Origin: Enterobacter cancerogenus
GTDB taxonomy: Bacteria > Pseudomonadota > Gammaproteobacteria > Enterobacterales > Enterobacteriaceae
Reading direction: 5' to 3'
Length of the DNA stretch: 64,000 nt
Assembly (NCBI RefSeq): GCF_019047785.1
Contig: NZ_CP077290.1
Span: 1,364,001-1,428,000, forward strand
Shown: one piece after another, positions 1 through 64,000 of the stretch
Position numbering within the stretch: position 1 is the stretch's first letter
Layout: each line of letters starts with the position of its first letter
Notes under the pieces: model-generated
Database searches by the model: none
Told to the model about the DNA's origin: nothing
Seen by the model: only the letters and a program-made list of their open reading frames with translations
Program-made: the position numbers and the translations under genes

Positions 1-352
1 TCATCCCTGGCAGGTAGCCCATCTGCGCCGCCAGCACCGGCCCCACCAGCGGCCCTGCCCCGGCAATGGCCGCGAAATGGTGACCAAACAGCACTTTTTT
101 GTCGGTCGGCACGTAGTCCAGCCCGTCGTTATGGCGCACCGCTGGTGTCATGCGCGTGCTGTCCACGCTCAGCACGTTTTTAGCGATATAGCGGCCATAA
201 AAACGATACGCGATCAGATAAATGCAGACGGAGGCGACGACGATCCACAGCGCGTTGATCTGCTCCCCCCGATTGAGGGCGATATAGCCCAGGGCAAAGG
301 CTCCCACAACGGAGAGCCCTGCCCACAGAAGGTATTTCCCTGAGTTGTTCAT
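1..352 (-). CDS. cstA: CstA carbon-starvation transporter, N-terminal part (runs off the window)
   Basis: About 117 N-terminal residues of the inner-membrane carbon-starvation protein CstA, a pyruvate and peptide uptake protein. The product starts MNNSGKYLLW and contains the family segments ALNRGEQINALW and DGLDYVPTDKKVLFGHHF, which closely match E. coli CstA as I remember it. The ATG is the complement of 350-352; the 3' end lies outside the window. In E. coli cstA directly follows entH in the same direction. Here an M20 peptidase gene lies between them on the opposite strand, so cstA and the peptidase gene are divergent. Confidence 0.95.
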   Translation of the reverse strand, partial: MNNSGKYLLWAGLSVVGAFALGYIALNRGEQINALWIVVASVCIYLIAYRFYGRYIAKNVLSVDSTRMTPAVRHNDGLDYVPTDKKVLFGHHFAAIAGAGPLVGPVLAAQMGYLPGM

Positions 353-640
353 AGTTGGTGTCCGTTGTTGTGAAACAGTGAGATGTTACATTTTGTTTCT
401 AGAACACCCGCCAAAATTTAACAACTCTGAAACGCAATAATGTGGGGTCATACCAGACATTTACACCACAGTGTTAAGCCGATCACTTTCGCGCCGTCAG
501 CGGTCACACTTTTACCTTTTTCAGCCAGGCGCGTTATTACGGGATGATTTGTATCATTTTTTTTGCACGTAACCCGGCCAGAATGACGCAACGTTTTTAC
601 CGAGCTGCTGATGCACATCATTTCTGAACAGGACGTGAAC

Positions 641-1753
641 ATGAATCTTGACCAATACATTGAAGAGTTGAAAACCCTGGTAAACGTCGACTGCGGCACC
701 CAGACCGTCGCCGGGGTCGCCACCGTGGCAGGCATTATTGAGGCGCTCTGGCAGCGCGAAGGCTGGCACACCGAGCAGGTTAATCTGGGCGACAAGGTCG
801 GCCCCGGCGTGTTTGTCAGCAACCGTCCCGGAGCGGAGCAGTTTGACGTGCTGCTGGTTGGCCATCTCGATACCGTGTTTGCCCCCGGCACCGTGGCCGA
901 ACGCCCGATGCGCGAGGATGAGACGCGGCTGTACGGCCCCGGCGTATCGGATATGAAGAGCGGTCTTCTGAATATATTGTGGGCAATGCGCGCGCTGGAC
1001 GCGGCGGACAAGGATCGTCTGTCGATTGCGGTGGCGATGAACCCGGACGAAGAGACCGGCTCGGTCTATTCCCATGAATGGATCGGCGGGCTGGCAAAAC
1101 GCGCTCGCTGCGTGCTGGTGTGCGAAGCGGCCCGCGCCGACGGCTCGCTGGTGAAGGCGCGCAAAGGCATGGCGGGCTATTACCTCACCTTTAGCGGCGT
1201 GGCGGCGCACGCGGGTAACGATCCGGAAAAAGGCCGCTCGGCCATCACCGCGCTGGCACACGCGATTACCGCAATAAATTCGCTCACCGAATGGACGCGC
1301 GGCACCACCCTGAACGTCGGGGTTATTAACGGCGGCAGCGCGGCCAACGTGGTGGCCGACAGCGCCACGGCTGAACTCGACGTGCGTTTCTGGGAAAACG
1401 ATGAATACGACCGGGTGAATCAGGCGCTTGAAGCGCTGTGCGAAAAAGGCTTTTTAGAGGGCGTGACCACCACCCTAAGCCGCGTGAATCATAAGCCAGC
1501 CATGGCGGCCGGGGAGTCAACTCAGCAGCTGATGCAACTCGTTGAGAACGCGGGGAAAGAAGAAAACATCGCCATCACCTGGCAGGCGGTCGGCGGCGGC
1601 AGCGACGCCAACCATACCGCGGCGCTCGGCATTCCGACGCTCGACGGCTTAGGGCCGATTGGCGCAGGCTTCCACAGCCCGGCGGAGTGGCTGGATAAAG
1701 CGTCGATTGAGCCGCGGATCCGGTTGCTGAAACGGGTTGTTTCGATGCTGTAA
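641..1753 (+). CDS. M20 family zinc metallopeptidase (glutamate carboxypeptidase-like)
   Basis: A 370-residue cytoplasmic M20/CPG2-type metallohydrolase, likely a carboxypeptidase or aminoacylase acting on an N-acylated or C-terminal glutamate-like substrate. The metal site is visible: HLD (H75, D77), bridging D104 in GVSDMKSG, the PDEET motif (E137/E138) and E162 in CEAAR, plus a late His in GAGFHS. The lid/dimerisation domain lies around residues 170-280 (GVAAHAGNDPEKG). I chose ATG 641 over in-frame ATG 611 because AGGAC precedes it at suitable spacing and the family normally starts near this point. It is convergent with entH, with a REP pair between the stop codons. The substrate cannot be read from sequence. 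Presence between entH and cstA differs from E. coli K-12. Confidence 0.85.
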   Translation: MNLDQYIEELKTLVNVDCGTQTVAGVATVAGIIEALWQREGWHTEQVNLGDKVGPGVFVSNRPGAEQFDVLLVGHLDTVFAPGTVAERPMREDETRLYGPGVSDMKSGLLNILWAMRALDAADKDRLSIAVAMNPDEETGSVYSHEWIGGLAKRARCVLVCEAARADGSLVKARKGMAGYYLTFSGVAAHAGNDPEKGRSAITALAHAITAINSLTEWTRGTTLNVGVINGGSAANVVADSATAELDVRFWENDEYDRVNQALEALCEKGFLEGVTTTLSRVNHKPAMAAGESTQQLMQLVENAGKEENIAITWQAVGGGSDANHTAALGIPTLDGLGPIGAGFHSPAEWLDKASIEPRIRLLKRVVSML

Positions 1754-1758
1754 GGCAC

Positions 1759-1830
1759 CGCCCGGTGGCGCTTCGCTTACCGGGCCTACCCTCTGCATGG
1801 AGGCCGGGTAAGGCGAAGCCGCCACCCGGC
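1759..1830. repeat. REP/BIME pair
   Basis: Two inverted palindromic units, CCCGGTGGCGCTTCGCTTAC and its near-inverse in GTAAGGCGAAGCCGCCACC, lie between the convergent M20 and entH stop codons. The same units recur at 7831-7903 and 12037-12110. This is a typical intergenic REP arrangement that can also stop transcription or protect RNA ends. Confidence 0.85.
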
Positions 1831-1845
1831 AATTCAGGCCCAACC

Positions 1846-3015
<1,170 letters not shown>

Positions 3016-3016
<1 letters not shown>

Positions 3017-3870
3017 CACTTCACCTCGCGGGAAAGCAACGCCCACCAGGCATCAAGGGTCGGGTTTTTCGCCAGCATCACGAAGTCGATGTCGCCATGC
3101 ACTTTGCGCCAGCGCGCCGCCAGCGCCATCATGCGCACCGAGTCCAGGCCGTAGTCGATCAGGTTTTCGTCATCCATCGGCTCGTCGGATTCGTCCAGCA
3201 GCGGCAGGATAAGCTCACGCAGCGCGGCTTTCGAAGCCGGAACGGACGGCAGCAGTTCGTCGGTCATCACCACGCGACCGGAACGCCCTGCCACATACCT
3301 GAGCGACATCAGGTGCTCGTCACGGGTGAAATCTGCCAGCGCATCGGCGATGAAAAACGGCTTGATGTCGCGCATAAACGCGTCGGTGGCGGTGGTCATG
3401 CAGCCGATGTGCGCGTAAACGCCGGTGATCAGCAGCTGGTTGCGGCCGGTCTCCTTGAGCATCTGCTCCAGCGGCGAGCGGTGGAACGCGCTGTAGCGCC
3501 ACTTCACCAGCACTGTATCGGCTTCATCCGGCGTCAGTTCAGCGACGATTCGCTGCTGCTCCGGCGAACGGGTCAGGCCCGGCCCCCACATGTCGTTCAG
3601 CAGGGCACGGTCTTCGTCGCTCTGCTCTTTCGGCTGGGCGGTGTAGTAAACCGGGATGTTGTGTTCTTTGCAGTAATCGCGAAGTCTCGCGATGTTCGCC
3701 ACCACCTGCGCCATCATTGCGCTGTTTTCGCCCCAGAAGTTCAGGAAGTATTCCTGCATATCATGGATCAGCAGCGCGGCGCGCTCTGGCTCAAAGGCCC
3801 AGTTCACTTTGTTGTTCGGCAGGTCTGCGGCGGTTGGCAGCGCGTAAGCGGTTAATTTTGGGATAGCCAT
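3016..3870 (-). CDS. entB: Isochorismatase / aryl carrier protein EntB
   Basis: A 284-residue bifunctional protein. The N-terminal isochorismatase domain (about 1-205) converts isochorismate to 2,3-dihydro-2,3-dihydroxybenzoate. The C-terminal aryl carrier domain (about 210-284) holds dihydroxybenzoate on a phosphopantetheine arm at Ser244 in DYGLDSVRMM. Motifs such as LLIHDMQEYF and ITGVYAHIGC are typical of the family. The gene sits 10 bp after entE and overlaps entA by one base. EntD (20138-20806) is the expected transferase that activates Ser244. Confidence 0.97.
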
Positions 3871-3880
3871 ATTTTTTTCC

Positions 3881-5491
3881 TCAGCCCTGTGCGCGTTCCG
3901 CGAGCCACAGGCGCAGCTGTTTCTTATCGACTTTACCGACCGGCGTTAACGGAAGCGCGTCAACGCTCTCCACGCGGTCCGGCAGTTTGAATTCGGCAAC
4001 GCCCTGCTCGCGCAGGAAGCGACGCACCTCGACCGCGCGCAGCGGCTGTTTGACCACCAGATACGCGCAGCTTTTCTCGCCGAGCAGGCTGTCTTCCATG
4101 CTCACCAGGGCTGCGTGGATCACCGACTCGTGGCGCAGGAGCAGGTTCTCGATCTCCTCAGCGGCGATCTTCTCGCCCCCGCGGTTGATCTGATCTTTCT
4201 CGCGCCCCTGCACGGTGATATAGCCCTGTTCGTCGATGGCGATCAGGTCGCCGGAGCAGTAAAAACCGTCGGCGTCAAAGGCGCTGGCGTTGTGCTCCGG
4301 GCTGTTGAAATAGCCGCGGAAGGTGTACGGCCCGCGCGTCATCAAACGTCCGACTTCTCCGCGCGGCAACGGATTACCGTGCTCGTCCGCCACCCACACT
4401 TCGTCGTCCGGGCACATCGGGCGGCCCTGAGTATTCATGATGCGCTCCGGCGTATCGTCGAGCGCGGTGTAGTTCACCAGCCCCTCGGCCATGCCGAACA
4501 CCTGCTGAAGCTGGCAGCCAATTTCGGCGGGGATACGCGCGGCAAGGGTGGCAGACAGACGAGCGCCGCCAACCTGTAACAGCGTTAAAGACCGCAGCTG
4601 CGCATTCCCCGCCCCTTCGGCAATCGCCTGTAGCCACAGGCTGACCGCAGGCGGAACCAGCGAGGTGACGTTGATCTGATGCTGTTCAATCAGCGGGAAA
4701 CAGAGCGTAGCGCTTGGGTCATTTGCCAGCACCACGCAGCCGCCAGCGGTGAAGATGCCGAGCGATCCCGGCGAGCTCATGGCGTAGTTATGCGCCGCGG
4801 GCAGCGCGTTCAGGTAACGGGTATCGGCGGTGATGCCGCAAATCTCGTTGCTGCGACGAATGCTGTAATCGTAGTCGTTGTGCGTACGCGGGATCAGCTT
4901 CGGCGTGCCGGTGCTACCACCGGAGAGCTGAAAGAACGCGACCTCATCGGCAGGCGTCGGGGTCGGAATGAAATTATCCGCCGGGCGCGCAATCGCCGTT
5001 TCCAGCGCATGTTCGCCTTTATCGCCGCGCAGCAGCACCACGCGGACCGAGCGGTGTTCGTCCACGAAGGTATTGAGAAACGCTTCATCGGCAAACAGCG
5101 GGTGATGGCGATCGGCAATCAGCACCGCCGGTTTAATCTGCGCGGCGTAGGCGTTCAGCTCGCTGCGCTGATGGCTAAAGAGCGCGTTAACCGGCGCAAC
5201 GCCGATTTGCAGCAAGGCGAAGAAGGTGATGTAAAACTCAGCCACGTTGCCCAGCTGAACGAGCGCCGTTTCACCGCGCACGATCCCCTGAGCCTGTAGC
5301 GCAGAGGCCAGGTTGTTGACCTGCTGATTGAACGCGCGATAGGTCAGCCGACGCTCGCCGTCAATGATGGCCACGGCGTCATTGTTGGCCTGATCCGTCA
5401 GGATGTGGGTCAGCGGCAGATCCTGCCAGTAGCCTTTCTCACGGTAGCGTCGGGCAAAATCCTCGGGCCAGCGGGTAAAGGGAATGGTCAT
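3881..5491 (-). CDS. entE: 2,3-dihydroxybenzoate-AMP ligase EntE
   Basis: A 536-residue adenylate-forming enzyme that activates 2,3-dihydroxybenzoate with ATP and loads it on holo-EntB. It has the ATP-binding loop [11 protein letters not shown], the core motif YCSGDL, the hinge region [14 protein letters not shown] and the C-terminal catalytic Lys in TPVGKVDKK. Length equals that of E. coli EntE. The start [10 protein letters not shown] is family-like. It lies 9 bp after entC and 10 bp before entB in the Fur-controlled entCEBAH operon. Confidence 0.97.
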
Positions 5492-5500
5492 GATGCGTCC

Positions 5501-6676
<1,176 letters not shown>

Positions 6677-6704
6677 ATCATCCTCCTAAAATGATAAAAG
6701 CAGT

Positions 6705-6723
6705 AATAATGATTATCATTTAT
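6705..6723. promoter_or_regulatory. Fur box of entC/fepB, entC side
   Basis: AATAATGATTATCATTTAT matches the Fur consensus GATAATGATAATCATTATC at 14 of 19 positions. It lies about 30 bp before the entC start in the divergent entC-fepB region, as expected for iron repression. Confidence 0.85.
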
Positions 6724-6820
6724 ATTTTCGACGGCTAACCTAATCGCACAGCGCCCCGGTGTCAACCGCAGAGCAAGCAACTTGTGCGACTAACGCTTGC
6801 ATCCCTCTCGCGCAATCATG

Positions 6821-6838
6821 AAAATGAGAAGCATTAAC
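6821..6838. promoter_or_regulatory. Probable second Fur site, fepB side
   Basis: AAAATGAGAAGCATTAAC is a weaker GAAAATGAGAAGCATT-like Fur sequence about 25 bp before the fepB start. The E. coli entC-fepB region also carries more than one Fur site. Confidence 0.5.
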
Positions 6839-6863
6839 TTCAACAAAAACAGGATGCCGCGTT

Positions 6864-7823
6864 GTGAAATTCCCTGCCATTTGCCGTAATACCCTTCTTT
6901 TAACAGCACTTTTTGTTTTAGGACTAACCTCAGCTGCCGCCGCCGACTGGCCTCGTCAAGTGAGCGACAGCCACGGCGTTCACACCCTTGAGAGCAAACC
7001 AACGCGCATTGTCTCTACCAGCGTGACCTTAACCGGCTCCCTGCTGGCGATTGACGCGCCGGTGGTTGCCAGCGGAGCCACTACGCCAAACAACCGCGTG
7101 GCCGATGCGCAGGGCTTTCTGCGTCAGTGGGGGGATGTCGCCAGACAACGTAAGCTCGCGCGGTTATACATTGGCGAGCCGAGCGCCGAAGCGATAGCGG
7201 CCCAGATGCCGGACCTGATCCTGATCAGCGCCACCGGCGGGGATTCCGCGCTGGCGCTTTACGACCAGCTTTCCGCCATCGCGCCGACGCTTGTCATTAA
7301 CTACGACGACAAGAGCTGGCAGGAACTGCTGACACAGCTGGGGACCATTACCGGTCAGGAAAAGCAGGCCGCCGGACGCATCGCCGCGTTTGATAAACAG
7401 CTCGCGCAGGTGAAACAGCAGATGACGCTGCCGCCGCAGCCGGTGAACGCCATCGTTTACACAGCCGCCGCGCACAGCGCCAACCTGTGGACCCCGGAAT
7501 CCGCGCAGGGCAAGCTGCTGCACCAGCTGGGCTTTACGCTGGCCGACCTCCCCGCCGGGCTGCAAACCTCCAAAAGCCAGGGTAAACGCCACGACATTAT
7601 TCAGCTGGGGGGAGAAAACCTGGCGACGGGGTTGAACGGTGAAGGGTTATTCCTGTTTGCCGGTGACCAGAAGGATGTAGAGGCGATTTACGCCAATCCG
7701 CTGCTGGCCCATTTACCGTCGGTGAAAAACAAGCGCGTCTGGGCGCTGGGCACGGAAACATTCCGCCTGGATTATTACAGCGCGATGCTGGTGTTGCAGC
7801 GTTTAGAGGCAATTTTTGGGTAA
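6864..7823 (+). CDS. fepB: Ferric enterobactin periplasmic binding protein FepB
   Basis: A 319-residue periplasmic binding protein that delivers ferric enterobactin to FepDGC. Residues 1-26 form a signal peptide ending near [10 protein letters not shown]. The family segments [33 protein letters not shown] and [13 protein letters not shown] are present. Length is within one residue of E. coli FepB. The best start is GTG 6864; no suitable ATG lies nearby. It is transcribed away from entC and followed by a REP pair. Confidence 0.96.
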
Positions 7824-7830
7824 TGCCTGC

Positions 7831-7903
7831 GCCCGGTGGCGCTTCGCTTACCGGGCCTGCGGGTGCAAAATGTAGGCCGGGTAAGGCGAAGCCGCCACCC
7901 GGC
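7831..7903. repeat. REP/BIME pair
   Basis: The same inverted units as at 1759-1830 (CCCGGTGGCGCTTCGCTTAC and GTAAGGCGAAGCCGCCACC), between the convergent fepB and entS genes. Confidence 0.85.
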
Positions 7904-7906
7904 AAA

Positions 7907-9142
7907 TCACGCCGGAGCACTCTCCTGCCTGAACCGCCGCAACTCCACCAGCGCCAGCACTAAAATCCCGCCAACAAGGGCTAATGCAAACCCGCTGCTG
8001 CTCGCCGACGCCACCGGGGTCATCATCGAGCCTAATCCCCCGAGGATCGCCGCGCCAATCGCATCGCCCGTCACGTTCTGCGCGGTCCACAGGCCGTTGA
8101 TGCGGCCCAGCATCCCTTCCGGCGTCTGGGTCTGGATCAGGGTGTACTGCAGCAGCGAACTGATTGCGCTAAGCCAGCCGAAAATGACCAGACACAGCAC
8201 GCCCAGCGCCCACACCGGCATCAGGCTGAAGAAGCCAATCGCGATAAACGCCGCCAGGGTCGCCAGCAGCACGATCAGCCCTGGCCGCGCGCTGTGCGCC
8301 AGATTTCCACTGGTCAGCGCGCCACAGGCCGCGCCGAGCGGGATCGCCGCATATAATATACCCATCTCCGAAGCGCTCATCTGCCACTCGCCCGCCAGCG
8401 CCGGATACAGCACACGCACCGCGCTCGCCATCGTCAGCAGGCCGCCAATCAACGCAATGCCGCCAATCAGCGGGTTGCTGAACAGAAAGCGGATCGCCGC
8501 CATCAGCGATTTCAACGGGTGCTCGCGCGGCTGCGGCGGCGGCGGCAACTGCGGCAGACGCAGCAGCGTCAGCGTGGTGATAAAGGTCCCCGCCGCTGCC
8601 AGCCCGTAGTTCCATGCCACGTTGCCGGTGGCGAGCAATAATCCCCCCACCATTGGCGAAATTACCGAACCGAGACGCACGGTAAGCATGGTGATCGCCC
8701 CGGCCTGCATCAGATTCTCGCGCCCCACCAGCGCAGGCGTGGCCGCCAGCAGCGCCGTCACGCCTAACGAGGCAAAGAAGCCGTCCCATAGCCCCAGCGC
8801 GTAAATCGCGATCAGCGATGGCTCCGGCAGCATGGCGTTCAGACACAGCCCGACAAACCCCACCCCGCAGGTCCCGCGCGCCAGCAGGATCAGCTTTTTA
8901 CGCTCGTAGCGGTCCGCCAGCACGCCGCCGACCATCAGGCCGATAAACATCGCCCCGCCGGTTAAGGTGACGGACAACCCCACCAGCCAGCTGGAGTGGG
9001 TCATGGCCTGGATCTGTACCGGCACGGCCACGCCGAGCAGGCCGAGAGATAAAATCGAGATAAAGCGGGCGATAAAGACGGCACGAAACGCCGGGTGAGT
9101 CTTCAGCAGGCTTAGATTGAGCAGCCAGGATTTTTGATTCAT
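7907..9142 (-). CDS. entS: Enterobactin exporter EntS
   Basis: A 411-residue major facilitator protein with about 12 membrane helices that exports newly made enterobactin across the inner membrane. It shows the MFS loop 2-3 motif [12 protein letters not shown] and a family-like start [20 protein letters not shown]. It is divergent from fepD across a near-consensus Fur box, so export and import genes are repressed together by iron. Length and position match E. coli EntS (YbdA). Confidence 0.95.
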
Positions 9143-9214
9143 GACAAGGCCTTGAGTGTATTTCTACCAATTTCATGGCGGCACATGCTAACATAGCCAA
9201 ATAAGATAGATAAC

Positions 9215-9233
9215 GATAATTACTATCATTATC
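9215..9233. promoter_or_regulatory. Fur box of entS/fepD
   Basis: GATAATTACTATCATTATC matches the 19-bp Fur consensus at 16 positions. It lies between the divergent entS and fepD starts. Confidence 0.9.
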
Positions 9234-9250
9234 AAATCATGGATGTTGCT

Positions 9251-10255
9251 ATGTCGTTTTCCTCTTCTGCGGTGCGCGCCATTGCCGTGCCCGTTTTATT
9301 GCTGCTGTTACTCCTCGCGATGGCACTCAGCCTGCTGGTCGGCGCGAAGCCGCTTCCCGCGTCGGTGATTGTTGATGCGCTGTCCGGCAGCTGTCAGAGC
9401 GCCGACTGCATTATCGTGCTTGATGCCCGTTTACCCCGCACCCTTGCCGGGCTATTGGCGGGCGGCGCCCTCGGCCTTGCCGGTGCCCTGATGCAAACCC
9501 TTACCCGTAATCCATTAGCCGACCCCGGTATTCTCGGCGTGAACGCCGGTGCCAGCTTTGCCATCGTGCTTGGCGCGGCGCTGTTCGGCTTCACTTCACC
9601 GTCAGAACAGCTGGTGATGGCCTTTTGCGGCGCACTGGCGGCCTCGCTGGTGGTCGCCTTTACCGGCAGCCAGGGCGGCGGCCAGCTTAGCCCGGTGCGC
9701 TTAACCCTTGCAGGCGTGGCGCTGGCGGCGGTGCTGGAAGGGTTATCTAACGGCATCGCCCTGCTTAACCCCGACGTCTACGATCAATTACGCTTCTGGC
9801 AGGCTGGTTCGCTGGATATCCGCACCCTGGAAACGCTCAGCGTGGTGGTGATCCCGGTGATCATTGCCGCCGCCGTGGCGCTATTTTTAAGCCGGGCGCT
9901 GAACAGCCTGAGTCTTGGCAGCGACACCGCAACCGCGCTTGGCAACCGCGTGGCGCGCACGCAGTTAATCGGCTTACTGGCGATTACCGTCCTGTGCGGT
10001 AGCGCCACGGCGGTGGTCGGCCCGATTGCCTTTATCGGCCTGATGATGCCGCACATGGCGCGCTGGCTGGTGGGGGCCGATCACCGCTGGTCGTTGCCCG
10101 TCACCCTGCTGGCAACCCCGGCCCTGTTGCTGTTCGCCGATATTCTGGGGCGCGTACTGGTGCCCGGCGAACTGCGCGTTTCGGTGGTGAGCGCCTTTAT
10201 CGGCGCGCCGGTGCTGATATTCCTTGTCCGCCGCAGGCGCGGAGGTGGCGCATGA
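9251..10255 (+). CDS. fepD: Ferric enterobactin ABC permease FepD
   Basis: A 334-residue FecCD-type inner-membrane permease, exactly the E. coli FepD length when started at ATG 9251 (MSFSSSAVRAIAVP). A start at 9239 would add four residues and has no better ribosome site. It shows the hallmark LDARLPRTLAGLLAGGALGLAGALMQ region and the coupling-helix segment near GLMMPHMARWL. It forms the transmembrane heterodimer with FepG and overlaps fepG by four bases (ATGA). Confidence 0.95.
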   Translation: MSFSSSAVRAIAVPVLLLLLLLAMALSLLVGAKPLPASVIVDALSGSCQSADCIIVLDARLPRTLAGLLAGGALGLAGALMQTLTRNPLADPGILGVNAGASFAIVLGAALFGFTSPSEQLVMAFCGALAASLVVAFTGSQGGGQLSPVRLTLAGVALAAVLEGLSNGIALLNPDVYDQLRFWQAGSLDIRTLETLSVVVIPVIIAAAVALFLSRALNSLSLGSDTATALGNRVARTQLIGLLAITVLCGSATAVVGPIAFIGLMMPHMARWLVGADHRWSLPVTLLATPALLLFADILGRVLVPGELRVSVVSAFIGAPVLIFLVRRRRGGGA

Positions 10256-11244
10256 TGGCCCCGTCCCGTCGTTTAACGGTCAGCGTGTCTCTGCTGGCGG
10301 TCGCCATCGTGCTGCTTGCGGCCTGGAGCCTGCGCAGCGGCGCGGTGACGCTCGATTTCACACAGGTCTTACATGCCCTGTTCGGCAGCGCGCCGCGGAA
10401 TATCACGATGGTGGTCACGGAGTGGCGACTGCCGCGGGTAGCGATGGCGATCCTCGTCGGCGCGGCGCTCGGAGTCAGCGGCGCGATTTTCCAGTCGCTG
10501 ATGCGCAACCCCCTCGGCAGCCCGGACGTGATGGGCCTTAATACCGGGGCGTGGAGCGGCGTGCTGGTAGCGATGGTGCTGTTTGGTCAGCACCTGACGG
10601 CCATCACCTTTACGGCAATGGCCGGGGGGATTTTAACCTCGCTGCTTATCTGGGCGCTGGCCTGGCGCAACGGCATCGACACCTTCCGGCTGATCATCAT
10701 CGGCATCGGCATCCGCGCCATGCTGATGGCGTTCAACACCTGGCTGCTGTTACAGGCCTCGCTGGAGACCGCGGTCTCCGCCGGGCTGTGGTACGCCGGT
10801 TCGCTTAACGGCCTGACGTGGGGCAAAGTCTGGCCCGCCGCGCCGCTGATTTTACTGATGTTCATCGGCGCGCTGCTGCTGGTGCGGCGTATGCGTCTGC
10901 TGGAGATGGGCGACGACACCGCGAGCGCACTCGGGGTGGGCGTCGAGCGCTCACGCCTGCTGCTGATGCTGGTCGCCGTGTTGCTCACCGCCGCCGCCAC
11001 CGCCATCGCCGGGCCGATTTCGTTTATCGCGCTGGTGGCCCCGCACATAGCGCGGCGCGTCAGCGGCACCGCGCGCTGGGGCTTAACCCAGGCAGCGCTG
11101 TGCGGATCGCTTTTGCTGCTGGCCGCCGATCTCTGCGCCCAGCAGCTGTTTATGCCGTATCAACTTCCGGTGGGGGTAGTGACCGTCAGCCTTGGCGGGA
11201 TTTACCTCATCGTCTTGCTCGTTCAGGAGTCACGCAAGAAATGA
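10252..11244 (+). CDS. fepG: Ferric enterobactin ABC permease FepG
   Basis: A 330-residue FecCD-family permease with about nine or ten membrane helices, partner of FepD. The family segments EWRLPRVAMAILVGAALG and [13 protein letters not shown] are present. It starts inside the fepD stop (ATGA) and its own stop overlaps the fepC ATG the same way, so fepDGC is a tightly coupled operon. Confidence 0.95.
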   Translation: MMAPSRRLTVSVSLLAVAIVLLAAWSLRSGAVTLDFTQVLHALFGSAPRNITMVVTEWRLPRVAMAILVGAALGVSGAIFQSLMRNPLGSPDVMGLNTGAWSGVLVAMVLFGQHLTAITFTAMAGGILTSLLIWALAWRNGIDTFRLIIIGIGIRAMLMAFNTWLLLQASLETAVSAGLWYAGSLNGLTWGKVWPAAPLILLMFIGALLLVRRMRLLEMGDDTASALGVGVERSRLLLMLVAVLLTAAATAIAGPISFIALVAPHIARRVSGTARWGLTQAALCGSLLLLAADLCAQQLFMPYQLPVGVVTVSLGGIYLIVLLVQESRKK

Positions 11245-12035
11245 CAGACTCAACCCCCCGCTTGCGCGGCGAAAATTTAACCCTCGGCTATGGCAAAAAG
11301 ATCGTTGCCCGGGACCTGACCGTCGCCATTCCGGACGGTCACTTTACGGCGATTATCGGCCCCAACGGCTGCGGTAAATCGACCCTGCTGCGCACCCTCA
11401 GCCGCCTGATGACGCCGGTGGCGGGCAGCGTGTTCCTCGATGGGGAGCAGATCCAGCGCTTCGCCAGCAAAGAAGTGGCCAGACGCATTGGGCTGCTGGC
11501 ACAAAACGCGACGACGCCGGGCGACATCACGGTGCAGGAGCTGGTCTCGCGCGGGCGCTACCCGCACCAGCCGCTGTTCACCCGCTGGCGCAAAGAGGAT
11601 GACGACGCGGTCAACCGGGCCATGCGCGCAACGGGCATCACCGATCTTGCTCAGCAGAGCGTGGATACCCTCTCCGGCGGCCAGCGCCAGCGCGCGTGGA
11701 TTGCGATGGTTCTCGCGCAGGAGACGTCGATCATGCTGCTGGACGAACCGACGACGTGGCTGGATATCAGCCATCAGATTGACCTGCTGGAGCTGTTGAG
11801 CGATCTGAACCGCACGCAGGGTTATACCCTGGCGGCGGTGCTGCACGACCTGAATCAGGCATGCCGCTACGCCACGCACCTGATTGCGCTGCGCGACGGC
11901 GAGATCGTGGCGCAGGGCGCGCCGAAAGAGATTGTGACGCCGGATCTGATCGCGCGGATCTACGGCATGCGCTGCATGATTATTGAGGATCCGGTGGCGG
12001 GTACGCCGCTGGTGGTGCCGCTGGGTCGGCGGTAA
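11241..12035 (+). CDS. fepC: Ferric enterobactin ABC ATPase FepC
   Basis: A 264-residue ABC ATPase powering ferric enterobactin import. Walker A is GPNGCGKST, the Q-loop is in LLAQNATTPGD, the signature is LSGGQRQR, Walker B is IMLLDEPT and the H-loop is AVLHDLNQ. The start ATG 11241 overlaps the fepG stop; longer upstream reading in this frame overlaps fepG and is rejected. It is seven residues shorter at the C-terminus than E. coli FepC as I recall it. Confidence 0.96.
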   Translation: MTDSTPRLRGENLTLGYGKKIVARDLTVAIPDGHFTAIIGPNGCGKSTLLRTLSRLMTPVAGSVFLDGEQIQRFASKEVARRIGLLAQNATTPGDITVQELVSRGRYPHQPLFTRWRKEDDDAVNRAMRATGITDLAQQSVDTLSGGQRQRAWIAMVLAQETSIMLLDEPTTWLDISHQIDLLELLSDLNRTQGYTLAAVLHDLNQACRYATHLIALRDGEIVAQGAPKEIVTPDLIARIYGMRCMIIEDPVAGTPLVVPLGRR

Positions 12036-12036
12036 A

Positions 12037-12110
12037 CGCCGGGTGGCGGCTTTGCCTTACCCGGCCTACATTTTTCCCCCGTAGGCCCGGTAAGCACAGC
12101 GCCACCGGGC
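12037..12110. repeat. REP/BIME pair
   Basis: Inverted units GGGTGGCGGCTTTGCCTTAC and GGTAAGCACAGCGCCACCGG separate the convergent fepC and entF genes. The E. coli fepE gene, which I would expect next to entF, is not here. Confidence 0.8.
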
Positions 12111-12117
12111 ATATGCT

Positions 12118-15100
12118 CTACCCCAATATCCCCTTCAACACCGGTCCTATCCCCTCAAACGCCTGCGGTGAAATGATATCCACGTGGGCGCAGTCCTGGC
12201 TGTAGACCTCCAGCTCACCCACCCACGGTGCCCAGGCGACCTGCGGATCCATCGTTCGCGTGCGCTCGGCGACAAACAGCGTCGCTTTGCCATCAAACCG
12301 CGAGCTGTGCGCCGTGGTGAGCAGCCGCACCGCATCGGCGTAGTTGCCTTCAATGGCGTTAAACAGTTCGCTGGAGCCTTGCCCCTGCTGCGCGGCGATA
12401 AACGCCTGGCGCTCGCGCTCGATTTCAGCCAGCACGTCCGGATCCAGACCGTTGGCCTCTTTCTCCGCCCAGTTCTGGGTTTCCGGCGGCCAGGTATCGA
12501 GCAGGCCGAGGAACGCCACCGCTTCACCTTGCTCGCAAAGGCGCGCGGCAATGCCCTGCGCCAGCGTGCCACCCAGCGAGTAGCCAAACAGGTAGTACGG
12601 CCCTTGCGGCTGCTGCTTACGCAACGTCTTCAGGTGATGTTCAATCACGCCGTCCAGATCCGCACACTGCTGCATCGGCCCGTTCGGGCGTGGGGACTGA
12701 ATGCCGATAATCGACCAGCGCGGGCTGAGATAGCGCGCCAGCACGCTGAACTGCCAGGCAAAACCGGACGCCGGATGGAAGCAGAACAGCGTCGGGCCGT
12801 CGCTTTCGCGCAGCGGCAGCAGGGTTTCATACCCCAGACGCTGCGCCTGCTCGTCGCTCATCTGCGATCCCAATAGTTCGCTGAGCTTGCCGACCGTCGA
12901 GGCAACCATGATCTGCCCCGGCGTGACCTTGCGTTCACACGTGCGGCTCAGCTGTGCCGCCAGGCGCATTGCCAGCAGCGAGTGTCCGCCGAGGGCAAAG
13001 AAATCGGCCTCGATATCGTTCACCTCGCAGCCCAGCAGCGCAGAGAACGCCTCGGCAACGGCGATTTCGGTTGCCGTTTCGGGTGCACGGCCAGAGGCGG
13101 TACGGGTCAGATCCGGCAGCGGCAGCGCCTTGCGATCCAGCTTGCCGTTGGCGCTTAACGGCAGCGCGCTGATTTGCAGCAGCACCACCGGCACCATGTG
13201 CGGCGGCAGTTGCGCTTTCAACGCTGCCAGCAGCGCATCGCGATCCAGCGGCAGGCCGGATTCAGAAACGACGTAGCCCACCAGCTGACGGGCATCGCCG
13301 CCCGTGGCCGCCGCCTGGTTGATCACGCAGGCGTGCGCCACGGCCTGCGCCACGTCCGGCAGCGACAGCATCGCGCGGTCGATTTCGCCCAGCTCAATAC
13401 GCTGCCCGCGAATTTTCAGCTGGTCGTCGCTGCGCCCCAAATATTCCACCGCGCCGTTCTCCAGCCAGCGGGCGACGTCGCCGGTGCGGTACATCCGCTC
13501 GCCGGGGGCAAACGGGTCGGCAATAAAGCGGCTGGCGGTGAGGTCCGGGCGGCCAAGATAGCCCTGCGCCAGCTGGATGCCGGTAAGATAGAGATCGCCC
13601 GCCACGCCAAACGGCACCGGGCGCATCATCGCATCCAGAATACGCAGCCCGGTGTTCCAGACCGGGAAGCCAATCGGCACGCTGTTGCCCTCGACCGCCG
13701 CCAGTTCCGGGCCAAACGCCGGATACCAGCTCACGTCCACCGCCGCTTCCGTGGGGCCGTAGAGGTTATGCAGCGGCGCGTGGGTAAGCTGCTCCCACTC
13801 ACGGCACAGCCCGGCTGGCAGCGCTTCGCCGCTGCAGAACACCTTATCGAGCGTTTTACAGCAGCCAGCGGTTTCCGGGGTCAGCGAGGCGACAAACGCC
13901 GCCAGCATAGACGGCACAAAGTGGGTGGTGGTCACGCCGTAGCGCGCGAAAAAGCGCTGCATCGCCTGCGGATCGCGGTGCGCGTCCGGCTCGGCCATCA
14001 CCAGCTTCGCCCCGGCGATAAATGGCCACCAGAACTCCCACACCGACACGTCAAAGCTGCACGGCGTTTTTTGCGCCACCACGTCGCGCGCGGTCAGCGG
14101 GTAGTGATCCTGCATCCACATCAGGCGGTTGACGATGGCGGTATGCCCCACCATCACCCCTTTCGGGCGGCCTGTCGAACCGGAGGTAAAGATGATGTAC
14201 GCGGTCTGCTCCGGCGTCGCCAGCCGCAGAGGTTCAACATCCGTGCCCGGCAATAGTGTGTTGTAACTAAAGGAGGCAATGGGCAGATCGCTAAAGCGCG
14301 CCAGCTGCTCGTCGGTGGTAATCAGCAGCAACGGCTTCGCGTCCTCCAGCATCATCCGCAGGCGATCGTCCGGGTAGCCGGTATCGAGCGGCAGCCATGC
14401 GGCGCCTGCTTCGACGATGCCGTGCAGCGCCAGGGTCAGGAACACCGAGCGCGGCAGCGCAACCGCCACGCTGTCGCCCGGCTTCACGCCGCGTTCACGC
14501 AGCAGTTTCGCCAGCGCGACGACCTGCTCGCGCATCTGGCGATAGCTCAGTTCAATGTGCGCATCCGCCAGCGCCGGGGCGTCCGGCGTGTTGCTCGCCT
14601 GCTCCGCGACCAGCGCTGCCAGCGTGGTTGCCGGTACGTGATGCCCGGTGTCGTTGATGCGCGCGAGCTGTGCGTACTCTGGCTCCGAAACGGTCTCGAC
14701 CTCACCGCAGCGCAGGTCCGGATTGGCCGCAAACTGGGCCAGCATCGCGTTCAGGCGTGCGACGTGGCGCTTAAGCGTCGCCTCATCGTAGCGCTGTTTA
14801 TTGGCGAGGATCTCAATGCTCAGCCCCCCTTGCTCGTCCGGGAACAGCGCCAGTTCAAGGTCGTTAACCGGGCCGGTCGCCAGCGTGTGGGTGGTGGCCT
14901 CCACGCCGTCGATATTCAGCTGGTAATCGAACACCTTGACGTTCAATACCGGGCCAAATAGCGCCTCGTCTCCCGCCGCACGCCCGGCGTCGCGGACAAT
15001 CTGCTCGGCGTCGTAGCGCTGATGACGGCGCATTTTTTTTAACTGGTTCGCCAGGCGCAGCGCCAGCTCCGGCAAGCGCGCCTGCGGATCGATATTTACC

Positions 15101-15975
15101 GCCAGCGGCAGCACGTTGAGCACCGGCCCGGTGGCGGTAAGCGCTGCGGATCCCATGCGGCGCATAAAGATAAACCCGGCGGCGTAGTCCAGTCGCCCGG
15201 TCAGGCGGCCCAGCCACAGGGCCACCAGCGCAAGCGCCAGATCGGTACGCTGCACCTGCCCTGCGGCCTGCGCAAGCTGGCTAAACGCGTGGCGGTCAGC
15301 AACCATTTTCAGTCGCAGAATATCAGTGGTGGCCGCCCGACCCGGCAACGGCGCGGCGGAAAGCGAGACCGGAGACGGCAGTTGCCTGCGCTGTTCGGCC
15401 CAGAAGGCACCGTCGCGCTGATATGCGTCGCTGTCGCGATAGCGCTGATACTCTTCCACCACCTCGGCAAACGGCGTGAACGGCGAGGCTGGGGTAGCTT
15501 CACCGTTTTTCCAGGCACGATAAATCGCGGCGATCTGGCGGGTAATGGCCGGGAAACTGAAGCCATCCACCACTAAGTGGTGATAGCGCTGATACCAGTA
15601 CCAATGCCCCTCGCCTGCCTGAATCAGCTGATGAAACGCCAGCGGCTGGCCGCCGTCCACGCGCAGGTTTTGCTGAAGGTCGGCCTCCATCAGCGCCACG
15701 GCTTCGTCATGCGAACCGACGCGCACTACGGACGGTGCAGCTAAAATCATCGATTCATCGACCCACTGCCACACTTCGCCGTTATCTTCGGTGAAATGCG
15801 TGCGCAGGGTATCGGCCTGCATCATGCCCTCGACAATGGCTTTTGCCAGCAGCGGCGCGTCGATGTCGCCCTTAAGCTCGGTGTAGTGTGCCACGCTCCA
15901 GGCGTTTGGCAGGGAGGAGAGCTGCTCTGCCATCCAGATGCCGGGCTGGGCAGCGACGAGAGGAAGACGGTTCAT
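12118..15975 (-). CDS. entF: Enterobactin synthase component F (NRPS)
   Basis: A 1285-residue nonribosomal peptide synthetase that activates L-serine, condenses it with dihydroxybenzoyl-EntB and cyclises three units to enterobactin. Domain order is condensation (about 1-430, motif YHHLVVDGFS), adenylation (about 460-965, FTSGSTGRPKG, NLYGPTEA, YRTGD), peptidyl carrier (phosphopantetheine Ser in ALGGHSLLAM, about residue 1000) and thioesterase (catalytic Ser in GYSLGGT, final His in CAHVDI). I start at ATG 15975 (MNRLPLVAAQPG), which overlaps the ybdZ stop by four bases. The open frame continues upstream to 16107, but that part overlaps ybdZ and is not NRPS-like. E. coli EntF is about eight residues longer. 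Confidence 0.97.
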   Translation of the reverse strand: MNRLPLVAAQPGIWMAEQLSSLPNAWSVAHYTELKGDIDAPLLAKAIVEGMMQADTLRTHFTEDNGEVWQWVDESMILAAPSVVRVGSHDEAVALMEADLQQNLRVDGGQPLAFHQLIQAGEGHWYWYQRYHHLVVDGFSFPAITRQIAAIYRAWKNGEATPASPFTPFAEVVEEYQRYRDSDAYQRDGAFWAEQRRQLPSPVSLSAAPLPGRAATTDILRLKMVADRHAFSQLAQAAGQVQRTDLALALVALWLGRLTGRLDYAAGFIFMRRMGSAALTATGPVLNVLPLAVNIDPQARLPELALRLANQLKKMRRHQRYDAEQIVRDAGRAAGDEALFGPVLNVKVFDYQLNIDGVEATTHTLATGPVNDLELALFPDEQGGLSIEILANKQRYDEATLKRHVARLNAMLAQFAANPDLRCGEVETVSEPEYAQLARINDTGHHVPATTLAALVAEQASNTPDAPALADAHIELSYRQMREQVVALAKLLRERGVKPGDSVAVALPRSVFLTLALHGIVEAGAAWLPLDTGYPDDRLRMMLEDAKPLLLITTDEQLARFSDLPIASFSYNTLLPGTDVEPLRLATPEQTAYIIFTSGSTGRPKGVMVGHTAIVNRLMWMQDHYPLTARDVVAQKTPCSFDVSVWEFWWPFIAGAKLVMAEPDAHRDPQAMQRFFARYGVTTTHFVPSMLAAFVASLTPETAGCCKTLDKVFCSGEALPAGLCREWEQLTHAPLHNLYGPTEAAVDVSWYPAFGPELAAVEGNSVPIGFPVWNTGLRILDAMMRPVPFGVAGDLYLTGIQLAQGYLGRPDLTASRFIADPFAPGERMYRTGDVARWLENGAVEYLGRSDDQLKIRGQRIELGEIDRAMLSLPDVAQAVAHACVINQAAATGGDARQLVGYVVSESGLPLDRDALLAALKAQLPPHMVPVVLLQISALPLSANGKLDRKALPLPDLTRTASGRAPETATEIAVAEAFSALLGCEVNDIEADFFALGGHSLLAMRLAAQLSRTCERKVTPGQIMVASTVGKLSELLGSQMSDEQAQRLGYETLLPLRESDGPTLFCFHPASGFAWQFSVLARYLSPRWSIIGIQSPRPNGPMQQCADLDGVIEHHLKTLRKQQPQGPYYLFGYSLGGTLAQGIAARLCEQGEAVAFLGLLDTWPPETQNWAEKEANGLDPDVLAEIERERQAFIAAQQGQGSSELFNAIEGNYADAVRLLTTAHSSRFDGKATLFVAERTRTMDPQVAWAPWVGELEVYSQDCAHVDIISPQAFEGIGPVLKGILG

Positions 15976-16184
15976 ACGCTCTCCTTCGCAAAATGAGACG
16001 GCATAAGGGTTTGCCAGTGTTCGGCCAGCCAGTGCTGGCACGCTTCCTGAGACTGCGGCTCGCAGACCACGTGCCAGCCTGCGGGCAGATCGCACTGCTG
16101 CGGCCACAGGCTGTACTGCGCCTGGTCGTTACGCAAAATGGCGAACTGTCCCTGCGGATTATCGAAAGGATTGCTGAATTCCAT
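15972..16184 (-). CDS. ybdZ: MbtH-like NRPS cofactor YbdZ
   Basis: A 70-residue MbtH-family protein that binds and stimulates the EntF adenylation domain. The signature NPFDNPQGQFAILRNDQAQYSLWP and a later Trp-rich stretch (PAGWHVVCEP) are present. It lies 10 bp after fes and overlaps entF by four bases, so the cofactor and its synthetase are translated together. Confidence 0.96.
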   Translation of the reverse strand: MEFSNPFDNPQGQFAILRNDQAQYSLWPQQCDLPAGWHVVCEPQSQEACQHWLAEHWQTLMPSHFAKESV

Positions 16185-16194
16185 ACAGACTCCG

Positions 16195-17397
16195 TTAGTG
16201 AATAAGCGGCTGCCAGAGGGTCATGAGCCCCTGCGTCAGCCCACCGCGCCAGCAAAGCGCATCGTGTCCGCCGTCAACCTGACGCCAGATAACCGGTTGC
16301 TGTGTGTGTTGTAGTTCGGCGTAAATCGCCTGGTTTGCGCGGAAGATAAGCGGCTCGTTGCGCCCGGCCTCAAGGACAATGCGCAGCCCGTGTGCGGTTT
16401 TTTCACCCGCTTTGAGTTGTTCGATAAGCAGCCCGTCCTGCTGCGCGCCACGGTGCGGCCACCAGAAGGAGCCGGACTGGCTGAGCACGCAGCCAAACCG
16501 CTGCGGCCAGTTCAGGCCCGCATAAAGGGAGGAAAGCCCGCCGAAGCTCTGCCCCGCCACCAGGGTACGCTCGGCTCGGTCGCTAAAGGGTGTCATGGCT
16601 TTCACCTGCGGGAGAAGCTCTTCCTGCACGGCCAGCCAGAACGCAGGGTTGCAGGGCAGTTCGCGGCTGCGGTGCGCGGTATCGATGACGTCGATCAGCA
16701 CGTAAACCGCAGGCGGCAGCTGGCGTGCCGCGGTAAGCGCCGTCAGCGCAGGCCATACGGGCATACTTTCGGCCCAGAACTGGCCGTCGAGCAGCACCGC
16801 CAGCGGGCGTTCGGGGCTGGCGTCACCGGTGGTAAAAATCCAGACGCGGCGGCGGTTGCCCAGCTGCGCGCTGTTCCATTCGATACATACAGGCTGGGTA
16901 TAAGGCGTTTCAGGATGGTTCCAGCCCGGCTGTAGCGGGGCCTCGGGCATTTCGAGCGCCGAGACGGCGTGACCGCGCCCGCCGCGCCAGCTCTGCGGGT
17001 TCAGCGGGTCGGATACCGCGTGCGGGAGGAGCTTGCGCCAGCCTTCACGCAGCGCCATGCGGTCCGGCTGTTCGCCTGCAAACACCGCATCGGCAAAATC
17101 GTGTTCGTTATCAGAAGGGATAAAACAGTAGCTGCCGCGCCATTCGCGGCTGAACTCACCCTGCCACTGCCAGACATCGGTATCGGGAAGGCGTTCGAGA
17201 GACTGCGGACGAGCATTTTGATGGTGATCGGTGACGCCAGTGATATAAAGCCAGACGCGCTGCGTCGCCGATGTGGCCTGCGTGCCCGCCGGATCGCGCC
17301 ACCAGAACGTGACGCGATACTTCTCCCCGTCGCGAACCCACTCCGGCCCGGTTTTCGACTGCCACCAGGCTTCACTTCCCGTTGTTAACGCCGTCAC
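16195..17397 (-). CDS. fes: Enterochelin esterase Fes
   Basis: A 400-residue cytoplasmic esterase that hydrolyses ferric enterobactin so that iron can be released. The N-terminal half is the esterase-specific domain; the C-terminal half is an alpha/beta hydrolase with the nucleophile in AGQSFGGLSS and the catalytic His in DGGHDALCW. Length equals that of E. coli Fes. It is the first gene of fes-ybdZ-entF and is divergent from fepA across a Fur-box region. A decayed, related esterase gene lies at 61776-62063. Confidence 0.96.
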   Translation of the reverse strand: MTALTTGSEAWWQSKTGPEWVRDGEKYRVTFWWRDPAGTQATSATQRVWLYITGVTDHHQNARPQSLERLPDTDVWQWQGEFSREWRGSYCFIPSDNEHDFADAVFAGEQPDRMALREGWRKLLPHAVSDPLNPQSWRGGRGHAVSALEMPEAPLQPGWNHPETPYTQPVCIEWNSAQLGNRRRVWIFTTGDASPERPLAVLLDGQFWAESMPVWPALTALTAARQLPPAVYVLIDVIDTAHRSRELPCNPAFWLAVQEELLPQVKAMTPFSDRAERTLVAGQSFGGLSSLYAGLNWPQRFGCVLSQSGSFWWPHRGAQQDGLLIEQLKAGEKTAHGLRIVLEAGRNEPLIFRANQAIYAELQHTQQPVIWRQVDGGHDALCWRGGLTQGLMTLWQPLIH

Positions 17398-17441
17398 TAT
17401 AACCTCATGTTTAACGAGTCATTTTTTGTTGTAAGACAAAA

Positions 17442-17478
17442 ATTATTGATAATATTATTGATAACTATTTGCATTTGC
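17442..17478. promoter_or_regulatory. Fur-box cluster of fes/fepA
   Basis: Overlapping GATAAT-like hexamers (ATTATTGATAATATTATTGA, then GATAACTATTTGCATTTGC) lie between the divergent fes and fepA genes, as expected for Fur repression. The remaining 170 bp up to the fepA start is a GC-rich leader with no gene that I can support. Confidence 0.8.
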
Positions 17479-17647
17479 AATAGCGTAGTGCCCGCGCTGT
17501 GGGAAGCGCGCTCATAAATTAATCATGCCACGAATTGTGTGCGCTCGAGGACAGGGCTGCTTACGCAATGGCGGGTGACAACATGCCGCCTCCTCTCCCT
17601 TTCGGGAACGGAGACCAGGGGATGCGGCGCGAAAAGCAGGACGTACA

Positions 17648-19897
17648 ATGAATAAGAAGATTCACTCCCTGGCCTTGCTGGTCAACTTAGGGATTTACGG
17701 CGTCGCGATGCCTGCGCTGGCTGACGACACCGCCGCCAGCGCGCAGCACGAAGACACGATGGTGATCACCGCCGCAGAGCAGAACCTGCAGGCACCCGGC
17801 GTATCAACCATCACGGCTGATGAAATCCGTAAAAACCCGCCCGCTCGCGACGTCGCCGAAATCATCCGCACCATGCCGGGCGTCAACCTGACCGGTAACT
17901 CCACCAGCGGCCAGCGCGGCAACAACCGTCAGATCGACATTCGCGGCATGGGGCCGGAAAACACCCTGATCCTGATCGACGGCAAGCCCGTTACCAGCCG
18001 CAACTCGATCCGACTCGGCTGGCGCGGTGAGCGCGATACCCGCGGTGACACCGGCTGGGTGCCGCCAGAGATGATCGAACGTATCGAAGTGATCCGCGGC
18101 CCGGCTGCAGCCCGCTACGGTAACGGTGCGGCAGGCGGCGTGGTGAACATCATCACCAAAAAATTCGATGACCAGTGGCATGGCTCCTGGAACACCTACC
18201 TGAACGCCCCGGAACACAAGGACGAAGGGTCTACCAAGCGCACCAACTTCAGCCTGAGCGGCCCACTGGGCGGCGACTTCAGCTTCCGCATGTTTGGTAA
18301 CCTCGATAAAACCCAGGCCGATGCATGGGACATTAACCAGGGCCATCAGTCCGACCGTACCGGTGCCTACGCCGACACGCTGCCGGCAGGCCGTGAAGGG
18401 GTCGAGAACAAAGACATCAACGGCGTGGTGCGCTGGGACTTTGCGCCTATGCAGTCCCTGGAGTTTGAGGCGGGCTACAGCCGCCAGAACAACCTTTACG
18501 CCGGCGACACCCAGAACACCAACAACGACAACAGCTCAAGCGGCCTGGTGAAGAAAAACTACGGTAAAGAGACTAACCGTATTTATCGCCAGAACTTCGC
18601 GGTGACCTGGAACGGCGGCTGGGATAACGGCATTACCACCAGCAACTGGGCGCAGTACGAGCACACCCGCAACTCGCGTCTGGGTGAAGGCCTGGCGGGC
18701 GGCCTTGAAGGTCTGTTCAACAGCAATAAATTCACCGACACCGACCTGGCCGACGTGATGCTGCACAGTGAGATCAACCTGCCAATTGATTTCCTCGTCA
18801 ACCAGAACCTGACGCTCGGCACCGAGTGGAACCAGCAGCGTATGAAGGACTCGACCTCTAATACGCAGGCCCAGCAGGGCGGCACCATTCCCGGCATGAG
18901 CGACGATCGCAGCCCGTACTCCTCGGCGGAGATCTTCTCGCTGTTTGCCGAGAACAACATGGAGCTGACCGACAGCACCATGCTGACCCCGGCGCTGCGC
19001 TTCGACCATCACACCATCGTTGGCAACAACTGGAGCCCGTCCCTGAACCTGTCGCAAGGTCTGGGCGACGACTTCACCCTGAAGATGGGTATCGCGCGCG
19101 CCTATAAAGCCCCGAGCCTGTATCAGACCAACCCGAACTACCTGCTGTACAGTAAAGGCCAGGGCTGCTACGCAAGTTCCGACGGCGTGGGCTGCTACAT
19201 GATGGGTAACGACGATCTGAAAGCCGAGACCAGCATCAACAAAGAGATTGGCCTTGAGTGGAAACACGACGGCTGGCTGGCCGGTGTGACCTGGTTCCGC
19301 AACGACTACCGCGACAAGATTGAAGCGGGCTATGCACCAATCGGCCAGACATCCACCAGCAAAGTGACCACCGATATCTATCAGTGGGAAAACGTGCCGA
19401 AAGCGGTGGTAGAAGGTCTTGAAGGCTCCCTGAACGTGCCGGTCAGCGACACGATCAACTGGACCAACAACATTACCTACATGCTGCAGAGTAAGAACAA
19501 AGAGACCGGCGACCGTCTGTCGATTATCCCGGAGTACACGCTGAACTCTACGCTGAGCTGGCAGGTGCGTCAGGACGTCTCCCTGCAGTCGACCTTCACC
19601 TGGTACGGCAAGCAGCAGCCGAAGAAGTACAATTATAAAGGCCAGCCGGTTACCGGGTCTGAGAAAGACGAAGTCAGCCCGTACAGCATTGTTGGCCTGA
19701 GCGCGACCTGGGACGTGACCAAAAACGTCAGCCTGACCGGCGGCGTGGATAACGTGTTCGACAAGCGCCAGTGGCGCGCGGGGAATGCCCAGACTACCGG
19801 CAACGCCACTACCGGGGCGTATATGTACGGGGCGGGTGCCTATACGTATAATGAACCAGGCCGAACCTGGTACATGAGCGTGAATACGCACTTCTAA
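17648..19897 (+). CDS. fepA: Ferric enterobactin outer-membrane receptor FepA
   Basis: A 749-residue TonB-dependent receptor. A signal peptide of about 25 residues ends PALA/DDTA. The TonB box DTMVITA follows, then the plug domain (about 45-170, with RQIDIRGMGPENTLILIDG) and a 22-strand barrel ending in the terminal Phe of MSVNTHF needed for outer-membrane assembly. It starts MNKKIHSLALLVNLGIYG, nearly identical to E. coli FepA. A strong rho-independent terminator follows the stop codon. Confidence 0.97.
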   Translation: MNKKIHSLALLVNLGIYGVAMPALADDTAASAQHEDTMVITAAEQNLQAPGVSTITADEIRKNPPARDVAEIIRTMPGVNLTGNSTSGQRGNNRQIDIRGMGPENTLILIDGKPVTSRNSIRLGWRGERDTRGDTGWVPPEMIERIEVIRGPAAARYGNGAAGGVVNIITKKFDDQWHGSWNTYLNAPEHKDEGSTKRTNFSLSGPLGGDFSFRMFGNLDKTQADAWDINQGHQSDRTGAYADTLPAGREGVENKDINGVVRWDFAPMQSLEFEAGYSRQNNLYAGDTQNTNNDNSSSGLVKKNYGKETNRIYRQNFAVTWNGGWDNGITTSNWAQYEHTRNSRLGEGLAGGLEGLFNSNKFTDTDLADVMLHSEINLPIDFLVNQNLTLGTEWNQQRMKDSTSNTQAQQGGTIPGMSDDRSPYSSAEIFSLFAENNMELTDSTMLTPALRFDHHTIVGNNWSPSLNLSQGLGDDFTLKMGIARAYKAPSLYQTNPNYLLYSKGQGCYASSDGVGCYMMGNDDLKAETSINKEIGLEWKHDGWLAGVTWFRNDYRDKIEAGYAPIGQTSTSKVTTDIYQWENVPKAVVEGLEGSLNVPVSDTINWTNNITYMLQSKNKETGDRLSIIPEYTLNSTLSWQVRQDVSLQSTFTWYGKQQPKKYNYKGQPVTGSEKDEVSPYSIVGLSATWDVTKNVSLTGGVDNVFDKRQWRAGNAQTTGNATTGAYMYGAGAYTYNEPGRTWYMSVNTHF

Positions 19898-19906
19898 GGT
19901 GAACGC

Positions 19907-19935
19907 AAAACGGCAACTTCGGTTGCCGTTTTTAA
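19907..19935 (+). terminator. Rho-independent terminator of fepA
   Basis: AAACGGCAACTTCGGTTGCC followed by GTTTTT forms a perfect stem with a TTCG loop and a T tract, 10 bp after the fepA stop. Confidence 0.93.
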
Positions 19936-19976
19936 TTTTTGCTCTTGTTTTTGAGGGAGAGTGCCCGGGTGGCGCT

Positions 19977-20111
19977 ATCAGGCCGCATGTTCCCCCTCAC
20001 CCCTACCCTCTCCCCTAAGAGGAGAGGGAGTTGATAGAGCGAGCGGGGTTTCGTTTCTCTCCCTCTCCCTCTCCCTGTGGGAGAGGGTCGGGGTGAGGGC
20101 ATCAGGCCGCA
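19977..20111. repeat. MITE-like element flanked by 11-bp direct repeats
   Basis: ATCAGGCCGCA occurs at 19977-19987 and again at 20101-20111. The 113 bp between has long terminal inverted repeats: CCCTCACCCCTACCCTCTCCC on the left (from about 19993) and GGGAGAGGGTCGGGGTGAGGG on the right (20079-20099), with one mismatch. The direct repeats look like a target duplication, although REP-like sequence is also present here. A related unit is at 58254-58335. Confidence 0.65.
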
Positions 20112-20137
20112 CTATTCCACAACGTCAGGACAAAAAT

Positions 20138-20806
20138 ATGCGCACCACCCACTCCACATTTCGTCTTGCCGGACACGCGGTCCATCAAATCATCTTCAAC
20201 CCTGCAACCGTCACCGACGCCGATCTTCTCTGGCTCCCCCATCACAATACGCTGGCTCACGCCGCGCCCAAACGGAAAGCCGAACACCTGGCCGGCCGCC
20301 TCGCCGCCGCCCATGCCCTGCGGGACTACGGCATCATATCCATACCGGCTATCGGCAGCAGCGGGGAGCCGCTGTGGCCTGTCGGCGTGACGGGCAGCAT
20401 CAGCCATACGGCCACGCGGGCGCTGGCCATTGTCACGCAAAGCGGGCTTACGGGTATCGACGGGGAAATCATCCTCGCGGATGACGAAGCGGAAGAGATC
20501 AAAGACGGGATAGTGAGTCCCGCCGAGGACGCGTTGCTGCGCCACACCGCCCTGCCGTTTGCGCAGGCGCTGACGCTGGCGTTTAGCGCCAAAGAGAGCC
20601 TCTTTAAGGCGCTGTTTTCACAGGTTCACGCGATGATGGGCTTTGAGAGCGCCCGCGTCACGGCGCTCGACAAGACGAGCCTGACGCTGGCGCTGACCCG
20701 CCCGCTGGCGGGGTTTGCGCAGGATGATGCCTTCATGCTGTACTGGCTGCGCGACGGCAACACGCTGATCACACTGCTCCCGCCCGTTCCCGCCGCTTCG
20801 CGCTAA
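20138..20806 (+). CDS. entD: Phosphopantetheinyl transferase EntD
   Basis: A 222-residue Sfp-type transferase that attaches phosphopantetheine to EntB and EntF. It has KRKAEHLAGRLAAAHALRDYG, the Mg-binding GIDGE motif (the usual middle Ile is Gly, but Asp and Glu remain) and the catalytic FSAKESLFKA. I start at ATG 20138 (MRTTHSTFRLAG). The frame is open upstream to 19961, but that part is the inverted-repeat element, not protein-like. Its last 38 bp overlap the convergent sitD gene. Confidence 0.92.
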   Translation: MRTTHSTFRLAGHAVHQIIFNPATVTDADLLWLPHHNTLAHAAPKRKAEHLAGRLAAAHALRDYGIISIPAIGSSGEPLWPVGVTGSISHTATRALAIVTQSGLTGIDGEIILADDEAEEIKDGIVSPAEDALLRHTALPFAQALTLAFSAKESLFKALFSQVHAMMGFESARVTALDKTSLTLALTRPLAGFAQDDAFMLYWLRDGNTLITLLPPVPAASR

Positions 20807-21608
20807 CGCTGGTTGCCGCAAAGGTGACAATAAACACCAGCGCGAACAGCACCACGATGGTCGGCGCGGGCGCGCTGTCGAGAAAGAACGAGAGATATAC
20901 CCCGCTGACCGACACCAGCCCGGAGACCGCCACCGCCACCAGCAGTGCGACGTGGAAGCGTCGGGTGAGCAGCACCGCAATCGCCCCCGGGGCAATCAGC
21001 AGTGAAATCGACAGGATGATCCCCACCGCTTTCAGCGTGGCGACAATGGTCAGCGAGACCATGCACAGCAAGCCGTAGTGCAGCCAGCGCGTGCGTAATC
21101 CGCTGGCCTGCGCCTGCTGATAATCAAAGCAAAACAGCAGAAACTCCCGCCACTTCACGCCGATAACCAGCGCGATGAGCGCGGCGACGATGCCGCTTTG
21201 CAGCATGTCCGCCCCGTTAATGCCCAGCATATCGCCAAACAGAATATGGTCGAGGTGCACTTCCGGCTTCACGGCTATGTACAAAATCAGCCCGGCGGCG
21301 AACATACCGGAAAAGACGATGCCCATCACGGTGTCCTGCTTGATGCGGCTGTTGTCCTTGAGATAACCCGTTGCTACCGCGCAGAACAACCCGGCGACAA
21401 AAGCCCCGACCGCCAGCGGCATACCGGCCATCCACGCCAGCACCACTCCGGGGAAGACCGCGTGGCTCATGGCATCTCCCATCAGCGCCCAGCCCTTCAG
21501 CACCAGGAACACCGATAGCAGCGCGCAGGGAACGGCGACCATCAGCGAAATCAGCAATGCGTTGTTCATGAACGCAAACTGGAAGGGTTCTAATAACAGG
21601 GTCATCAT
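20769..21608 (-). CDS. sitD: Mn/Fe ABC transporter permease SitD
   Basis: A 279-residue ABC-3 family permease with about eight membrane helices, second membrane subunit of the SitABCD manganese/iron importer. Family segments include KGWALMGDAMSHAVFPGV and VGIILSISLLIAPGAIA. It starts inside the sitC stop (ATGA overlap) and its 3' end overlaps entD head-on by 38 bp. Confidence 0.93.
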   Translation of the reverse strand: MMTLLLEPFQFAFMNNALLISLMVAVPCALLSVFLVLKGWALMGDAMSHAVFPGVVLAWMAGMPLAVGAFVAGLFCAVATGYLKDNSRIKQDTVMGIVFSGMFAAGLILYIAVKPEVHLDHILFGDMLGINGADMLQSGIVAALIALVIGVKWREFLLFCFDYQQAQASGLRTRWLHYGLLCMVSLTIVATLKAVGIILSISLLIAPGAIAVLLTRRFHVALLVAVAVSGLVSVSGVYLSFFLDSAPAPTIVVLFALVFIVTFAATSVSAKRRERAGAV

Positions 21609-22462
21609 GGCTGTACCTCCAGCGCCGCACGCGCCCGTCGGCGGTTAGCCAGTACGCCGTGCTTCGGCGCGAAGACAAACGCCAGCAGAAACAGCAGGGT
21701 CTGCGCCACCACGATAATGCCGCCGGTCGCGCCGTCGAGATAATAGCTCGCCCACGCGCCGAGGAAGCTGGTGATACTCCCGATGGCAACCGCAATCATC
21801 AGCAGCCGCGGGAAACGGTCCGTGAGCAGCCACGCCGTCGCGCCGGGGGTCACCACCAGGCAGATAACCAGGAATGCGCCGACGGTTTGCAGCGCCGCCA
21901 CCGTCGAGACCGCCAGCAGCGTGAAGAACAAAATCTTCAGCCGTTCCGGACGCAGGCCGATCGCCCGCGCGTGGTTCTCATCGAAAAAGGTGACCATCAG
22001 ATCCTTCCATTTGAACAGCAGGACCAGCATCGATACCACGCCGATGATCGACAGCTGGAGGATATCTTCCGGCGCGATGGCGAGGATATTGCCCAGCACG
22101 ATAGTCTGGATGTTCACGGAGGTGGGGTTCAGAGACACCATAAACAGCCCCAGCCCGAAGAAGGAAGAGAAGATCAGGCCGATTATCGCATCCTCCTTCA
22201 GGCGGCTGCGCTGGTTAAGAAACAGCATACTGCCCGCCGCCAGCCCGCCGGATAAAAATGCCCCGAGCGAAAACGGCAGCCCGAGCATATACGCTCCCGC
22301 AACGCCCGGCACAATCGAGTGCGACAGCGCATCACCGATCAGCGACCAGCCTTTGAGCATCAGGTAGCACGAGAGAAACGCGCACAGCCCGCCCACCATC
22401 GCCGAGACCCACATCGCGTTGAGCATGTACTCATAGCCAAACGGTTCCAGCAGCGCGTTCAT
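21605..22462 (-). CDS. sitC: Mn/Fe ABC transporter permease SitC
   Basis: A 285-residue ABC-3 permease, partner of SitD. The family motif [22 protein letters not shown] and the late [20 protein letters not shown] region are visible. It overlaps sitB by four bases and sitD by four bases, so the three genes are translationally coupled. Confidence 0.93.
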
Positions 22463-23262
22463 GCTCCCTCCCGGCGGTGCGTGACAAAGGGCCGCTCGTC
22501 ATCGGTGATGATGCGCTCCTCCGAGCCGCTCAATACCACGTGGCGCAGCACGCCGCTAAACGCGCGCTCAAGGTTCTCTGCGGTGAAGGTGGTTTCCGTC
22601 GGGCCGCTCGCCAGCACGGTGCCTTTGACCATCACCGTGTAATCGCAGAATTCGGTCACGGACCCCAGGTTGTGGGTCGACACCAGCAGGGTTTTGCCCT
22701 CGTCGCGAAGCTCGCGGAGCAGGCCGATGATTTTAGCCTCGGTTTTGACGTCCACGCCGGTAAACGGCTCGTCGAGCAGGATCACCTCCCCCTGCTGGGC
22801 GATGGCGCGCGCCAGGAAGATACGTTTCTTCTGCCCGCCGGACAGCTCACCAATCTGCCGGTGGCGCAGATCGAGCATATCGACACGCTCCAGCGCCTGC
22901 GCCACGATGCGCCGGTCGTTCTCTTTGGGACGGCGCATAAACCCCATGTGGCCGTAGCGCCCCATCATCACCACGTCCTCAACCAGCACCGGAAATGACC
23001 AGTCGACCTCCTCGGATTGCGGAACATAGGCCACCAGATTCTTGCGCAGCGCCAGCGAGGGCGTCATCCCGAGAATGGAAATCGTACCCGTGGCGCGCAC
23101 AAAGCCCATCACCGCCTTAAACAGCGTCGATTTACCGGACCCGTTCACCCCGACCAGGGCGGCAATCGACCCGCCCGGTACGCTGAACGACGCTTCGCGC
23201 AGCGCAGTATGGCCGTTGCGGTAGGTGACGGTGACGTCCTTTACGACAATCCCCTCGTGCAT
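22459..23262 (-). CDS. sitB: Mn/Fe ABC transporter ATPase SitB
   Basis: A 267-residue ABC ATPase for manganese/iron uptake. Walker A is GVNGSGKST, the signature is LSGGQKKR, Walker B is [12 protein letters not shown] and the H-loop is VSTHNL. It follows sitA by 2 bp and overlaps sitC. The start [12 protein letters not shown] is family-like. Confidence 0.94.
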
Positions 23263-23264
23263 AG

Positions 23265-24176
23265 TTACTCCTTCATGCCGTCGCGGATGCCCTGTACCAG
23301 GGTGCGGGTGGTGACGTTCAGCAGGTCAAGATAGGTCGGCACCGGGCCGTTTTCCGCGCTCAGGGAGTCCACGTACAGCACGCCGCCGTAGTGGATACCC
23401 GTTTCGCGCGCCACCTGCCGTGCAGGTTTGTCGGAGACGGTGCTTTCGCTGAATATCGCCGGAATGTGATACGTCTTAACGCTGTCGATGACCTTACGCA
23501 CCTGCTGAGGCGTGCCCTGCTGATCGGCGTTGATCGGCCAGAGATACAGCTCCTTCAGCCCCAGATCCCGGGCGAGATAGGAGAACGCCCCTTCGCTGGT
23601 CACCATCCAGCGCTTGTCTTGCGGGATCTCCGCCACCTGCTTGCGCAGCGGCTCAAGGGTGCGGGTGATTTTCTGCTTGTAGGCCTCGGCGTTGCGGGCA
23701 TAGGTATCGGCGTTAGCCGGATCGTATTTCGCCAGCGCGTCGCGGATATTGTCGACGTAGATCAGCGCGTTATCGGGTGACATCCACGCATGTGGGTTCG
23801 GTTTACCATTATACGGCCCTTCGGTAATGCCCATCGGCGTAATGCCTTTCGTCACCTCCACTTCCGGCACACCGTTGAGGTGCTGATAGAAGCGCTTAAA
23901 CCACAGTTCAAGGTTCATGCCGTTCGAGAGGATCAGCTGCGCCTTCTGAGCGCGCTTGATGTCGCCCGGCGTCGGCTGATACTCATGGATTTCCGCGCCC
24001 GGTTTGGTGATAGAGGTGACCTCTGCGGCGTCCCCTGCCACGTTTTTCGCCATATCAGCGATAACGGTAAAGGTGGTGATGACCTGGAACTTTTCAGCCG
24101 CTACCGCGCCAGTGGTGGTCACGGCGGTAAACAGCGCGCTAAGCAGCAGTCTTTTCAATCCTTGCAGTGGGTGCAT
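23265..24176 (-). CDS. sitA: Mn/Fe periplasmic binding protein SitA
   Basis: A 303-residue cluster A-I binding protein that captures Mn2+ (and Fe2+) for SitBCD. A signal peptide ends near GAVAA/EKFQ. Candidate metal ligands are the conserved His in EIHEYQP, the His in [11 protein letters not shown], Glu in FSESTVSD and the late Asp in YVDSLS. An AGGAG site precedes the ATG. It is the first gene of sitABCD, behind MntR-like and Fur-like operators. Confidence 0.94.
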
Positions 24177-24216
24177 CGCAGACGTCTCCTGATATGGTTA
24201 AAATCAAAGCATAATT

Positions 24217-24245
24217 AGCCCGTGCTATATTGTATAGCACAGGCT
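24217..24245. promoter_or_regulatory. MntR-type palindromic operator of sitABCD
   Basis: AGCCCGTGCTATA, then TTG, then TATAGCACAGGCT form an inverted repeat of two 13-bp arms with one mismatch. It resembles the ATAGC/GCTAT half sites of enterobacterial MntR boxes. It lies about 40-70 bp before sitA. Confidence 0.7.
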
Positions 24246-24253
24246 ATATTTAA

Positions 24254-24272
24254 ATGAAAATGGTTATCATTA
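24254..24272. promoter_or_regulatory. Probable Fur box upstream of sitA
   Basis: ATGAAAATGGTTATCATTA resembles the Fur consensus (strong right half ATCATTA). It is next to the MntR-like palindrome, matching the dual Fur/MntR control known for Salmonella sitABCD. Confidence 0.6.
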
Positions 24273-24326
24273 AAGTTATGTCAGCAAAAGGATTAGAAAA
24301 GGCGGGAGTCTTGACGGCGTTTAACT

Positions 24327-24360
24327 GCGCCTGATGGCGCTTCGCTTATCAGGCCTACGG
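24327..24360. repeat. Single REP-like unit
   Basis: CGCCTGATGGCGCTTCGCTT followed by ATCAGGCCTACGG is a stem-loop REP unit in the sitA to toxin-antitoxin gap. No gene is visible in 24280-24411. Confidence 0.65.
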
Positions 24361-24411
24361 TAAGGGAGTTCAGGCCAGGTAAATCATGGTCACCACCCGA
24401 CAGAAAGCGGT

Positions 24412-24696
24412 TTATTGCCCAGCAAGCGCGCTGTAAAACGCAGGGTTATCACGAATCGCATTAAGGACTTTCGCTGCCAGCCCCGTTGGGTTACGACGTT
24501 TAGACTCCCAGCTTTTTATGGTATCAACGCTAGTGCCGAGCGCCTTTGCCATTTCGCTTTGCGTAACATTAAGCTGTTCTCTGATTGCACGAACATCGGC
24601 GACTTCATAGCGGGTGACTCGGGAGGGTGTTTTTTTTCCGCTATGGATCTCAACAGCCTCTTCAAGCGAAGATTTCAGTTCTTCAAAAATACTCAT
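24412..24696 (-). CDS. HigA/NadS-type antitoxin
   Basis: A 94-residue DNA-binding antitoxin. The C-terminal half is an XRE/HTH domain (LNVTQSEMAKALGTSVDTIK, then SWESKRRNPTG). The N-terminal part (MSIFEELKSSLEEAVEI) is of the NadS family type. I start at ATG 24696 because longer in-frame sequence runs into the toxin gene. It lies 2 bp after the toxin stop, giving the toxin-first order typical of higBA. It probably represses its own operon, but the strong LexA box upstream suggests that DNA damage also controls it. Confidence 0.85.
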   Translation of the reverse strand: MSIFEELKSSLEEAVEIHSGKKTPSRVTRYEVADVRAIREQLNVTQSEMAKALGTSVDTIKSWESKRRNPTGLAAKVLNAIRDNPAFYSALAGQ

Positions 24697-24698
24697 TC

Positions 24699-25085
24699 TC
24701 AACCTCCACTTACCTGATTGGGGTACATAGTACACCTCTCATCAAGGGCATTGGAAGCAGTATTTCTAAGAACAGAGGTGAGCTTTTTAAGCTGTGCTTT
24801 TTCTGTCTCTGTCAGAGTGTCCTTCGTATTTTTTGGATAGGCCATGATGAGATAAATCACCTCTTCCGTGGCCAAAAAGTAAATGACTCTGGCACCTCCT
24901 CTCTTCCCCTTTAACCCTGCGGCCATCCTTATTTTACGCAAGCCTCCGGTATGCTGGATCACGTCACCTTTATCAGGCCAGGCAATGAGTTCCTTTTGGA
25001 GATCCTTTAATTCATCATCCGAAGCAATACTTTTGATCTGCCGGGTAAAAAGTGACGTCTCGATAAATTCTAACGCGTGGCTCAT
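24699..25085 (-). CDS. RelE/ParE-superfamily toxin (HigB-like)
   Basis: A 128-residue RelE-fold toxin, probably a ribosome-dependent mRNA interferase. Visible features are the N-terminal helices (FTRQIKSIASDDELKDLQKEL), the beta segment GGLRKIRMAAGLKGKRGGARVIYF with clustered Lys/Arg that could bind RNA, and YLIMAYPKNTKDTLTETEKAQLKKL near the C-terminus. These match HigB2-type toxins. The upstream leader holds two inverted repeats and a LexA box (25182-25201). The exact subfamily and target cannot be fixed from sequence alone. Confidence 0.85.
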   Translation of the reverse strand: MSHALEFIETSLFTRQIKSIASDDELKDLQKELIAWPDKGDVIQHTGGLRKIRMAAGLKGKRGGARVIYFLATEEVIYLIMAYPKNTKDTLTETEKAQLKKLTSVLRNTASNALDERCTMYPNQVSGG

Positions 25086-25110
25086 TCATGATTCCTTCCC
25101 TGAATGCAGC

Positions 25111-25141
25111 AAAAGCCTGAATGCATCAACATCAGGCTTTT
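25111..25141. terminator. Inverted repeat: betT terminator and/or toxin leader hairpin
   Basis: AAAAGCCTGA at 25111-25120 pairs with TCAGGCTTTT at 25132-25141. Read on the minus strand it can stop betT transcription. It also lies inside the likely 5' leader of the toxin mRNA, 25 bp before the start codon. Confidence 0.7.
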
Positions 25142-25144
25142 ACT

Positions 25145-25174
25145 GCAATATGACTCGTCCGGGAGCCATATTGC
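25145..25174. repeat. Second hairpin in the toxin leader
   Basis: GCAATATG and CATATTGC form a perfect 8-bp inverted repeat around a 14-base centre. It lies between the LexA box and the terminator-like hairpin upstream of the toxin gene. Confidence 0.6.
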
Positions 25175-25181
25175 GCCTTAC

Positions 25182-25201
25182 CACTGTATTTATACACAGT
25201 C
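25182..25201 (-). promoter_or_regulatory. LexA (SOS) box of the toxin-antitoxin operon
   Basis: On the minus strand GACTGTGTATAAATACAGTG matches the SOS consensus TACTGTATATATATACAGTA at 16 of 20 positions, with intact CTGT and ACAG arms. The internal TATAAAT can serve as the -10 element, so LexA would block the promoter directly. The box lies 96 bp before the toxin start and 23 bp past the betT end. Confidence 0.8.
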
Positions 25202-25223
25202 TAAAAGTATTTTAAGAATCCGT

Positions 25224-27257
25224 TTAGACATCCGGGAACATCACGCTATTTCCCGGCGCTTCCCTGTGCAGGTGGATAAAGTTCAGGTGCCGTTCATACT
25301 GATCCAGAATGTCTGTAATCACCTGCTCCTTGCTGTAATCCATCAGGTCATTGCCCTGACTGCCTTCCAGCAGGAACGTCTCAAGCCGGTAGTAGGTCGA
25401 TTTCCCGCTACGTGCGCGATAGGTAAACCCAGGCACGGAATACTGCTGCGGCCAAATCTGGTAGACAAAGTTCTGCTCGTCGCCCATATGCACCAGCAGA
25501 TCCAGGTGCCCCAGGGTTTCGCCCTCTTCCGGCGGCAGGCTTTTCAGCTCGACGTGCGCGCCGCGCAGCTTCAGCTCCTGGGCCACCTCTTCCATTGCCG
25601 GGAAGCAGACCGTCTCCATCATCTGTTTGGTGTAACGCGTGCCGGGGTAGTTCATCAGGCGCGACAGGCGTTTTTTCCAGCTCAGGCGGTCCTGCGAGCC
25701 CATCGGGCGCGGGGCGGTGTCGCGGCTGGCGCTTTCGCGGCGGTAGTCCTCTACCTTCAGCGATTTGTACAGCCCGGCCATCACGAAGAAGATAACAAAG
25801 CTGAACGGCAGCCCCATGATCACCGTGGTGTTCTGCAGGGCGGAAATACCGTTGGTCATCAGCATGCCGAGCGTCAGCAGGCCAATGGCGACCGACCAGA
25901 AGATGCGGATCCAGTTTGGCGCGTCGCTGTTGATGTCCTTCAGCTTCGAGGTGAAGTTCCCCAGCACCAGCGCGCCGGAATCCGCCGAGGTGACGTAGAA
26001 CAGCAGGCCGGTAATGGTCGCCACGGAGGCGCTAAAGGTAAACGCCGGATACTGCGCCAGCAGGCTGTAGAAGCCGCGCTCCGGGTGCGCCATCGCCTCC
26101 TGGGCAAACGCCGCGTCGCCGTGAATAATCTCGTGCAGCGCGCTGTTGCCGAACACTGACAGCCACAGCAGCGTAAAGGTGAACGGGATAATCAGCGTTC
26201 CCAGCACGAACTGGCGGATGGTGCGCCCGCGCGAAATACGCGCCAGGAACAGGCCGACAAACGGCGACCAGGCCACCCACCACGCCCAGAAGAACAGCGT
26301 CCAGCTGTTCATCCACTCCACCGGGCGGTCAAAGGCGAAGCTGTTCAGCGTCATGCCCATAAAGCGGTTCACGTAATCGCCGACGTTAAGCACCAGCGCG
26401 TTGAGCAGGAACGAGGTGTCGCCCATAAACAGCACGAACAGTATCAGCCCCAACGCCAGCGCGACGTTCAGCTCGGAGAGCACGCGGATCCCTTTATCCA
26501 CGCCGGAGGTAACCGAAATGGTGGCGATAATCACCGACAGCGCAATCAGCGCCGCTTTGGCCGCCATCGAATCCGGAATATCAAACAGCACGCTCAACCC
26601 GTAGTTGAGCTGCACCACGCCAATCCCCAGCGTGGTGGCGATGCCGAAGATGGTACCGATCACCGCCGCGATATCCACGGTATGCCCAATCGGCCCGTTA
26701 ATTTTTTTGCCGAAAATCGGATAGAGCGCAGAGCGGATGGTCAGGGGCAAATTATAACGATAGCTAAAGTATCCGAGCGCCATCCCCATCAGGGCGTACA
26801 TCGACCAGCCGGTCAGGCCGTAGTGGAACAGCGTCCAGACCATCGCCTGGCGCGCGGCCTCAATGGTCTGCCCCGCCCCTTCCGGCGGCTGCATATACTG
26901 TGTCACCGGCTCGGCCACCGAGAAGAACATCAAATCGATACCGATGCCTGCAGCAAACAGCATGGCGGCCCAGCTCAGCAGGCTAAATTCGGGCTTTGAC
27001 TGCTCTGGCCCGAGCTTCACCGAACCGAAGCGCGAGCAGGCAATGCACACCACGAAGACGATATAGAGCGTCGCCGCCAGCAGATAGTACCAGCCGAAGG
27101 TTTTCGACACCCAGTTGAGGGTGCGCCCGATCCACTCGGCAGAAAAATCACGAAAGAAGATCGTCGTCAGGGAAAACAACAAAATCAGCCCGGCGGAAGT
27201 ATAAAAAACGACCGGGTTGATTTTGTCTTTTTCTCTGTCCTGTGAAAGGTCTGTCAT
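25224..27257 (-). CDS. betT: High-affinity choline transporter BetT
   Basis: A 677-residue BCCT-family symporter that imports choline with protons for glycine betaine synthesis. About 12 membrane helices fill the first 500 residues. The BCCT signature with its Trp-rich segment (NSWTLFFWAWWVAWSPFVGLF) is present. The long hydrophilic C-terminal tail typical of BetT, which senses osmolarity, is complete (ends HREAPGNSVMFPDV). It is divergent from betIBA across a BetI-operator region. Confidence 0.95.
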   Translation of the reverse strand: MTDLSQDREKDKINPVVFYTSAGLILLFSLTTIFFRDFSAEWIGRTLNWVSKTFGWYYLLAATLYIVFVVCIACSRFGSVKLGPEQSKPEFSLLSWAAMLFAAGIGIDLMFFSVAEPVTQYMQPPEGAGQTIEAARQAMVWTLFHYGLTGWSMYALMGMALGYFSYRYNLPLTIRSALYPIFGKKINGPIGHTVDIAAVIGTIFGIATTLGIGVVQLNYGLSVLFDIPDSMAAKAALIALSVIIATISVTSGVDKGIRVLSELNVALALGLILFVLFMGDTSFLLNALVLNVGDYVNRFMGMTLNSFAFDRPVEWMNSWTLFFWAWWVAWSPFVGLFLARISRGRTIRQFVLGTLIIPFTFTLLWLSVFGNSALHEIIHGDAAFAQEAMAHPERGFYSLLAQYPAFTFSASVATITGLLFYVTSADSGALVLGNFTSKLKDINSDAPNWIRIFWSVAIGLLTLGMLMTNGISALQNTTVIMGLPFSFVIFFVMAGLYKSLKVEDYRRESASRDTAPRPMGSQDRLSWKKRLSRLMNYPGTRYTKQMMETVCFPAMEEVAQELKLRGAHVELKSLPPEEGETLGHLDLLVHMGDEQNFVYQIWPQQYSVPGFTYRARSGKSTYYRLETFLLEGSQGNDLMDYSKEQVITDILDQYERHLNFIHLHREAPGNSVMFPDV

Positions 27258-27322
27258 CCAGTATCCCCACTGTTTTTGTAACTATTGAAATCCAAATCCG
27301 CAACAATTAAGACACATTTTAT

Positions 27323-27336
27323 ATTGAACGTCCAAT
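27323..27336. promoter_or_regulatory. Likely BetI operator
   Basis: ATTGAACGTCCAAT is a near-perfect palindrome in the betT-betI divergent region, placed where BetI, a TetR-type repressor relieved by choline, controls both directions in E. coli. Confidence 0.6.
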
Positions 27337-27385
27337 CAAAAACCGCTTTAATGTATTACCAACGCTGATGAATGGAGTGGCAAAA

Positions 27386-27973
27386 ATGCCCAAACTGGGG
27401 ATGCAGCCGATCCGGCGCAGGCAGCTGATCGACGCCACGCTGGAAGCAATTAATGAAGTGGGAATGCACGACGCCACCGTGGCGCAGATCGCCCGCCGGG
27501 CGGGGGTATCCACGGGGATCATCAGCCACTACTTCAAAGACAAAAACGGCCTGCTGGAAGCGACCATGCGCGACATCACGGGCCAGCTGCGCGACGCGGT
27601 GCTGAACCGCCTGCACGCCTTGCCGCACGGCAGCGCCGAACAGCGTTTGCAGGCAATTGTCAGCGGCAACTTCGATGAAACCCAGGTCAGCAGCGCAGCA
27701 ATGAAAGCCTGGCTGGCCTTCTGGGCGAGCAGCATGCACCAGCCGATGCTTTACCGATTGCAGCAGGTGAGCAGCCGCCGCCTGCTGTCGAACCTGGTGT
27801 ACGAGTTTCGTCGTGAACTGCCGCGTGACCAGGCGCAGGAGGCAGGCTACGGGCTGGCGGCCCTGATCGACGGGCTGTGGCTACGCGCTGCCCTCAGCGG
27901 CAAACCGCTGGATAAAACCCTGGCCCAGTCGCTCACCAGCCACTTTATCAGCCAGCATTTACCGACCGATTAA
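27386..27973 (+). CDS. betI: Choline-responsive repressor BetI
   Basis: A 195-residue TetR-family repressor of the bet genes. The N-terminal HTH ([20 protein letters not shown], about residues 25-45) and the ligand domain match E. coli BetI, including its length. ATG 27386 ([14 protein letters not shown]) is preferred over ATG 27368 because GGAG precedes it and the protein then matches the family start. It is the first gene of betIBA. Confidence 0.96.
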
Positions 27974-27986
27974 CCGAGGAGAAAGT

Positions 27987-29459
27987 ATGTCCCGAATGGC
28001 AGAACAGCAGCTTTATATCAATGGTGGTTATACATCCGCCACCAGCGGTCGCACCTTCGAGACCATCAACCCGGCCAATGGTGACGTCCTGGCGACGGTG
28101 CAGGCCGCAGGTCGCGAGGATGTCGATCGCGCGGTAGAAAGCGCACAGCGCGGGCAAAAGATCTGGGCGGCGATGACCGCTATGGAGCGTTCGCGCATTT
28201 TGCGCCGCGCCGTGGAGATCCTGCGCGAGCGTAACGACGAGTTGGCAAAACTCGAAACGCTGGATACCGGTAAAGCGTTTTCTGAAACCAGCACCGTGGA
28301 CATCGTCACCGGTGCGGACGTGCTGGAGTACTACGCGGGGTTGATCCCGGCGCTGGAAGGCAGCCAGATCCCACTGCGTGACACCTCGTTCGTTTACACC
28401 CGTCGCGAGCCGTTAGGCGTGGTGGCGGGGATCGGCGCGTGGAACTACCCGATCCAGATCGCCCTGTGGAAATCCGCGCCGGCGCTGGCGGCGGGCAACG
28501 CGATGATCTTCAAACCGAGCGAGGTCACCCCGCTCACCGCCCTGAAGCTTGCCGAAATTTACACCGAGGCGGGCCTGCCGGACGGCGTGTTTAACGTCCT
28601 GCCGGGCGTCGGGGCAGAAACCGGCCAGTTCCTGACCGAACATCCGGGCATCGCGAAGGTCTCCTTTACCGGCGGCGTCGCCAGCGGCAAAAAGGTGATG
28701 GCAAACTCGGCGGCCTCGTCCCTGAAAGAGGTGACGATGGAGTTGGGCGGCAAATCACCGCTGATTATTTTCGACGATGCGGATCTCGATCTCGCGGCAG
28801 ACATCGCCATGATGGCCAACTTCTTCAGCTCCGGCCAGGTGTGCACCAACGGCACCCGCGTGTTTGTGCCTGCGAAATACAAAGCCGCATTTGAGCAGAA
28901 AATTGTCGAGCGCGTGGGTCGCATCCGTGCGGGCGATCTGTTCGATGAAAACACCAACTTTGGCCCGCTGGTCAGCTTCCCGCACCGCGACAACGTGCTG
29001 CGCTACATCGCCAAAGGCAAAGAGGAAGGCGCGCGCGTACTGTGCGGCGGCGACGTGCTGAAAGGTGAAGGCTTTGACAACGGCGCGTGGGTGGCCCCGA
29101 CCGTGTTCACCGACTGCACCGACGAGATGACCATCGTGCGCGAGGAGATCTTCGGGCCGGTGATGTCCATTCTCACCTATCACACTGACGAAGAAGCCAT
29201 TCGTCGCGCCAACGACACCGACTACGGCCTGGCGGCGGGCATCGTCACCGCCGATCTGAACCGCGCCCACGGTGCAATCCACCAGCTCGAAGCGGGCATC
29301 TGCTGGATCAACACCTGGGGTGAATCCGCTGCGGAGATGCCGGTCGGCGGCTATAAACACTCCGGCATTGGCCGCGAGAACGGGGTGATGACGCTCCAGA
29401 GCTATACCCAGGTGAAGTCCATCCAGGTTGAGATGGGTAAATTCCAGTCCATATTTTAA
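27987..29459 (+). CDS. betB: Betaine aldehyde dehydrogenase BetB
   Basis: A 490-residue NAD(P)+-dependent aldehyde dehydrogenase that oxidises betaine aldehyde to the osmoprotectant glycine betaine. The catalytic Glu is in TMELGGKSP, the catalytic Cys in [11 protein letters not shown], and [10 protein letters not shown] lies in the cofactor site. It lies 13 bp after betI and 13 bp before the betA start, with a good AGGAG ribosome site. Length matches the family. Confidence 0.97.
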
Positions 29460-29472
29460 CCGGGAGGTTTAT

Positions 29473-31137
29473 TTGCAATTTGACTACATCATTATTGGAG
29501 CCGGCTCTGCCGGCAACGTGCTGGCAACACGACTGACTGAAGATCCGAACACCACCGTACTGCTGCTTGAAGCGGGCGGCCCGGATTACCGTTTTGACTT
29601 CCGCACCCAGATGCCCGCCGCGCTGGCGTTTCCGCTGCAGGGCAAGCGCTACAACTGGGCGTATGAAACCGAGCCAGAACCGTATATGAACAACCGCCGC
29701 ATGGAGTGCGGACGCGGTAAAGGGCTGGGCGGCTCATCGCTGATCAACGGCATGTGCTACGTGCGCGGTAACGCCATGGATCTGGATAACTGGGCGAAGG
29801 AAGCCGGGCTGGAGCACTGGAGCTATCTCAACTGCCTGCCCTACTACCGCAAGGCGGAGACGCGCGACGTGGGGCCGAATGACTACCACGGCGGCGACGG
29901 TCCGGTGAGCGTTACCACCTCCAAACCGGGCGTGAACCCGCTGTTTGAGGCGATGGTGGAAGCGGGCGTGCAGGCGGGTTATCCGCGCACCGACGATCTC
30001 AATGGCTACCAGCAGGAAGGCTTCGGGCCGATGGATCGCACCGTCACGCCGCAGGGCCGACGCGCCAGCACGGCACGCGGCTATCTGGACCAGGCGAAAC
30101 CGCGCCCGAACCTGACCATCCGTACTCACGCCATGACCGATCACATTATCTTTGACGGCAAACGTGCGGTGGGCGTCGAGTGGCTGGAGGGCGAAAGCAC
30201 TATCCCGTCGAAAGCAACGGCGAACAAAGAAGTGCTGCTGTGCGCGGGGGCGATTGCCTCTCCGCAGATCCTTCAGCGTTCCGGCGTGGGCAACGCTGAA
30301 CTCCTGAAGCAGTTCGACATTCCGCTGGTGCATGACTTACCCGGCGTGGGTGAGAACCTGCAGGATCACCTGGAGATGTATCTCCAGTACGAGTGCAAAG
30401 AGCCGGTCTCCCTCTACCCTGCCCTGCAGTGGTGGAACCAGCCGAAAATTGGCGCGGAGTGGCTGTTTGGCGGCACCGGCGTGGGCGCAAGCAACCACTT
30501 CGAAGCGGGCGGGTTTATCCGCAGCCGCGAGGAGTTCGCGTGGCCGAATATTCAGTACCACTTCCTGCCGGTGGCGATTAACTACAACGGCTCGAACGCG
30601 GTGAAAGAGCACGGTTTCCAGTGTCACGTCGGCTCCATGCGCTCGCCGAGCCGCGGGCACGTGCGGATCAAATCCCGCGACCCGCATCAGCATCCGGCGA
30701 TCCTGTTTAACTACATGTCCCACGAACAGGACTGGCAGGAGTTTCGCGACGCGATCCGCATCACCCGCGAGATCATGCACCAGCCCGCGCTGGACAAATA
30801 CCGTGGCCGGGAAATCAGCCCGGGCGTGGAGTGCCAGACCGACGAGCAGCTGGACGAGTTCGTGCGTAACCACGCTGAAACCGCCTTCCACCCGTGCGGC
30901 ACCTGCAAGATGGGCTACGACGAGATGGCGGTGGTAGATGGCGAAGGCCGTGTTCACGGGCTGGAAGGGTTACGCGTGGTGGATGCGTCGATCATGCCGC
31001 AAATCATCACCGGCAACCTGAACGCCACCACCATTATGATTGGCGAGAAAATTGCCGATGCGATCCGCGGGCGCGAGCCGCTGGCGAAAAGCACGGCAGC
31101 CTATTATGTGGCGAACGGCGCACCGGTGCGCCGGTAA
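29473..31137 (+). CDS. betA: Choline dehydrogenase BetA (TTG start)
   Basis: A 554-residue GMC flavoprotein that oxidises choline to betaine aldehyde. The FAD dinucleotide motif is near the N-terminus ([16 protein letters not shown]), the GMC signature includes [15 protein letters not shown], and the active-site His region is [11 protein letters not shown]. The real start is TTG 29473 (MQFDYIII), 5 bp after GGGAGG and matching the E. coli N-terminus. The in-frame ATG at 29428 lies inside betB. A weak start may help set the BetB to BetA ratio (inference). Confidence 0.95.
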
Positions 31138-31144
31138 CGTGCCG

Positions 31145-31168
31145 AGGGGCTTGCTAACGCAGGCCCCT
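31145..31168. terminator. Weak hairpin between betA and the convergent lipoprotein gene
   Basis: AGGGGC and GCCCCT form a 6-bp stem around a short loop; there is no clear T tract, so its role as a terminator is uncertain. Confidence 0.4.
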
Positions 31169-31176
31169 GTTACCGC

Positions 31177-31533
31177 TTAATCGTTAACGCACGAGGCGAT
31201 CGTCCGGTCAATGTCCGCGCTGGTCTGTTTCGACCCCGCAATCAGGGTGATGCTAATCCCCTTCTCCCCCGTCAGCTGATACATATCTATCTGCGCAATC
31301 CGCTCGCCCCCTTTCTCAATATCAAAAAAGTTAGGGCTGTCCCGCTCGGGAATAATGGTTTCCACCTCATACCCCGCGGCGCTAAGCAGATTTCGCATAC
31401 AGATATAGTGCCCCTCCAGCCCCGTTTCTGCAGATGCGTAATAGGATTGATACACCGCGGAATTGCCGAAGGGATGCAGCACGCCGCATGCCGTCAGGAT
31501 CGTGGCGAAGACGATCAAACACACAAATCTCAT
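31177..31533 (-). CDS. Small lipoprotein of unknown function
   Basis: A 118-residue predicted lipoprotein. The N-terminus MRFVCLIVFATILTAC is a signal peptide with lipobox LTAC (Cys16). The mature part is mixed charged (YICMRNLLSAAGYEVET, then QIDMYQLTGEKGIS) and ends in a segment with a Cys (IASCVND). I start at ATG 31533; longer upstream reading lacks signal features. I do not recognise the family. It follows the phosphodiesterase gene by 51 bp and may share its transcript, so a role linked to c-di-GMP output is possible but unsupported. Confidence 0.75.
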   Translation of the reverse strand: MRFVCLIVFATILTACGVLHPFGNSAVYQSYYASAETGLEGHYICMRNLLSAAGYEVETIIPERDSPNFFDIEKGGERIAQIDMYQLTGEKGISITLIAGSKQTSADIDRTIASCVND

Positions 31534-31584
31534 GTTATTTCCCGTTACGTAATGCGCCCCTGAACCACTCAGAAGCAAAAAATT

Positions 31585-34152
31585 TTATAAGATAATGTTG
31601 CCGTTACTGCATACAAAGTCGCTGAACGGCGCGGGTTTTTTAAAATAATAGCCCTGCGCTTTCATGCACCCCAGGTCAATTAATTTCAACCGTGTAGCGT
31701 CATCTTCAATGCCTTCAGCGATAAGCGGAACGGAAAACCCGTTGGTTAACGTCACGATAGAGGAGATAATTGACTCGCATTTTTGATCGGTTAACACACC
31801 CGCCGTAAAGGTACGATCTATCTTCACCGCGTCAAACGGTAAAATATTCAGGTAAGAGAGGCTGGAAAAGCCTGAGCCGAAATCATCGATAGCCACAGTG
31901 ATGCCGTGTCGGCGAAGATACTGCAACGTTTTCCGGGTACGCTCAATTTCCTGAAGCAGTACCGTTTCGGTGATTTCGATGCAAATATTTTGGTTCTTCA
32001 AACCGTTTGATTTAATGGCGTCCAGTAAAAACCAGGCGAAATCCGCGCTCAGCAGCTGTCTGGCGGAAATATTAATATGCAGTTTAAAATCGTCTGACGC
32101 GCCACGCGTAATCAGATCCGCCAGCTCAAGGCAGGCGCGCTCAATAATCCAGTTACCTAAAGGCAATATTAATCCCGTCTCTTCCGCAAGCGCGATAAAC
32201 CTGTCAGGCGGCACAATCCCCATCTCTTTGGAATGCCAGCGTATCAGGCACTCGCCCTCAGTGCATTGCCCGGTGCTGAGATCGACAATAGGCTGCAGAA
32301 CCAGATGGAACTCCTGGTTATAGATGCCCCGGCTTAAGTTTTCATGTAACTGAAGGTTATAGACTTCCTGAGCGTGCATGGACTCTGTAAACAGCATGGC
32401 ATGACAGGTCGTGCTTTTACGGGCGTATTCGAGCGCAATCCCGGCGTTCATTATCGCTTCCGTCAGCGTACTTTTCGTCACCCGGCTCAGGACAGCCCCC
32501 GCATAACCGGTAAAAACAAACTTCTTAGGCAGGGACTCCTTCGGGTGGTATTTATCAGTAAACAGGTTGGTGATGAGCTGTTGATACCATTCCACATCAG
32601 CGTGTTGATGCATCCCGGGGAAAATGGCAATGAATTTATCGACCGCATCGCGACATATCAGGGTACCCTGAGGAAAAGTCGTTTGCATTTTATCGATAAA
32701 CGCCCGGATAAATTCATTGCCATACTCATATCCAAGGGAGTTTGTAATCGCGTTCATATTATCAACACTGATAACCGCCAGGAGATTCCTTTGCGCAAAG
32801 GTTTCCTCTTTACTGGTTAAGCCTGCACGCGTGAGCAGTCCCGTGGTGGCATCCAGGTTGATTTGCTTTTCAAGCGCGTCGAAACTTTTCGCCAGGTGAC
32901 GAGACAGCTTCCAGAAGGATTGCTCAAGCTGGGCAATTTCGGGAAAAACCCACTTATCTTCCGGTAACGTCCAGCGGTAGCTGGTAAGTTCATCTGTTTT
33001 ATTTAATATCGCGCGAAGCGGGGATATCACTTTTGATACCACAACGAGTATGAGTATTAACCCAAGCGAAAATATCCCGAACAAGCCTAAAAAGCCGAGG
33101 TATTTAAAGTTCTCCAGCTCTTTAAGCATGATTTTCTCAGGAACAATAATCACGCTTTTCCAGTTCAACAGATGGTTATTATCCATTAATGGCAGTACCA
33201 GAACAAAATACTGCGAATCGTTTACACTGATACGTGATACACGCGCCGGTAGTTTATGGTCAATTAACTGCCCTACCTTTTTTACCACCGGCAGGGAGGA
33301 GTCCTTCAAATAGGGGATATCAAAACCGTGCTGATCGGTTAATCGCCCATGTTTGTCTCCCCGGGTTAAAGAGCTGTCAGAGGCGGCCACAATCTGATTA
33401 TTTTCATTCACCACGATCAGGATACTGCCGTCAAAGGGTTTGATCTTCTCAAGAGACTTATTGAGCTCCGTTAAGCGAAGATCGCTTGAAACCACACCGA
33501 TGAACTTCCCGTTGAGATCGTAGGTGGGTGAACTGTAAGAGATACTTACCGCGCTGGTCGAGTTCATGTCGCGGTAGGCATTGGTCCAGGACGATTTTTT
33601 CTCTTTATACACCTGGGCATACCACGGCCGCTGAAACATATCATAGCCTGAAATCACATCATCAATGCCTGAGGCTTCCGAGGTGCCGCTATAAAAAGTC
33701 AGGTTATTACCCGTGCTTTTTGACTTTTGCGTCAGGTATTCTTTGTTTTGTGCGCTTAACTCCCTGGCGATACCGACATAGTCGCCCTCAACCGATCCAA
33801 ATGCCGTTGAGCTTAAGTAATAGTTATCTGCAAAAACGGTTTCCATGACGTTGAGCAGTTCGGAACGGACCTTCACCAGATCGACATGCTCGCGGGTATT
33901 CTTTTGCAGCGCATGCGTAATAATGGAATTCACCTGACGCGGGGTATCAATATAGTAATTGATGGTATTTTTTATCGTTTCCCCCTTTGAGCTGATGATC
34001 TTATCGCTCATGGTGTTCAGTATGTCCTGACTGGCATGTTTAAGCATAAAGAACACGGTGCAGAAAACCGTCGCGAAGGTGATCGCTAAAAACAGCAGAA
34101 TGGTATGCAACAATGTCAGAGGATAGATCCTGGCGTTAAACGCATTACTCAT
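31585..34152 (-). CDS. Membrane phosphodiesterase: sensor, degenerate GGDEF and EAL domains
   Basis: An 855-residue c-di-GMP protein. It has an N-terminal membrane helix (about 12-35), a periplasmic dCache-like sensor (about 40-330), a second helix (GLFGIFSLGLILILVVVSKV), a GGDEF domain in which the active motif is replaced (CRDAVDKF) and a C-terminal EAL domain. In the EAL domain the metal and catalytic residues look present: ECLIRW in place of EALLRW, NISARQL, EITETVL, DDFGSGFSSL, K in VKIDRTF and AEGIED. So it should hydrolyse c-di-GMP, while the GGDEF part is at most regulatory. ATG 34152 follows AGGGAGGGG and overlaps the cyclase stop by 8 bp. Confidence 0.9.
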   Translation of the reverse strand: MSNAFNARIYPLTLLHTILLFLAITFATVFCTVFFMLKHASQDILNTMSDKIISSKGETIKNTINYYIDTPRQVNSIITHALQKNTREHVDLVKVRSELLNVMETVFADNYYLSSTAFGSVEGDYVGIARELSAQNKEYLTQKSKSTGNNLTFYSGTSEASGIDDVISGYDMFQRPWYAQVYKEKKSSWTNAYRDMNSTSAVSISYSSPTYDLNGKFIGVVSSDLRLTELNKSLEKIKPFDGSILIVVNENNQIVAASDSSLTRGDKHGRLTDQHGFDIPYLKDSSLPVVKKVGQLIDHKLPARVSRISVNDSQYFVLVLPLMDNNHLLNWKSVIIVPEKIMLKELENFKYLGFLGLFGIFSLGLILILVVVSKVISPLRAILNKTDELTSYRWTLPEDKWVFPEIAQLEQSFWKLSRHLAKSFDALEKQINLDATTGLLTRAGLTSKEETFAQRNLLAVISVDNMNAITNSLGYEYGNEFIRAFIDKMQTTFPQGTLICRDAVDKFIAIFPGMHQHADVEWYQQLITNLFTDKYHPKESLPKKFVFTGYAGAVLSRVTKSTLTEAIMNAGIALEYARKSTTCHAMLFTESMHAQEVYNLQLHENLSRGIYNQEFHLVLQPIVDLSTGQCTEGECLIRWHSKEMGIVPPDRFIALAEETGLILPLGNWIIERACLELADLITRGASDDFKLHINISARQLLSADFAWFLLDAIKSNGLKNQNICIEITETVLLQEIERTRKTLQYLRRHGITVAIDDFGSGFSSLSYLNILPFDAVKIDRTFTAGVLTDQKCESIISSIVTLTNGFSVPLIAEGIEDDATRLKLIDLGCMKAQGYYFKKPAPFSDFVCSNGNIIL

Positions 34153-35119
34153 GATATACCCCTCCCTTGCCATTATTTTTCATTTTATAGATAGCTTTAT
34201 CGGCTAAATTAAAACTGTTGACGAATGAATCATTAAAGTCAGCCATACCGATAGAAACGGTCGGCAGGGTGATTTCTTCCCGGTTCACCATCAGCGTCTT
34301 TTTTTCCGGCCTGGCGATTCTGCGCGCGATCTTTTTGGCTTCTTCGAGCGTGGTGTCATGCAGCATGACCAGGAATTCATCGCCGCCAAACCGAATGACA
34401 ATGTCATGACTCCTGACGGACTGAGAGATATTGCGGGCAATTTCCGCCAGAACCACATCTCCCGTGTAGTGGCCATATTTATCATTGACCCGTTTGAAAT
34501 CATCAACGTCTACGATGAGCAGATGTGACGACTGGTGCGATTTCAACGCCACGTCCAGATAATTCCGGTTATATACTTTGGTCAGCGAGTCCCGATAATA
34601 ATCCTTTGCCAGTAACTTGAACCGGGTGGTGAGGTAATAATGATAAACCGTCCGCACCAGGGAAATTAACAGCGGGAGGCAAAGCAGCAGTGATAGCTTA
34701 ATCCAGGTCGTTCTGCGGGTAGAACGCTGGTTAACAGATTGAATTTCCCTGGCAAAGTTATCCGTTGCAAAGTACGTCCTCATTTTAGCGATATTATGCC
34801 GGCTCGCGGCCAGCATCATCGCCTTCGTTTTATCAAGTTCAGGGCTAACGATAGACGCAGGCAGCGCACTGCTCTTAAGCGCAGTGATATAGTGTTGATA
34901 GGTAGTGCGCAACTTTCCCCCCTGATTGGGATTGGGGGTGGAAGAGTACAGGAAATCCTCGCCTATCGCCTCGATTAGCGCATTTTTCTTTATCAGGATA
35001 TTGATTTTTTGCTCAGTGTCATTCATCTCTTTGTCTGTTTTTTTATAGCCTATGAACAGACACATCGGGCTAAGAATAAAGATAATAAATGAAATTATGA
35101 ACTGTAATCGTGGCGTCAT
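34145..35119 (-). CDS. Membrane diguanylate cyclase (GGDEF)
   Basis: A 324-residue diguanylate cyclase. Helix 1 (about 5-25) and helix 2 (about 140-163) bracket a roughly 110-residue periplasmic sensor of no recognised type. The GGDEF domain is intact: DSLTKVYNRNYLD, DVDDFKRVND and RFGGDEF (245-249). An RxxD inhibitory site (RSHD, 236-239) lies five residues before GGDEF, so product inhibition is expected. I prefer ATG 35119, with AGG at good spacing, over ATG 35140. It is cotranscribed with, and overlaps, the phosphodiesterase gene. Confidence 0.9.
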   Translation of the reverse strand: MTPRLQFIISFIIFILSPMCLFIGYKKTDKEMNDTEQKINILIKKNALIEAIGEDFLYSSTPNPNQGGKLRTTYQHYITALKSSALPASIVSPELDKTKAMMLAASRHNIAKMRTYFATDNFAREIQSVNQRSTRRTTWIKLSLLLCLPLLISLVRTVYHYYLTTRFKLLAKDYYRDSLTKVYNRNYLDVALKSHQSSHLLIVDVDDFKRVNDKYGHYTGDVVLAEIARNISQSVRSHDIVIRFGGDEFLVMLHDTTLEEAKKIARRIARPEKKTLMVNREEITLPTVSIGMADFNDSFVNSFNLADKAIYKMKNNGKGGVYHE

Positions 35120-35829
35120 TTCATTAACCTGTATATGCAATATATAAACTCACAAAAAGAGCGCGTTGAGAGTCATATCTTTTTAGCCAGAGAGGCGGAT
35201 CTCCCTGGCAGGTCGAAAACTCTATACCTTTGCGTTACCCGTAACAATAGTCATCCCTGCGAATTTACACATTAATTTCGCTATTATTTTTGATTATTGT
35301 TAATAAGAAAAAGTAGTTAATTGAAGGAATGACTGAAGTGATAAATACATTTTAAATGTAATGATTAAATATTTCATAATTGTTACTCAATATTTAACAA
35401 TACTTACTACCAGCAACAGCAAGTGGCGATAAAACGCGCGAAACAACGGAAATCCGACTCCTGAATTCAACTAAATGTGCATAATTAAACTAAATTTTAG
35501 CTTTAGGATAATGTCACCTTTCCGTTAAATATCGTTTCACGTTCCCTTACCTTTTTATATTTGATGGTCATTTATTACTAGGAAAAAAATAATAATACAC
35601 CGTCAGCTGATTCTTTTATTTCGGCGACTGCTCGTCATTCAGTAATAAATGTCGCATGACCCCTCTTCTCTACCACTGCCCTTACGGTGACCATTTTCTC
35701 TACCCCTTCGGGATATCTAAAAACCACTCACTTTGTTACAGGTCAAACTACAATCAATCATTTGTTGAAAACACAACTTTTTGTTAGTATTTTCTTCGCA
35801 ATCCGGACCGTCATTGAGGTAAAGAAAGA
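35120..35829. other. AT-rich intergenic region, no supported gene
   Basis: This 710-bp stretch is clearly richer in A/T than its surroundings, and I see no gene that I can support. It holds an imperfect hairpin near 35187-35210, an 8-codon frame at 35330 with a GAAGGA site (not called) and a promoter at its right end (35765-35793). Confidence 0.6.
35765..35793 (+). promoter_or_regulatory. Predicted sigma-70 promoter of the His-rich lipoprotein gene
   Basis: TTGAAA and TATTTT are separated by 17 bp. The spacer carries ACAACTTTTTGTT, which recurs exactly at 37609-37621 in another promoter region. Confidence 0.55.
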
Positions 35830-35994
35830 ATGCTGAACGTTAAGGCCCTGCTGAAGGCCACTCTGTTTTCCATGAGCCTGATGCTCAGTGGCTGTGTGAT
35901 CGGCGGGCACGCTTCCCACGATCGCCATCACCCGGACCATCATTCCTGGCACCATGAGTCCTCACATTATCATGGCTACCATCACCATCATTGA
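35830..35994 (+). CDS. Histidine-rich mini-lipoprotein (54 aa)
   Basis: A 54-residue predicted lipoprotein. MLNVKALLKATLFSMSLMLS is followed by G-C, so the lipobox is LSGC with the lipidated Cys at position 22. The mature part is only 33 residues, 14 of them His, in HH pairs and a final HHHH. This suggests binding of Zn, Ni, Cu or Co at the cell envelope (inference). A ribosome site (GAGGTAAAGAAAG) and a promoter precede the ATG. I do not recognise a named family. It is upstream of a DUF2000 gene, with a 45-bp gap that permits cotranscription. Confidence 0.8.
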   Translation: MLNVKALLKATLFSMSLMLSGCVIGGHASHDRHHPDHHSWHHESSHYHGYHHHH

Positions 35995-36039
35995 TGGCCA
36001 GGCCAGTGCGTATCAGAACATCGTTATCGGGGATGGAGT

Positions 36040-36462
36040 ATGTTTGAAGACAACCAAAAAAAGCTCTACATCATTGTCAATCGTCAACAGGATCCGGCAC
36101 TGCTTCTGAATGCCACCGCCCATGTCGCGGCCGGTATCATGCGCAAAGCCGAAGACGTGCTGTTTAATGATTATCCGAATGCAGAGAGCGGGCTGCGTGC
36201 CTCGCTTAGCCACTATCCGGTGGTGATCCTGCAGGCAAAAAATAGCAATCAATTAAAAACAGCGCTGCTTAAGTGTCAGGAGGCGGGCATAGAAACCAAT
36301 TTCTTTACCACCACCATGCTGGGGCCTTCCAGCGAAATTCAGATCCGCGACACGCAAAAAGCCGCCCTGGATTCGCTCGAGTTTGTGGCTATCGCGCTTT
36401 ACGGCGATACCGACTCAATGGCATGTGTGACCAAAAAATTCTCTCTCTATAAGCAGGCCTAA
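36040..36462 (+). CDS. DUF2000 family protein
   Basis: A 140-residue cytoplasmic protein that I recognise as DUF2000-type, a family with a peptidyl-tRNA hydrolase 2-like fold. Typical parts are KLYIIVNRQQDPALLLNATA at the start, HYPVVILQAKNSNQL in the middle and VAIALYGDTDSMACVTKKFSLY at the end. A GGGGATGGAGT site precedes the ATG. The biochemical role is unknown. It lies 45 bp after the His-rich lipoprotein gene. Confidence 0.75.
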   Translation: MFEDNQKKLYIIVNRQQDPALLLNATAHVAAGIMRKAEDVLFNDYPNAESGLRASLSHYPVVILQAKNSNQLKTALLKCQEAGIETNFFTTTMLGPSSEIQIRDTQKAALDSLEFVAIALYGDTDSMACVTKKFSLYKQA

Positions 36463-36569
36463 GTCGCCAGAAACAATGTCATCCTGCGCATGGTGCACAG
36501 GGTGACAGGTTACGCCCTGCGGCACCGTTCTTCAGTTGATAAACCGATTTTGTTTTACGGAACACCACT

Positions 36570-36719
36570 ATGATTAAAAAGATTGTCACCTTTTCTCTGC
36601 TGATCGTTCTGATCATCGCCTGCATTGAAATCGTGCTTATGGAAAAAAACCACGTCAATTATTTCCGGGACGGCGTGAGGAACGTTGAGGAAGTTTTAAC
36701 AATTTGGGATGAAAACTAA
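36570..36719 (+). CDS. Small single-helix membrane protein (49 aa)
   Basis: A 49-residue predicted membrane protein. MIKKIVTFSLLIVLIIACIE forms one helix, followed by a charged tail (NHVNYFRDGVRNVEEV, ending WDEN). The Cys at position 18 is not in a good lipobox. TACGGAA lies before the ATG. No family is recognised. It is an isolated gene, with 345 bp of non-coding AT-rich DNA downstream. Confidence 0.6.
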   Translation: MIKKIVTFSLLIVLIIACIEIVLMEKNHVNYFRDGVRNVEEVLTIWDEN

Positions 36720-37064
36720 CCAGGCTAGAGCATTTCTCGTTTAAGCGCTCTCGACATTGCAACGATAACGCTGCACTACCCGAAAGAAAGAAGCACATTG
36801 CACTGATCATTTATTATCCGCCCGGGTCGGTGAACCTATTCCATCATGTAAAAAAACCAACGAAATGTTGTGAATACGCTCTTCATTTTGTTAATTTTTC
36901 CACTTAATTTTTTATTATTGCATTTCTGAGAGTAAATATTTGACAGGATGCCCGCCAGATGCTTTTACAATAGAATCAAATTGATAGGGGATAACTATTT
37001 TGCACGTTTTACCAATATAGATAACCTGTTAAAAAAGAGCATGTTTTTAATTAAAGGTAAATTA
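36720..37064. other. Intergenic region with -35 element
   Basis: No gene seen in these 345 bp. A perfect TTGACA lies at 36940-36945 with TTTTAC/TACAAT-like sequence 17-20 bp later, a plausible promoter for the 37065 gene with a leader of about 90 bases. Confidence 0.45.
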
Positions 37065-37424
37065 ATGGTAACGTCGAAAAATTGGATTTCTTTAGGCTCC
37101 ATTGTCAGTCCAATTACTGGAACATTTTTTACGACAATCATTACTCAGCATAATCATAAATATGTACTTTGGTACAAGGGCGACTATCTCATTAAAACCG
37201 GCGACTTGATTAAAGTCTGTAACAGCGGCTTTCTTATTGCCGACCAGTTACGGCAAATCAATATCATCCAGATAGATAAGCATAGCGCCACGCTCTGGCG
37301 GGTAATGCAGAACATGTCCAGCTGCCCAGGCGACACCGAACCCGAGAACATGCACTGTACCTCCACAGCGCGATGTATCTTTACTACCTGCCCTCACGGC
37401 AAAGTGAAGCCCGTAAGCGCATAG
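37065..37424 (+). CDS. Orphan protein with Cys-rich C-terminus (119 aa)
   Basis: A 119-residue protein that I do not recognise. The first 75 residues are Ile/Thr/Lys-rich (SLGSIVSPITGTFFTTIITQ, then YVLWYKGDYLIKTGDLIKVC). The last 35 residues hold four Cys spaced C-x10-C-x5-C-x4-C (SSCPGD, MHC, ARC, TTCPHGK), possibly a metal or disulfide knuckle. I start at ATG 37065 (MVTSKNWISL) after AAAGGT; the frame is open back to 36948 without a ribosome site. Codon use is AT-richer than the core genes here, suggesting transfer. Confidence 0.6.
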   Translation: MVTSKNWISLGSIVSPITGTFFTTIITQHNHKYVLWYKGDYLIKTGDLIKVCNSGFLIADQLRQINIIQIDKHSATLWRVMQNMSSCPGDTEPENMHCTSTARCIFTTCPHGKVKPVSA

Positions 37425-37748
37425 GTTAATCACAACCTGTTCATCAGTCTGCCTCTCTTGCAGAGGCCTGTTTCTTCTGGCCTCCTCAATGCATTGATTA
37501 GCATTATTCAACAATTCGTCCCGCGTTTGCCCTCCAGCCTCTGTTTACGCCCTTCTGTCCCCATCGACATGCCCTTGCCGTAAGGCTTTATGCCGCAATA
37601 TCCAAATACAACTTTTTGTTGATTATTACACATAGAGCGTATAATTTACCCTGACCAGGCTTTTCTGATTTCCTTCAACCGTACGGGATGGCGATCAACA
37701 TGAAGGTCTACACTGTCATCTGACAACGCTGCATACGAGGGAGTAAAA
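37425..37748. other. Intergenic region upstream of the YheO-like regulator
   Basis: No gene seen in these 324 bp apart from the promoter described at 37616-37645. Confidence 0.5.
37616..37645 (+). promoter_or_regulatory. Predicted sigma-70 promoter of the YheO-like regulator gene
   Basis: TTGTTG and a perfect TATAAT are 18 bp apart. The -35 overlaps ACAACTTTTTGTT (37609-37621), also found in the promoter at 35765-35793. Confidence 0.6.
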
Positions 37749-38417
37749 ATGAAATCAGATTACGCCAAAGAGATTGAACTGATTTCCGGGCCGCTGGAAG
37801 CGGCAATGGACGCGCTGGCAAGCACATTATCGGCCAATCAGGAGGTGGTGCTGCATAACCTCACCAGGCCGGAGTGCTCGGTTGTCAAAATCATCAACGG
37901 CCACGTTAGCGGCAGAAAGGCCGGTGACAATCTCCTGTCCGGCCCTGAGAAGGACAAAGGGTTCGCCCTGTTGCTTAAAAACCGCCAGGACAGTACCCCG
38001 GTCACGGTAAAAGATTATAAAACCGCGACGTTATCAGGAAAGATCCTCAACAGCGCCTCGACGCTCTATTTCAGCGAAGACGGTATTCCCCTGATGGCCT
38101 TCTGCATCAACGTCGATACCTCGCCGTATGAACAAATGCGCAAAAGCCTGGACGCCGTGATGGCCTGCGCGCGCCCTGACTCCGACGCACAGGATATTAA
38201 TCTCGGCGGCCTGATTGAGCAGTCTATTCAGGAAATTATTGATAAGCATTCGGTTCCGGGTAAGAAAATCCAGAAAGCACAGCGGCTTAAAATCGTTGCT
38301 GAAATGCACGCTAAAGGCATTTTTAAAATGCGGGGCGGCGTTCAGCACGCGGCCCAGGCCTTGGGCATAACACGTTATACGGTTTATAACGATCTCGAGG
38401 TATTGGGTGAAAAATAA
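37749..38417 (+). CDS. YheO/DauR-like PAS-HTH transcriptional regulator
   Basis: A 222-residue regulator of the YheO family. A PAS-like sensor domain (about 10-125, HNLTRPECSVVKIINGHVSG, YFSEDGIPLMAFCINVD) is followed by a C-terminal HTH (about 160-220, GGVQHAAQALGITRYTVYND). DauR, which responds to D-arginine catabolism, is a known member. It overlaps the phzF-like gene by 11 bp and heads the gene group containing the glycyl radical enzyme, so it is the likely controller. The inducer is unknown. Confidence 0.85.
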   Translation: MKSDYAKEIELISGPLEAAMDALASTLSANQEVVLHNLTRPECSVVKIINGHVSGRKAGDNLLSGPEKDKGFALLLKNRQDSTPVTVKDYKTATLSGKILNSASTLYFSEDGIPLMAFCINVDTSPYEQMRKSLDAVMACARPDSDAQDINLGGLIEQSIQEIIDKHSVPGKKIQKAQRLKIVAEMHAKGIFKMRGGVQHAAQALGITRYTVYNDLEVLGEK

Positions 38418-39210
38418 CGGGCAGCAACGCATTCCGTTTTACCAGGTAGACGCGTTCTCTAACGGGCCTTTTACGGGCAATCCGGCGGCGGTTTGCCTGC
38501 TGGATGCGTGGCCGGATGACAAAGTTCTGCAGCGCATCGCCACGGAAAACAATCTTTCTGAAACCGGGTTTGTCATTAAACAGGGCGACGATTTCGGGCT
38601 GCGCTGGTTTACGCCCGCGGTAGAGGTGGATCTCTGCGGCCATGCGACGCTCGCGGCGGCCAGCGTCCTGCTGAGCCGTAACGAGGCGGGCGAGCGGATG
38701 CGCTTTCATACGCGCAGCGGCGTGCTGACCGTCACCGCCTGTAACGGCGTTTATACACTCGATTTTCCGCTTGTGACGCCCGTCAGGATCGCCCCGCCGC
38801 AAGGCCTGTTCGCGGCGCTGGGGCTTCACGAGGACGCGGGCGAAGTCTGGCAGGCATCCGACCTTATCGTGGTTATTAATGATGAAAACTCGCTGGATTT
38901 GCTGAAGCCGGATTTCAACGCGCTGGAAAAATTCGATACCCGCGGCGTTGTGGTCACGGTAGCGTCACGCGACGTCGATTTCCGCTCCCGCTGGTTTGGC
39001 CCGCAGGTTGGCGTGAACGAGGATCCGGTCACGGGTTCCGCACACACCTTCCTCGCCCCGCTGTGGAGTGAGAAGCTCGGGAAAAAAACGCTTCATGCGC
39101 AACAGGGCGGCAGCCGCAAAGGTGAGCTGACCTGCGAGATAAAAGATAACGGACGCGTCGCACTCTCCGGTGAGGCATGTCTGATTATCGAAGGCGCGTA
39201 TATTTTGTAA
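38407..39210 (+). CDS. PhzF family isomerase/epimerase
   Basis: A 267-residue PhzF-like protein of the diaminopimelate-epimerase fold. It starts with the family segment FYQVDAFSNGPFTGNPAAVC, has the catalytic Glu in NLSETGFV, and shows RWFTPAVEVDLCGHATLAAA and NEDPVTGSAHTFLAPLW. Such proteins isomerise amino-acid-like or aromatic acids. The start is GTG 38407, overlapping the regulator by 11 bp, so the two are coupled. A strong terminator follows, so the SMR/GRE genes may have their own promoter. Confidence 0.9.
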   Translation: MKNNGQQRIPFYQVDAFSNGPFTGNPAAVCLLDAWPDDKVLQRIATENNLSETGFVIKQGDDFGLRWFTPAVEVDLCGHATLAAASVLLSRNEAGERMRFHTRSGVLTVTACNGVYTLDFPLVTPVRIAPPQGLFAALGLHEDAGEVWQASDLIVVINDENSLDLLKPDFNALEKFDTRGVVVTVASRDVDFRSRWFGPQVGVNEDPVTGSAHTFLAPLWSEKLGKKTLHAQQGGSRKGELTCEIKDNGRVALSGEACLIIEGAYIL

Positions 39211-39234
39211 ACACACGGACGTGTGTTTTTTCTT
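39209..39234 (+). terminator. Rho-independent terminator after the phzF-like gene
   Basis: AACACAC, loop GGAC, GTGTGTT, then TTTTTCTTT, beginning inside the stop codon. It separates the regulator/PhzF pair from the SMR/GRE genes. Confidence 0.85.
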
Positions 39235-39312
39235 TATTATTATTAAAGACGAATTACTATTTTTTTAGCAAAAAAGACATAACCCATTATTAATCAGCAT
39301 GAGAATTATTCC

Positions 39313-39648
39313 GTGACGTTATCCAAAAGCGTTACCGCGCTTATTGCTGCGGTATCCATAGAAATTATTGCCACAACGTTATTATCGTTATCAAATAGTT
39401 TTCAGCGCCCTACCATTGGCATGACGGCAATACTGTTTTATGGCATAAGTTATTATTTCTTATCCGTCGCGTTACGCAGAATTCACATTGGCGTAGCATA
39501 TGCCATCTGGTCTGCGGTGGGCATACTCAGTATTACCTATATTCAGACGCGCTGCTTCGATTATATTCTGACGCAGAGCGCATGGATCGGCGTCTGCCTT
39601 GTGATAAGCGGCACGGTAATTTTAAACCTGGCCATTAAACAAAAATAA
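39313..39648 (+). CDS. SMR family transporter subunit 1
   Basis: A 111-residue small multidrug resistance protein with four membrane helices and a GTG start at 39313. The conserved helix-1 Glu is in AAVSIEIIATTLL, and VAYAIWSAVGI matches the SMR helix-3 GxxG region. It lies 15 bp before a second, different SMR gene, so a heterodimer is likely. SMR proteins export guanidinium, quaternary amines or polyamines; here the partner may carry the substrate or product of the glycyl radical enzyme (inference). Confidence 0.88.
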   Translation: MTLSKSVTALIAAVSIEIIATTLLSLSNSFQRPTIGMTAILFYGISYYFLSVALRRIHIGVAYAIWSAVGILSITYIQTRCFDYILTQSAWIGVCLVISGTVILNLAIKQK

Positions 39649-39663
39649 ATCACGCGACGAATC

Positions 39664-39990
39664 ATGATGTTTACACTATTGACTTACCTCTTCTGGCTGA
39701 TTATTTCAGTCACCATGGAAGTTATTGGTACGCTACTGCTACCCCAAACGGATAACTTTAAAAATAAATCCGTGACGCTTTTATGCATGGTCTGTTACGT
39801 CATGTCCTTTTATGCCCTGTCAATGCTGATGGATGCGGTAACACCGGTCGTCGCTTATGCCGTCTGGTCAGGTTTTGGCATTGTCATGATCGCGTTGATG
39901 AGCAGCATCTTTTATCAAATGCGCAGCAGCGTGCTGGAAAAGGTGGGGATCTGCTGCATCGTGGCCGGTCTGATTGTGATAGCGGTTTAA
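39664..39990 (+). CDS. SMR family transporter subunit 2
   Basis: A 108-residue SMR protein with four helices. The helix-1 Glu is in IISVTMEVIGTLLLP, and AYAVWSGFGIVMIAL is the helix-3 region. It starts MMFTLLTYL; ATG 39664 or 39667 are both possible. The stop is 11 bp before the glycyl radical enzyme start. The two SMR proteins differ clearly from each other, as in EbrAB- or YdgEF-type pairs, where subunits insert in opposite orientations. Confidence 0.88.
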   Translation: MMFTLLTYLFWLIISVTMEVIGTLLLPQTDNFKNKSVTLLCMVCYVMSFYALSMLMDAVTPVVAYAVWSGFGIVMIALMSSIFYQMRSSVLEKVGICCIVAGLIVIAV

Positions 39991-40001
39991 CGGGAGAAAA
40001 T

Positions 40002-42383
40002 ATGAAAATCGATGCGCTTTCACTTCGGGTGCGCCAGCTTCGCGATAACTACCTGCAGGCCAAACCCTTTGTCTCTGCCCGGCGGGCGATCAGCGTGACC
40101 CGGGTTTATAAAGAAAACCCGGGCATGGATAACACGCTCCTCCGGGCGCTGGCTTTTCGCCGCGCCTGTGAGAATGCGCCCCTGTATGTGGCCGACAATG
40201 AACTGATCGTGAGCCATCCGGCCGGAGGGGCACGCGGCGGCGAGATATCGCCGGAAATCAGCTGGCGCTGGGTCGCCGACGAGCTGGATACCCTCCCGCA
40301 GCGGGCGCAGGATCCGTATCAGATTGATGACGAAACAAAGCGCCTGCTTCGCGAAGAGGTGTTCCCCTACTGGGAAGGCCGCTCGCTGGATGAGATGGCG
40401 CAAACGCAGCTACAGGTTCTGGGGCTGTGGGAGTGGTGTCACGACGACGGCATTTGCGATGTGACCATCAAGACGCAAAACGGCGGAGGTGACTCCTGCC
40501 CCGGGTACGACAATATCCTGCTCACTAAAGGGATAAAAGGGATCCGTGAAGAGGCGGCAGCCCGGCTTGCCGCGGTTGATCCGGCGTCACCGGAAGGCGC
40601 AGAGGCGTTCAACTTTTACACGGCGATGCTGCACACCTGCGATGGCGTGCTGACCTATGCCCACCGTTACGCGGCCCGGCTGAGCGAGCTGGCTGAAACC
40701 GAAGGCGACCCGCTTCGCCAGGACGAGCTGCGGCATCTGGCGGACATCTGCCGTCGCGTACCGGAACAGCCGCCGCGCCATTTTCACGATGCATTGCAGG
40801 CTATCTGGTTCGTCCATTCTCTTTTTACCCTGGAAGAAAACCAAACCGGTATCTCCCTGGGCCGCGTCGATCAATACCTCTGGCCGTTGCTGGAGCGGGA
40901 TCTTAATGACGGCGTACTGACGCACGCGCAGGCAGAAGAGCTGCTCTGTTGCTGGCTGATCAAGATGGCGGAGACCCTGTGGATTTGCAGTGAATCTACG
41001 GCGATGTATTTCGCCGGCTATCAGCCGTTTATCAACCTCGTGGTCGGGGGCCAGAAGCGTGAGGGCGGCGATGCCACCAATCCGCTGACCCTGATGATCA
41101 TGGACTGCTCGGCGCAGTTAAAAATCTATCAGCCCGGCCTGGCCGTGCGGATCCACAACCAGTCGCCTCAGCCCTTTATGCGCAAGGTGGTCGATGTGGT
41201 GCGCAGCGGAATGGGTTTCCCGGCCTGCCATTTCGACGATGCGCATATCCGGATGATGTTGCACAAAGGCTTCAGCTATGAGGATGCCCGCGACTACTGC
41301 CTGATGGGCTGCGTTGAGCCACAGAAGGCAGGCAAAATGTATCAGTGGACGTCGGTGGGTTACACCACCTTCACCGCCGCCATCGAACTGGCGCTGCGTA
41401 ACGGGCGATCGTCAGCCGGTAAACCCTGTGGTCCGGCAACGGGTGAGGTGTCCGCGTTCAGCTGCTATGACGACGTGGAGCGTGCCGTTCGCACGCAACT
41501 CTCCGCCATCGTCAGGAAAGCCGCGCAGGCCACGCTGATTGTGCAAAAGCTGCATGCCGATTACGCCCGAAAACCGCTGATGTCGAGCCTGATCGACGGC
41601 TGCATGGCGACAGCCAAAGACGTCACCCAGGGCGGCGCGGTGCTCAACGCCGGGCCGGGGCTGATCTGGACCGGGCTGGCAGACTGCGTTAACTCACTGA
41701 TGGCCATCAGGACACTGGTTTTTGAGACCCAACGCTTTACGCTGCAGCAGGTGGTGGACGCGCTCGAACACAACTTTGTCGGCCACGACGACATTCTGAC
41801 CGCCTGCCTGCGGGCGCCCAAATACGGTAATGACATTCGCGCGGTGGATGAGATCGCCCGCGAGCTGGTGCGTTTCCTGGAGCAGGAGCACCGTCAGTAC
41901 CGGATGCTGTATGCGCCTTTTGCCTTCGGCACGCTTTCTATCTCGAATAACACGCCGTTTGGCCTTATCACCGGTGCGCTGCCTTCGGGCCGACTGGCGG
42001 GCAAGCCGCTGGCCGATGGGATCAGCCCCTCTCAACAGACGGATTATCTGGGGCCGACGGCCATCATCAACTCCGTCAGCCGGATCAACGTCGAGGAGAT
42101 GGATATTGGCATGGTGCACAATATCAAGCTGATGTACGGCATGCTGGAAACCCCGGAGGGCCAGAACAGCCTCATCCACCTGCTGCGCACGGCCAGCATC
42201 CTCGGGAACGCCCAGCTGCAGTTCAGCTATGTGGACGACGACACCCTGCGCCAGGCCCAGCAGAACCCCGGCGACTATCGCAATCTGATGATTCGGGTGG
42301 CGGGGTACAGCGCCTTCTTTGTGGAGCTGAGTAAGGAGGTGCAGGATGAAATTATCAGCCGAACCACGCAACGGCACTTCTGA
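40002..42383 (+). CDS. Glycyl radical enzyme, CutC-like C-N/C-O lyase family
   Basis: A 793-residue glycyl radical enzyme. The C-terminal radical loop is RVAGYSAFFVEL with the radical Gly at position 768. The active-site thiyl Cys is Cys437 in LMGCVEPQ, followed by the general-base Glu439. The stretch after it (KAGKMYQWTSVGYT) and the late GTLSISNNTPFG, DGISPSQQTDY and NIGMVHN-like region (IGMVHNIKLM) resemble choline trimethylamine-lyase CutC more than pyruvate formate-lyase. It lacks the long N-terminal extension of type II CutC. The near N-terminal loop is GGGDSCPGYDN (162-171), where I would expect GHxxxDY in CutC, so the substrate may differ. ATG 40002 follows GGGAGA. The next gene, overlapping by 38 bp, is its activase. 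It needs anaerobic conditions. Confidence 0.92.
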   Translation: MKIDALSLRVRQLRDNYLQAKPFVSARRAISVTRVYKENPGMDNTLLRALAFRRACENAPLYVADNELIVSHPAGGARGGEISPEISWRWVADELDTLPQRAQDPYQIDDETKRLLREEVFPYWEGRSLDEMAQTQLQVLGLWEWCHDDGICDVTIKTQNGGGDSCPGYDNILLTKGIKGIREEAAARLAAVDPASPEGAEAFNFYTAMLHTCDGVLTYAHRYAARLSELAETEGDPLRQDELRHLADICRRVPEQPPRHFHDALQAIWFVHSLFTLEENQTGISLGRVDQYLWPLLERDLNDGVLTHAQAEELLCCWLIKMAETLWICSESTAMYFAGYQPFINLVVGGQKREGGDATNPLTLMIMDCSAQLKIYQPGLAVRIHNQSPQPFMRKVVDVVRSGMGFPACHFDDAHIRMMLHKGFSYEDARDYCLMGCVEPQKAGKMYQWTSVGYTTFTAAIELALRNGRSSAGKPCGPATGEVSAFSCYDDVERAVRTQLSAIVRKAAQATLIVQKLHADYARKPLMSSLIDGCMATAKDVTQGGAVLNAGPGLIWTGLADCVNSLMAIRTLVFETQRFTLQQVVDALEHNFVGHDDILTACLRAPKYGNDIRAVDEIARELVRFLEQEHRQYRMLYAPFAFGTLSISNNTPFGLITGALPSGRLAGKPLADGISPSQQTDYLGPTAIINSVSRINVEEMDIGMVHNIKLMYGMLETPEGQNSLIHLLRTASILGNAQLQFSYVDDDTLRQAQQNPGDYRNLMIRVAGYSAFFVELSKEVQDEIISRTTQRHF

Positions 42384-43305
42384 ACAGGTCACCGGCTGGA
42401 TCACCCACATTCAGCGGTTTTCATTACATGACGGGCCGGGGATCCGCAGTATCGTCTTTTTCAAGGGGTGCCAGATGCGCTGCGCCTGGTGTGCAAATCC
42501 CGAAGGGCTTCACCCCGATCGGGAGATCTTTTTCCATGCCGAACGCTGCCTGCACTGCGGACAATGCGCGCAGCTGTGCCCGACAGGGCTGCACAGCTGG
42601 CAGGACGGGCTGCACAGCCTGAACCGCGACCGCAGTTGCACGGGCTGTGGGCTGTGCGAAGAACGCTGCCCCGCCGCCGCCCTCAACGTGGTTGGCGAAC
42701 CGCTCAGCGTTGAAACGGTGTTCGACCGGGTGATGGCTGATGAGATCTGGTTTCGGCAGTCTGGCGGGGGCGTAACGCTGAGCGGCGGCGAAGTGGCTAC
42801 CCAGCCGGATTTTGCCCAGGCGCTGATCGCCCGGCTCAAGGCCGAAGATATTCACACCACGATTGAAACGGCGGGTTATGCCTCCTGGCGTGCGCTCCAT
42901 CAGGTCACGTCGGGCTGCGATCTTATTCTGTACGATCTTAAAAGCGCGGATGACGCGCTTCACCAGCGCTTTACCGGTGTCAGCAATAAAATCATCGTGC
43001 GCAATCTGGTCCGACTCATTGACGAGGGGCGCAAGATAATTATTCGTATCCCGGTCATCCCCGATTTTAATGACGCGCCGGAATCAGCAGAGCAATTATT
43101 GACACTTATTTATTCTTTAATCCACGGACGGGACAACGTACTGGGCGTTGAATTATTGCCTTACCATCGCTTTGGGACAGGGAAATACACATTACTCAAC
43201 AGGGAATACGCGTGGAATTGTTATTCCGCAAATCTGGATAACGTCCTGCGCATTGCTCAACATATCGGCCTGCCCGTACGGGTATCAGGTACGCTGGCCG
43301 GATAA
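42346..43305 (+). CDS. Glycyl radical enzyme activating protein (radical SAM)
   Basis: A 319-residue radical SAM activase that installs the glycyl radical on the upstream enzyme. The SAM cluster is C42-x3-C46-x2-C49 (GCQMRCAWC). Two ferredoxin-type clusters follow: C68/C71/C74/C78 and C98/C101/C104/C108. Other family motifs are LHDGPGIRSIVFFKG, GGGVTLSGGE and YDLKSADDALHQRFTG. The double insertion is typical of activases of dehydratase/CutC-type enzymes, not of PflA. ATG 42346 follows AAGGAGG and overlaps the enzyme gene by 38 bp, so they are coupled. Confidence 0.93.
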   Translation: MKLSAEPRNGTSEQVTGWITHIQRFSLHDGPGIRSIVFFKGCQMRCAWCANPEGLHPDREIFFHAERCLHCGQCAQLCPTGLHSWQDGLHSLNRDRSCTGCGLCEERCPAAALNVVGEPLSVETVFDRVMADEIWFRQSGGGVTLSGGEVATQPDFAQALIARLKAEDIHTTIETAGYASWRALHQVTSGCDLILYDLKSADDALHQRFTGVSNKIIVRNLVRLIDEGRKIIIRIPVIPDFNDAPESAEQLLTLIYSLIHGRDNVLGVELLPYHRFGTGKYTLLNREYAWNCYSANLDNVLRIAQHIGLPVRVSGTLAG

Positions 43306-43313
43306 AGGGGAAA

Positions 43314-43445
43314 ATGTCTGTGTTACCAACATCAGAAAGTCATCCAAAAAAAGAGGTCACCACACTTGAGCGGCGCGTTGTCGCAGGCTCGCTGTTTTTT
43401 ATCCTGGTCATCTATGGCGTATTGCTGTTCACGCAATTTCGCTAA
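43314..43445 (+). CDS. Small membrane protein linked to the GRE operon (43 aa)
   Basis: A 43-residue protein with a hydrophilic N-terminus (SESHPKKEVTTLERR) and one membrane helix (VVAGSLFFILVIYGVLLFTQ), ending F-R-stop. It starts 8 bp after the activase stop with AAAGGGGAAA as ribosome site, so it is almost certainly in the same operon. No family is recognised. It could be a small subunit or regulator of a transporter, for example the SMR pair (inference). Confidence 0.65.
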   Translation: MSVLPTSESHPKKEVTTLERRVVAGSLFFILVIYGVLLFTQFR

Positions 43446-43501
43446 CCAGAAAGTTATTCACGCATTCGGCCACGACAGGCCTTATTACAACAGGTATTAA
43501 G

Positions 43502-43720
43502 ATGAAAAAAGTTGTCGCAATTATGAGTCTGGCATTTATCACCCTCAGCATTGCAGGGTGTTCCAGCGATTATGTTTTACAGAAGAAAAACGGGGAGATG
43601 ATTATCACCCACGGGAAACCCGAGGTAGATGATGACAACGGGTTAATTACCTATGAAGACGTTGCCGGTAATGAGCACGCTATTAACCGGGACCAGATTG
43701 TGCAGATGATTGAGAAATAA
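43502..43720 (+). CDS. YgdI/YgdR family lipoprotein
   Basis: A 72-residue lipoprotein. The signal peptide ends in lipobox IAGC (Cys20), followed by the small YgdI/YgdR domain (YVLQKKNGEMIITHGKPEVD, then LITYEDVAGNEHAINRDQIV). Several paralogues occur in enterobacteria; function is unknown. A bidirectional terminator follows. Confidence 0.88.
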   Translation: MKKVVAIMSLAFITLSIAGCSSDYVLQKKNGEMIITHGKPEVDDDNGLITYEDVAGNEHAINRDQIVQMIEK

Positions 43721-43727
43721 GCCCGAC

Positions 43728-43756
43728 GGGCAGCGCAGGCGATTACTGCGCTGCCC
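43728..43756. terminator. Bidirectional hairpin between lipoprotein and GNAT genes
   Basis: GGGCAGCGCAG and CTGCGCTGCCC form an 11-bp stem between the convergent genes. Confidence 0.75.
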
Positions 43757-43771
43757 CCGAGTATCTTTTAG

Positions 43772-44467
43772 CTAGCGAAACGCCTCCAGCTTTTGACGCT
43801 GCCGCCCGTGCGCGTCAAAATTCTCGGCCGCCAGCCACGCGCGCAGTGCCGCGTCACGCGACGGCCATTCGCGGTCAATGATCGAAAGCATATCGCTGTC
43901 GCGGTTGCGTCCTTTGCGCACCAGCTTCTGGCGCAGTCTCCCTTCCCAGACGAAGCCCAGCCGTTCAGCCGCATGGCGCGAGGCGGTATTCATCGAATCA
44001 CACTTCCACTCCAGCCGTCGGTAGCGGTGTTCGAAGGCGTTTTTCAGTAGCAGCCATACCGTCTCAGTGCCGATGCGGGTGCCTTTCATCTTGCGCGACC
44101 AGGTGACGTGGCCGATCTCCACCGACCCCTGCATCCGCTCAATCGCCATATAGCTCACCAGCCCCACCGCGCGCCCGGTGTGTAAATCAATGACGGCAAA
44201 AGGCACCAGGTCGTCATCCAGCACTTTACCGAGGATCCAGTGGGCGGTGGCCTCCACGCTGGCAGGCAGGGTGCTGGCAAGCCACGTCCAGTCGCTTTCA
44301 TCACCCAGCGCGTAGGCCTCAAACAGATCCGCCGCGTGGCGGTCTACATCCAGCGGCTCCAGGCGACAATACTGGCCCACCAGCGGCGTGCGGGTTAGCG
44401 CCCGCGCACATTTCCAGTCGGGGACGATATCGTTAACGGTTTGACCATATTGATTGATTTCGGGCAC
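43772..44467 (-). CDS. GNAT family N-acetyltransferase (RimJ/RimL-like)
   Basis: A 231-residue acetyltransferase. The RimJ/RimL-type GNAT core is visible: QYCRLEPLDVDRHAADLFEA, FAVIDLHTGRAVGLVSYMAI, EIGHVTWSRKMKGTRIGTE (acetyl-CoA loop), CDSMNTASRHAAERLGFVWEG. I choose GTG 44467 (VPEINQYGQTV), 8 bp after AGGGAG; upstream in-frame sequence is hydrophobic and unlike the family. The substrate could be a protein N-terminus or a small amine. Confidence 0.85.
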   Translation of the reverse strand: MPEINQYGQTVNDIVPDWKCARALTRTPLVGQYCRLEPLDVDRHAADLFEAYALGDESDWTWLASTLPASVEATAHWILGKVLDDDLVPFAVIDLHTGRAVGLVSYMAIERMQGSVEIGHVTWSRKMKGTRIGTETVWLLLKNAFEHRYRRLEWKCDSMNTASRHAAERLGFVWEGRLRQKLVRKGRNRDSDMLSIIDREWPSRDAALRAWLAAENFDAHGRQRQKLEAFR

Positions 44468-44540
44468 GGCGTTGACTCCCTGAAAGGTAAGGGAATGGTT
44501 ATAGCAGGATAAAAAGAGAACGAAAAGACCAGAAATGGGG

Positions 44541-44568
44541 GCCGGGTAAAGCGCTAACGTCACCCGGC
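44541..44568. repeat. Single REP-like unit
   Basis: GCCGGGTAAAGCGCTAACGT followed by CACCCGGC, a short REP-like palindrome between the GNAT and cold-shock-domain genes. Confidence 0.5.
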
Positions 44569-44575
44569 AAAAAGA

Positions 44576-45049
44576 TTACTTCAGCAGTTTCACCGTGGCG
44601 TCGATGTCAATTTCATCTTCGGTGAAAATCATTGTCGTGTTCTGGAAGGTGGTGATCGCCAGCTTCTTCACCGAACGCATCTCGCCCGGTTTTTTGTCGG
44701 ATTTCGGTTTGATGCTGTTCATCAGCAGCCCTACCGACAGCACCGCATTCTCTTTGTCGATTTTGGTCTCAACCGGCTCTTCTTCGCTGAACACCACGAA
44801 AGATTTGATCGAGGTGAGCTTCACGCGCTCGCCCGCGATATAGAGGTGTTTGCTTTCCGGGATCACCTTCACCGCATAGGCGGAAAGGCCTTTGTTGTTG
44901 GTGGTCGGCTCGAAGGTCACCGCCGCGTCTTTCTTGATCAGATCGGGGTTGGCAACCTTAATCACGTGAAAATAGCGGTTGTCGCCGTTTTCATCTTTGA
45001 TAAATCCAAAGCCTTTATCTTTAAACCACGTGGTGATTGTACCGTTCAT
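44576..45049 (-). CDS. Cold-shock-domain protein with C-terminal extension
   Basis: A 157-residue protein. Residues 1-70 form a cold-shock OB fold (MNGTITTWFKDKGFGFIKDE, then NRYFHVIKV) with RNP1-like KGFGFI and a weak RNP2 (YFHVI). The remaining 85 residues are a separate beta-rich domain (VKLTSIKSFVVFSEEEPVET, TTFQNTTMIFTEDEIDIDAT) that I do not recognise. It probably binds RNA or single-stranded DNA. ATG 45049 follows GGA. An upstream in-frame ATG at 45127 lacks a good site. Confidence 0.8.
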   Translation of the reverse strand: MNGTITTWFKDKGFGFIKDENGDNRYFHVIKVANPDLIKKDAAVTFEPTTNNKGLSAYAVKVIPESKHLYIAGERVKLTSIKSFVVFSEEEPVETKIDKENAVLSVGLLMNSIKPKSDKKPGEMRSVKKLAITTFQNTTMIFTEDEIDIDATVKLLK

Positions 45050-45125
45050 TGCTGCTTCCGCCTGTCTGTCGATCGTTAACTCAATTTTTGCAGCGCGCAG
45101 TGTAATGCACAATGGCCGTACAGAC

Positions 45126-45154
45126 AAAAAAAAGCCCCTGCCTTCAGGCAGGGG
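45126..45154 (-). terminator. Rho-independent terminator of budABC
   Basis: On the minus strand CCCCTGCC-TGAA-GGCAGGGG is followed by CTTTTTTTT. It lies 26 bp past the budC stop. Confidence 0.93.
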
Positions 45155-45179
45155 AAACTCATGTCAGAGCATAATGTTA

Positions 45180-47650
<2,471 letters not shown>

Positions 47651-47662
47651 GGTGTTCTCCTG

Positions 47663-48445
47663 TTAGTTTTCGACGGAACGGATCGCTGCATCAAGGTTGC
47701 TGGGGTGAAGGTCGGCCTGTAAAAACGCGCTGTCGGCGGGCAGGTCAATCATCAGCTTGTGGATCTCCCCGAAGGTAAGCACACCGTTTTCAAGCTGGTA
47801 GTCCAGCAGATGGCCGCCGCCCTGGCGGTCGTCGGTGATAAAGTGCTCGTGATAGCCCGCCACGTTGATGCCCTGCATATGCTGCGGCGTACGGAACCCG
47901 ACCAGCACACCTTTGCGCTGGTTAAAGCGGAACACCGGCTGGTCGTCCAGCACGTCGGTCATTGCGCGGTACGGCGGCGTCTGGCGCGGCACGGTACGGG
48001 TGTGCGCGTGGCGAAAATTGCCGTCGATACGCAGGGCGCAAAACAGGTTTTCGGAGGGGATTTGCTGGTCGATGACGTCGTGAATGTGCTGACGGCTCAC
48101 GGGGGTATCAAAGACTTTACGATACTGTGGCTGGAACCAGGTCATCACCGCGAACGGCGTTTTTTGCTCGGGCTTCGCGGCCCGGGCGCTGCCGTCGGCG
48201 CGCAGTTGGTAGACCTGGCTGCTGAAGGCAATCATTTCACCGTCCAGTTCGTTAAAGGTGCCTAACCCAAAGTCGCCGTGCCGGAGCAGATCGGCTATTG
48301 TGGTCTCCCCTTCATAAACGCCGCTCAACAGGGCGCTCATGAGCGATGTTTGATAGATCACGCTGTCAGGATGCTGCGCGGAGAACCCTCGCAGGGTTTC
48401 GCACAGGCTGGCCTCACAGTCGCAGGCAGATGAATGAGTCATCAT
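47663..48445 (-). CDS. budA: Acetolactate decarboxylase BudA
   Basis: A 260-residue zinc enzyme that decarboxylates acetolactate to acetoin. The zinc ligand region HAHTRTVPRQ and GYHEHFITDDRQGGGH are present. ATG 48445 and ATG 48442 are both possible after GAGGA. First gene of budABC, divergent from budR. Confidence 0.96.
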   Translation of the reverse strand: MMTHSSACDCEASLCETLRGFSAQHPDSVIYQTSLMSALLSGVYEGETTIADLLRHGDFGLGTFNELDGEMIAFSSQVYQLRADGSARAAKPEQKTPFAVMTWFQPQYRKVFDTPVSRQHIHDVIDQQIPSENLFCALRIDGNFRHAHTRTVPRQTPPYRAMTDVLDDQPVFRFNQRKGVLVGFRTPQHMQGINVAGYHEHFITDDRQGGGHLLDYQLENGVLTFGEIHKLMIDLPADSAFLQADLHPSNLDAAIRSVEN

Positions 48446-48545
48446 GCGTCCTCTTCAACTTTTATTAGAAAGGTTAAATAAATGTTGACCCGATTCAGCA
48501 GAGAGTTCCAATATAGAAACCATGCTGGTTTGAGACGTTTTTGAT

Positions 48546-49427
48546 ATGGAACTTCGATATCTGCGCTATTTCGTCGCGGTTGCACGCGAGCGACACTTCA
48601 CCAAAGCGGCCAACGCGCTGGGCATTTCGCAGCCTCCGCTGAGTCAGCAGATCAAGCGGCTGGAGGAGGAAGTGGGCACCCCGCTGTTCCGGCGGCTCAC
48701 GCGCGGCGTTGAGCTGACCGAAGCGGGGGAAGCCTTCTACGAGGACGCCTGTAAAATTCTGGCGATGAGCGACGCCGCGCTGGAAAAAGCACGGGGGATC
48801 GCACGCGGGCTGAACGGCAGCCTGTCGATTGGCATCACCAGTTCAGATGCCTTTCACCCCAAAATCTTCACCCTGATCCGCCAGTATCAGGTGCAGAACC
48901 CGGCGGTAACGGTTCACCAGGTGGAAGCCAATATGGCATCGCTGATGGCGATGCTGGCGGAGGGGGAGCTGGATATCGCCTTCGTGCGTCTTCCGTGCGA
49001 CAGCAGCAAGGCGTTTGACCTGAAAATCCTCGATCGGGAGCCGATGGTGGTGGCGCTGCATCGCGCCCATCCGCTGGCAGACCGTGATGCGCTGGCGCTG
49101 GAGGCGTTGCGGGACACGCCGGTGATTCTGTTTCCGCAGGAGGTCGCGCCGGGGCTGTACGACCGGGTTTACAACTACTGCGCACGCGCGGGCATCAATA
49201 TGCACACCACGTTGCAGGCCTCGCAGCTCTCTTCTTCCCTGAGTATGGTTGCGGCAGGCGGCGGATTCGCGCTGGTGCCACAGTCAATGGCGGCAATTTC
49301 TCCGCCGGATGTGACCTATCACGCGCTGACCACCCCCGACCTGTTTACCGATATCGCCATCTGCTGGCGGCGGTTTGAACGTTCCCGCACGGTAAAACGA
49401 TTTCTGGCGATGCTGAGCGCGGCGTAA
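48546..49427 (+). CDS. budR: LysR-type activator BudR
   Basis: A 293-residue LysR regulator. The N-terminal HTH (HFTKAANALGISQPPLSQQI) and the effector domain (GSLSIGITSSDAFHPKIF) match BudR/AlsR, which activates the butanediol operon in response to acetate and acid. It is divergent from budA across 100 bp. Confidence 0.93.
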   Translation: MELRYLRYFVAVARERHFTKAANALGISQPPLSQQIKRLEEEVGTPLFRRLTRGVELTEAGEAFYEDACKILAMSDAALEKARGIARGLNGSLSIGITSSDAFHPKIFTLIRQYQVQNPAVTVHQVEANMASLMAMLAEGELDIAFVRLPCDSSKAFDLKILDREPMVVALHRAHPLADRDALALEALRDTPVILFPQEVAPGLYDRVYNYCARAGINMHTTLQASQLSSSLSMVAAGGGFALVPQSMAAISPPDVTYHALTTPDLFTDIAICWRRFERSRTVKRFLAMLSAA

Positions 49428-49627
49428 CGGCGGTGCGGCGCTTGCATGAGCTGGGTTTGTTTCGCCGCATCAGGCATGGCGAAAGCTCCCCTGCATCAGT
49501 CATTTCTTCCGCCCTTCTACCAGGATCAAAGCGCAATCTGCTGCCGCCCCCTGTCAATACACTATACTGACCATTGCACGACTCTTTACCTGACATCAAC
49601 CCTACCCATGACCATCAGGAGAACGAC

Positions 49628-50215
49628 ATGCAAAAGTGTAAAACCGTAAAAGGGCTGCTCGTTGCCTCAACTGTAGCCGCGATGTTCAGCACTTTCGGCG
49701 CGTATGCCCAGACAACGAGCGCCGCGCAGAGTGACGCCTCCGCCCAGACCAGCTCAACGGGATCGATGGGTAAGCTCAGTTCCGGCGACGAAAAAGCGCT
49801 CAAGGACATGGCGCAGGCCAATATCAATGAGGTCGCCGCGGCCAAAATCGCGCTGGACAAGGCCCAGAGCAGCGAGGTGAAAGCCTTCGCGCAGAAGATG
49901 GTTGACGATCACGGCAGCGCGCTGGAAAAAGTAGAGACAGTCGCTAAACAAAAAGGCGTCACCCTGCCAACCGAGCCAGATGCCAGCCACAAGGCGATGG
50001 CCGACAAGCTGGAAAAAGAGAACGGCAGCGCCTTTGACAAAATGTATATGGAAAACGCCGGTACTAAAGATCACAAGATGGTGCTGTCAAAACTGCAGAG
50101 CGACGCCAAAAATATCAAGGACCCGGACGTGAAGGCTCTGGCCGACGCGCACACTCCGGTTGTTGAGCAGCATCTCGAGTCTGCAGAAAAGATGAAGTTG
50201 TCCGCAGATAAGTAA
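49628..50215 (+). CDS. Periplasmic DUF4142 (ferritin-like) protein
   Basis: A 195-residue exported protein. A signal peptide ends TFGAYA/QTTS, a Ser/Ala/Thr-rich linker follows, then a helical DUF4142 domain (EKALKDMAQANINEVAAAKI, VKAFAQKMVDDHGSALEKVE, HLESAEKMK). This ferritin-like fold is common in envelope-stress genes; function is not known. ATG 49628 follows AGGAG. The 200 bp upstream and 246 bp downstream show no other gene. Confidence 0.85.
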   Translation: MQKCKTVKGLLVASTVAAMFSTFGAYAQTTSAAQSDASAQTSSTGSMGKLSSGDEKALKDMAQANINEVAAAKIALDKAQSSEVKAFAQKMVDDHGSALEKVETVAKQKGVTLPTEPDASHKAMADKLEKENGSAFDKMYMENAGTKDHKMVLSKLQSDAKNIKDPDVKALADAHTPVVEQHLESAEKMKLSADK

Positions 50216-50461
50216 ACGGGTCGTTCACCGGGCGCAGGGTGCTGCGTCCTGAACGCCCACCAGGCAGCATGGCGCACACAATGCGAAGGACCGCTTCTGG
50301 CTACCGCCAGGCCCAGGGTACATGCTGTCTTCTCCCCCTCTCCACCCCGCTCAATGCTCAAATCCTCCTCCTGAAAGCGCGATATTCATCACAGTATGCC
50401 AGGCTTTATGGGCACCATCACAACGTGACGACAACGCGGTCTGCTGTGCCGGACATAAGGG

Positions 50462-52294
50462 ATGACTCATTTGAAAAATGCAAAATACACAATGCCGTTA
50501 CGCGAGGAAGGGTTTATTGGTCTGGGGGATTATGCCGCGATCGGTGAGGGCCGCTCCGTGGCGCTCATCGCGCCGGATGGCTCGATCGACTGGTGGGGCG
50601 CACCGAATCTCGACTCGCCGCCCCTTTTTGATCGCCTGCTGGACCCGACCATTGGCGGCTTTTTCAGCCTGACACCCGCGGTTGATTACACCGTCACTCG
50701 CGCTTATCGCGAGGACAGCAACGTGCTGGAAACCCGCTTTGAGACGGATGACGGCGCGGTGTTGTTAACGGAATCGATCAACAGCACCCTGGCAGGACGA
50801 CTGCCCTGGAGTGAACTGGCGCGGCGGCTCGAGGGCGTGCGCGGGACTGTCCCTTTCCGGCTGCATCTGCGGTTCGGCACGATGATCGAAACGCGATCGC
50901 CCTGGCGGTCAGACACCTTTAAGGGCAGCGTTTACCATATCGGCGATCTCATGGCGATGCTGCACACCAGCGAAAACGTTGTCATCACCCGTGCCGATGA
51001 CGAGGAGATCGAAGCGGAGATCACCCTGAAGAAGGGAAGCCGGGAGGTAGTCGCCCTGCTCGTGACCCAGAGCGAACCGCTGGCCGTGCCGGACATTCAG
51101 GCCATTGATAACCGTATCGAAACCAGCCACACCGCCTGGCAGGACTGGGTGAACGGGCTTAAATATGACGGTCTGTACAAAGATCACGTTATCCGCTCTG
51201 CGCTGGCGCTGAAGTTCCTCTGGTATTCGCCAACCGGCGCGCTGGCCGCAGCGGCCACTACCTCCCTGCCGGAAGGGATCGGCGGCGAAAAAAACTATGA
51301 CTATCGCTTTGCCTGGGTCAGGGATGCCTGCCTGATCATCAAAGCCTTTACCTATCTGGGCACCCTTGAAGAGTGTAAGGCAGCGTTTTCCTGGCTGTCG
51401 AAAACCATTATCAAACACGGCCCGGAGATGCGGGCCTGTTACACCCTCGAAGGCGAGCTGGTCCCGGAGGAGCAGTACGCAGAACTGCAGGGCTACCGCA
51501 ATTCGCAGCCGGTGCGCATTGGCAATAACGCCCGTAACCAGCGCCAGCTGAGCATGTATGCCGATATGCTTGGGGTGGCAAAGCTGTTTGTTGAGGCGGG
51601 CCATATTCTGGATACGGGCACGTCACGCTTCCTCGGGCACCTTGCCAATCAGTGCGCCGACCGCTGGCGCATGAAGGACTCCGGGATCTGGGAGCTGCCG
51701 GACGAGCAGCATTACACCCATTCTAAAATGTCCTGCTGGCTGGCGCTGGACTGCGCCGTGGTGCTGGCGGAGGCCAGCCACATCGAACCTACCTGGAAGG
51801 CGCGCTGGAAACGCGAGCGGGACCGCATCCGCGACTGGGTTGAAGAGCACTGCTGGTCCGAAGCCCATCAGTCCTACTGCTTTTACGTCGGGGACGGCGG
51901 GAAGCTGGACGCCTCACTTGCCCTGGTTTCGCGCTACGGTGTGAAGGTCAACCCGAAACGCATGAAGCTGACCTATCAGGCTATTGCGCGCGAGCTGGGT
52001 CATAACAGCGCGATGGTCTACCGCTACAGCGGCGTTGAGCAGGAGGAAAGCACTTTTATCGCCTGCTCATTCTGGCTGGCAGAGGCCTGGGCGTCGATGG
52101 GCGATCCGGCGGTGGCCGAAGAGATCATGGAGGAGATTCTGAAGACGCTGTGCCATCGCGGCAATGTCGAAACCTTCAATGAGATGTTTGATACCCGCAC
52201 CGGCGAATGGGTGGGCAATATGCCCCAGGGGCTGAGCCATCTCGCCCTTATCTGCGCGGCGCAGGCCATCAGCGAGCATCACGGTTCCGATTAA
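50462..52294 (+). CDS. Glycoside hydrolase family 15 protein
   Basis: A 610-residue cytoplasmic GH15 enzyme of the glucoamylase/trehalase type. It has the N-terminal segment LGDYAAIGEGRSVALIAPDGSIDWW, the catalytic-barrel motif NYDYRFAWVRDA, a putative acid Glu in SGIWELPDEQ and a second Glu in GVEQEESTFIACSFW. Likely substrates are trehalose or alpha-glucans; the exact specificity cannot be read. The start is uncertain (ATG 50462 or ATG 50492, MPLREEGFIGLG). It stands alone. Confidence 0.85.
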   Translation: MTHLKNAKYTMPLREEGFIGLGDYAAIGEGRSVALIAPDGSIDWWGAPNLDSPPLFDRLLDPTIGGFFSLTPAVDYTVTRAYREDSNVLETRFETDDGAVLLTESINSTLAGRLPWSELARRLEGVRGTVPFRLHLRFGTMIETRSPWRSDTFKGSVYHIGDLMAMLHTSENVVITRADDEEIEAEITLKKGSREVVALLVTQSEPLAVPDIQAIDNRIETSHTAWQDWVNGLKYDGLYKDHVIRSALALKFLWYSPTGALAAAATTSLPEGIGGEKNYDYRFAWVRDACLIIKAFTYLGTLEECKAAFSWLSKTIIKHGPEMRACYTLEGELVPEEQYAELQGYRNSQPVRIGNNARNQRQLSMYADMLGVAKLFVEAGHILDTGTSRFLGHLANQCADRWRMKDSGIWELPDEQHYTHSKMSCWLALDCAVVLAEASHIEPTWKARWKRERDRIRDWVEEHCWSEAHQSYCFYVGDGGKLDASLALVSRYGVKVNPKRMKLTYQAIARELGHNSAMVYRYSGVEQEESTFIACSFWLAEAWASMGDPAVAEEIMEEILKTLCHRGNVETFNEMFDTRTGEWVGNMPQGLSHLALICAAQAISEHHGSD

Positions 52295-52350
52295 CCAACG
52301 TCATCCCGGGCGCAGGCAACGCCGTGGTGGCTCCCGGCGCGCAACAAAAC

Positions 52351-52379
52351 GCCGCGAGCGGTTAACAGCTCGCGGCGGC
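52351..52379. terminator. Hairpin between GH15 and yebG genes
   Basis: GCCGCGAGC and GCTCGCGGC form a perfect 9-bp stem with a 10-base loop between the convergent genes; no long T tract. Confidence 0.55.
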
Positions 52380-52403
52380 AGGTTCAGCGTTTTGGTCTGG
52401 CGC

Positions 52404-52721
52404 TCAGGCTGCTTTCACGGCTCTGATTTTTTTACTGCCAGCCGCCTCTGACTCAGGGTTATCTGTTGCAGTGGCCGCCTTCAGGTCGGGCAGCTTGCTG
52501 GTACGCAGAATATGCTGCACGGCCTCTTTCTGCTCGGCAAGATACAGCCCCAGATTTTCAGCCTGCGTTTCATCCAACTGCATTTCGCTTTGTAACAGCC
52601 AGTCGGTGAACGCATCTGCCATGTCGAGCATTTTGTCGTAAGCGTCAGCCTCTTTCTTACTGGCAAATGTCATTTTCTCTTCACCTTTTCTAACGACAAC
52701 GAATTTTGTTTCAACAGCCAT
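52404..52721 (-). CDS. yebG: YebG-like DNA-damage-inducible protein
   Basis: A 105-residue protein closely similar to E. coli YebG at the N-terminus ([35 protein letters not shown]), with the helical middle ([21 protein letters not shown]). The tail is basic (KKIRAVKAA). YebG is an SOS protein of unclear function. A GGAGGTG site precedes the ATG and a near-perfect LexA box lies just upstream. In E. coli yebG is elsewhere, so this may be a relocated copy or a paralogue. Confidence 0.88.
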
Positions 52722-52733
52722 TCTGCACCTCCA

Positions 52734-52753
52734 TACTGTAATTATATACAGTA
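52734..52753 (-). promoter_or_regulatory. LexA (SOS) box of yebG
   Basis: TACTGTAATTATATACAGTA differs from the consensus TACTGTATATATATACAGTA at only two central positions. It begins 13 bp before the yebG start. Confidence 0.93.
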
Positions 52754-52794
52754 TAGCAGTTCCGGATTTTTGTTGCAGCTAAAATGTGCTGACC

Positions 52795-52917
52795 TCAGGA
52801 ATCACCGCGGGTACAGACCCGGTTTTTACCCGCGCGTTTGGCCGCGTACAGTAACGCGTCGGCTTTCGCTAATGTTTTCGCTAAGGCTTCGCTTGCGGGG
52901 AGAAACGGCTTCGTTGT
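52795..52917 (-). pseudogene. Remnant of a diguanylate cyclase C-terminus
   Basis: On the minus strand about 40 codons read [15 protein letters not shown] and onward to [20 protein letters not shown], then stop. The [16 protein letters not shown] part is the highly typical end of a GGDEF domain. An in-frame stop (TAG, just above 52917) and the ybdK gene replace the rest. So this is the 3' scar of a deleted or displaced cyclase gene. Confidence 0.8.
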
Positions 52918-52952
52918 CTATACTCACTGAAAACCAGACAACGGAGTGCACC

Positions 52953-54074
52953 ATGCCTTTACCCGACTTTCATTCCTCTGATCCTTATACCCTTGGCATT
53001 GAGCTTGAACTCCAGGTGGTCAACCCGCCCGGCTACGACCTGAGCCAGGACTCCTCCGCCCTTATCGCCGCCGTTGAGCACGACATCAAAGGCGGCGAGG
53101 TCAAACACGACATCACCGAGAGCATGCTCGAGATTGCCACCGGCGTGTGCCATAACATCGACCAGGCGGCGGCGCAGTTTTCAGTGATGCAGCAGAGCAT
53201 TCTGCGTGCGGCGGCAGAACAGCACATTCAGATTTGCGGCGGCGGGACGCACCCTTTTCAGAAGTGGCAGCGTCAGGAAGTGTGCGACGACGAGCGCTAT
53301 AACGTCACGCTGGAGCGCTTTGGCTATCTGATTTTGCAGGCCACGGTGTTTGGCCAGCACGTGCACGTGGGCTGCCGGACCGGGGATGACGCCATTTACC
53401 TGCTGCACGGCCTGTCGCGTTTTGTGCCGCACTTTATCGCGCTGGCGGCCTCATCGCCCTACATGCAGGGAACGGACACTAAATTTGCCTCATCGCGCCT
53501 GAATATCTTCTCGGGCTTCCCGGACAACGGTCAGATGCCGTGGGTCAACAGCTGGCAGGAGTTTGAAGGGCTGTTCCGCCGCCTGAGCAGCACCAGCATG
53601 ATCGACAGCATTAAAGATCTGCACTGGGACATCCGCCCCAGCCCGCACTTTGGCACCGTTGAGGTGCGGGTGATGGATACGCCGCTGACGCTCGGTCATG
53701 CGATCAACATCGCCGGGCTGATTCAGGCGACGTCGCACTGGCTGCTGACCACGCGGCCCTATAAGCATCAGGAAAAAGATTTTCTGCTGTACCGCTTCAA
53801 CCGTTTTCAGGCGTGCCGTTACGGGCTGGAAGGGATCCTGACGGACGTGCATACCGGGGAGCACAAAACCGTGGCGCAAGATATTGCCTGGCTGCTGGAG
53901 CAGGTTGCGCCGTCGGCCGAGAAGCTCGGCGCGACCAGCGCGATAAAAGAAATTGCCCTGATGCTGAAACAGGGCAAGAGCGAGGCGCAGCGCATGCGGG
54001 ACTTCATTGCAGACGGTGGCTCGCTCATCTCCTTAGTGCAGAAACACAGCGAACTGTGGGCCACTAGCCCGTAA
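52953..54074 (+). CDS. ybdK: Weak gamma-glutamylcysteine ligase / carboxylate-amine ligase YbdK
   Basis: A 373-residue GCS2-family carboxylate-amine ligase, as in E. coli YbdK, which has weak glutamate-cysteine ligase activity. Motifs include [38 protein letters not shown] and [13 protein letters not shown] 52953 ([12 protein letters not shown]) follows ACGGAG. Its last 11 bp overlap the convergent RND pump gene. It marks the E. coli-like backbone together with ybdJ. Confidence 0.95.
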
Positions 54075-57000
54075 GGCGATGCCCCCACTCACGCAGGCGC
54101 TGGAACAGCACAAACAGCGCCGGAATAAAGAGGATGCCGACCACGGTCGCCACCAGCATGCCGCTGAACACCGTGGTACCGATGATGCGTCGACTCTGGG
54201 CACCTGCCCCGCTCGCCAGCATCATCGGCAGGACACCGATAATAAAGGACACGGCGGTCATCATTACCGCACGGAAGCGGCGTGATGCCCCTTCCCGCGC
54301 CGCATCGACAATCGCCATTCCGTCCATGCGCCGCGCGCGGGCAAACTCAACGATCAGGATGGCGTTCTTGGCGGCCAGCGCGATCAACAGCACCAGGCCA
54401 ATCTGCACGTACACGTCGTTAGCGTATCCGGCGATCCACAGCCACACCAGCGCTCCGCCGATGGCGAACAGCACCGACAGCATCACGCTCGCGGGCAGCG
54501 TCCAGCTCTCATACTGGGCGACGAGGAACAGCCACGCCATCACCACCGCCGCCAGCACGATCCAGATCGCCTGATTACCGGTCTGCTGCTCCTGATACGA
54601 CATGCCGCTCCAGGCGTAGTCATACCCGGCGGGCAGGTTCGCGGCCAGGATCTGGCCCATCACCGCCATCGCCGTGCTGCTGCTCACCCCGTCTGCCGCC
54701 GAGCCGCTCACCGACACGGACGGGAACTGGTTGTACTGCTGCAGGAACGGCGCGCCGACGCTCGGCGTGATGGTGACGAGGTTGCTCAGGCGCACGCGTT
54801 CGCCGCCGTTGCTGCGCACAAACAGCTCGCTGATTTGCTCTGCGCGCTCGCGCCACTGCATCTCGTTTTGCATCACCACGTGGTAGACCCGGTTGTTCAC
54901 GCTGAAGTCCCCGGCGCGCGTCCCCCCGAACGCAGTTTGCAGGCTGCTGAAGATGCGCGAGACCGGCACGTCGAGACGGGCCGCACGCTCGCGATCGACC
55001 GTCAGCGTAAGCTGCGGCACGTTGCTGCTCCAGGTGGTGAACACGCGGCTCAGCTGCGGGTGCTGGTTCGCTTTCGCCAGCACCTCGCGGGTTACGCGCT
55101 CCAGCTCCGCCGGGCTTTGCCCCGCCTGCGCCTGAATACGCAGGTCGAAGCCGGAGGCGTTGCCCAGCCCCGGCAGCGTCGGCGGCGCGAAGGTCATGAT
55201 GGTTGCTTCCGGCAGGGCCAGAAGCTGGCGCTGCAAAGTGCCCATCACCTCGTCCAGCGGCGGGCGCTCGCTCCAGTCCTTCAGCATGATGGAGATAAAG
55301 CCGCCGTTAGAGGCGCTGGTGCCGTTAAGAATGTTAAACCCGGAGACCTGAATCACATCCTCCACCGCCGGGTTTTTGGCGATCAGCTCGCGCGCGGTGG
55401 TCATCACCGCCTCGGTACGCTCAAGCGACGCCGCCTCCGGCAGCTGGACGCTGGCGAAGAAGTACCCCTGATCTTCCTGCGGCAGGAAGCCTTTTGGCAT
55501 CGACATAAAGCTGAACACGACGATGGCCGCCGCCCCTGCGGTTGCCAGCACCGCCAGCCACGGGCGCAGGTTAAGCGCGCTCACCATGCGGGTGTAAGCA
55601 TTGCGCGTGGCATCCAGCCCGCGGTTGAAGCCGCGGAAAATGGCGGCCGGATGCGCCGGGCGCGGACGCAGCAGCATGGCGCACAGGGCGGGCGTTAACG
55701 TCAACGCCACCAGGCTTGAGAGCGTGACGGCGGTAGAGAGCGTGACCGCGAACTGACGGTACAGCTCGCCGACGATGCCCGGCAGCAGCGCCACCGGCAC
55801 AAATACCGCCAGTAGCACGAGGGTGGTGGCAATCACCGGCCCGGCAATCTGGCGCAGCGCCAGCGCGGTCGCCGCCGTGCGGCTCTGCCCTTCCGCCATC
55901 AGCGTTTCGACGCTCTCAACCACCACGATGGCATCATCCACCACCATGGTCAGCGCCAGAATAATGGCGAACAGGCTCAGCGTGTTGGCGGAGTAACCGA
56001 GCGTGTAGAGCACCGCAAAGGTCCCCACCAGCGACACCGGGATCGCAAGGGCAACAATCAGCGTTGCGCGCCAGCTCTGCAGGAACAGGGAGACCACCAC
56101 CACCACGGCCAACATGGTCAGCGCCAGCGAGACGCCGATCTCCTTGATGGTGGCGGCCACAAAGGAGGTGGTATCGAATTTCACCTCATAGGTGAGGTCG
56201 TCCGGGAAGCGCGTTGAGAGCCGCTCCAGCTCGGCGCGTACCGCATCGGCCACGCGCAGGGCGTTGGCGGACGGCGTGGGATAAATACCGAGGTAGGCGG
56301 AGTCATGCCCGTTGAGCTGCGCGCCGGAGCTGTAGCTGCGCGAGCCAAGCTCGATGGTCGCCACGTCCTTCAGGCGCACCAGTTGCCCCATCTCCCCCGC
56401 GCGTATGATCACGTCGGCAAAATCCCCGGCCTGACTTAAGCGCCCCAGCCCGTTGATGGTCAGGGTCTGCTGCTGGCCGTTAAACACCGGCGGCGTGCCG
56501 ACCTGGCCCGCCGCGCCCTGGACGTTTTGCTCGCGCAATGCCTGCGCCACGTCGTCGGTGGTGACGTTAAGGGCGTTCATGCGATCCGGACGCAGCCAGA
56601 TGCGCATGCTGTAGTCACGCGCGCCAAACATCTGCACCTGACCGACCCCCGGCAGGCGGGACAGCGCCTCGCGCACCTGGGTGCTGGCGTAGTTGCTGAC
56701 AAACAGCGGCGTGTGGGTGTTGTTCGGTGAGTAAAGACTTACCCCCATCATCAGGTTGGTGGCGCGCTTGCGCACCTGCACGCCGTTTTGCTGCGCCTCG
56801 GCGGGCAGTTGCGCCAGGGCCTGCGCCACGCGGTTTTGCACGTCGATGGCGGCCAGATCCGGGTCGGTGCCTGCCGCAAAGGTGATGTTCAGGCTATAGC
56901 TGCCCTCGTCCGAACTGGTGGATTCCATGTAAAGCATGTGATCCACGCCGTTAAGCTGGGTCTCAAGCGGCGTGGCGATGGCTTCCGCCACGTCAGCCGA

Positions 57001-57159
57001 GCTGGCACCGGGCCAGCTCGCGGAGACATTCACCACCGGCGGCGTGATCTGCGGATACTGTTCCACCGGAATAATGCGCAGCGCAATGGCACCAAGCAGG
57101 GTGATGACCAGCGCAATCACCATCGCAAAGCGCGGGCGTTTGATGAAAAACGTCAGCAT
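54064..57159 (-). CDS. RND efflux pump, inner-membrane subunit (HAE1/AcrB type)
   Basis: A 1031-residue AcrB-like proton antiporter with 12 helices and two large periplasmic loops. Proton-relay residues are present: the Asp pair in [12 protein letters not shown] (helix 4) and the Lys in [15 protein letters not shown] (helix 10). [14 protein letters not shown] at the start and [13 protein letters not shown] are typical. Substrates are likely drugs or organic cations. It follows its adaptor gene by 9 bp. No outer-membrane channel gene is here, so TolC is the likely partner. It resembles EefB-type pumps, but I cannot assign the name. Confidence 0.93.
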
Positions 57160-57168
57160 GATGGCTCC

Positions 57169-58233
57169 TTAGTTCAGTATCTGGACGGCAGCGCCAGGCT
57201 GTACGCGCTGCGCGCCGTCAGTAATCGCTCGCTCACCCGGCTTAACGCCGGAGGTAATCTGGAACTGCTGGCCCATCTGCCCGGCGATGGTCAGCGGGCG
57301 TTTTTCGGCTTTGCCATCGGCGTTTATTACCCAGGCAAAGAATCCGTCACCGTTCTGCTGGACCGCCGCGGCGGGCAGCGTCATAACCGGTTGAACGCTT
57401 GCCGGGCGCAGGTAAACGTTCACATTACCGCCGGGCAGCAGCTGATGGCGCGGGTTGGCGAACTCGGCGCGCAACATCACGCTGGCGGTCCGGGGGTCGA
57501 TACGGTTGTCCACGGAGGTTAATTCCCCGAGAACGCGCTGGCCGTTACTGTCGATCAGCGCCTGCCAGGCACGCTTCATGGCGCTGATATCGGCGTGCTG
57601 CCCGGCCTTGGTGGCAAACGCCCCCTCTTCCAGCGCAAACGCGATGCGGATCGGGTCAAGCTGCACCACCTCCACCAGAACGCCGCTACCGGGGTTGACC
57701 AGGCTGCCCACGTGGAACTGGCTGTGGCCCACGCGGCCATCAATCGGCGAGATGATGCGGGTGTAGGCCAGGGTGACGTTGCGGGTTTCGAGCCGGGCTT
57801 TTGCCTGCTCCAGCGCCGCGCGGGCAACGTCGCGCTGCATGCGGGCGTTATCCACGTCGTGACGGCTGATGGCGTTGCTGCTGCCCAGGCTTTCGAAGCG
57901 GGAAAGCTGCTGCTGCGCCTGACGCAGCGTGGCTTCGGCGCTGGTCACCTCGGCCTGCGCCAGACGCACGGCGGCACGCGGCTCGGCGTCGTCCAGCTCG
58001 AACAGCACGTCACCTTTTTTTACGTACTGCCCGTCGCGAAAGTGGATGTTGGTGATCACCCCTTCCGTACGGGCGCGCAGTTCCACGGTGTGGATAGCCT
58101 CGATGCGGCCAGGGATCTGCCGCTCGGCGGCGTGGGCGGTCTGCTCTACGGCGGCCACGCGCACGGGAATGGCGGCGGCAAAAGCGGGTTGCAGGGTGCA
58201 GGCGAGAAGCGCGAACAGGAGTGGGAGTTTCAT
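57169..58233 (-). CDS. RND efflux periplasmic adaptor subunit
   Basis: A 354-residue membrane-fusion protein. The signal peptide MKLPLLFALLACTLQPAFA may be cleaved after AFA, or at a possible lipobox LLAC. The lipoyl half-motifs (VELRARTEGVITNIHF, GQYVKKGDVLFELDD), helical hairpin (about 95-165) and beta barrel (ISPIDGRVGHSQFHVGSLV) are in the usual order. It precedes the pump gene and would link it to TolC. Confidence 0.92.
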   Translation of the reverse strand: MKLPLLFALLACTLQPAFAAAIPVRVAAVEQTAHAAERQIPGRIEAIHTVELRARTEGVITNIHFRDGQYVKKGDVLFELDDAEPRAAVRLAQAEVTSAEATLRQAQQQLSRFESLGSSNAISRHDVDNARMQRDVARAALEQAKARLETRNVTLAYTRIISPIDGRVGHSQFHVGSLVNPGSGVLVEVVQLDPIRIAFALEEGAFATKAGQHADISAMKRAWQALIDSNGQRVLGELTSVDNRIDPRTASVMLRAEFANPRHQLLPGGNVNVYLRPASVQPVMTLPAAAVQQNGDGFFAWVINADGKAEKRPLTIAGQMGQQFQITSGVKPGERAITDGAQRVQPGAAVQILN

Positions 58234-58253
58234 GGGGAGTACCTCAGGGATTT

Positions 58254-58335
58254 TCCCCTCACCCTAACCCTCTCCCCAAAGGGGAGAGGGAACATTTATA
58301 CCCTCTCCCCTTTGGGGAGAGGGCAGGGTGAGGGG
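58254..58335. repeat. Inverted-repeat element, second member of the family at 19977-20111
   Basis: CCCCTCACCCTAACCCTCTC and GAGAGGGCAGGGTGAGGGG are the outer arms, each with an inner palindrome (CTCTCCCCAAAGGGGAGAG and CTCTCCCCTTTGGGGAGAG). It lies between the adaptor start and the ATPase stop. Flanking direct repeats are short (TCAGG). Confidence 0.7.
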
Positions 58336-58347
58336 TCAGGTTTTAGG

Positions 58348-61056
58348 TTATGCAGCCTTACGGAACCTGCGGGTCAGTCGCTTCTCGATTTCAACGATGA
58401 AGAACATCACCCCTGCAACCGCCAGCGTCACGAACCAGTAGCGCAGCGGCAGCGCTTCGGTGCCAAACAGCATCTGCATAAACGGCAGGTAGATGATGGC
58501 CGCCTGAAGAAGGAACAGCACGCCCGTGACCAGCCAGATGCCTTTGTTCGCCAGCAGACCGCGGTTCAGGGAGAACCCTTCGGTGTTACGGCAGTTAATC
58601 ATGTACACCCACTGCGCACACACCAGCATCTGCAGCAGCACGGTGCGGATGAACTCCGCGCTGTGGCCGCGCGGGGCCAGCCAGGCTTCCAGGGCAAACG
58701 CCGCAATCGCAATCATGGTGCCGACGAAGGCCACGCGCCAGACGGCGTAGGCGTCCATCACGTGCTGTCCGGTCTGACGCGGCGGACGGCGCATGATGTT
58801 GCGCTCGGCGGCTTCAAAGGCCAGGCCGAAGGAGAGCGTGGCGGAGGTCGCCATGTTCATCCACAGGATCAGGACCGGCGTCAGCGGAATAATGTTCCCC
58901 GCCAGCAGCGCAATCACAATCAACAGCCCCTGCGCCAGGTTGGTCGGCATGATGAACAGAATGGTCTTTTTCAGGTTGTCGTACACGCGACGCCCCTCTT
59001 TCACCGCACTGGCGATGGTGGCGAAGTTATCGTCCGTCAGGACCATATCCGCCGCCTCTTTGGTGACTTCCGTCCCTTTGATGCCCATCGCGATACCGAC
59101 GTCCGCCTGACGCAGCGCCGGGGCATCGTTCACACCGTCGCCGGTCATGCCGACAATCTCACCTTTGTCCTGCAGGGCCTGCACCAGGCGCAGCTTATGC
59201 TCCGGGCTGGTACGGGCGAAGATGTCATATTTCACCGCCGCATCGGCAAGCTCGGCATCGCTCATTTTCTCCAGCTGATAGCCGGTAACCGCCTGCTCGC
59301 TGTTGGTGATCCCCAGCATCTGGCCGATGCTCATCGCCGTCTGCGGGTGATCCCCGGTAATCATCTTGACGCGGATCCCCGCCTGCTGGCAGGCATGAAT
59401 GGCATCGATGGCTTCCGGACGCGGCGGATCCATCATTCCGGCGATACCGAGGAAGATCAGGCCGGTATTCAGGTCGTCGTGCGTGAGCGCCGTTTCGCCG
59501 TTGGCTGGCTTAAACGCTGCGGCAACCATGCGCAGCCCCTGACGGGCATAGCGCTCCATTTCGGTTTCCCAGTACGCGCGGTTGAACGCTTCGGTCCCGT
59601 TGCGGGTCTGCTGCTGCTCGCACAGGGCGAAAATCACGTCCGGCGCACCGGTGATAAGGATCTGCTCCTCGCTACCAATCTGGTAGTGGGTGCTCATGTA
59701 CTTGTACTGCGAGTCGAACGGGATTTTGTTGACCAGCGTCGTCATTACCGGCGCGAGGTTGGCTTTCGCCGCCAGCACCTTCAGCGCGCCTTCGGTTGGC
59801 CCCCCGGTGATAGCCCACAGGCCGCGCTCATCCTGAATCATCTGGCTGTCGTTACACAGGTCGATGGTGCGCAGGTACTGCTCCAGCACGGTCCCCGGCT
59901 GGATCTGCACCGGCTCGTCGCTGCCTTCCAGATAGATGTTACCTACCGGCTCGTAGCTGTTGCCGTCCACGCGGTAGCAGGTGTCGGCGGTGATGATCGC
60001 TTTCACCGTCATTTCGTTCATGGTCAGGGTACCGGTTTTATCCGAGCAGACCACGGTCATTGCCCCCAGGGTTTCCACCGTTGGCAGTTTGCGGATGATT
60101 GCCCGCTTACGCGCCATCGCCTGCACGCCCAGAGAAAGGATAATGGAGATAATCGCCGGCAGACCTTCTGGTACAGAAGCAACCGCCAGGCTAATCAGGG
60201 AGAGCAGCAGCTCGCCCATCGGGATGTCGCGGAAGACCAGGCTGAAGACAAACAGCGCGGCCATCATCGCCAGAATAATGACGAAGATCGCTTTGCCCAG
60301 CTTGTCCATCTGCACCAGCAGCGGCGTGCGGTGTTTTTCAATGCCCGCCATCATCTGGTTGATGTGACCAAGCTCGGTCTCCTGCCCGGTGGCAATGACC
60401 ACGCCGACGCCACCGCCCGCGCTAACGGTTGTCCCCGAGAAGACCAGGTTGGTGCGGTCGCCCAGCGGTAATTCGCCGCTCAGCGGCTGGGTGTGTTTAT
60501 CCACCACCGTTGATTCACCGGTGAGAATAGCCTCTTCAACGCGTAAATTGTGCGCTTCGATAAGACGCATATCCGCCGGAATACGATCGCCTGCGCGCAG
60601 CACAACAATATCGCCCGGCACCAGGTCGGTGGTCGGGATGGTTTCGTGATTACCATTGCGAATAACGCGCGCCTCGCTGGAGAGCATATTTCGAATACTC
60701 TGCAGGGATTTTTCCGCGTTACTTTCCTGAATGTGGCCAATTAAGGCATTGATGACCGCCACGCCCAGAATAACCAGCGTATCGACCCAGTGGCCCATGA
60801 CCGCCGTTAATACGGCTGCCGCCAGCAGGACATAGATCAGGACGTCGTTAAAGTGTGCCAGAAAACGCAGCCAGCCCGGCTTGCCCTTTTTCTCAGGCAG
60901 CGCGTTTGGCCCCACTTTCTGCAGGCGCGCCTGCGCTTCAGCGCGATCCAGCCCCTGCGGCTGCGTCTGCTGGTGCGCCAGCACCTGCTCGACAGTCTGC
61001 TGAAAAGCGTTGTTGCCCGCGGGCGGCATGTTCTGAGAAATATTTTTTTTGGTCAT
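58348..61056 (-). CDS. P2-type cation-transporting ATPase (Ca/Na-type)
   Basis: A 902-residue P-type ATPase. The N-terminal cation ATPase domain, TGES (179-182), the helix-4 ion motif PEGLP (296-300), the phosphorylation site DKTGT (Asp339), MTGDGVNDAPAL and ten membrane helices are all present. PEGLP is the signature of Ca2+ (SERCA/PMCA-like) and Na+/K+ pumps. Direction and ion cannot be fixed from sequence. GGAAAG precedes ATG 61056. A 36-residue membrane protein gene is divergent from it. Confidence 0.92.
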   Translation of the reverse strand: MTKKNISQNMPPAGNNAFQQTVEQVLAHQQTQPQGLDRAEAQARLQKVGPNALPEKKGKPGWLRFLAHFNDVLIYVLLAAAVLTAVMGHWVDTLVILGVAVINALIGHIQESNAEKSLQSIRNMLSSEARVIRNGNHETIPTTDLVPGDIVVLRAGDRIPADMRLIEAHNLRVEEAILTGESTVVDKHTQPLSGELPLGDRTNLVFSGTTVSAGGGVGVVIATGQETELGHINQMMAGIEKHRTPLLVQMDKLGKAIFVIILAMMAALFVFSLVFRDIPMGELLLSLISLAVASVPEGLPAIISIILSLGVQAMARKRAIIRKLPTVETLGAMTVVCSDKTGTLTMNEMTVKAIITADTCYRVDGNSYEPVGNIYLEGSDEPVQIQPGTVLEQYLRTIDLCNDSQMIQDERGLWAITGGPTEGALKVLAAKANLAPVMTTLVNKIPFDSQYKYMSTHYQIGSEEQILITGAPDVIFALCEQQQTRNGTEAFNRAYWETEMERYARQGLRMVAAAFKPANGETALTHDDLNTGLIFLGIAGMMDPPRPEAIDAIHACQQAGIRVKMITGDHPQTAMSIGQMLGITNSEQAVTGYQLEKMSDAELADAAVKYDIFARTSPEHKLRLVQALQDKGEIVGMTGDGVNDAPALRQADVGIAMGIKGTEVTKEAADMVLTDDNFATIASAVKEGRRVYDNLKKTILFIMPTNLAQGLLIVIALLAGNIIPLTPVLILWMNMATSATLSFGLAFEAAERNIMRRPPRQTGQHVMDAYAVWRVAFVGTMIAIAAFALEAWLAPRGHSAEFIRTVLLQMLVCAQWVYMINCRNTEGFSLNRGLLANKGIWLVTGVLFLLQAAIIYLPFMQMLFGTEALPLRYWFVTLAVAGVMFFIVEIEKRLTRRFRKAA

Positions 61057-61250
61057 TTTCTTTCCTTTAATTTCCGGTGGACGGAAGCCTGAATTCCTTT
61101 CTGGCTTAATAAATTCATTTTTAATGCTTGCGGGTTAATTTGATCTACCGCAATATAATTACTGCCGGGTTATTCAAAACTGTTTAAAACTATTTCGATA
61201 AGCTGATTTTTACAAAATATTTCTAAACCAACATTAAACGAGGAGGAAGC

Positions 61251-61361
61251 ATGTTTGGTATTTATCGCGGTCGCCGCCTGGCGTTATACATTGTCGCAGC
61301 CATTGTTATTGCTACGTTAATTGGCTACAGCACCTATAGCTTTGTAAAATTATTTTCGTAA
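61251..61361 (+). CDS. Tiny membrane protein divergent from the ATPase gene (36 aa)
   Basis: A 36-residue protein: a positive start (MFGIYRGRRLA), one membrane helix (LYIVAAIVIATLIGYSTYSF) and a short end VKLFS. The ribosome site GAGGAGGA is excellent, which supports real translation despite the length. Only 194 bp separate its start from that of the divergent P-type ATPase, so shared control is possible. No family is recognised. Confidence 0.65.
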   Translation: MFGIYRGRRLALYIVAAIVIATLIGYSTYSFVKLFS

Positions 61362-61541
61362 TACAGACGTTTATTTACAGAACGCGATAATAATTGAATT
61401 GCGGGCCGTTATTTATTCTTCCGGAGGAATTTATTTGCGGCTAAAAGCAGCGTTTTAATTAAAAATCGCTGACGGGGTTTATATTGCTTTACGTTCGAGG
61501 ATGCCGGACAATGACATTTTTAACTGACGATTAACATTATC

Positions 61542-61790
61542 ATGAAACACCCGTTAGAATCGCTGCTAACCGCAGGCGGCATTTTATTGTTGGCCCTGCT
61601 CTCCTGCCTGCTGCTGCCTGCGCCTTCACTGGGGCTGGTGCTGGCGCAAAAGCTGGTGGTCACCTTCCACATGGTCGATTTGAACCAGCTTTACACCATT
61701 CTCTTCTGTCTGTGGTTCTTGCTGCTCGGCGCCATCGAATTCGTTATCCTGCGTTTCGTCTGGCGCCGCTGGTTTTCACTGGCGTCGTAA
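61542..61790 (+). CDS. ybdJ: Inner-membrane protein YbdJ
   Basis: An 82-residue membrane protein with two helices, almost identical in pattern to E. coli YbdJ (MKHPLESLLTAGGILLLALL, LYTILFCLWFLLLGAIEFVI, then RRWFSLAS). Function is unknown. In E. coli it adjoins ybdK; here the pump and ATPase genes lie between. Its 3' end overlaps the decayed esterase gene on the other strand. Confidence 0.93.
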   Translation: MKHPLESLLTAGGILLLALLSCLLLPAPSLGLVLAQKLVVTFHMVDLNQLYTILFCLWFLLLGAIEFVILRFVWRRWFSLAS

Positions 61791-62063
61791 GCCGGTGAAA
61801 TCGCGCATGCCGTGGATCAGCGCTTCACACCAGGCCCCGCTTGTTCAAACTCGCCGGCCTGAAGCCAGAAACGCACCGGGTAAAGCGGCGACTGCTGATA
61901 CTGACGCGTCAGCCAGCCGGGCGCTTCCCCTTTCGGTGCCCACCAGTAGGAGCCAGACAGGCTCAGCACATTGCCAAACAGCCGCGGATAGCGCAACGCC
62001 ACCGCCTGCACGGAGCAGCAGCGCGCCGATCCCTAATAACAATCCACTCCATGCGCTCTTCAT
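61776..62063 (-). pseudogene. Decayed Fes/IroE-like esterase gene with internal deletions
   Basis: Three collinear pieces remain on the minus strand. First is a start and signal-like sequence (MKSAWSGLLLGIGALLL, from 62063). Second, in another frame, is AVALRYPRLFGNVLSLSGSY through PVRFWLQAGEFE (about 61835-62010), a typical esterase core just after the nucleophile. Third, in yet another frame, is WCEALIHGMRDFTGLRRQ, ending at stop 61776, the usual Fes-type C-terminus. The parts with the nucleophile elbow and catalytic His are missing, so no enzyme can be made. Confidence 0.8.
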
Positions 62064-62119
62064 TACCGCGTGTTCCCAGATAAAATTTGCACTCACGCTA
62101 ATGCAAATGGGAATTATTT

Positions 62120-62461
62120 TCAATGCGCCCGGGTATGATTTTCCTTGCGGTAAGCCCCGGGCGGCTGGTGGAACGTGCGGGTGAAAATACGCGTAAAGGT
62201 CTGCTGCGAGTCAAAGCCGTAGCGCAGGCAGATGTCATACACCCGCTCGTCCGATTCGCGCAGGTCGCGCGCCGCCAGCAGCAGCTTGCGTTCGCGAATA
62301 TAGCGCCCCAGACTCTCCCCTTTGTACTGCATAAACAGCCGCTGAAGATGCCACTTCGAGTAACCCGCGTGGCGGGCGATCTCTTCTATGCGCAGCGGCT
62401 GATGCAGGTTGTCGTCGATCCATTCGACGATAGTGTCGATAACCTGAGCGGAAATAGTCAT
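62120..62461 (-). CDS. ramA: AraC-family global activator RamA
   Basis: A 113-residue AraC/XylS activator of efflux and permeability genes (acrAB, tolC, micF), which lowers drug susceptibility when overexpressed. The two HTH motifs are IEEIARHAGYSKWHLQRLF and VYDICLRYGFDSQQTFTRIF. The start MTISAQVIDTIVEW at 62461 gives the exact RamA length; further in-frame ATGs to 62494 are not used in the family. It lies 33 bp after romA. RamR, encoded from 63790, represses it. Confidence 0.97.
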   Translation of the reverse strand: MTISAQVIDTIVEWIDDNLHQPLRIEEIARHAGYSKWHLQRLFMQYKGESLGRYIRERKLLLAARDLRESDERVYDICLRYGFDSQQTFTRIFTRTFHQPPGAYRKENHTRAH

Positions 62462-62494
62462 GTTGCGCTCTCCTTCTGCTCTTTGATTCATCAT

Positions 62495-63598
62495 TTATTC
62501 CCACCACGGGCGAAATTGCTGAGCGGTATCATTCACGCGGACCGGCTCGCCCAGTTCCGGCGTTAACAGCCGATAGCCTTTGTCGCGGCTGGCTTTTGCG
62601 AGCTGGATCAGCGGATCGTTCCAGGTATGTTTCGCCAGCACAAACCGTCCGTTATGGCCCGGCACCACCGCTTTGGCATTGAGATCCGCGGCGGCCTGCG
62701 CCGTTTCATCCGGCAGCATGTGAATGTACTTCCAGTCCTGGTCATACTGGCCGTTTTCCATGATCGCGAGATCGACTGCGCCAAACTGCTCGCCAATATC
62801 CCGGAAATGCGGCCCGTAGCCGGAGTCACCGCTGTAGTACACCTTCTGTTCAGGCGTGACGAACATAAAGCTGCCCCACAGCGTCTGGTTGCGTTTGATG
62901 CCGCGCCCGGAGAAGTGGCGCGCAGGCAGAACGTGCACGGTTAGCGCCTCGCTGATGCGTACCGACTGGTTCCAGTCGCGCTCGTCGATAATCGTCGGGT
63001 CCATCCCCCAGTAGCGCAGATGTGAACCCACGCCAAGCGGCGTGACCACGCGCTTCACCTTCGGCAGCAGCGCTTTGATGGTGGCGTAATCCAGATGGTC
63101 GTAGTGATCGTGCGAAATGATCAGCAGGTCGATCTCGGGCATGCTCGCGGCACACCACGGGTAGTCCCCCTCAAAGGCTTTGTTGAGGAACGAGAACGGC
63201 GCGGCGTAGTTGCCCAGGACCGGATCGATCAGGATGCGTTTCCCCGCTAACTGCAGATACCAGGACGAGTGCCCCAGCCACACCAGCGTATCCTGCGCCA
63301 GCGGCAGGCTGGCGAGATCGGTGTTGACCAGCGGCAGCGGCTGCGCGGGACGGGCGTTTTCGGTTTTTTTCGTCAGAAACTCCCACATCGCCACCAGCAT
63401 ATTTTTGTCGCCGTTGTAGCCCGGCGTCGGCAGTGCATTGTGAAACGCCCCGTCGCGATACTGGGGCGAAGCTTGCAACCCGGAGAGCTGTTCTCCCTGC
63501 GGCGGCTGGCCAAATCCGGCGTTCAGGACAAAGGGTAAACTTGCAGCTGAAGCAATAATCATGACAAACACCACGCAGATGAATAGAGGCTTTTTCAT
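62495..63598 (-). CDS. romA: RomA metallo-beta-lactamase-fold protein
   Basis: A 367-residue MBL-fold hydrolase, related to NAPE-phospholipase D-type enzymes. The N-terminus has a membrane or signal helix (PLFICVVFVMIIASAASLPF). The metal motif HDHYDHLD, GHSSWYLQ, YSGDSGYG and PGHNGRF are visible. I start at ATG 63598 (MKKPLF); the frame is open to 63754 but crosses the RamR operator. It heads the romA-ramA operon described in Enterobacter and Klebsiella. Confidence 0.93.
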   Translation of the reverse strand: MKKPLFICVVFVMIIASAASLPFVLNAGFGQPPQGEQLSGLQASPQYRDGAFHNALPTPGYNGDKNMLVAMWEFLTKKTENARPAQPLPLVNTDLASLPLAQDTLVWLGHSSWYLQLAGKRILIDPVLGNYAAPFSFLNKAFEGDYPWCAASMPEIDLLIISHDHYDHLDYATIKALLPKVKRVVTPLGVGSHLRYWGMDPTIIDERDWNQSVRISEALTVHVLPARHFSGRGIKRNQTLWGSFMFVTPEQKVYYSGDSGYGPHFRDIGEQFGAVDLAIMENGQYDQDWKYIHMLPDETAQAAADLNAKAVVPGHNGRFVLAKHTWNDPLIQLAKASRDKGYRLLTPELGEPVRVNDTAQQFRPWWE

Positions 63599-63653
63599 TT
63601 TCCCGACTCGCCGACGCGCCCCTTCCAATGGTTTGCGCGGATGACACTTGATT

Positions 63654-63673
63654 ATGAGTGAGTAAGCACTCAT
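63654..63673. promoter_or_regulatory. RamR operator
   Basis: ATGAGTGAGTAAGCACTCAT fits the RamR palindrome ATGAGTG-N6-CACTCAT exactly. It lies between romA-ramA and the divergent ramR gene. Confidence 0.93.
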
Positions 63674-63789
63674 TATAGATACGATGAATATATCGTCAAG
63701 ATGTTTTCGATCTTTGACATTCCGCGTTGCAGCAGCCTGACGCGCATGATTCAATACGTTTTTTTACAATTGACAAAGAGGAGAATTTG

Positions 63790-64000
63790 GTGGCACGTCC
63801 GAAGAGTGAAGATAAAAAACAGGCCTTACTGGAGGCAGCAACCGCTGCATTTGCACAGTCAGGCATTGCCGCCTCAACGGCGACCATCGCCCGTAGTGCC
63901 GGGGTCGCCGAAGGCACGCTGTTTCGCTACTTTGCTACCAAAGACGATCTGCTGAATGCCCTCTACCTGCACCTGAAGCAGGATCTCTGCCAGACCATGA
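63790..64000 (+). CDS. ramR: TetR-family repressor RamR, N-terminal part (runs off the window)
   Basis: About 70 N-terminal residues of RamR, repressor of romA-ramA. The HTH is visible ([20 protein letters not shown]). The start is GTG 63790 ([16 protein letters not shown] follows) after GAGGAG. The ligand-binding part lies outside the window, so loss-of-function changes there cannot be judged. Confidence 0.95.

What the first reader, a model, noticed from the sequence alone, without database searches (positions are those of the whole stretch)
37749..43445. Compact glycyl radical enzyme cluster with paired SMR exporters and no microcompartment
Seven adjacent same-strand genes encode a YheO/DauR-like regulator, a PhzF-like isomerase, two different SMR proteins, a CutC-like glycyl radical enzyme, its double-ferredoxin activase and a 43-residue membrane protein. 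CutC clusters normally come with shell proteins and aldehyde-processing enzymes; none are here. The combination suggests anaerobic cleavage of an amine- or guanidine-containing compound, with the SMR pair moving substrate or product. Gene identities are well supported; the pathway is inference.
Basis: partly seen in the sequence, partly recalled or inferred. Interest (0 to 1): 0.75.

Follow-up and report, generated by a model that had tools for sequence, protein, structure and literature searches.

The report
Compact choline-lyase-like operon, no microcompartment
An Enterobacter-type bacterium carries a small, shell-less set of genes built round a radical enzyme that closely resembles the gut enzyme turning choline into trimethylamine, but it belongs to a separate untested branch with two altered pocket residues, so it is either an overlooked source of trimethylamine or an enzyme for a related compound.

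Summary
In detail: seven intact same-strand genes at 37749-43445 encode a YheO/DauR-type regulator, a PhzF-family protein, two SMR proteins, a CutC-like glycyl radical enzyme (GRE), its activase and a 43-aa membrane protein. The BMC shell domain PF00936 is absent from the whole genome. An SMR pair is a normal part of enterobacterial choline (cut) clusters; SMR2 groups with the cut SMR-b, and the pair has the same opposite charge bias. A guanidine role is not supported. The GRE exceeds NCBI's CutC cut-off and keeps 11 of 13 choline-pocket residues checked, but Tyr208 is Ile and His209 is Lys. In 126 compared sequences this change (Ile 53, Val 1; Lys 54) lies across a fully supported branch from all 72 Tyr-His sequences. 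SMR genes before GRE and activase recur in four genomes of three other enterobacterial genera, with decay in some; regulator, PhzF and small protein were seen only in the own genus. In three of five genus genomes the island lies near the choline-betaine (bet) genes. Most likely: an anaerobic choline-type C-N lyase with amine export and no organelle. The substrate is untested.

The parts
37609..37647 (+). Conserved promoter-like block CAACTTTTTGTTGATNATTANACA...TATAAT upstream of the regulator
   Evidence: TTTTTGTTGATNATTANACA kept at all defined positions in 5 of 5 genus genomes while the flanks diverge; only perfect copy in the own genome, 7 others with 3 mismatches. Function inferred.
37749..38417 (+). 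Regulator with YheO-like PAS_6 and HTH_22 (DauR/YheO type), 222 aa
   Evidence: PF08348 and PF13309 over cut-off; linked in 4 of 4 other genus genomes with the cluster, not found in 4 loci of other enterobacterial genera
38407..39210 (+). PhzF-family isomerase-like protein, 267 aa
   Evidence: PF02567, TIGR00654 over cut-off; nearest solved structures 1s7j and 4dun
39209..39228 (+). Terminator-like hairpin with T tail between PhzF and SMR1
   Evidence: 10 found in the region, 6.6 expected; not conserved in relatives, so weak
39313..39648 (+). SMR1, 111 aa, predicted N-in subunit
   Evidence: PF00893; K/R bias +3
39664..39990 (+). SMR2, 108 aa, predicted N-out subunit; groups with cut-cluster SMR-b
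   Evidence: PF00893; K/R bias -3; tree support 93/88 with cut SMR-b
40002..42383 (+). CutC-like glycyl radical enzyme, 793 aa; Cys437, Glu439, Gly768, Ile156, Lys157
   Evidence: TIGR04394 1124.3 bits; PDB CutC chains; residues
42346..43305 (+). Glycyl-radical activase (radical SAM, two ferredoxin-type clusters), overlaps the GRE by 38 bases
   Evidence: TIGR02494 over cut-off; CutD model TIGR04395 299.7, below its cut-off 360; CQMRCAWC and 8 further Cys
43314..43445 (+). 43-aa small protein, predicted by eye to span the membrane once (LERRVV...VIY.LL.TQF)
   Evidence: homologous small ORF in 4 of 4 other genus clusters; no family
43502..43720 (+). YgdI/YgdR-type lipoprotein that accompanies the island
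   Evidence: NF033216 over cut-off; downstream of the cluster in all five genus genomes, with a transposase gene in between in one
25224..31137 (.). bet genes: betT (25224-27257, -), betI (27368-27973, +), betB (27987-29459, +), betA (29428-31137, +): choline uptake, choline-sensing repressor, oxidation to betaine
   Evidence: NCBIfam BetT, BetI, betaine-aldehyde dehydrogenase and choline dehydrogenase models, all over cut-off; frames checked

Best explanation
A microcompartment-free anaerobic C-N lyase system for choline or a very close choline-like amino alcohol. Substrate enters through general choline uptake (BetT lies in the same window; inferred). The regulator senses a ligand and drives the operon from the conserved promoter (inferred). 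The activase uses SAM to place a radical on Gly768; the radical moves to Cys437, which takes the C1 hydrogen; Glu439 deprotonates the hydroxyl and the amine leaves, giving (for choline) trimethylamine and acetaldehyde (inferred from CutC chemistry and conserved residues). The SMR1/SMR2 pair forms an antiparallel heterodimer that exports the protonated amine against protons (pairing supported by charge bias; cargo inferred). Acetaldehyde goes to the cell's ordinary aldehyde enzymes, without a shell (inferred). PhzF and the 43-aa protein are own-genus accessories of unknown role. The GRE belongs to a lineage separate from the characterised CutC, with Ile-Lys in place of Tyr208-His209.
For: CutC equivalog score over cut-off, and below the cut-offs of every other GRE model listed. 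Catalytic Cys/Glu/Gly and Asp216, Thr334, Phe389, Phe395, Met487, Thr502, Tyr506 unchanged in 54 of 54 Ile/Val-Lys and 72 of 72 Tyr-His sequences. SMR2 groups with cut SMR-b (93/88) and the pair has the same +/- charge pattern as Klebsiella and Proteus cut SMRs, whose genes are choline-induced in Proteus (PMC5026066 passages). SMR genes precede GRE and activase also in G269, G554 and G533, with decayed SMR traces in G493. The Tyr-His rows nearest to the lineage include Syntrophotalea acetylenica, which I recall to be the former Pelobacter acetylenicus; Pelobacter makes TMA from choline with no shell genes seen near cutCD (PMC6200775 section 6). Proteus cutCD alone sufficed in E. coli, with BetT uptake raised by salt (PMC5026066 section 5 and passages). 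No PF00936 in the genome. Island near bet in 3 of 5 genus genomes.
Against: Tyr208 is a choline-binding residue of CutC, and Y208F/Y506F lowers efficiency about 83-fold (passages); it is Ile or Val in all 54 lineage members compared, and a fixed Lys adjoins it. Activase is below the CutD cut-off. bet proximity was noticed after the fact, the three genomes may share one insertion, the betA-GNAT region also takes other DNA, and cluster presence does not track bet presence: 3 of 39 genomes with betA, 2 of 22 without. Some relatives show decay: SMR2 stop in G044, SMR1 tail altered in G554, SMR traces only in G493, activase frame short in G269. SMR1 shares its half of the SMR tree with Gdx and MdtIJ as well as cut SMR-a, by long branches. 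PhzF is unexplained.
Confidence: 0.6

Rival explanations
1. A GRE of the CutC fold whose changed strand (Ile156-Lys157) fits a different, perhaps zwitterionic or larger hydroxyalkyl ammonium, e.g. L-carnitine (C3 hydrogen, loss of trimethylamine from C4) or another plant-derived amino alcohol; choline is not the main substrate.
For: Only 7 columns are fixed differently between the 54 Ile/Val-Lys and 72 Tyr-His sequences, and three (204, 208, 209) cluster at the strand that carries Tyr208 and Asp216 (that 204 is on the strand is inferred). PMC8473560 passages say this strand supplies substrate-binding residues in CutC, IslA and HypD. PhzF has no evident place in choline cleavage. Source-named enterobacterial members include Brenneria, Erwinia, Pantoea, Serratia, Phytobacter besides Enterobacter.
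Against: Asp216, Phe395 and the other cation-site residues are all retained; carnitine is only a chemical suggestion; whether Lys157 reaches the pocket was not modelled.
Confidence: 0.27
2. A functional or decaying relic of a canonical cut cluster that lost its shell genes and is now under weak selection.
For: Cut-type SMR pair; decay in G044, G554, G493, G269; patchy presence, 5 of 61 genus genomes.
Against: All frames are intact in the window; the promoter core is kept in 5 of 5 genomes; the GRE is 81-90% identical across the genus; it lies across a fully supported branch from the enterobacterial type II.a CutC.
Confidence: 0.1
3. A guanidine-compound pathway with guanidinium-type SMR exporters.
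For: Only that the own Gdx falls in the half of the SMR tree that holds SMR1, together with MdtI, MdtJ and cut SMR-a, on long branches flagged as unsafe.
Against: SMR2 groups with cut SMR-b. The own Gdx has LEVVWAIG where SMR1/2 have IEIIATTL/MEVIGTLL (that the Trp marks Gdx is recalled). SugE model 29.5 of 126 for SMR2, not listed for SMR1. The GRE keeps the quaternary-ammonium site.
Confidence: 0.03

Closest known systems
CutC/CutD choline trimethylamine-lyase and activase (types I, II.a, II.b)
   Same: Glycyl radical, Cys-X-Glu, cation site, adjacent double-ferredoxin activase; GRE over TIGR04394 cut-off; Tyr-His CutC proteins listed are about 51-57% identical
   Different: Separate lineage; Tyr208 to Ile and His209 to Lys; no long N-terminal extension as in II.a; activase below TIGR04395 cut-off
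cut gene clusters in GRE-associated microcompartments
   Same: SMR pair in the same cluster as the GRE, with the same charge pattern
   Different: No shell proteins, no aldehyde or alcohol dehydrogenase, no phosphotransacylase; own regulator, PhzF and small protein
Pelobacter cutCD without nearby shell genes (PMC6200775)
   Same: CutC-type GRE without shell genes nearby; the Syntrophotalea acetylenica CutC (P0120) is among the Tyr-His rows nearest to this lineage
   Different: P0120 keeps Tyr-His; its neighbourhood was not examined here
Paired SMR transporters (MdtIJ type)
   Same: Two adjacent genes with opposite K/R bias (PMC9574504 passages)
   Different: Tied to a GRE operon; SMR2 nearest to cut SMR-b, not to the genome's MdtI or MdtJ

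Membership tests
CutC choline TMA-lyase | Glycyl radical motif, Cys489, Glu491 | tested here: met
   Gly768, Cys437, Glu439
CutC choline TMA-lyase | NCBIfam TIGR04394 cut-off 1050 bits | tested here: met
   1124.3; five other Ile-Lys members 1149.8-1409.8, three Tyr-His members 1570.1-1672
CutC choline TMA-lyase | All choline-pocket residues, Tyr208 included | tested here: not met
   Ile156 and Lys157 replace Tyr208 and His209; the others kept
CutC choline TMA-lyase | Falls within the clade of characterised enzymes | tested here: not met
   Fully supported branch separates it from all Tyr-His rows (100; 100/100); which side is older is unresolved
CutC choline TMA-lyase | Turns choline into trimethylamine | not testable with these tools
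   Needs biochemistry
CutD activase | TIGR04395 cut-off 360 bits | tested here: not met
   299.7; general GRE activase model TIGR02494 met
cut microcompartment cluster | Shell proteins | tested here: not met
   PF00936 0 matches in the genome; control positive
cut microcompartment cluster | SMR pair | tested here: met
HypD, HpsG, HpfG (sulfopropanediol), PFL, indoleacetate and hydroxyphenylacetate decarboxylase | NCBIfam equivalog cut-offs | tested here: not met
   HpsG 547.9 of 1000, HypD 496.3 of 1100, HpfG 462.5 of 1000, the rest also below their cut-offs
Isethionate lyase, glycerol and propanediol dehydratase | Placement in a joint tree | not tested
   None of these was in the trees; the PDB search only ranks their chains far below CutC chains
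Gdx guanidinium exporter | Gdx/SugE-type sequence | tested here: not met
   NF008512 SugE 29.5 of 126 for SMR2, not listed for SMR1; alignment with own Gdx. No listed SMR model's cut-off was reached by either protein in NCBIfam.
Paired (heterodimeric) SMR | Adjacent genes with opposite K/R bias | tested here: met
   +3 and -3
PhzF family | PF02567 / TIGR00654 | tested here: met
   193.4 and 126.6 bits, both over cut-off; reaction unknown

The most novel reading that the evidence does not exclude
The Ile-Lys lineage, found from Desulfovibrio-type bacteria to plant-associated enterobacteria and labelled 'choline trimethylamine-lyase' by automatic annotation, is a distinct glycyl radical C-N lyase for another quaternary or zwitterionic amino alcohol (for example a radical carnitine lyase giving trimethylamine and acetoacetate), run without a microcompartment and, in enterobacteria, with a dedicated heterodimeric amine exporter.
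Probability: 0.25. Interest if true: 0.8.

Novelty: new variant of a known kind. Interest (0 to 1): 0.5.

Why it matters
If the enzyme cleaves choline, Enterobacter and plant-associated enterobacteria gain a second, shell-less route to trimethylamine; surveys that use CutC profile models would count it, while checks of signature residues could reject it. If it does not, proteins now named CutC are misnamed and a new radical C-N lyase awaits a substrate. Either way two adjacent residues give a direct test of what sets substrate choice in CutC, and the stripped operon tests whether a shell is needed at all.

Tried and rejected
Guanidine route: disfavoured. FNR-type box (recalled consensus): 33 matches with 2 mismatches in the window against 16.8 expected, none better; not claimed. 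Terminator between PhzF and SMR1: seen in the window only, so no claim of two transcription units. E. coli genomes, near mode: no match. Plasmids: 11 records, best 55.6%, no close copy. Class-wide draw at E<=1e-250: 1 of 369 genomes, the own genome itself. Neighbourhood of the Desulfovibrio GRE: no SMR by tblastn in the 12 kb read on either side; Pfam of five neighbours gave a chemoreceptor, an EamA transporter, a sigma-54 activator, a sulfate permease and a cytochrome-TPR protein; shell genes there were looked for by eye only. Rooting of the GRE tree: outgroups attach among Tyr-His rows and among Ile-Lys rows, on very long branches, so the ancestral state is left open. Structure prediction and fold search were not run, because solved CutC structures are close in sequence and the tools give no coordinates to judge Lys157.
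Full report
What is there. The seven genes are present as described. Regulator and PhzF overlap by 11 bases, and GRE and activase by 38. The GRE is 793 aa and scores 1124.3 bits against the NCBI CutC model (cut-off 1050), below the cut-offs of the other 11 models listed. Its best solved relatives are CutC structures. The activase passes the general GRE-activase model but not the CutD model (299.7 of 360). It has the radical-SAM motif CQMRCAWC and eight cysteines of two ferredoxin-type clusters. The own genome has four PFL-like proteins over the family cut-off; at E<=1e-200 the GRE query finds only itself there. PF00936 shell domains are absent from the whole 4.82-Mb genome, with a working control.

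The enzyme is CutC-like but in a separate lineage. I numbered the query against D. alaskensis CutC by the catalytic Cys (Cys437 = Cys489). Residues named as choline pocket or nearby in PMC13258700, PMC8473560 and PMC12451663 (passages) were compared in 127 proteins returned by two searches; one fragment lacks the region, leaving 126. Asp216, Thr334, Phe389, Phe395, Met487, Cys489, Glu491, Thr502, Tyr506 and the radical Gly are identical in all 54 lineage members and all 72 others. Leu698 and Ile700 lie in the motif GTLSIS, kept in the 11 CutC-type rows printed (my column numbers for these two were off by one, and numbering of late columns is approximate). Position 208-209 is Tyr-His in 72 of 72, and Ile-Lys (53) or Val-Lys (1) in 54 of 54. 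Only seven columns are fixed differently at 95% or more in both groups; three of them (204, 208, 209) cluster at the strand with Asp216. The 127 are the top of 2255 and 3391 hits, so this is not a census.

Trees. With 84 rows (quick method) the Ile-Lys rows form one side of a branch with SH-aLRT 100. With 45 rows and nearer outgroups the Tyr-His rows form one side with 100/100. The outgroups attach on different sides in the two trees, on very long branches, so which state is older is open. In both trees the Syntrophotalea acetylenica group (P0120) is among the Tyr-His rows nearest the split. On the Ile-Lys side the source-named enterobacterial members (Enterobacter, Brenneria, Erwinia, Serratia, Phytobacter, Pantoea) lie together, nested among rows that include Solidesulfovibrio (P0035), with Desulfuromonas (P0116) nearer the split; this suggests transfer into enterobacteria (inference). 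HypD, IslA and diol dehydratases were not in these trees.

The SMR pair. Enterobacterial cut clusters have it: two annotated SMR genes close the Klebsiella cut cluster (in a second record one is annotated and a second frame matches), and in Proteus two emrE homologues in the cut cluster are among the choline-responsive genes (PMC5026066 passages). An Enterococcus cut cluster instead shows a DMT family transporter among its annotated genes and no SMR. In a tree of 21 SMR proteins SMR2 groups with the cut SMR-b (93/88). SMR1 lies with cut SMR-a, MdtI, MdtJ and Gdx in the other half, with long-branch warnings. Lys/Arg counts give SMR1 +3 and SMR2 -3; Klebsiella and Proteus cut pairs give +4/-3 and +5/-3. 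PMC9574504 (passages) says adjacent SMR genes of opposite bias form heterodimers.

Conservation of the operon. In the own genus 5 of 61 genomes carry the lineage's GRE: G000, G003, G037, G043 (split over two contigs) and G044. All five have regulator, PhzF, SMR1, SMR2, GRE, activase and, downstream, the YgdI/R lipoprotein, and all five have the small ORF. Two overlapping draws of the family (392 and 378 genomes) gave four further genomes in three other genera: G269, G554, G533, G493. SMR genes precede the GRE in all four, as traces only in G493, and tblastn found no regulator, PhzF or small protein beside them. Signs of decay: SMR2 of G044 has a stop after residue 63, SMR1 of G554 has an altered tail, SMRs of G493 are broken, the G269 activase frame is only 186 aa. 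The ferredoxin cysteines fall from eight or nine in the own genus to 5, 0, 4 and 1 in L080, L081, L082 and L067; the Desulfovibrio activase has 8. In that Desulfovibrio (G575) GRE and activase stand without SMR genes in the 12 kb read on each side.

Control region. Upstream of the regulator a block TTTTTGTTGATNATTANACA, followed by TATAAT (TATACT in one), is kept at its defined positions in 5 of 5 genus genomes while the surroundings diverge. It is the only perfect match in the genome; seven others have three mismatches. It was not found within 3 mismatches in L067 and L080-L082, and one looser match lies in the Proteus record. I read it as the operon promoter with a regulator site; this is inference.

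Place in the genome. The bet genes for choline uptake and oxidation lie in the same window at 25224-31137; BetT, BetI, BetB and BetA all pass their NCBIfam cut-offs. betA ends 6.6 kb before the regulator here, 0.6 kb in G043 and about 12 kb in G037; G003 and G044 have no betA match. I fetched the betA region of 5 of the 36 genus genomes that have betA but not the cluster: in three, betA is followed within about 0.1 kb by the GNAT gene that here lies beyond the island; in a fourth about 5 kb separates them and in the fifth GNAT was not found. So in three genomes the island sits between betA and GNAT. This fits a choline role, but the site also takes other DNA, one insertion may explain all three, and I noticed it after the fact. 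Presence of the two does not correlate: 3 of 39 with betA, 2 of 22 without.

How it most likely works. Shown: gene identities, conserved catalytic and cation-site residues, SMR charge pattern, absence of PF00936, linkage. Inferred: the activase radicalises Gly768; Cys437 abstracts hydrogen from the hydroxyl-bearing carbon; Glu439 takes the hydroxyl proton; the ammonium group leaves; the SMR heterodimer exports it; the aldehyde is handled by general metabolism. That a shell is not obligatory is supported by Pelobacter (PMC6200775 section 6) and by TMA formation in E. coli expressing only Proteus cutCD, with salt added to raise BetT (PMC5026066 section 5 and passages). The main doubt is Tyr208: the Y208F/Y506F double mutant of CutC loses about 83-fold efficiency (PMC12451663 passages). 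An aliphatic residue with a neighbouring Lys, fixed across the lineage, may mean another substrate.

Prior knowledge. Type I and II CutC are described (PMC5026066 section 5). Screening by signature residues was used in PMC5433236 (section 5), which mentions a few exceptions among its CutC candidates without naming them there; its supplements were not read. Ten paper searches gave no listing whose title or abstract start describes this operon or an Ile-Lys CutC lineage; most subscription papers are not held, and PMC5493019 (Bodea 2016) was not available. Sources name several of these proteins choline trimethylamine-lyase, so they are known by label but not, as far as I found, by function.

Verdict. 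Observation confirmed; interpretation partly supported. A new variant of a known kind, interest 0.5, with a testable chance of a new substrate. That the genus is Enterobacter is inferred from L006, titled E. cloacae, whose place matches G037 of the same genus.

Noticed in passing
25224-31137: A complete bet gene set (betT, betI, betB, betA) in the same window; the betA-GNAT interval is a variable spot in the genus, empty in some genomes and filled in others.
   Followed up: partly
L080, L081, L082, L067 activase genes: The double-ferredoxin part of the activase is degenerate or missing in four of four enterobacterial loci outside the own genus (5, 0, 4, 1 Cys against 8-9), although the own-genus and Desulfovibrio activases keep it.
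   Followed up: partly
L069 7041-8021: A transposase gene (PF01609, PF05598) lies between the small ORF and the lipoprotein gene in G044.
   Followed up: partly
L068 12285-13550 (minus strand): In G003 PhzF and SMR1 lie in one continuous open frame, unlike in the window.
   Followed up: partly
L067 2072-5844: The G269 copy of the core operon lies beside malonate decarboxylase genes (MdcG and MdcH models over cut-off), a Mem_trans transporter and a LysR regulator.
   Followed up: partly
L088 287-5498: Upstream of the Desulfovibrio Ile-Lys GRE lie a chemoreceptor, an EamA transporter and a PAS/sigma-54 activator gene; EamA/DMT transporters are distant kin of SMRs.
   Followed up: partly
window, both strands: Loose FNR-like sites (2 mismatches, recalled consensus) are twice as frequent as in shuffles: 33 against 16.8, no shuffle as high.
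   Followed up: no
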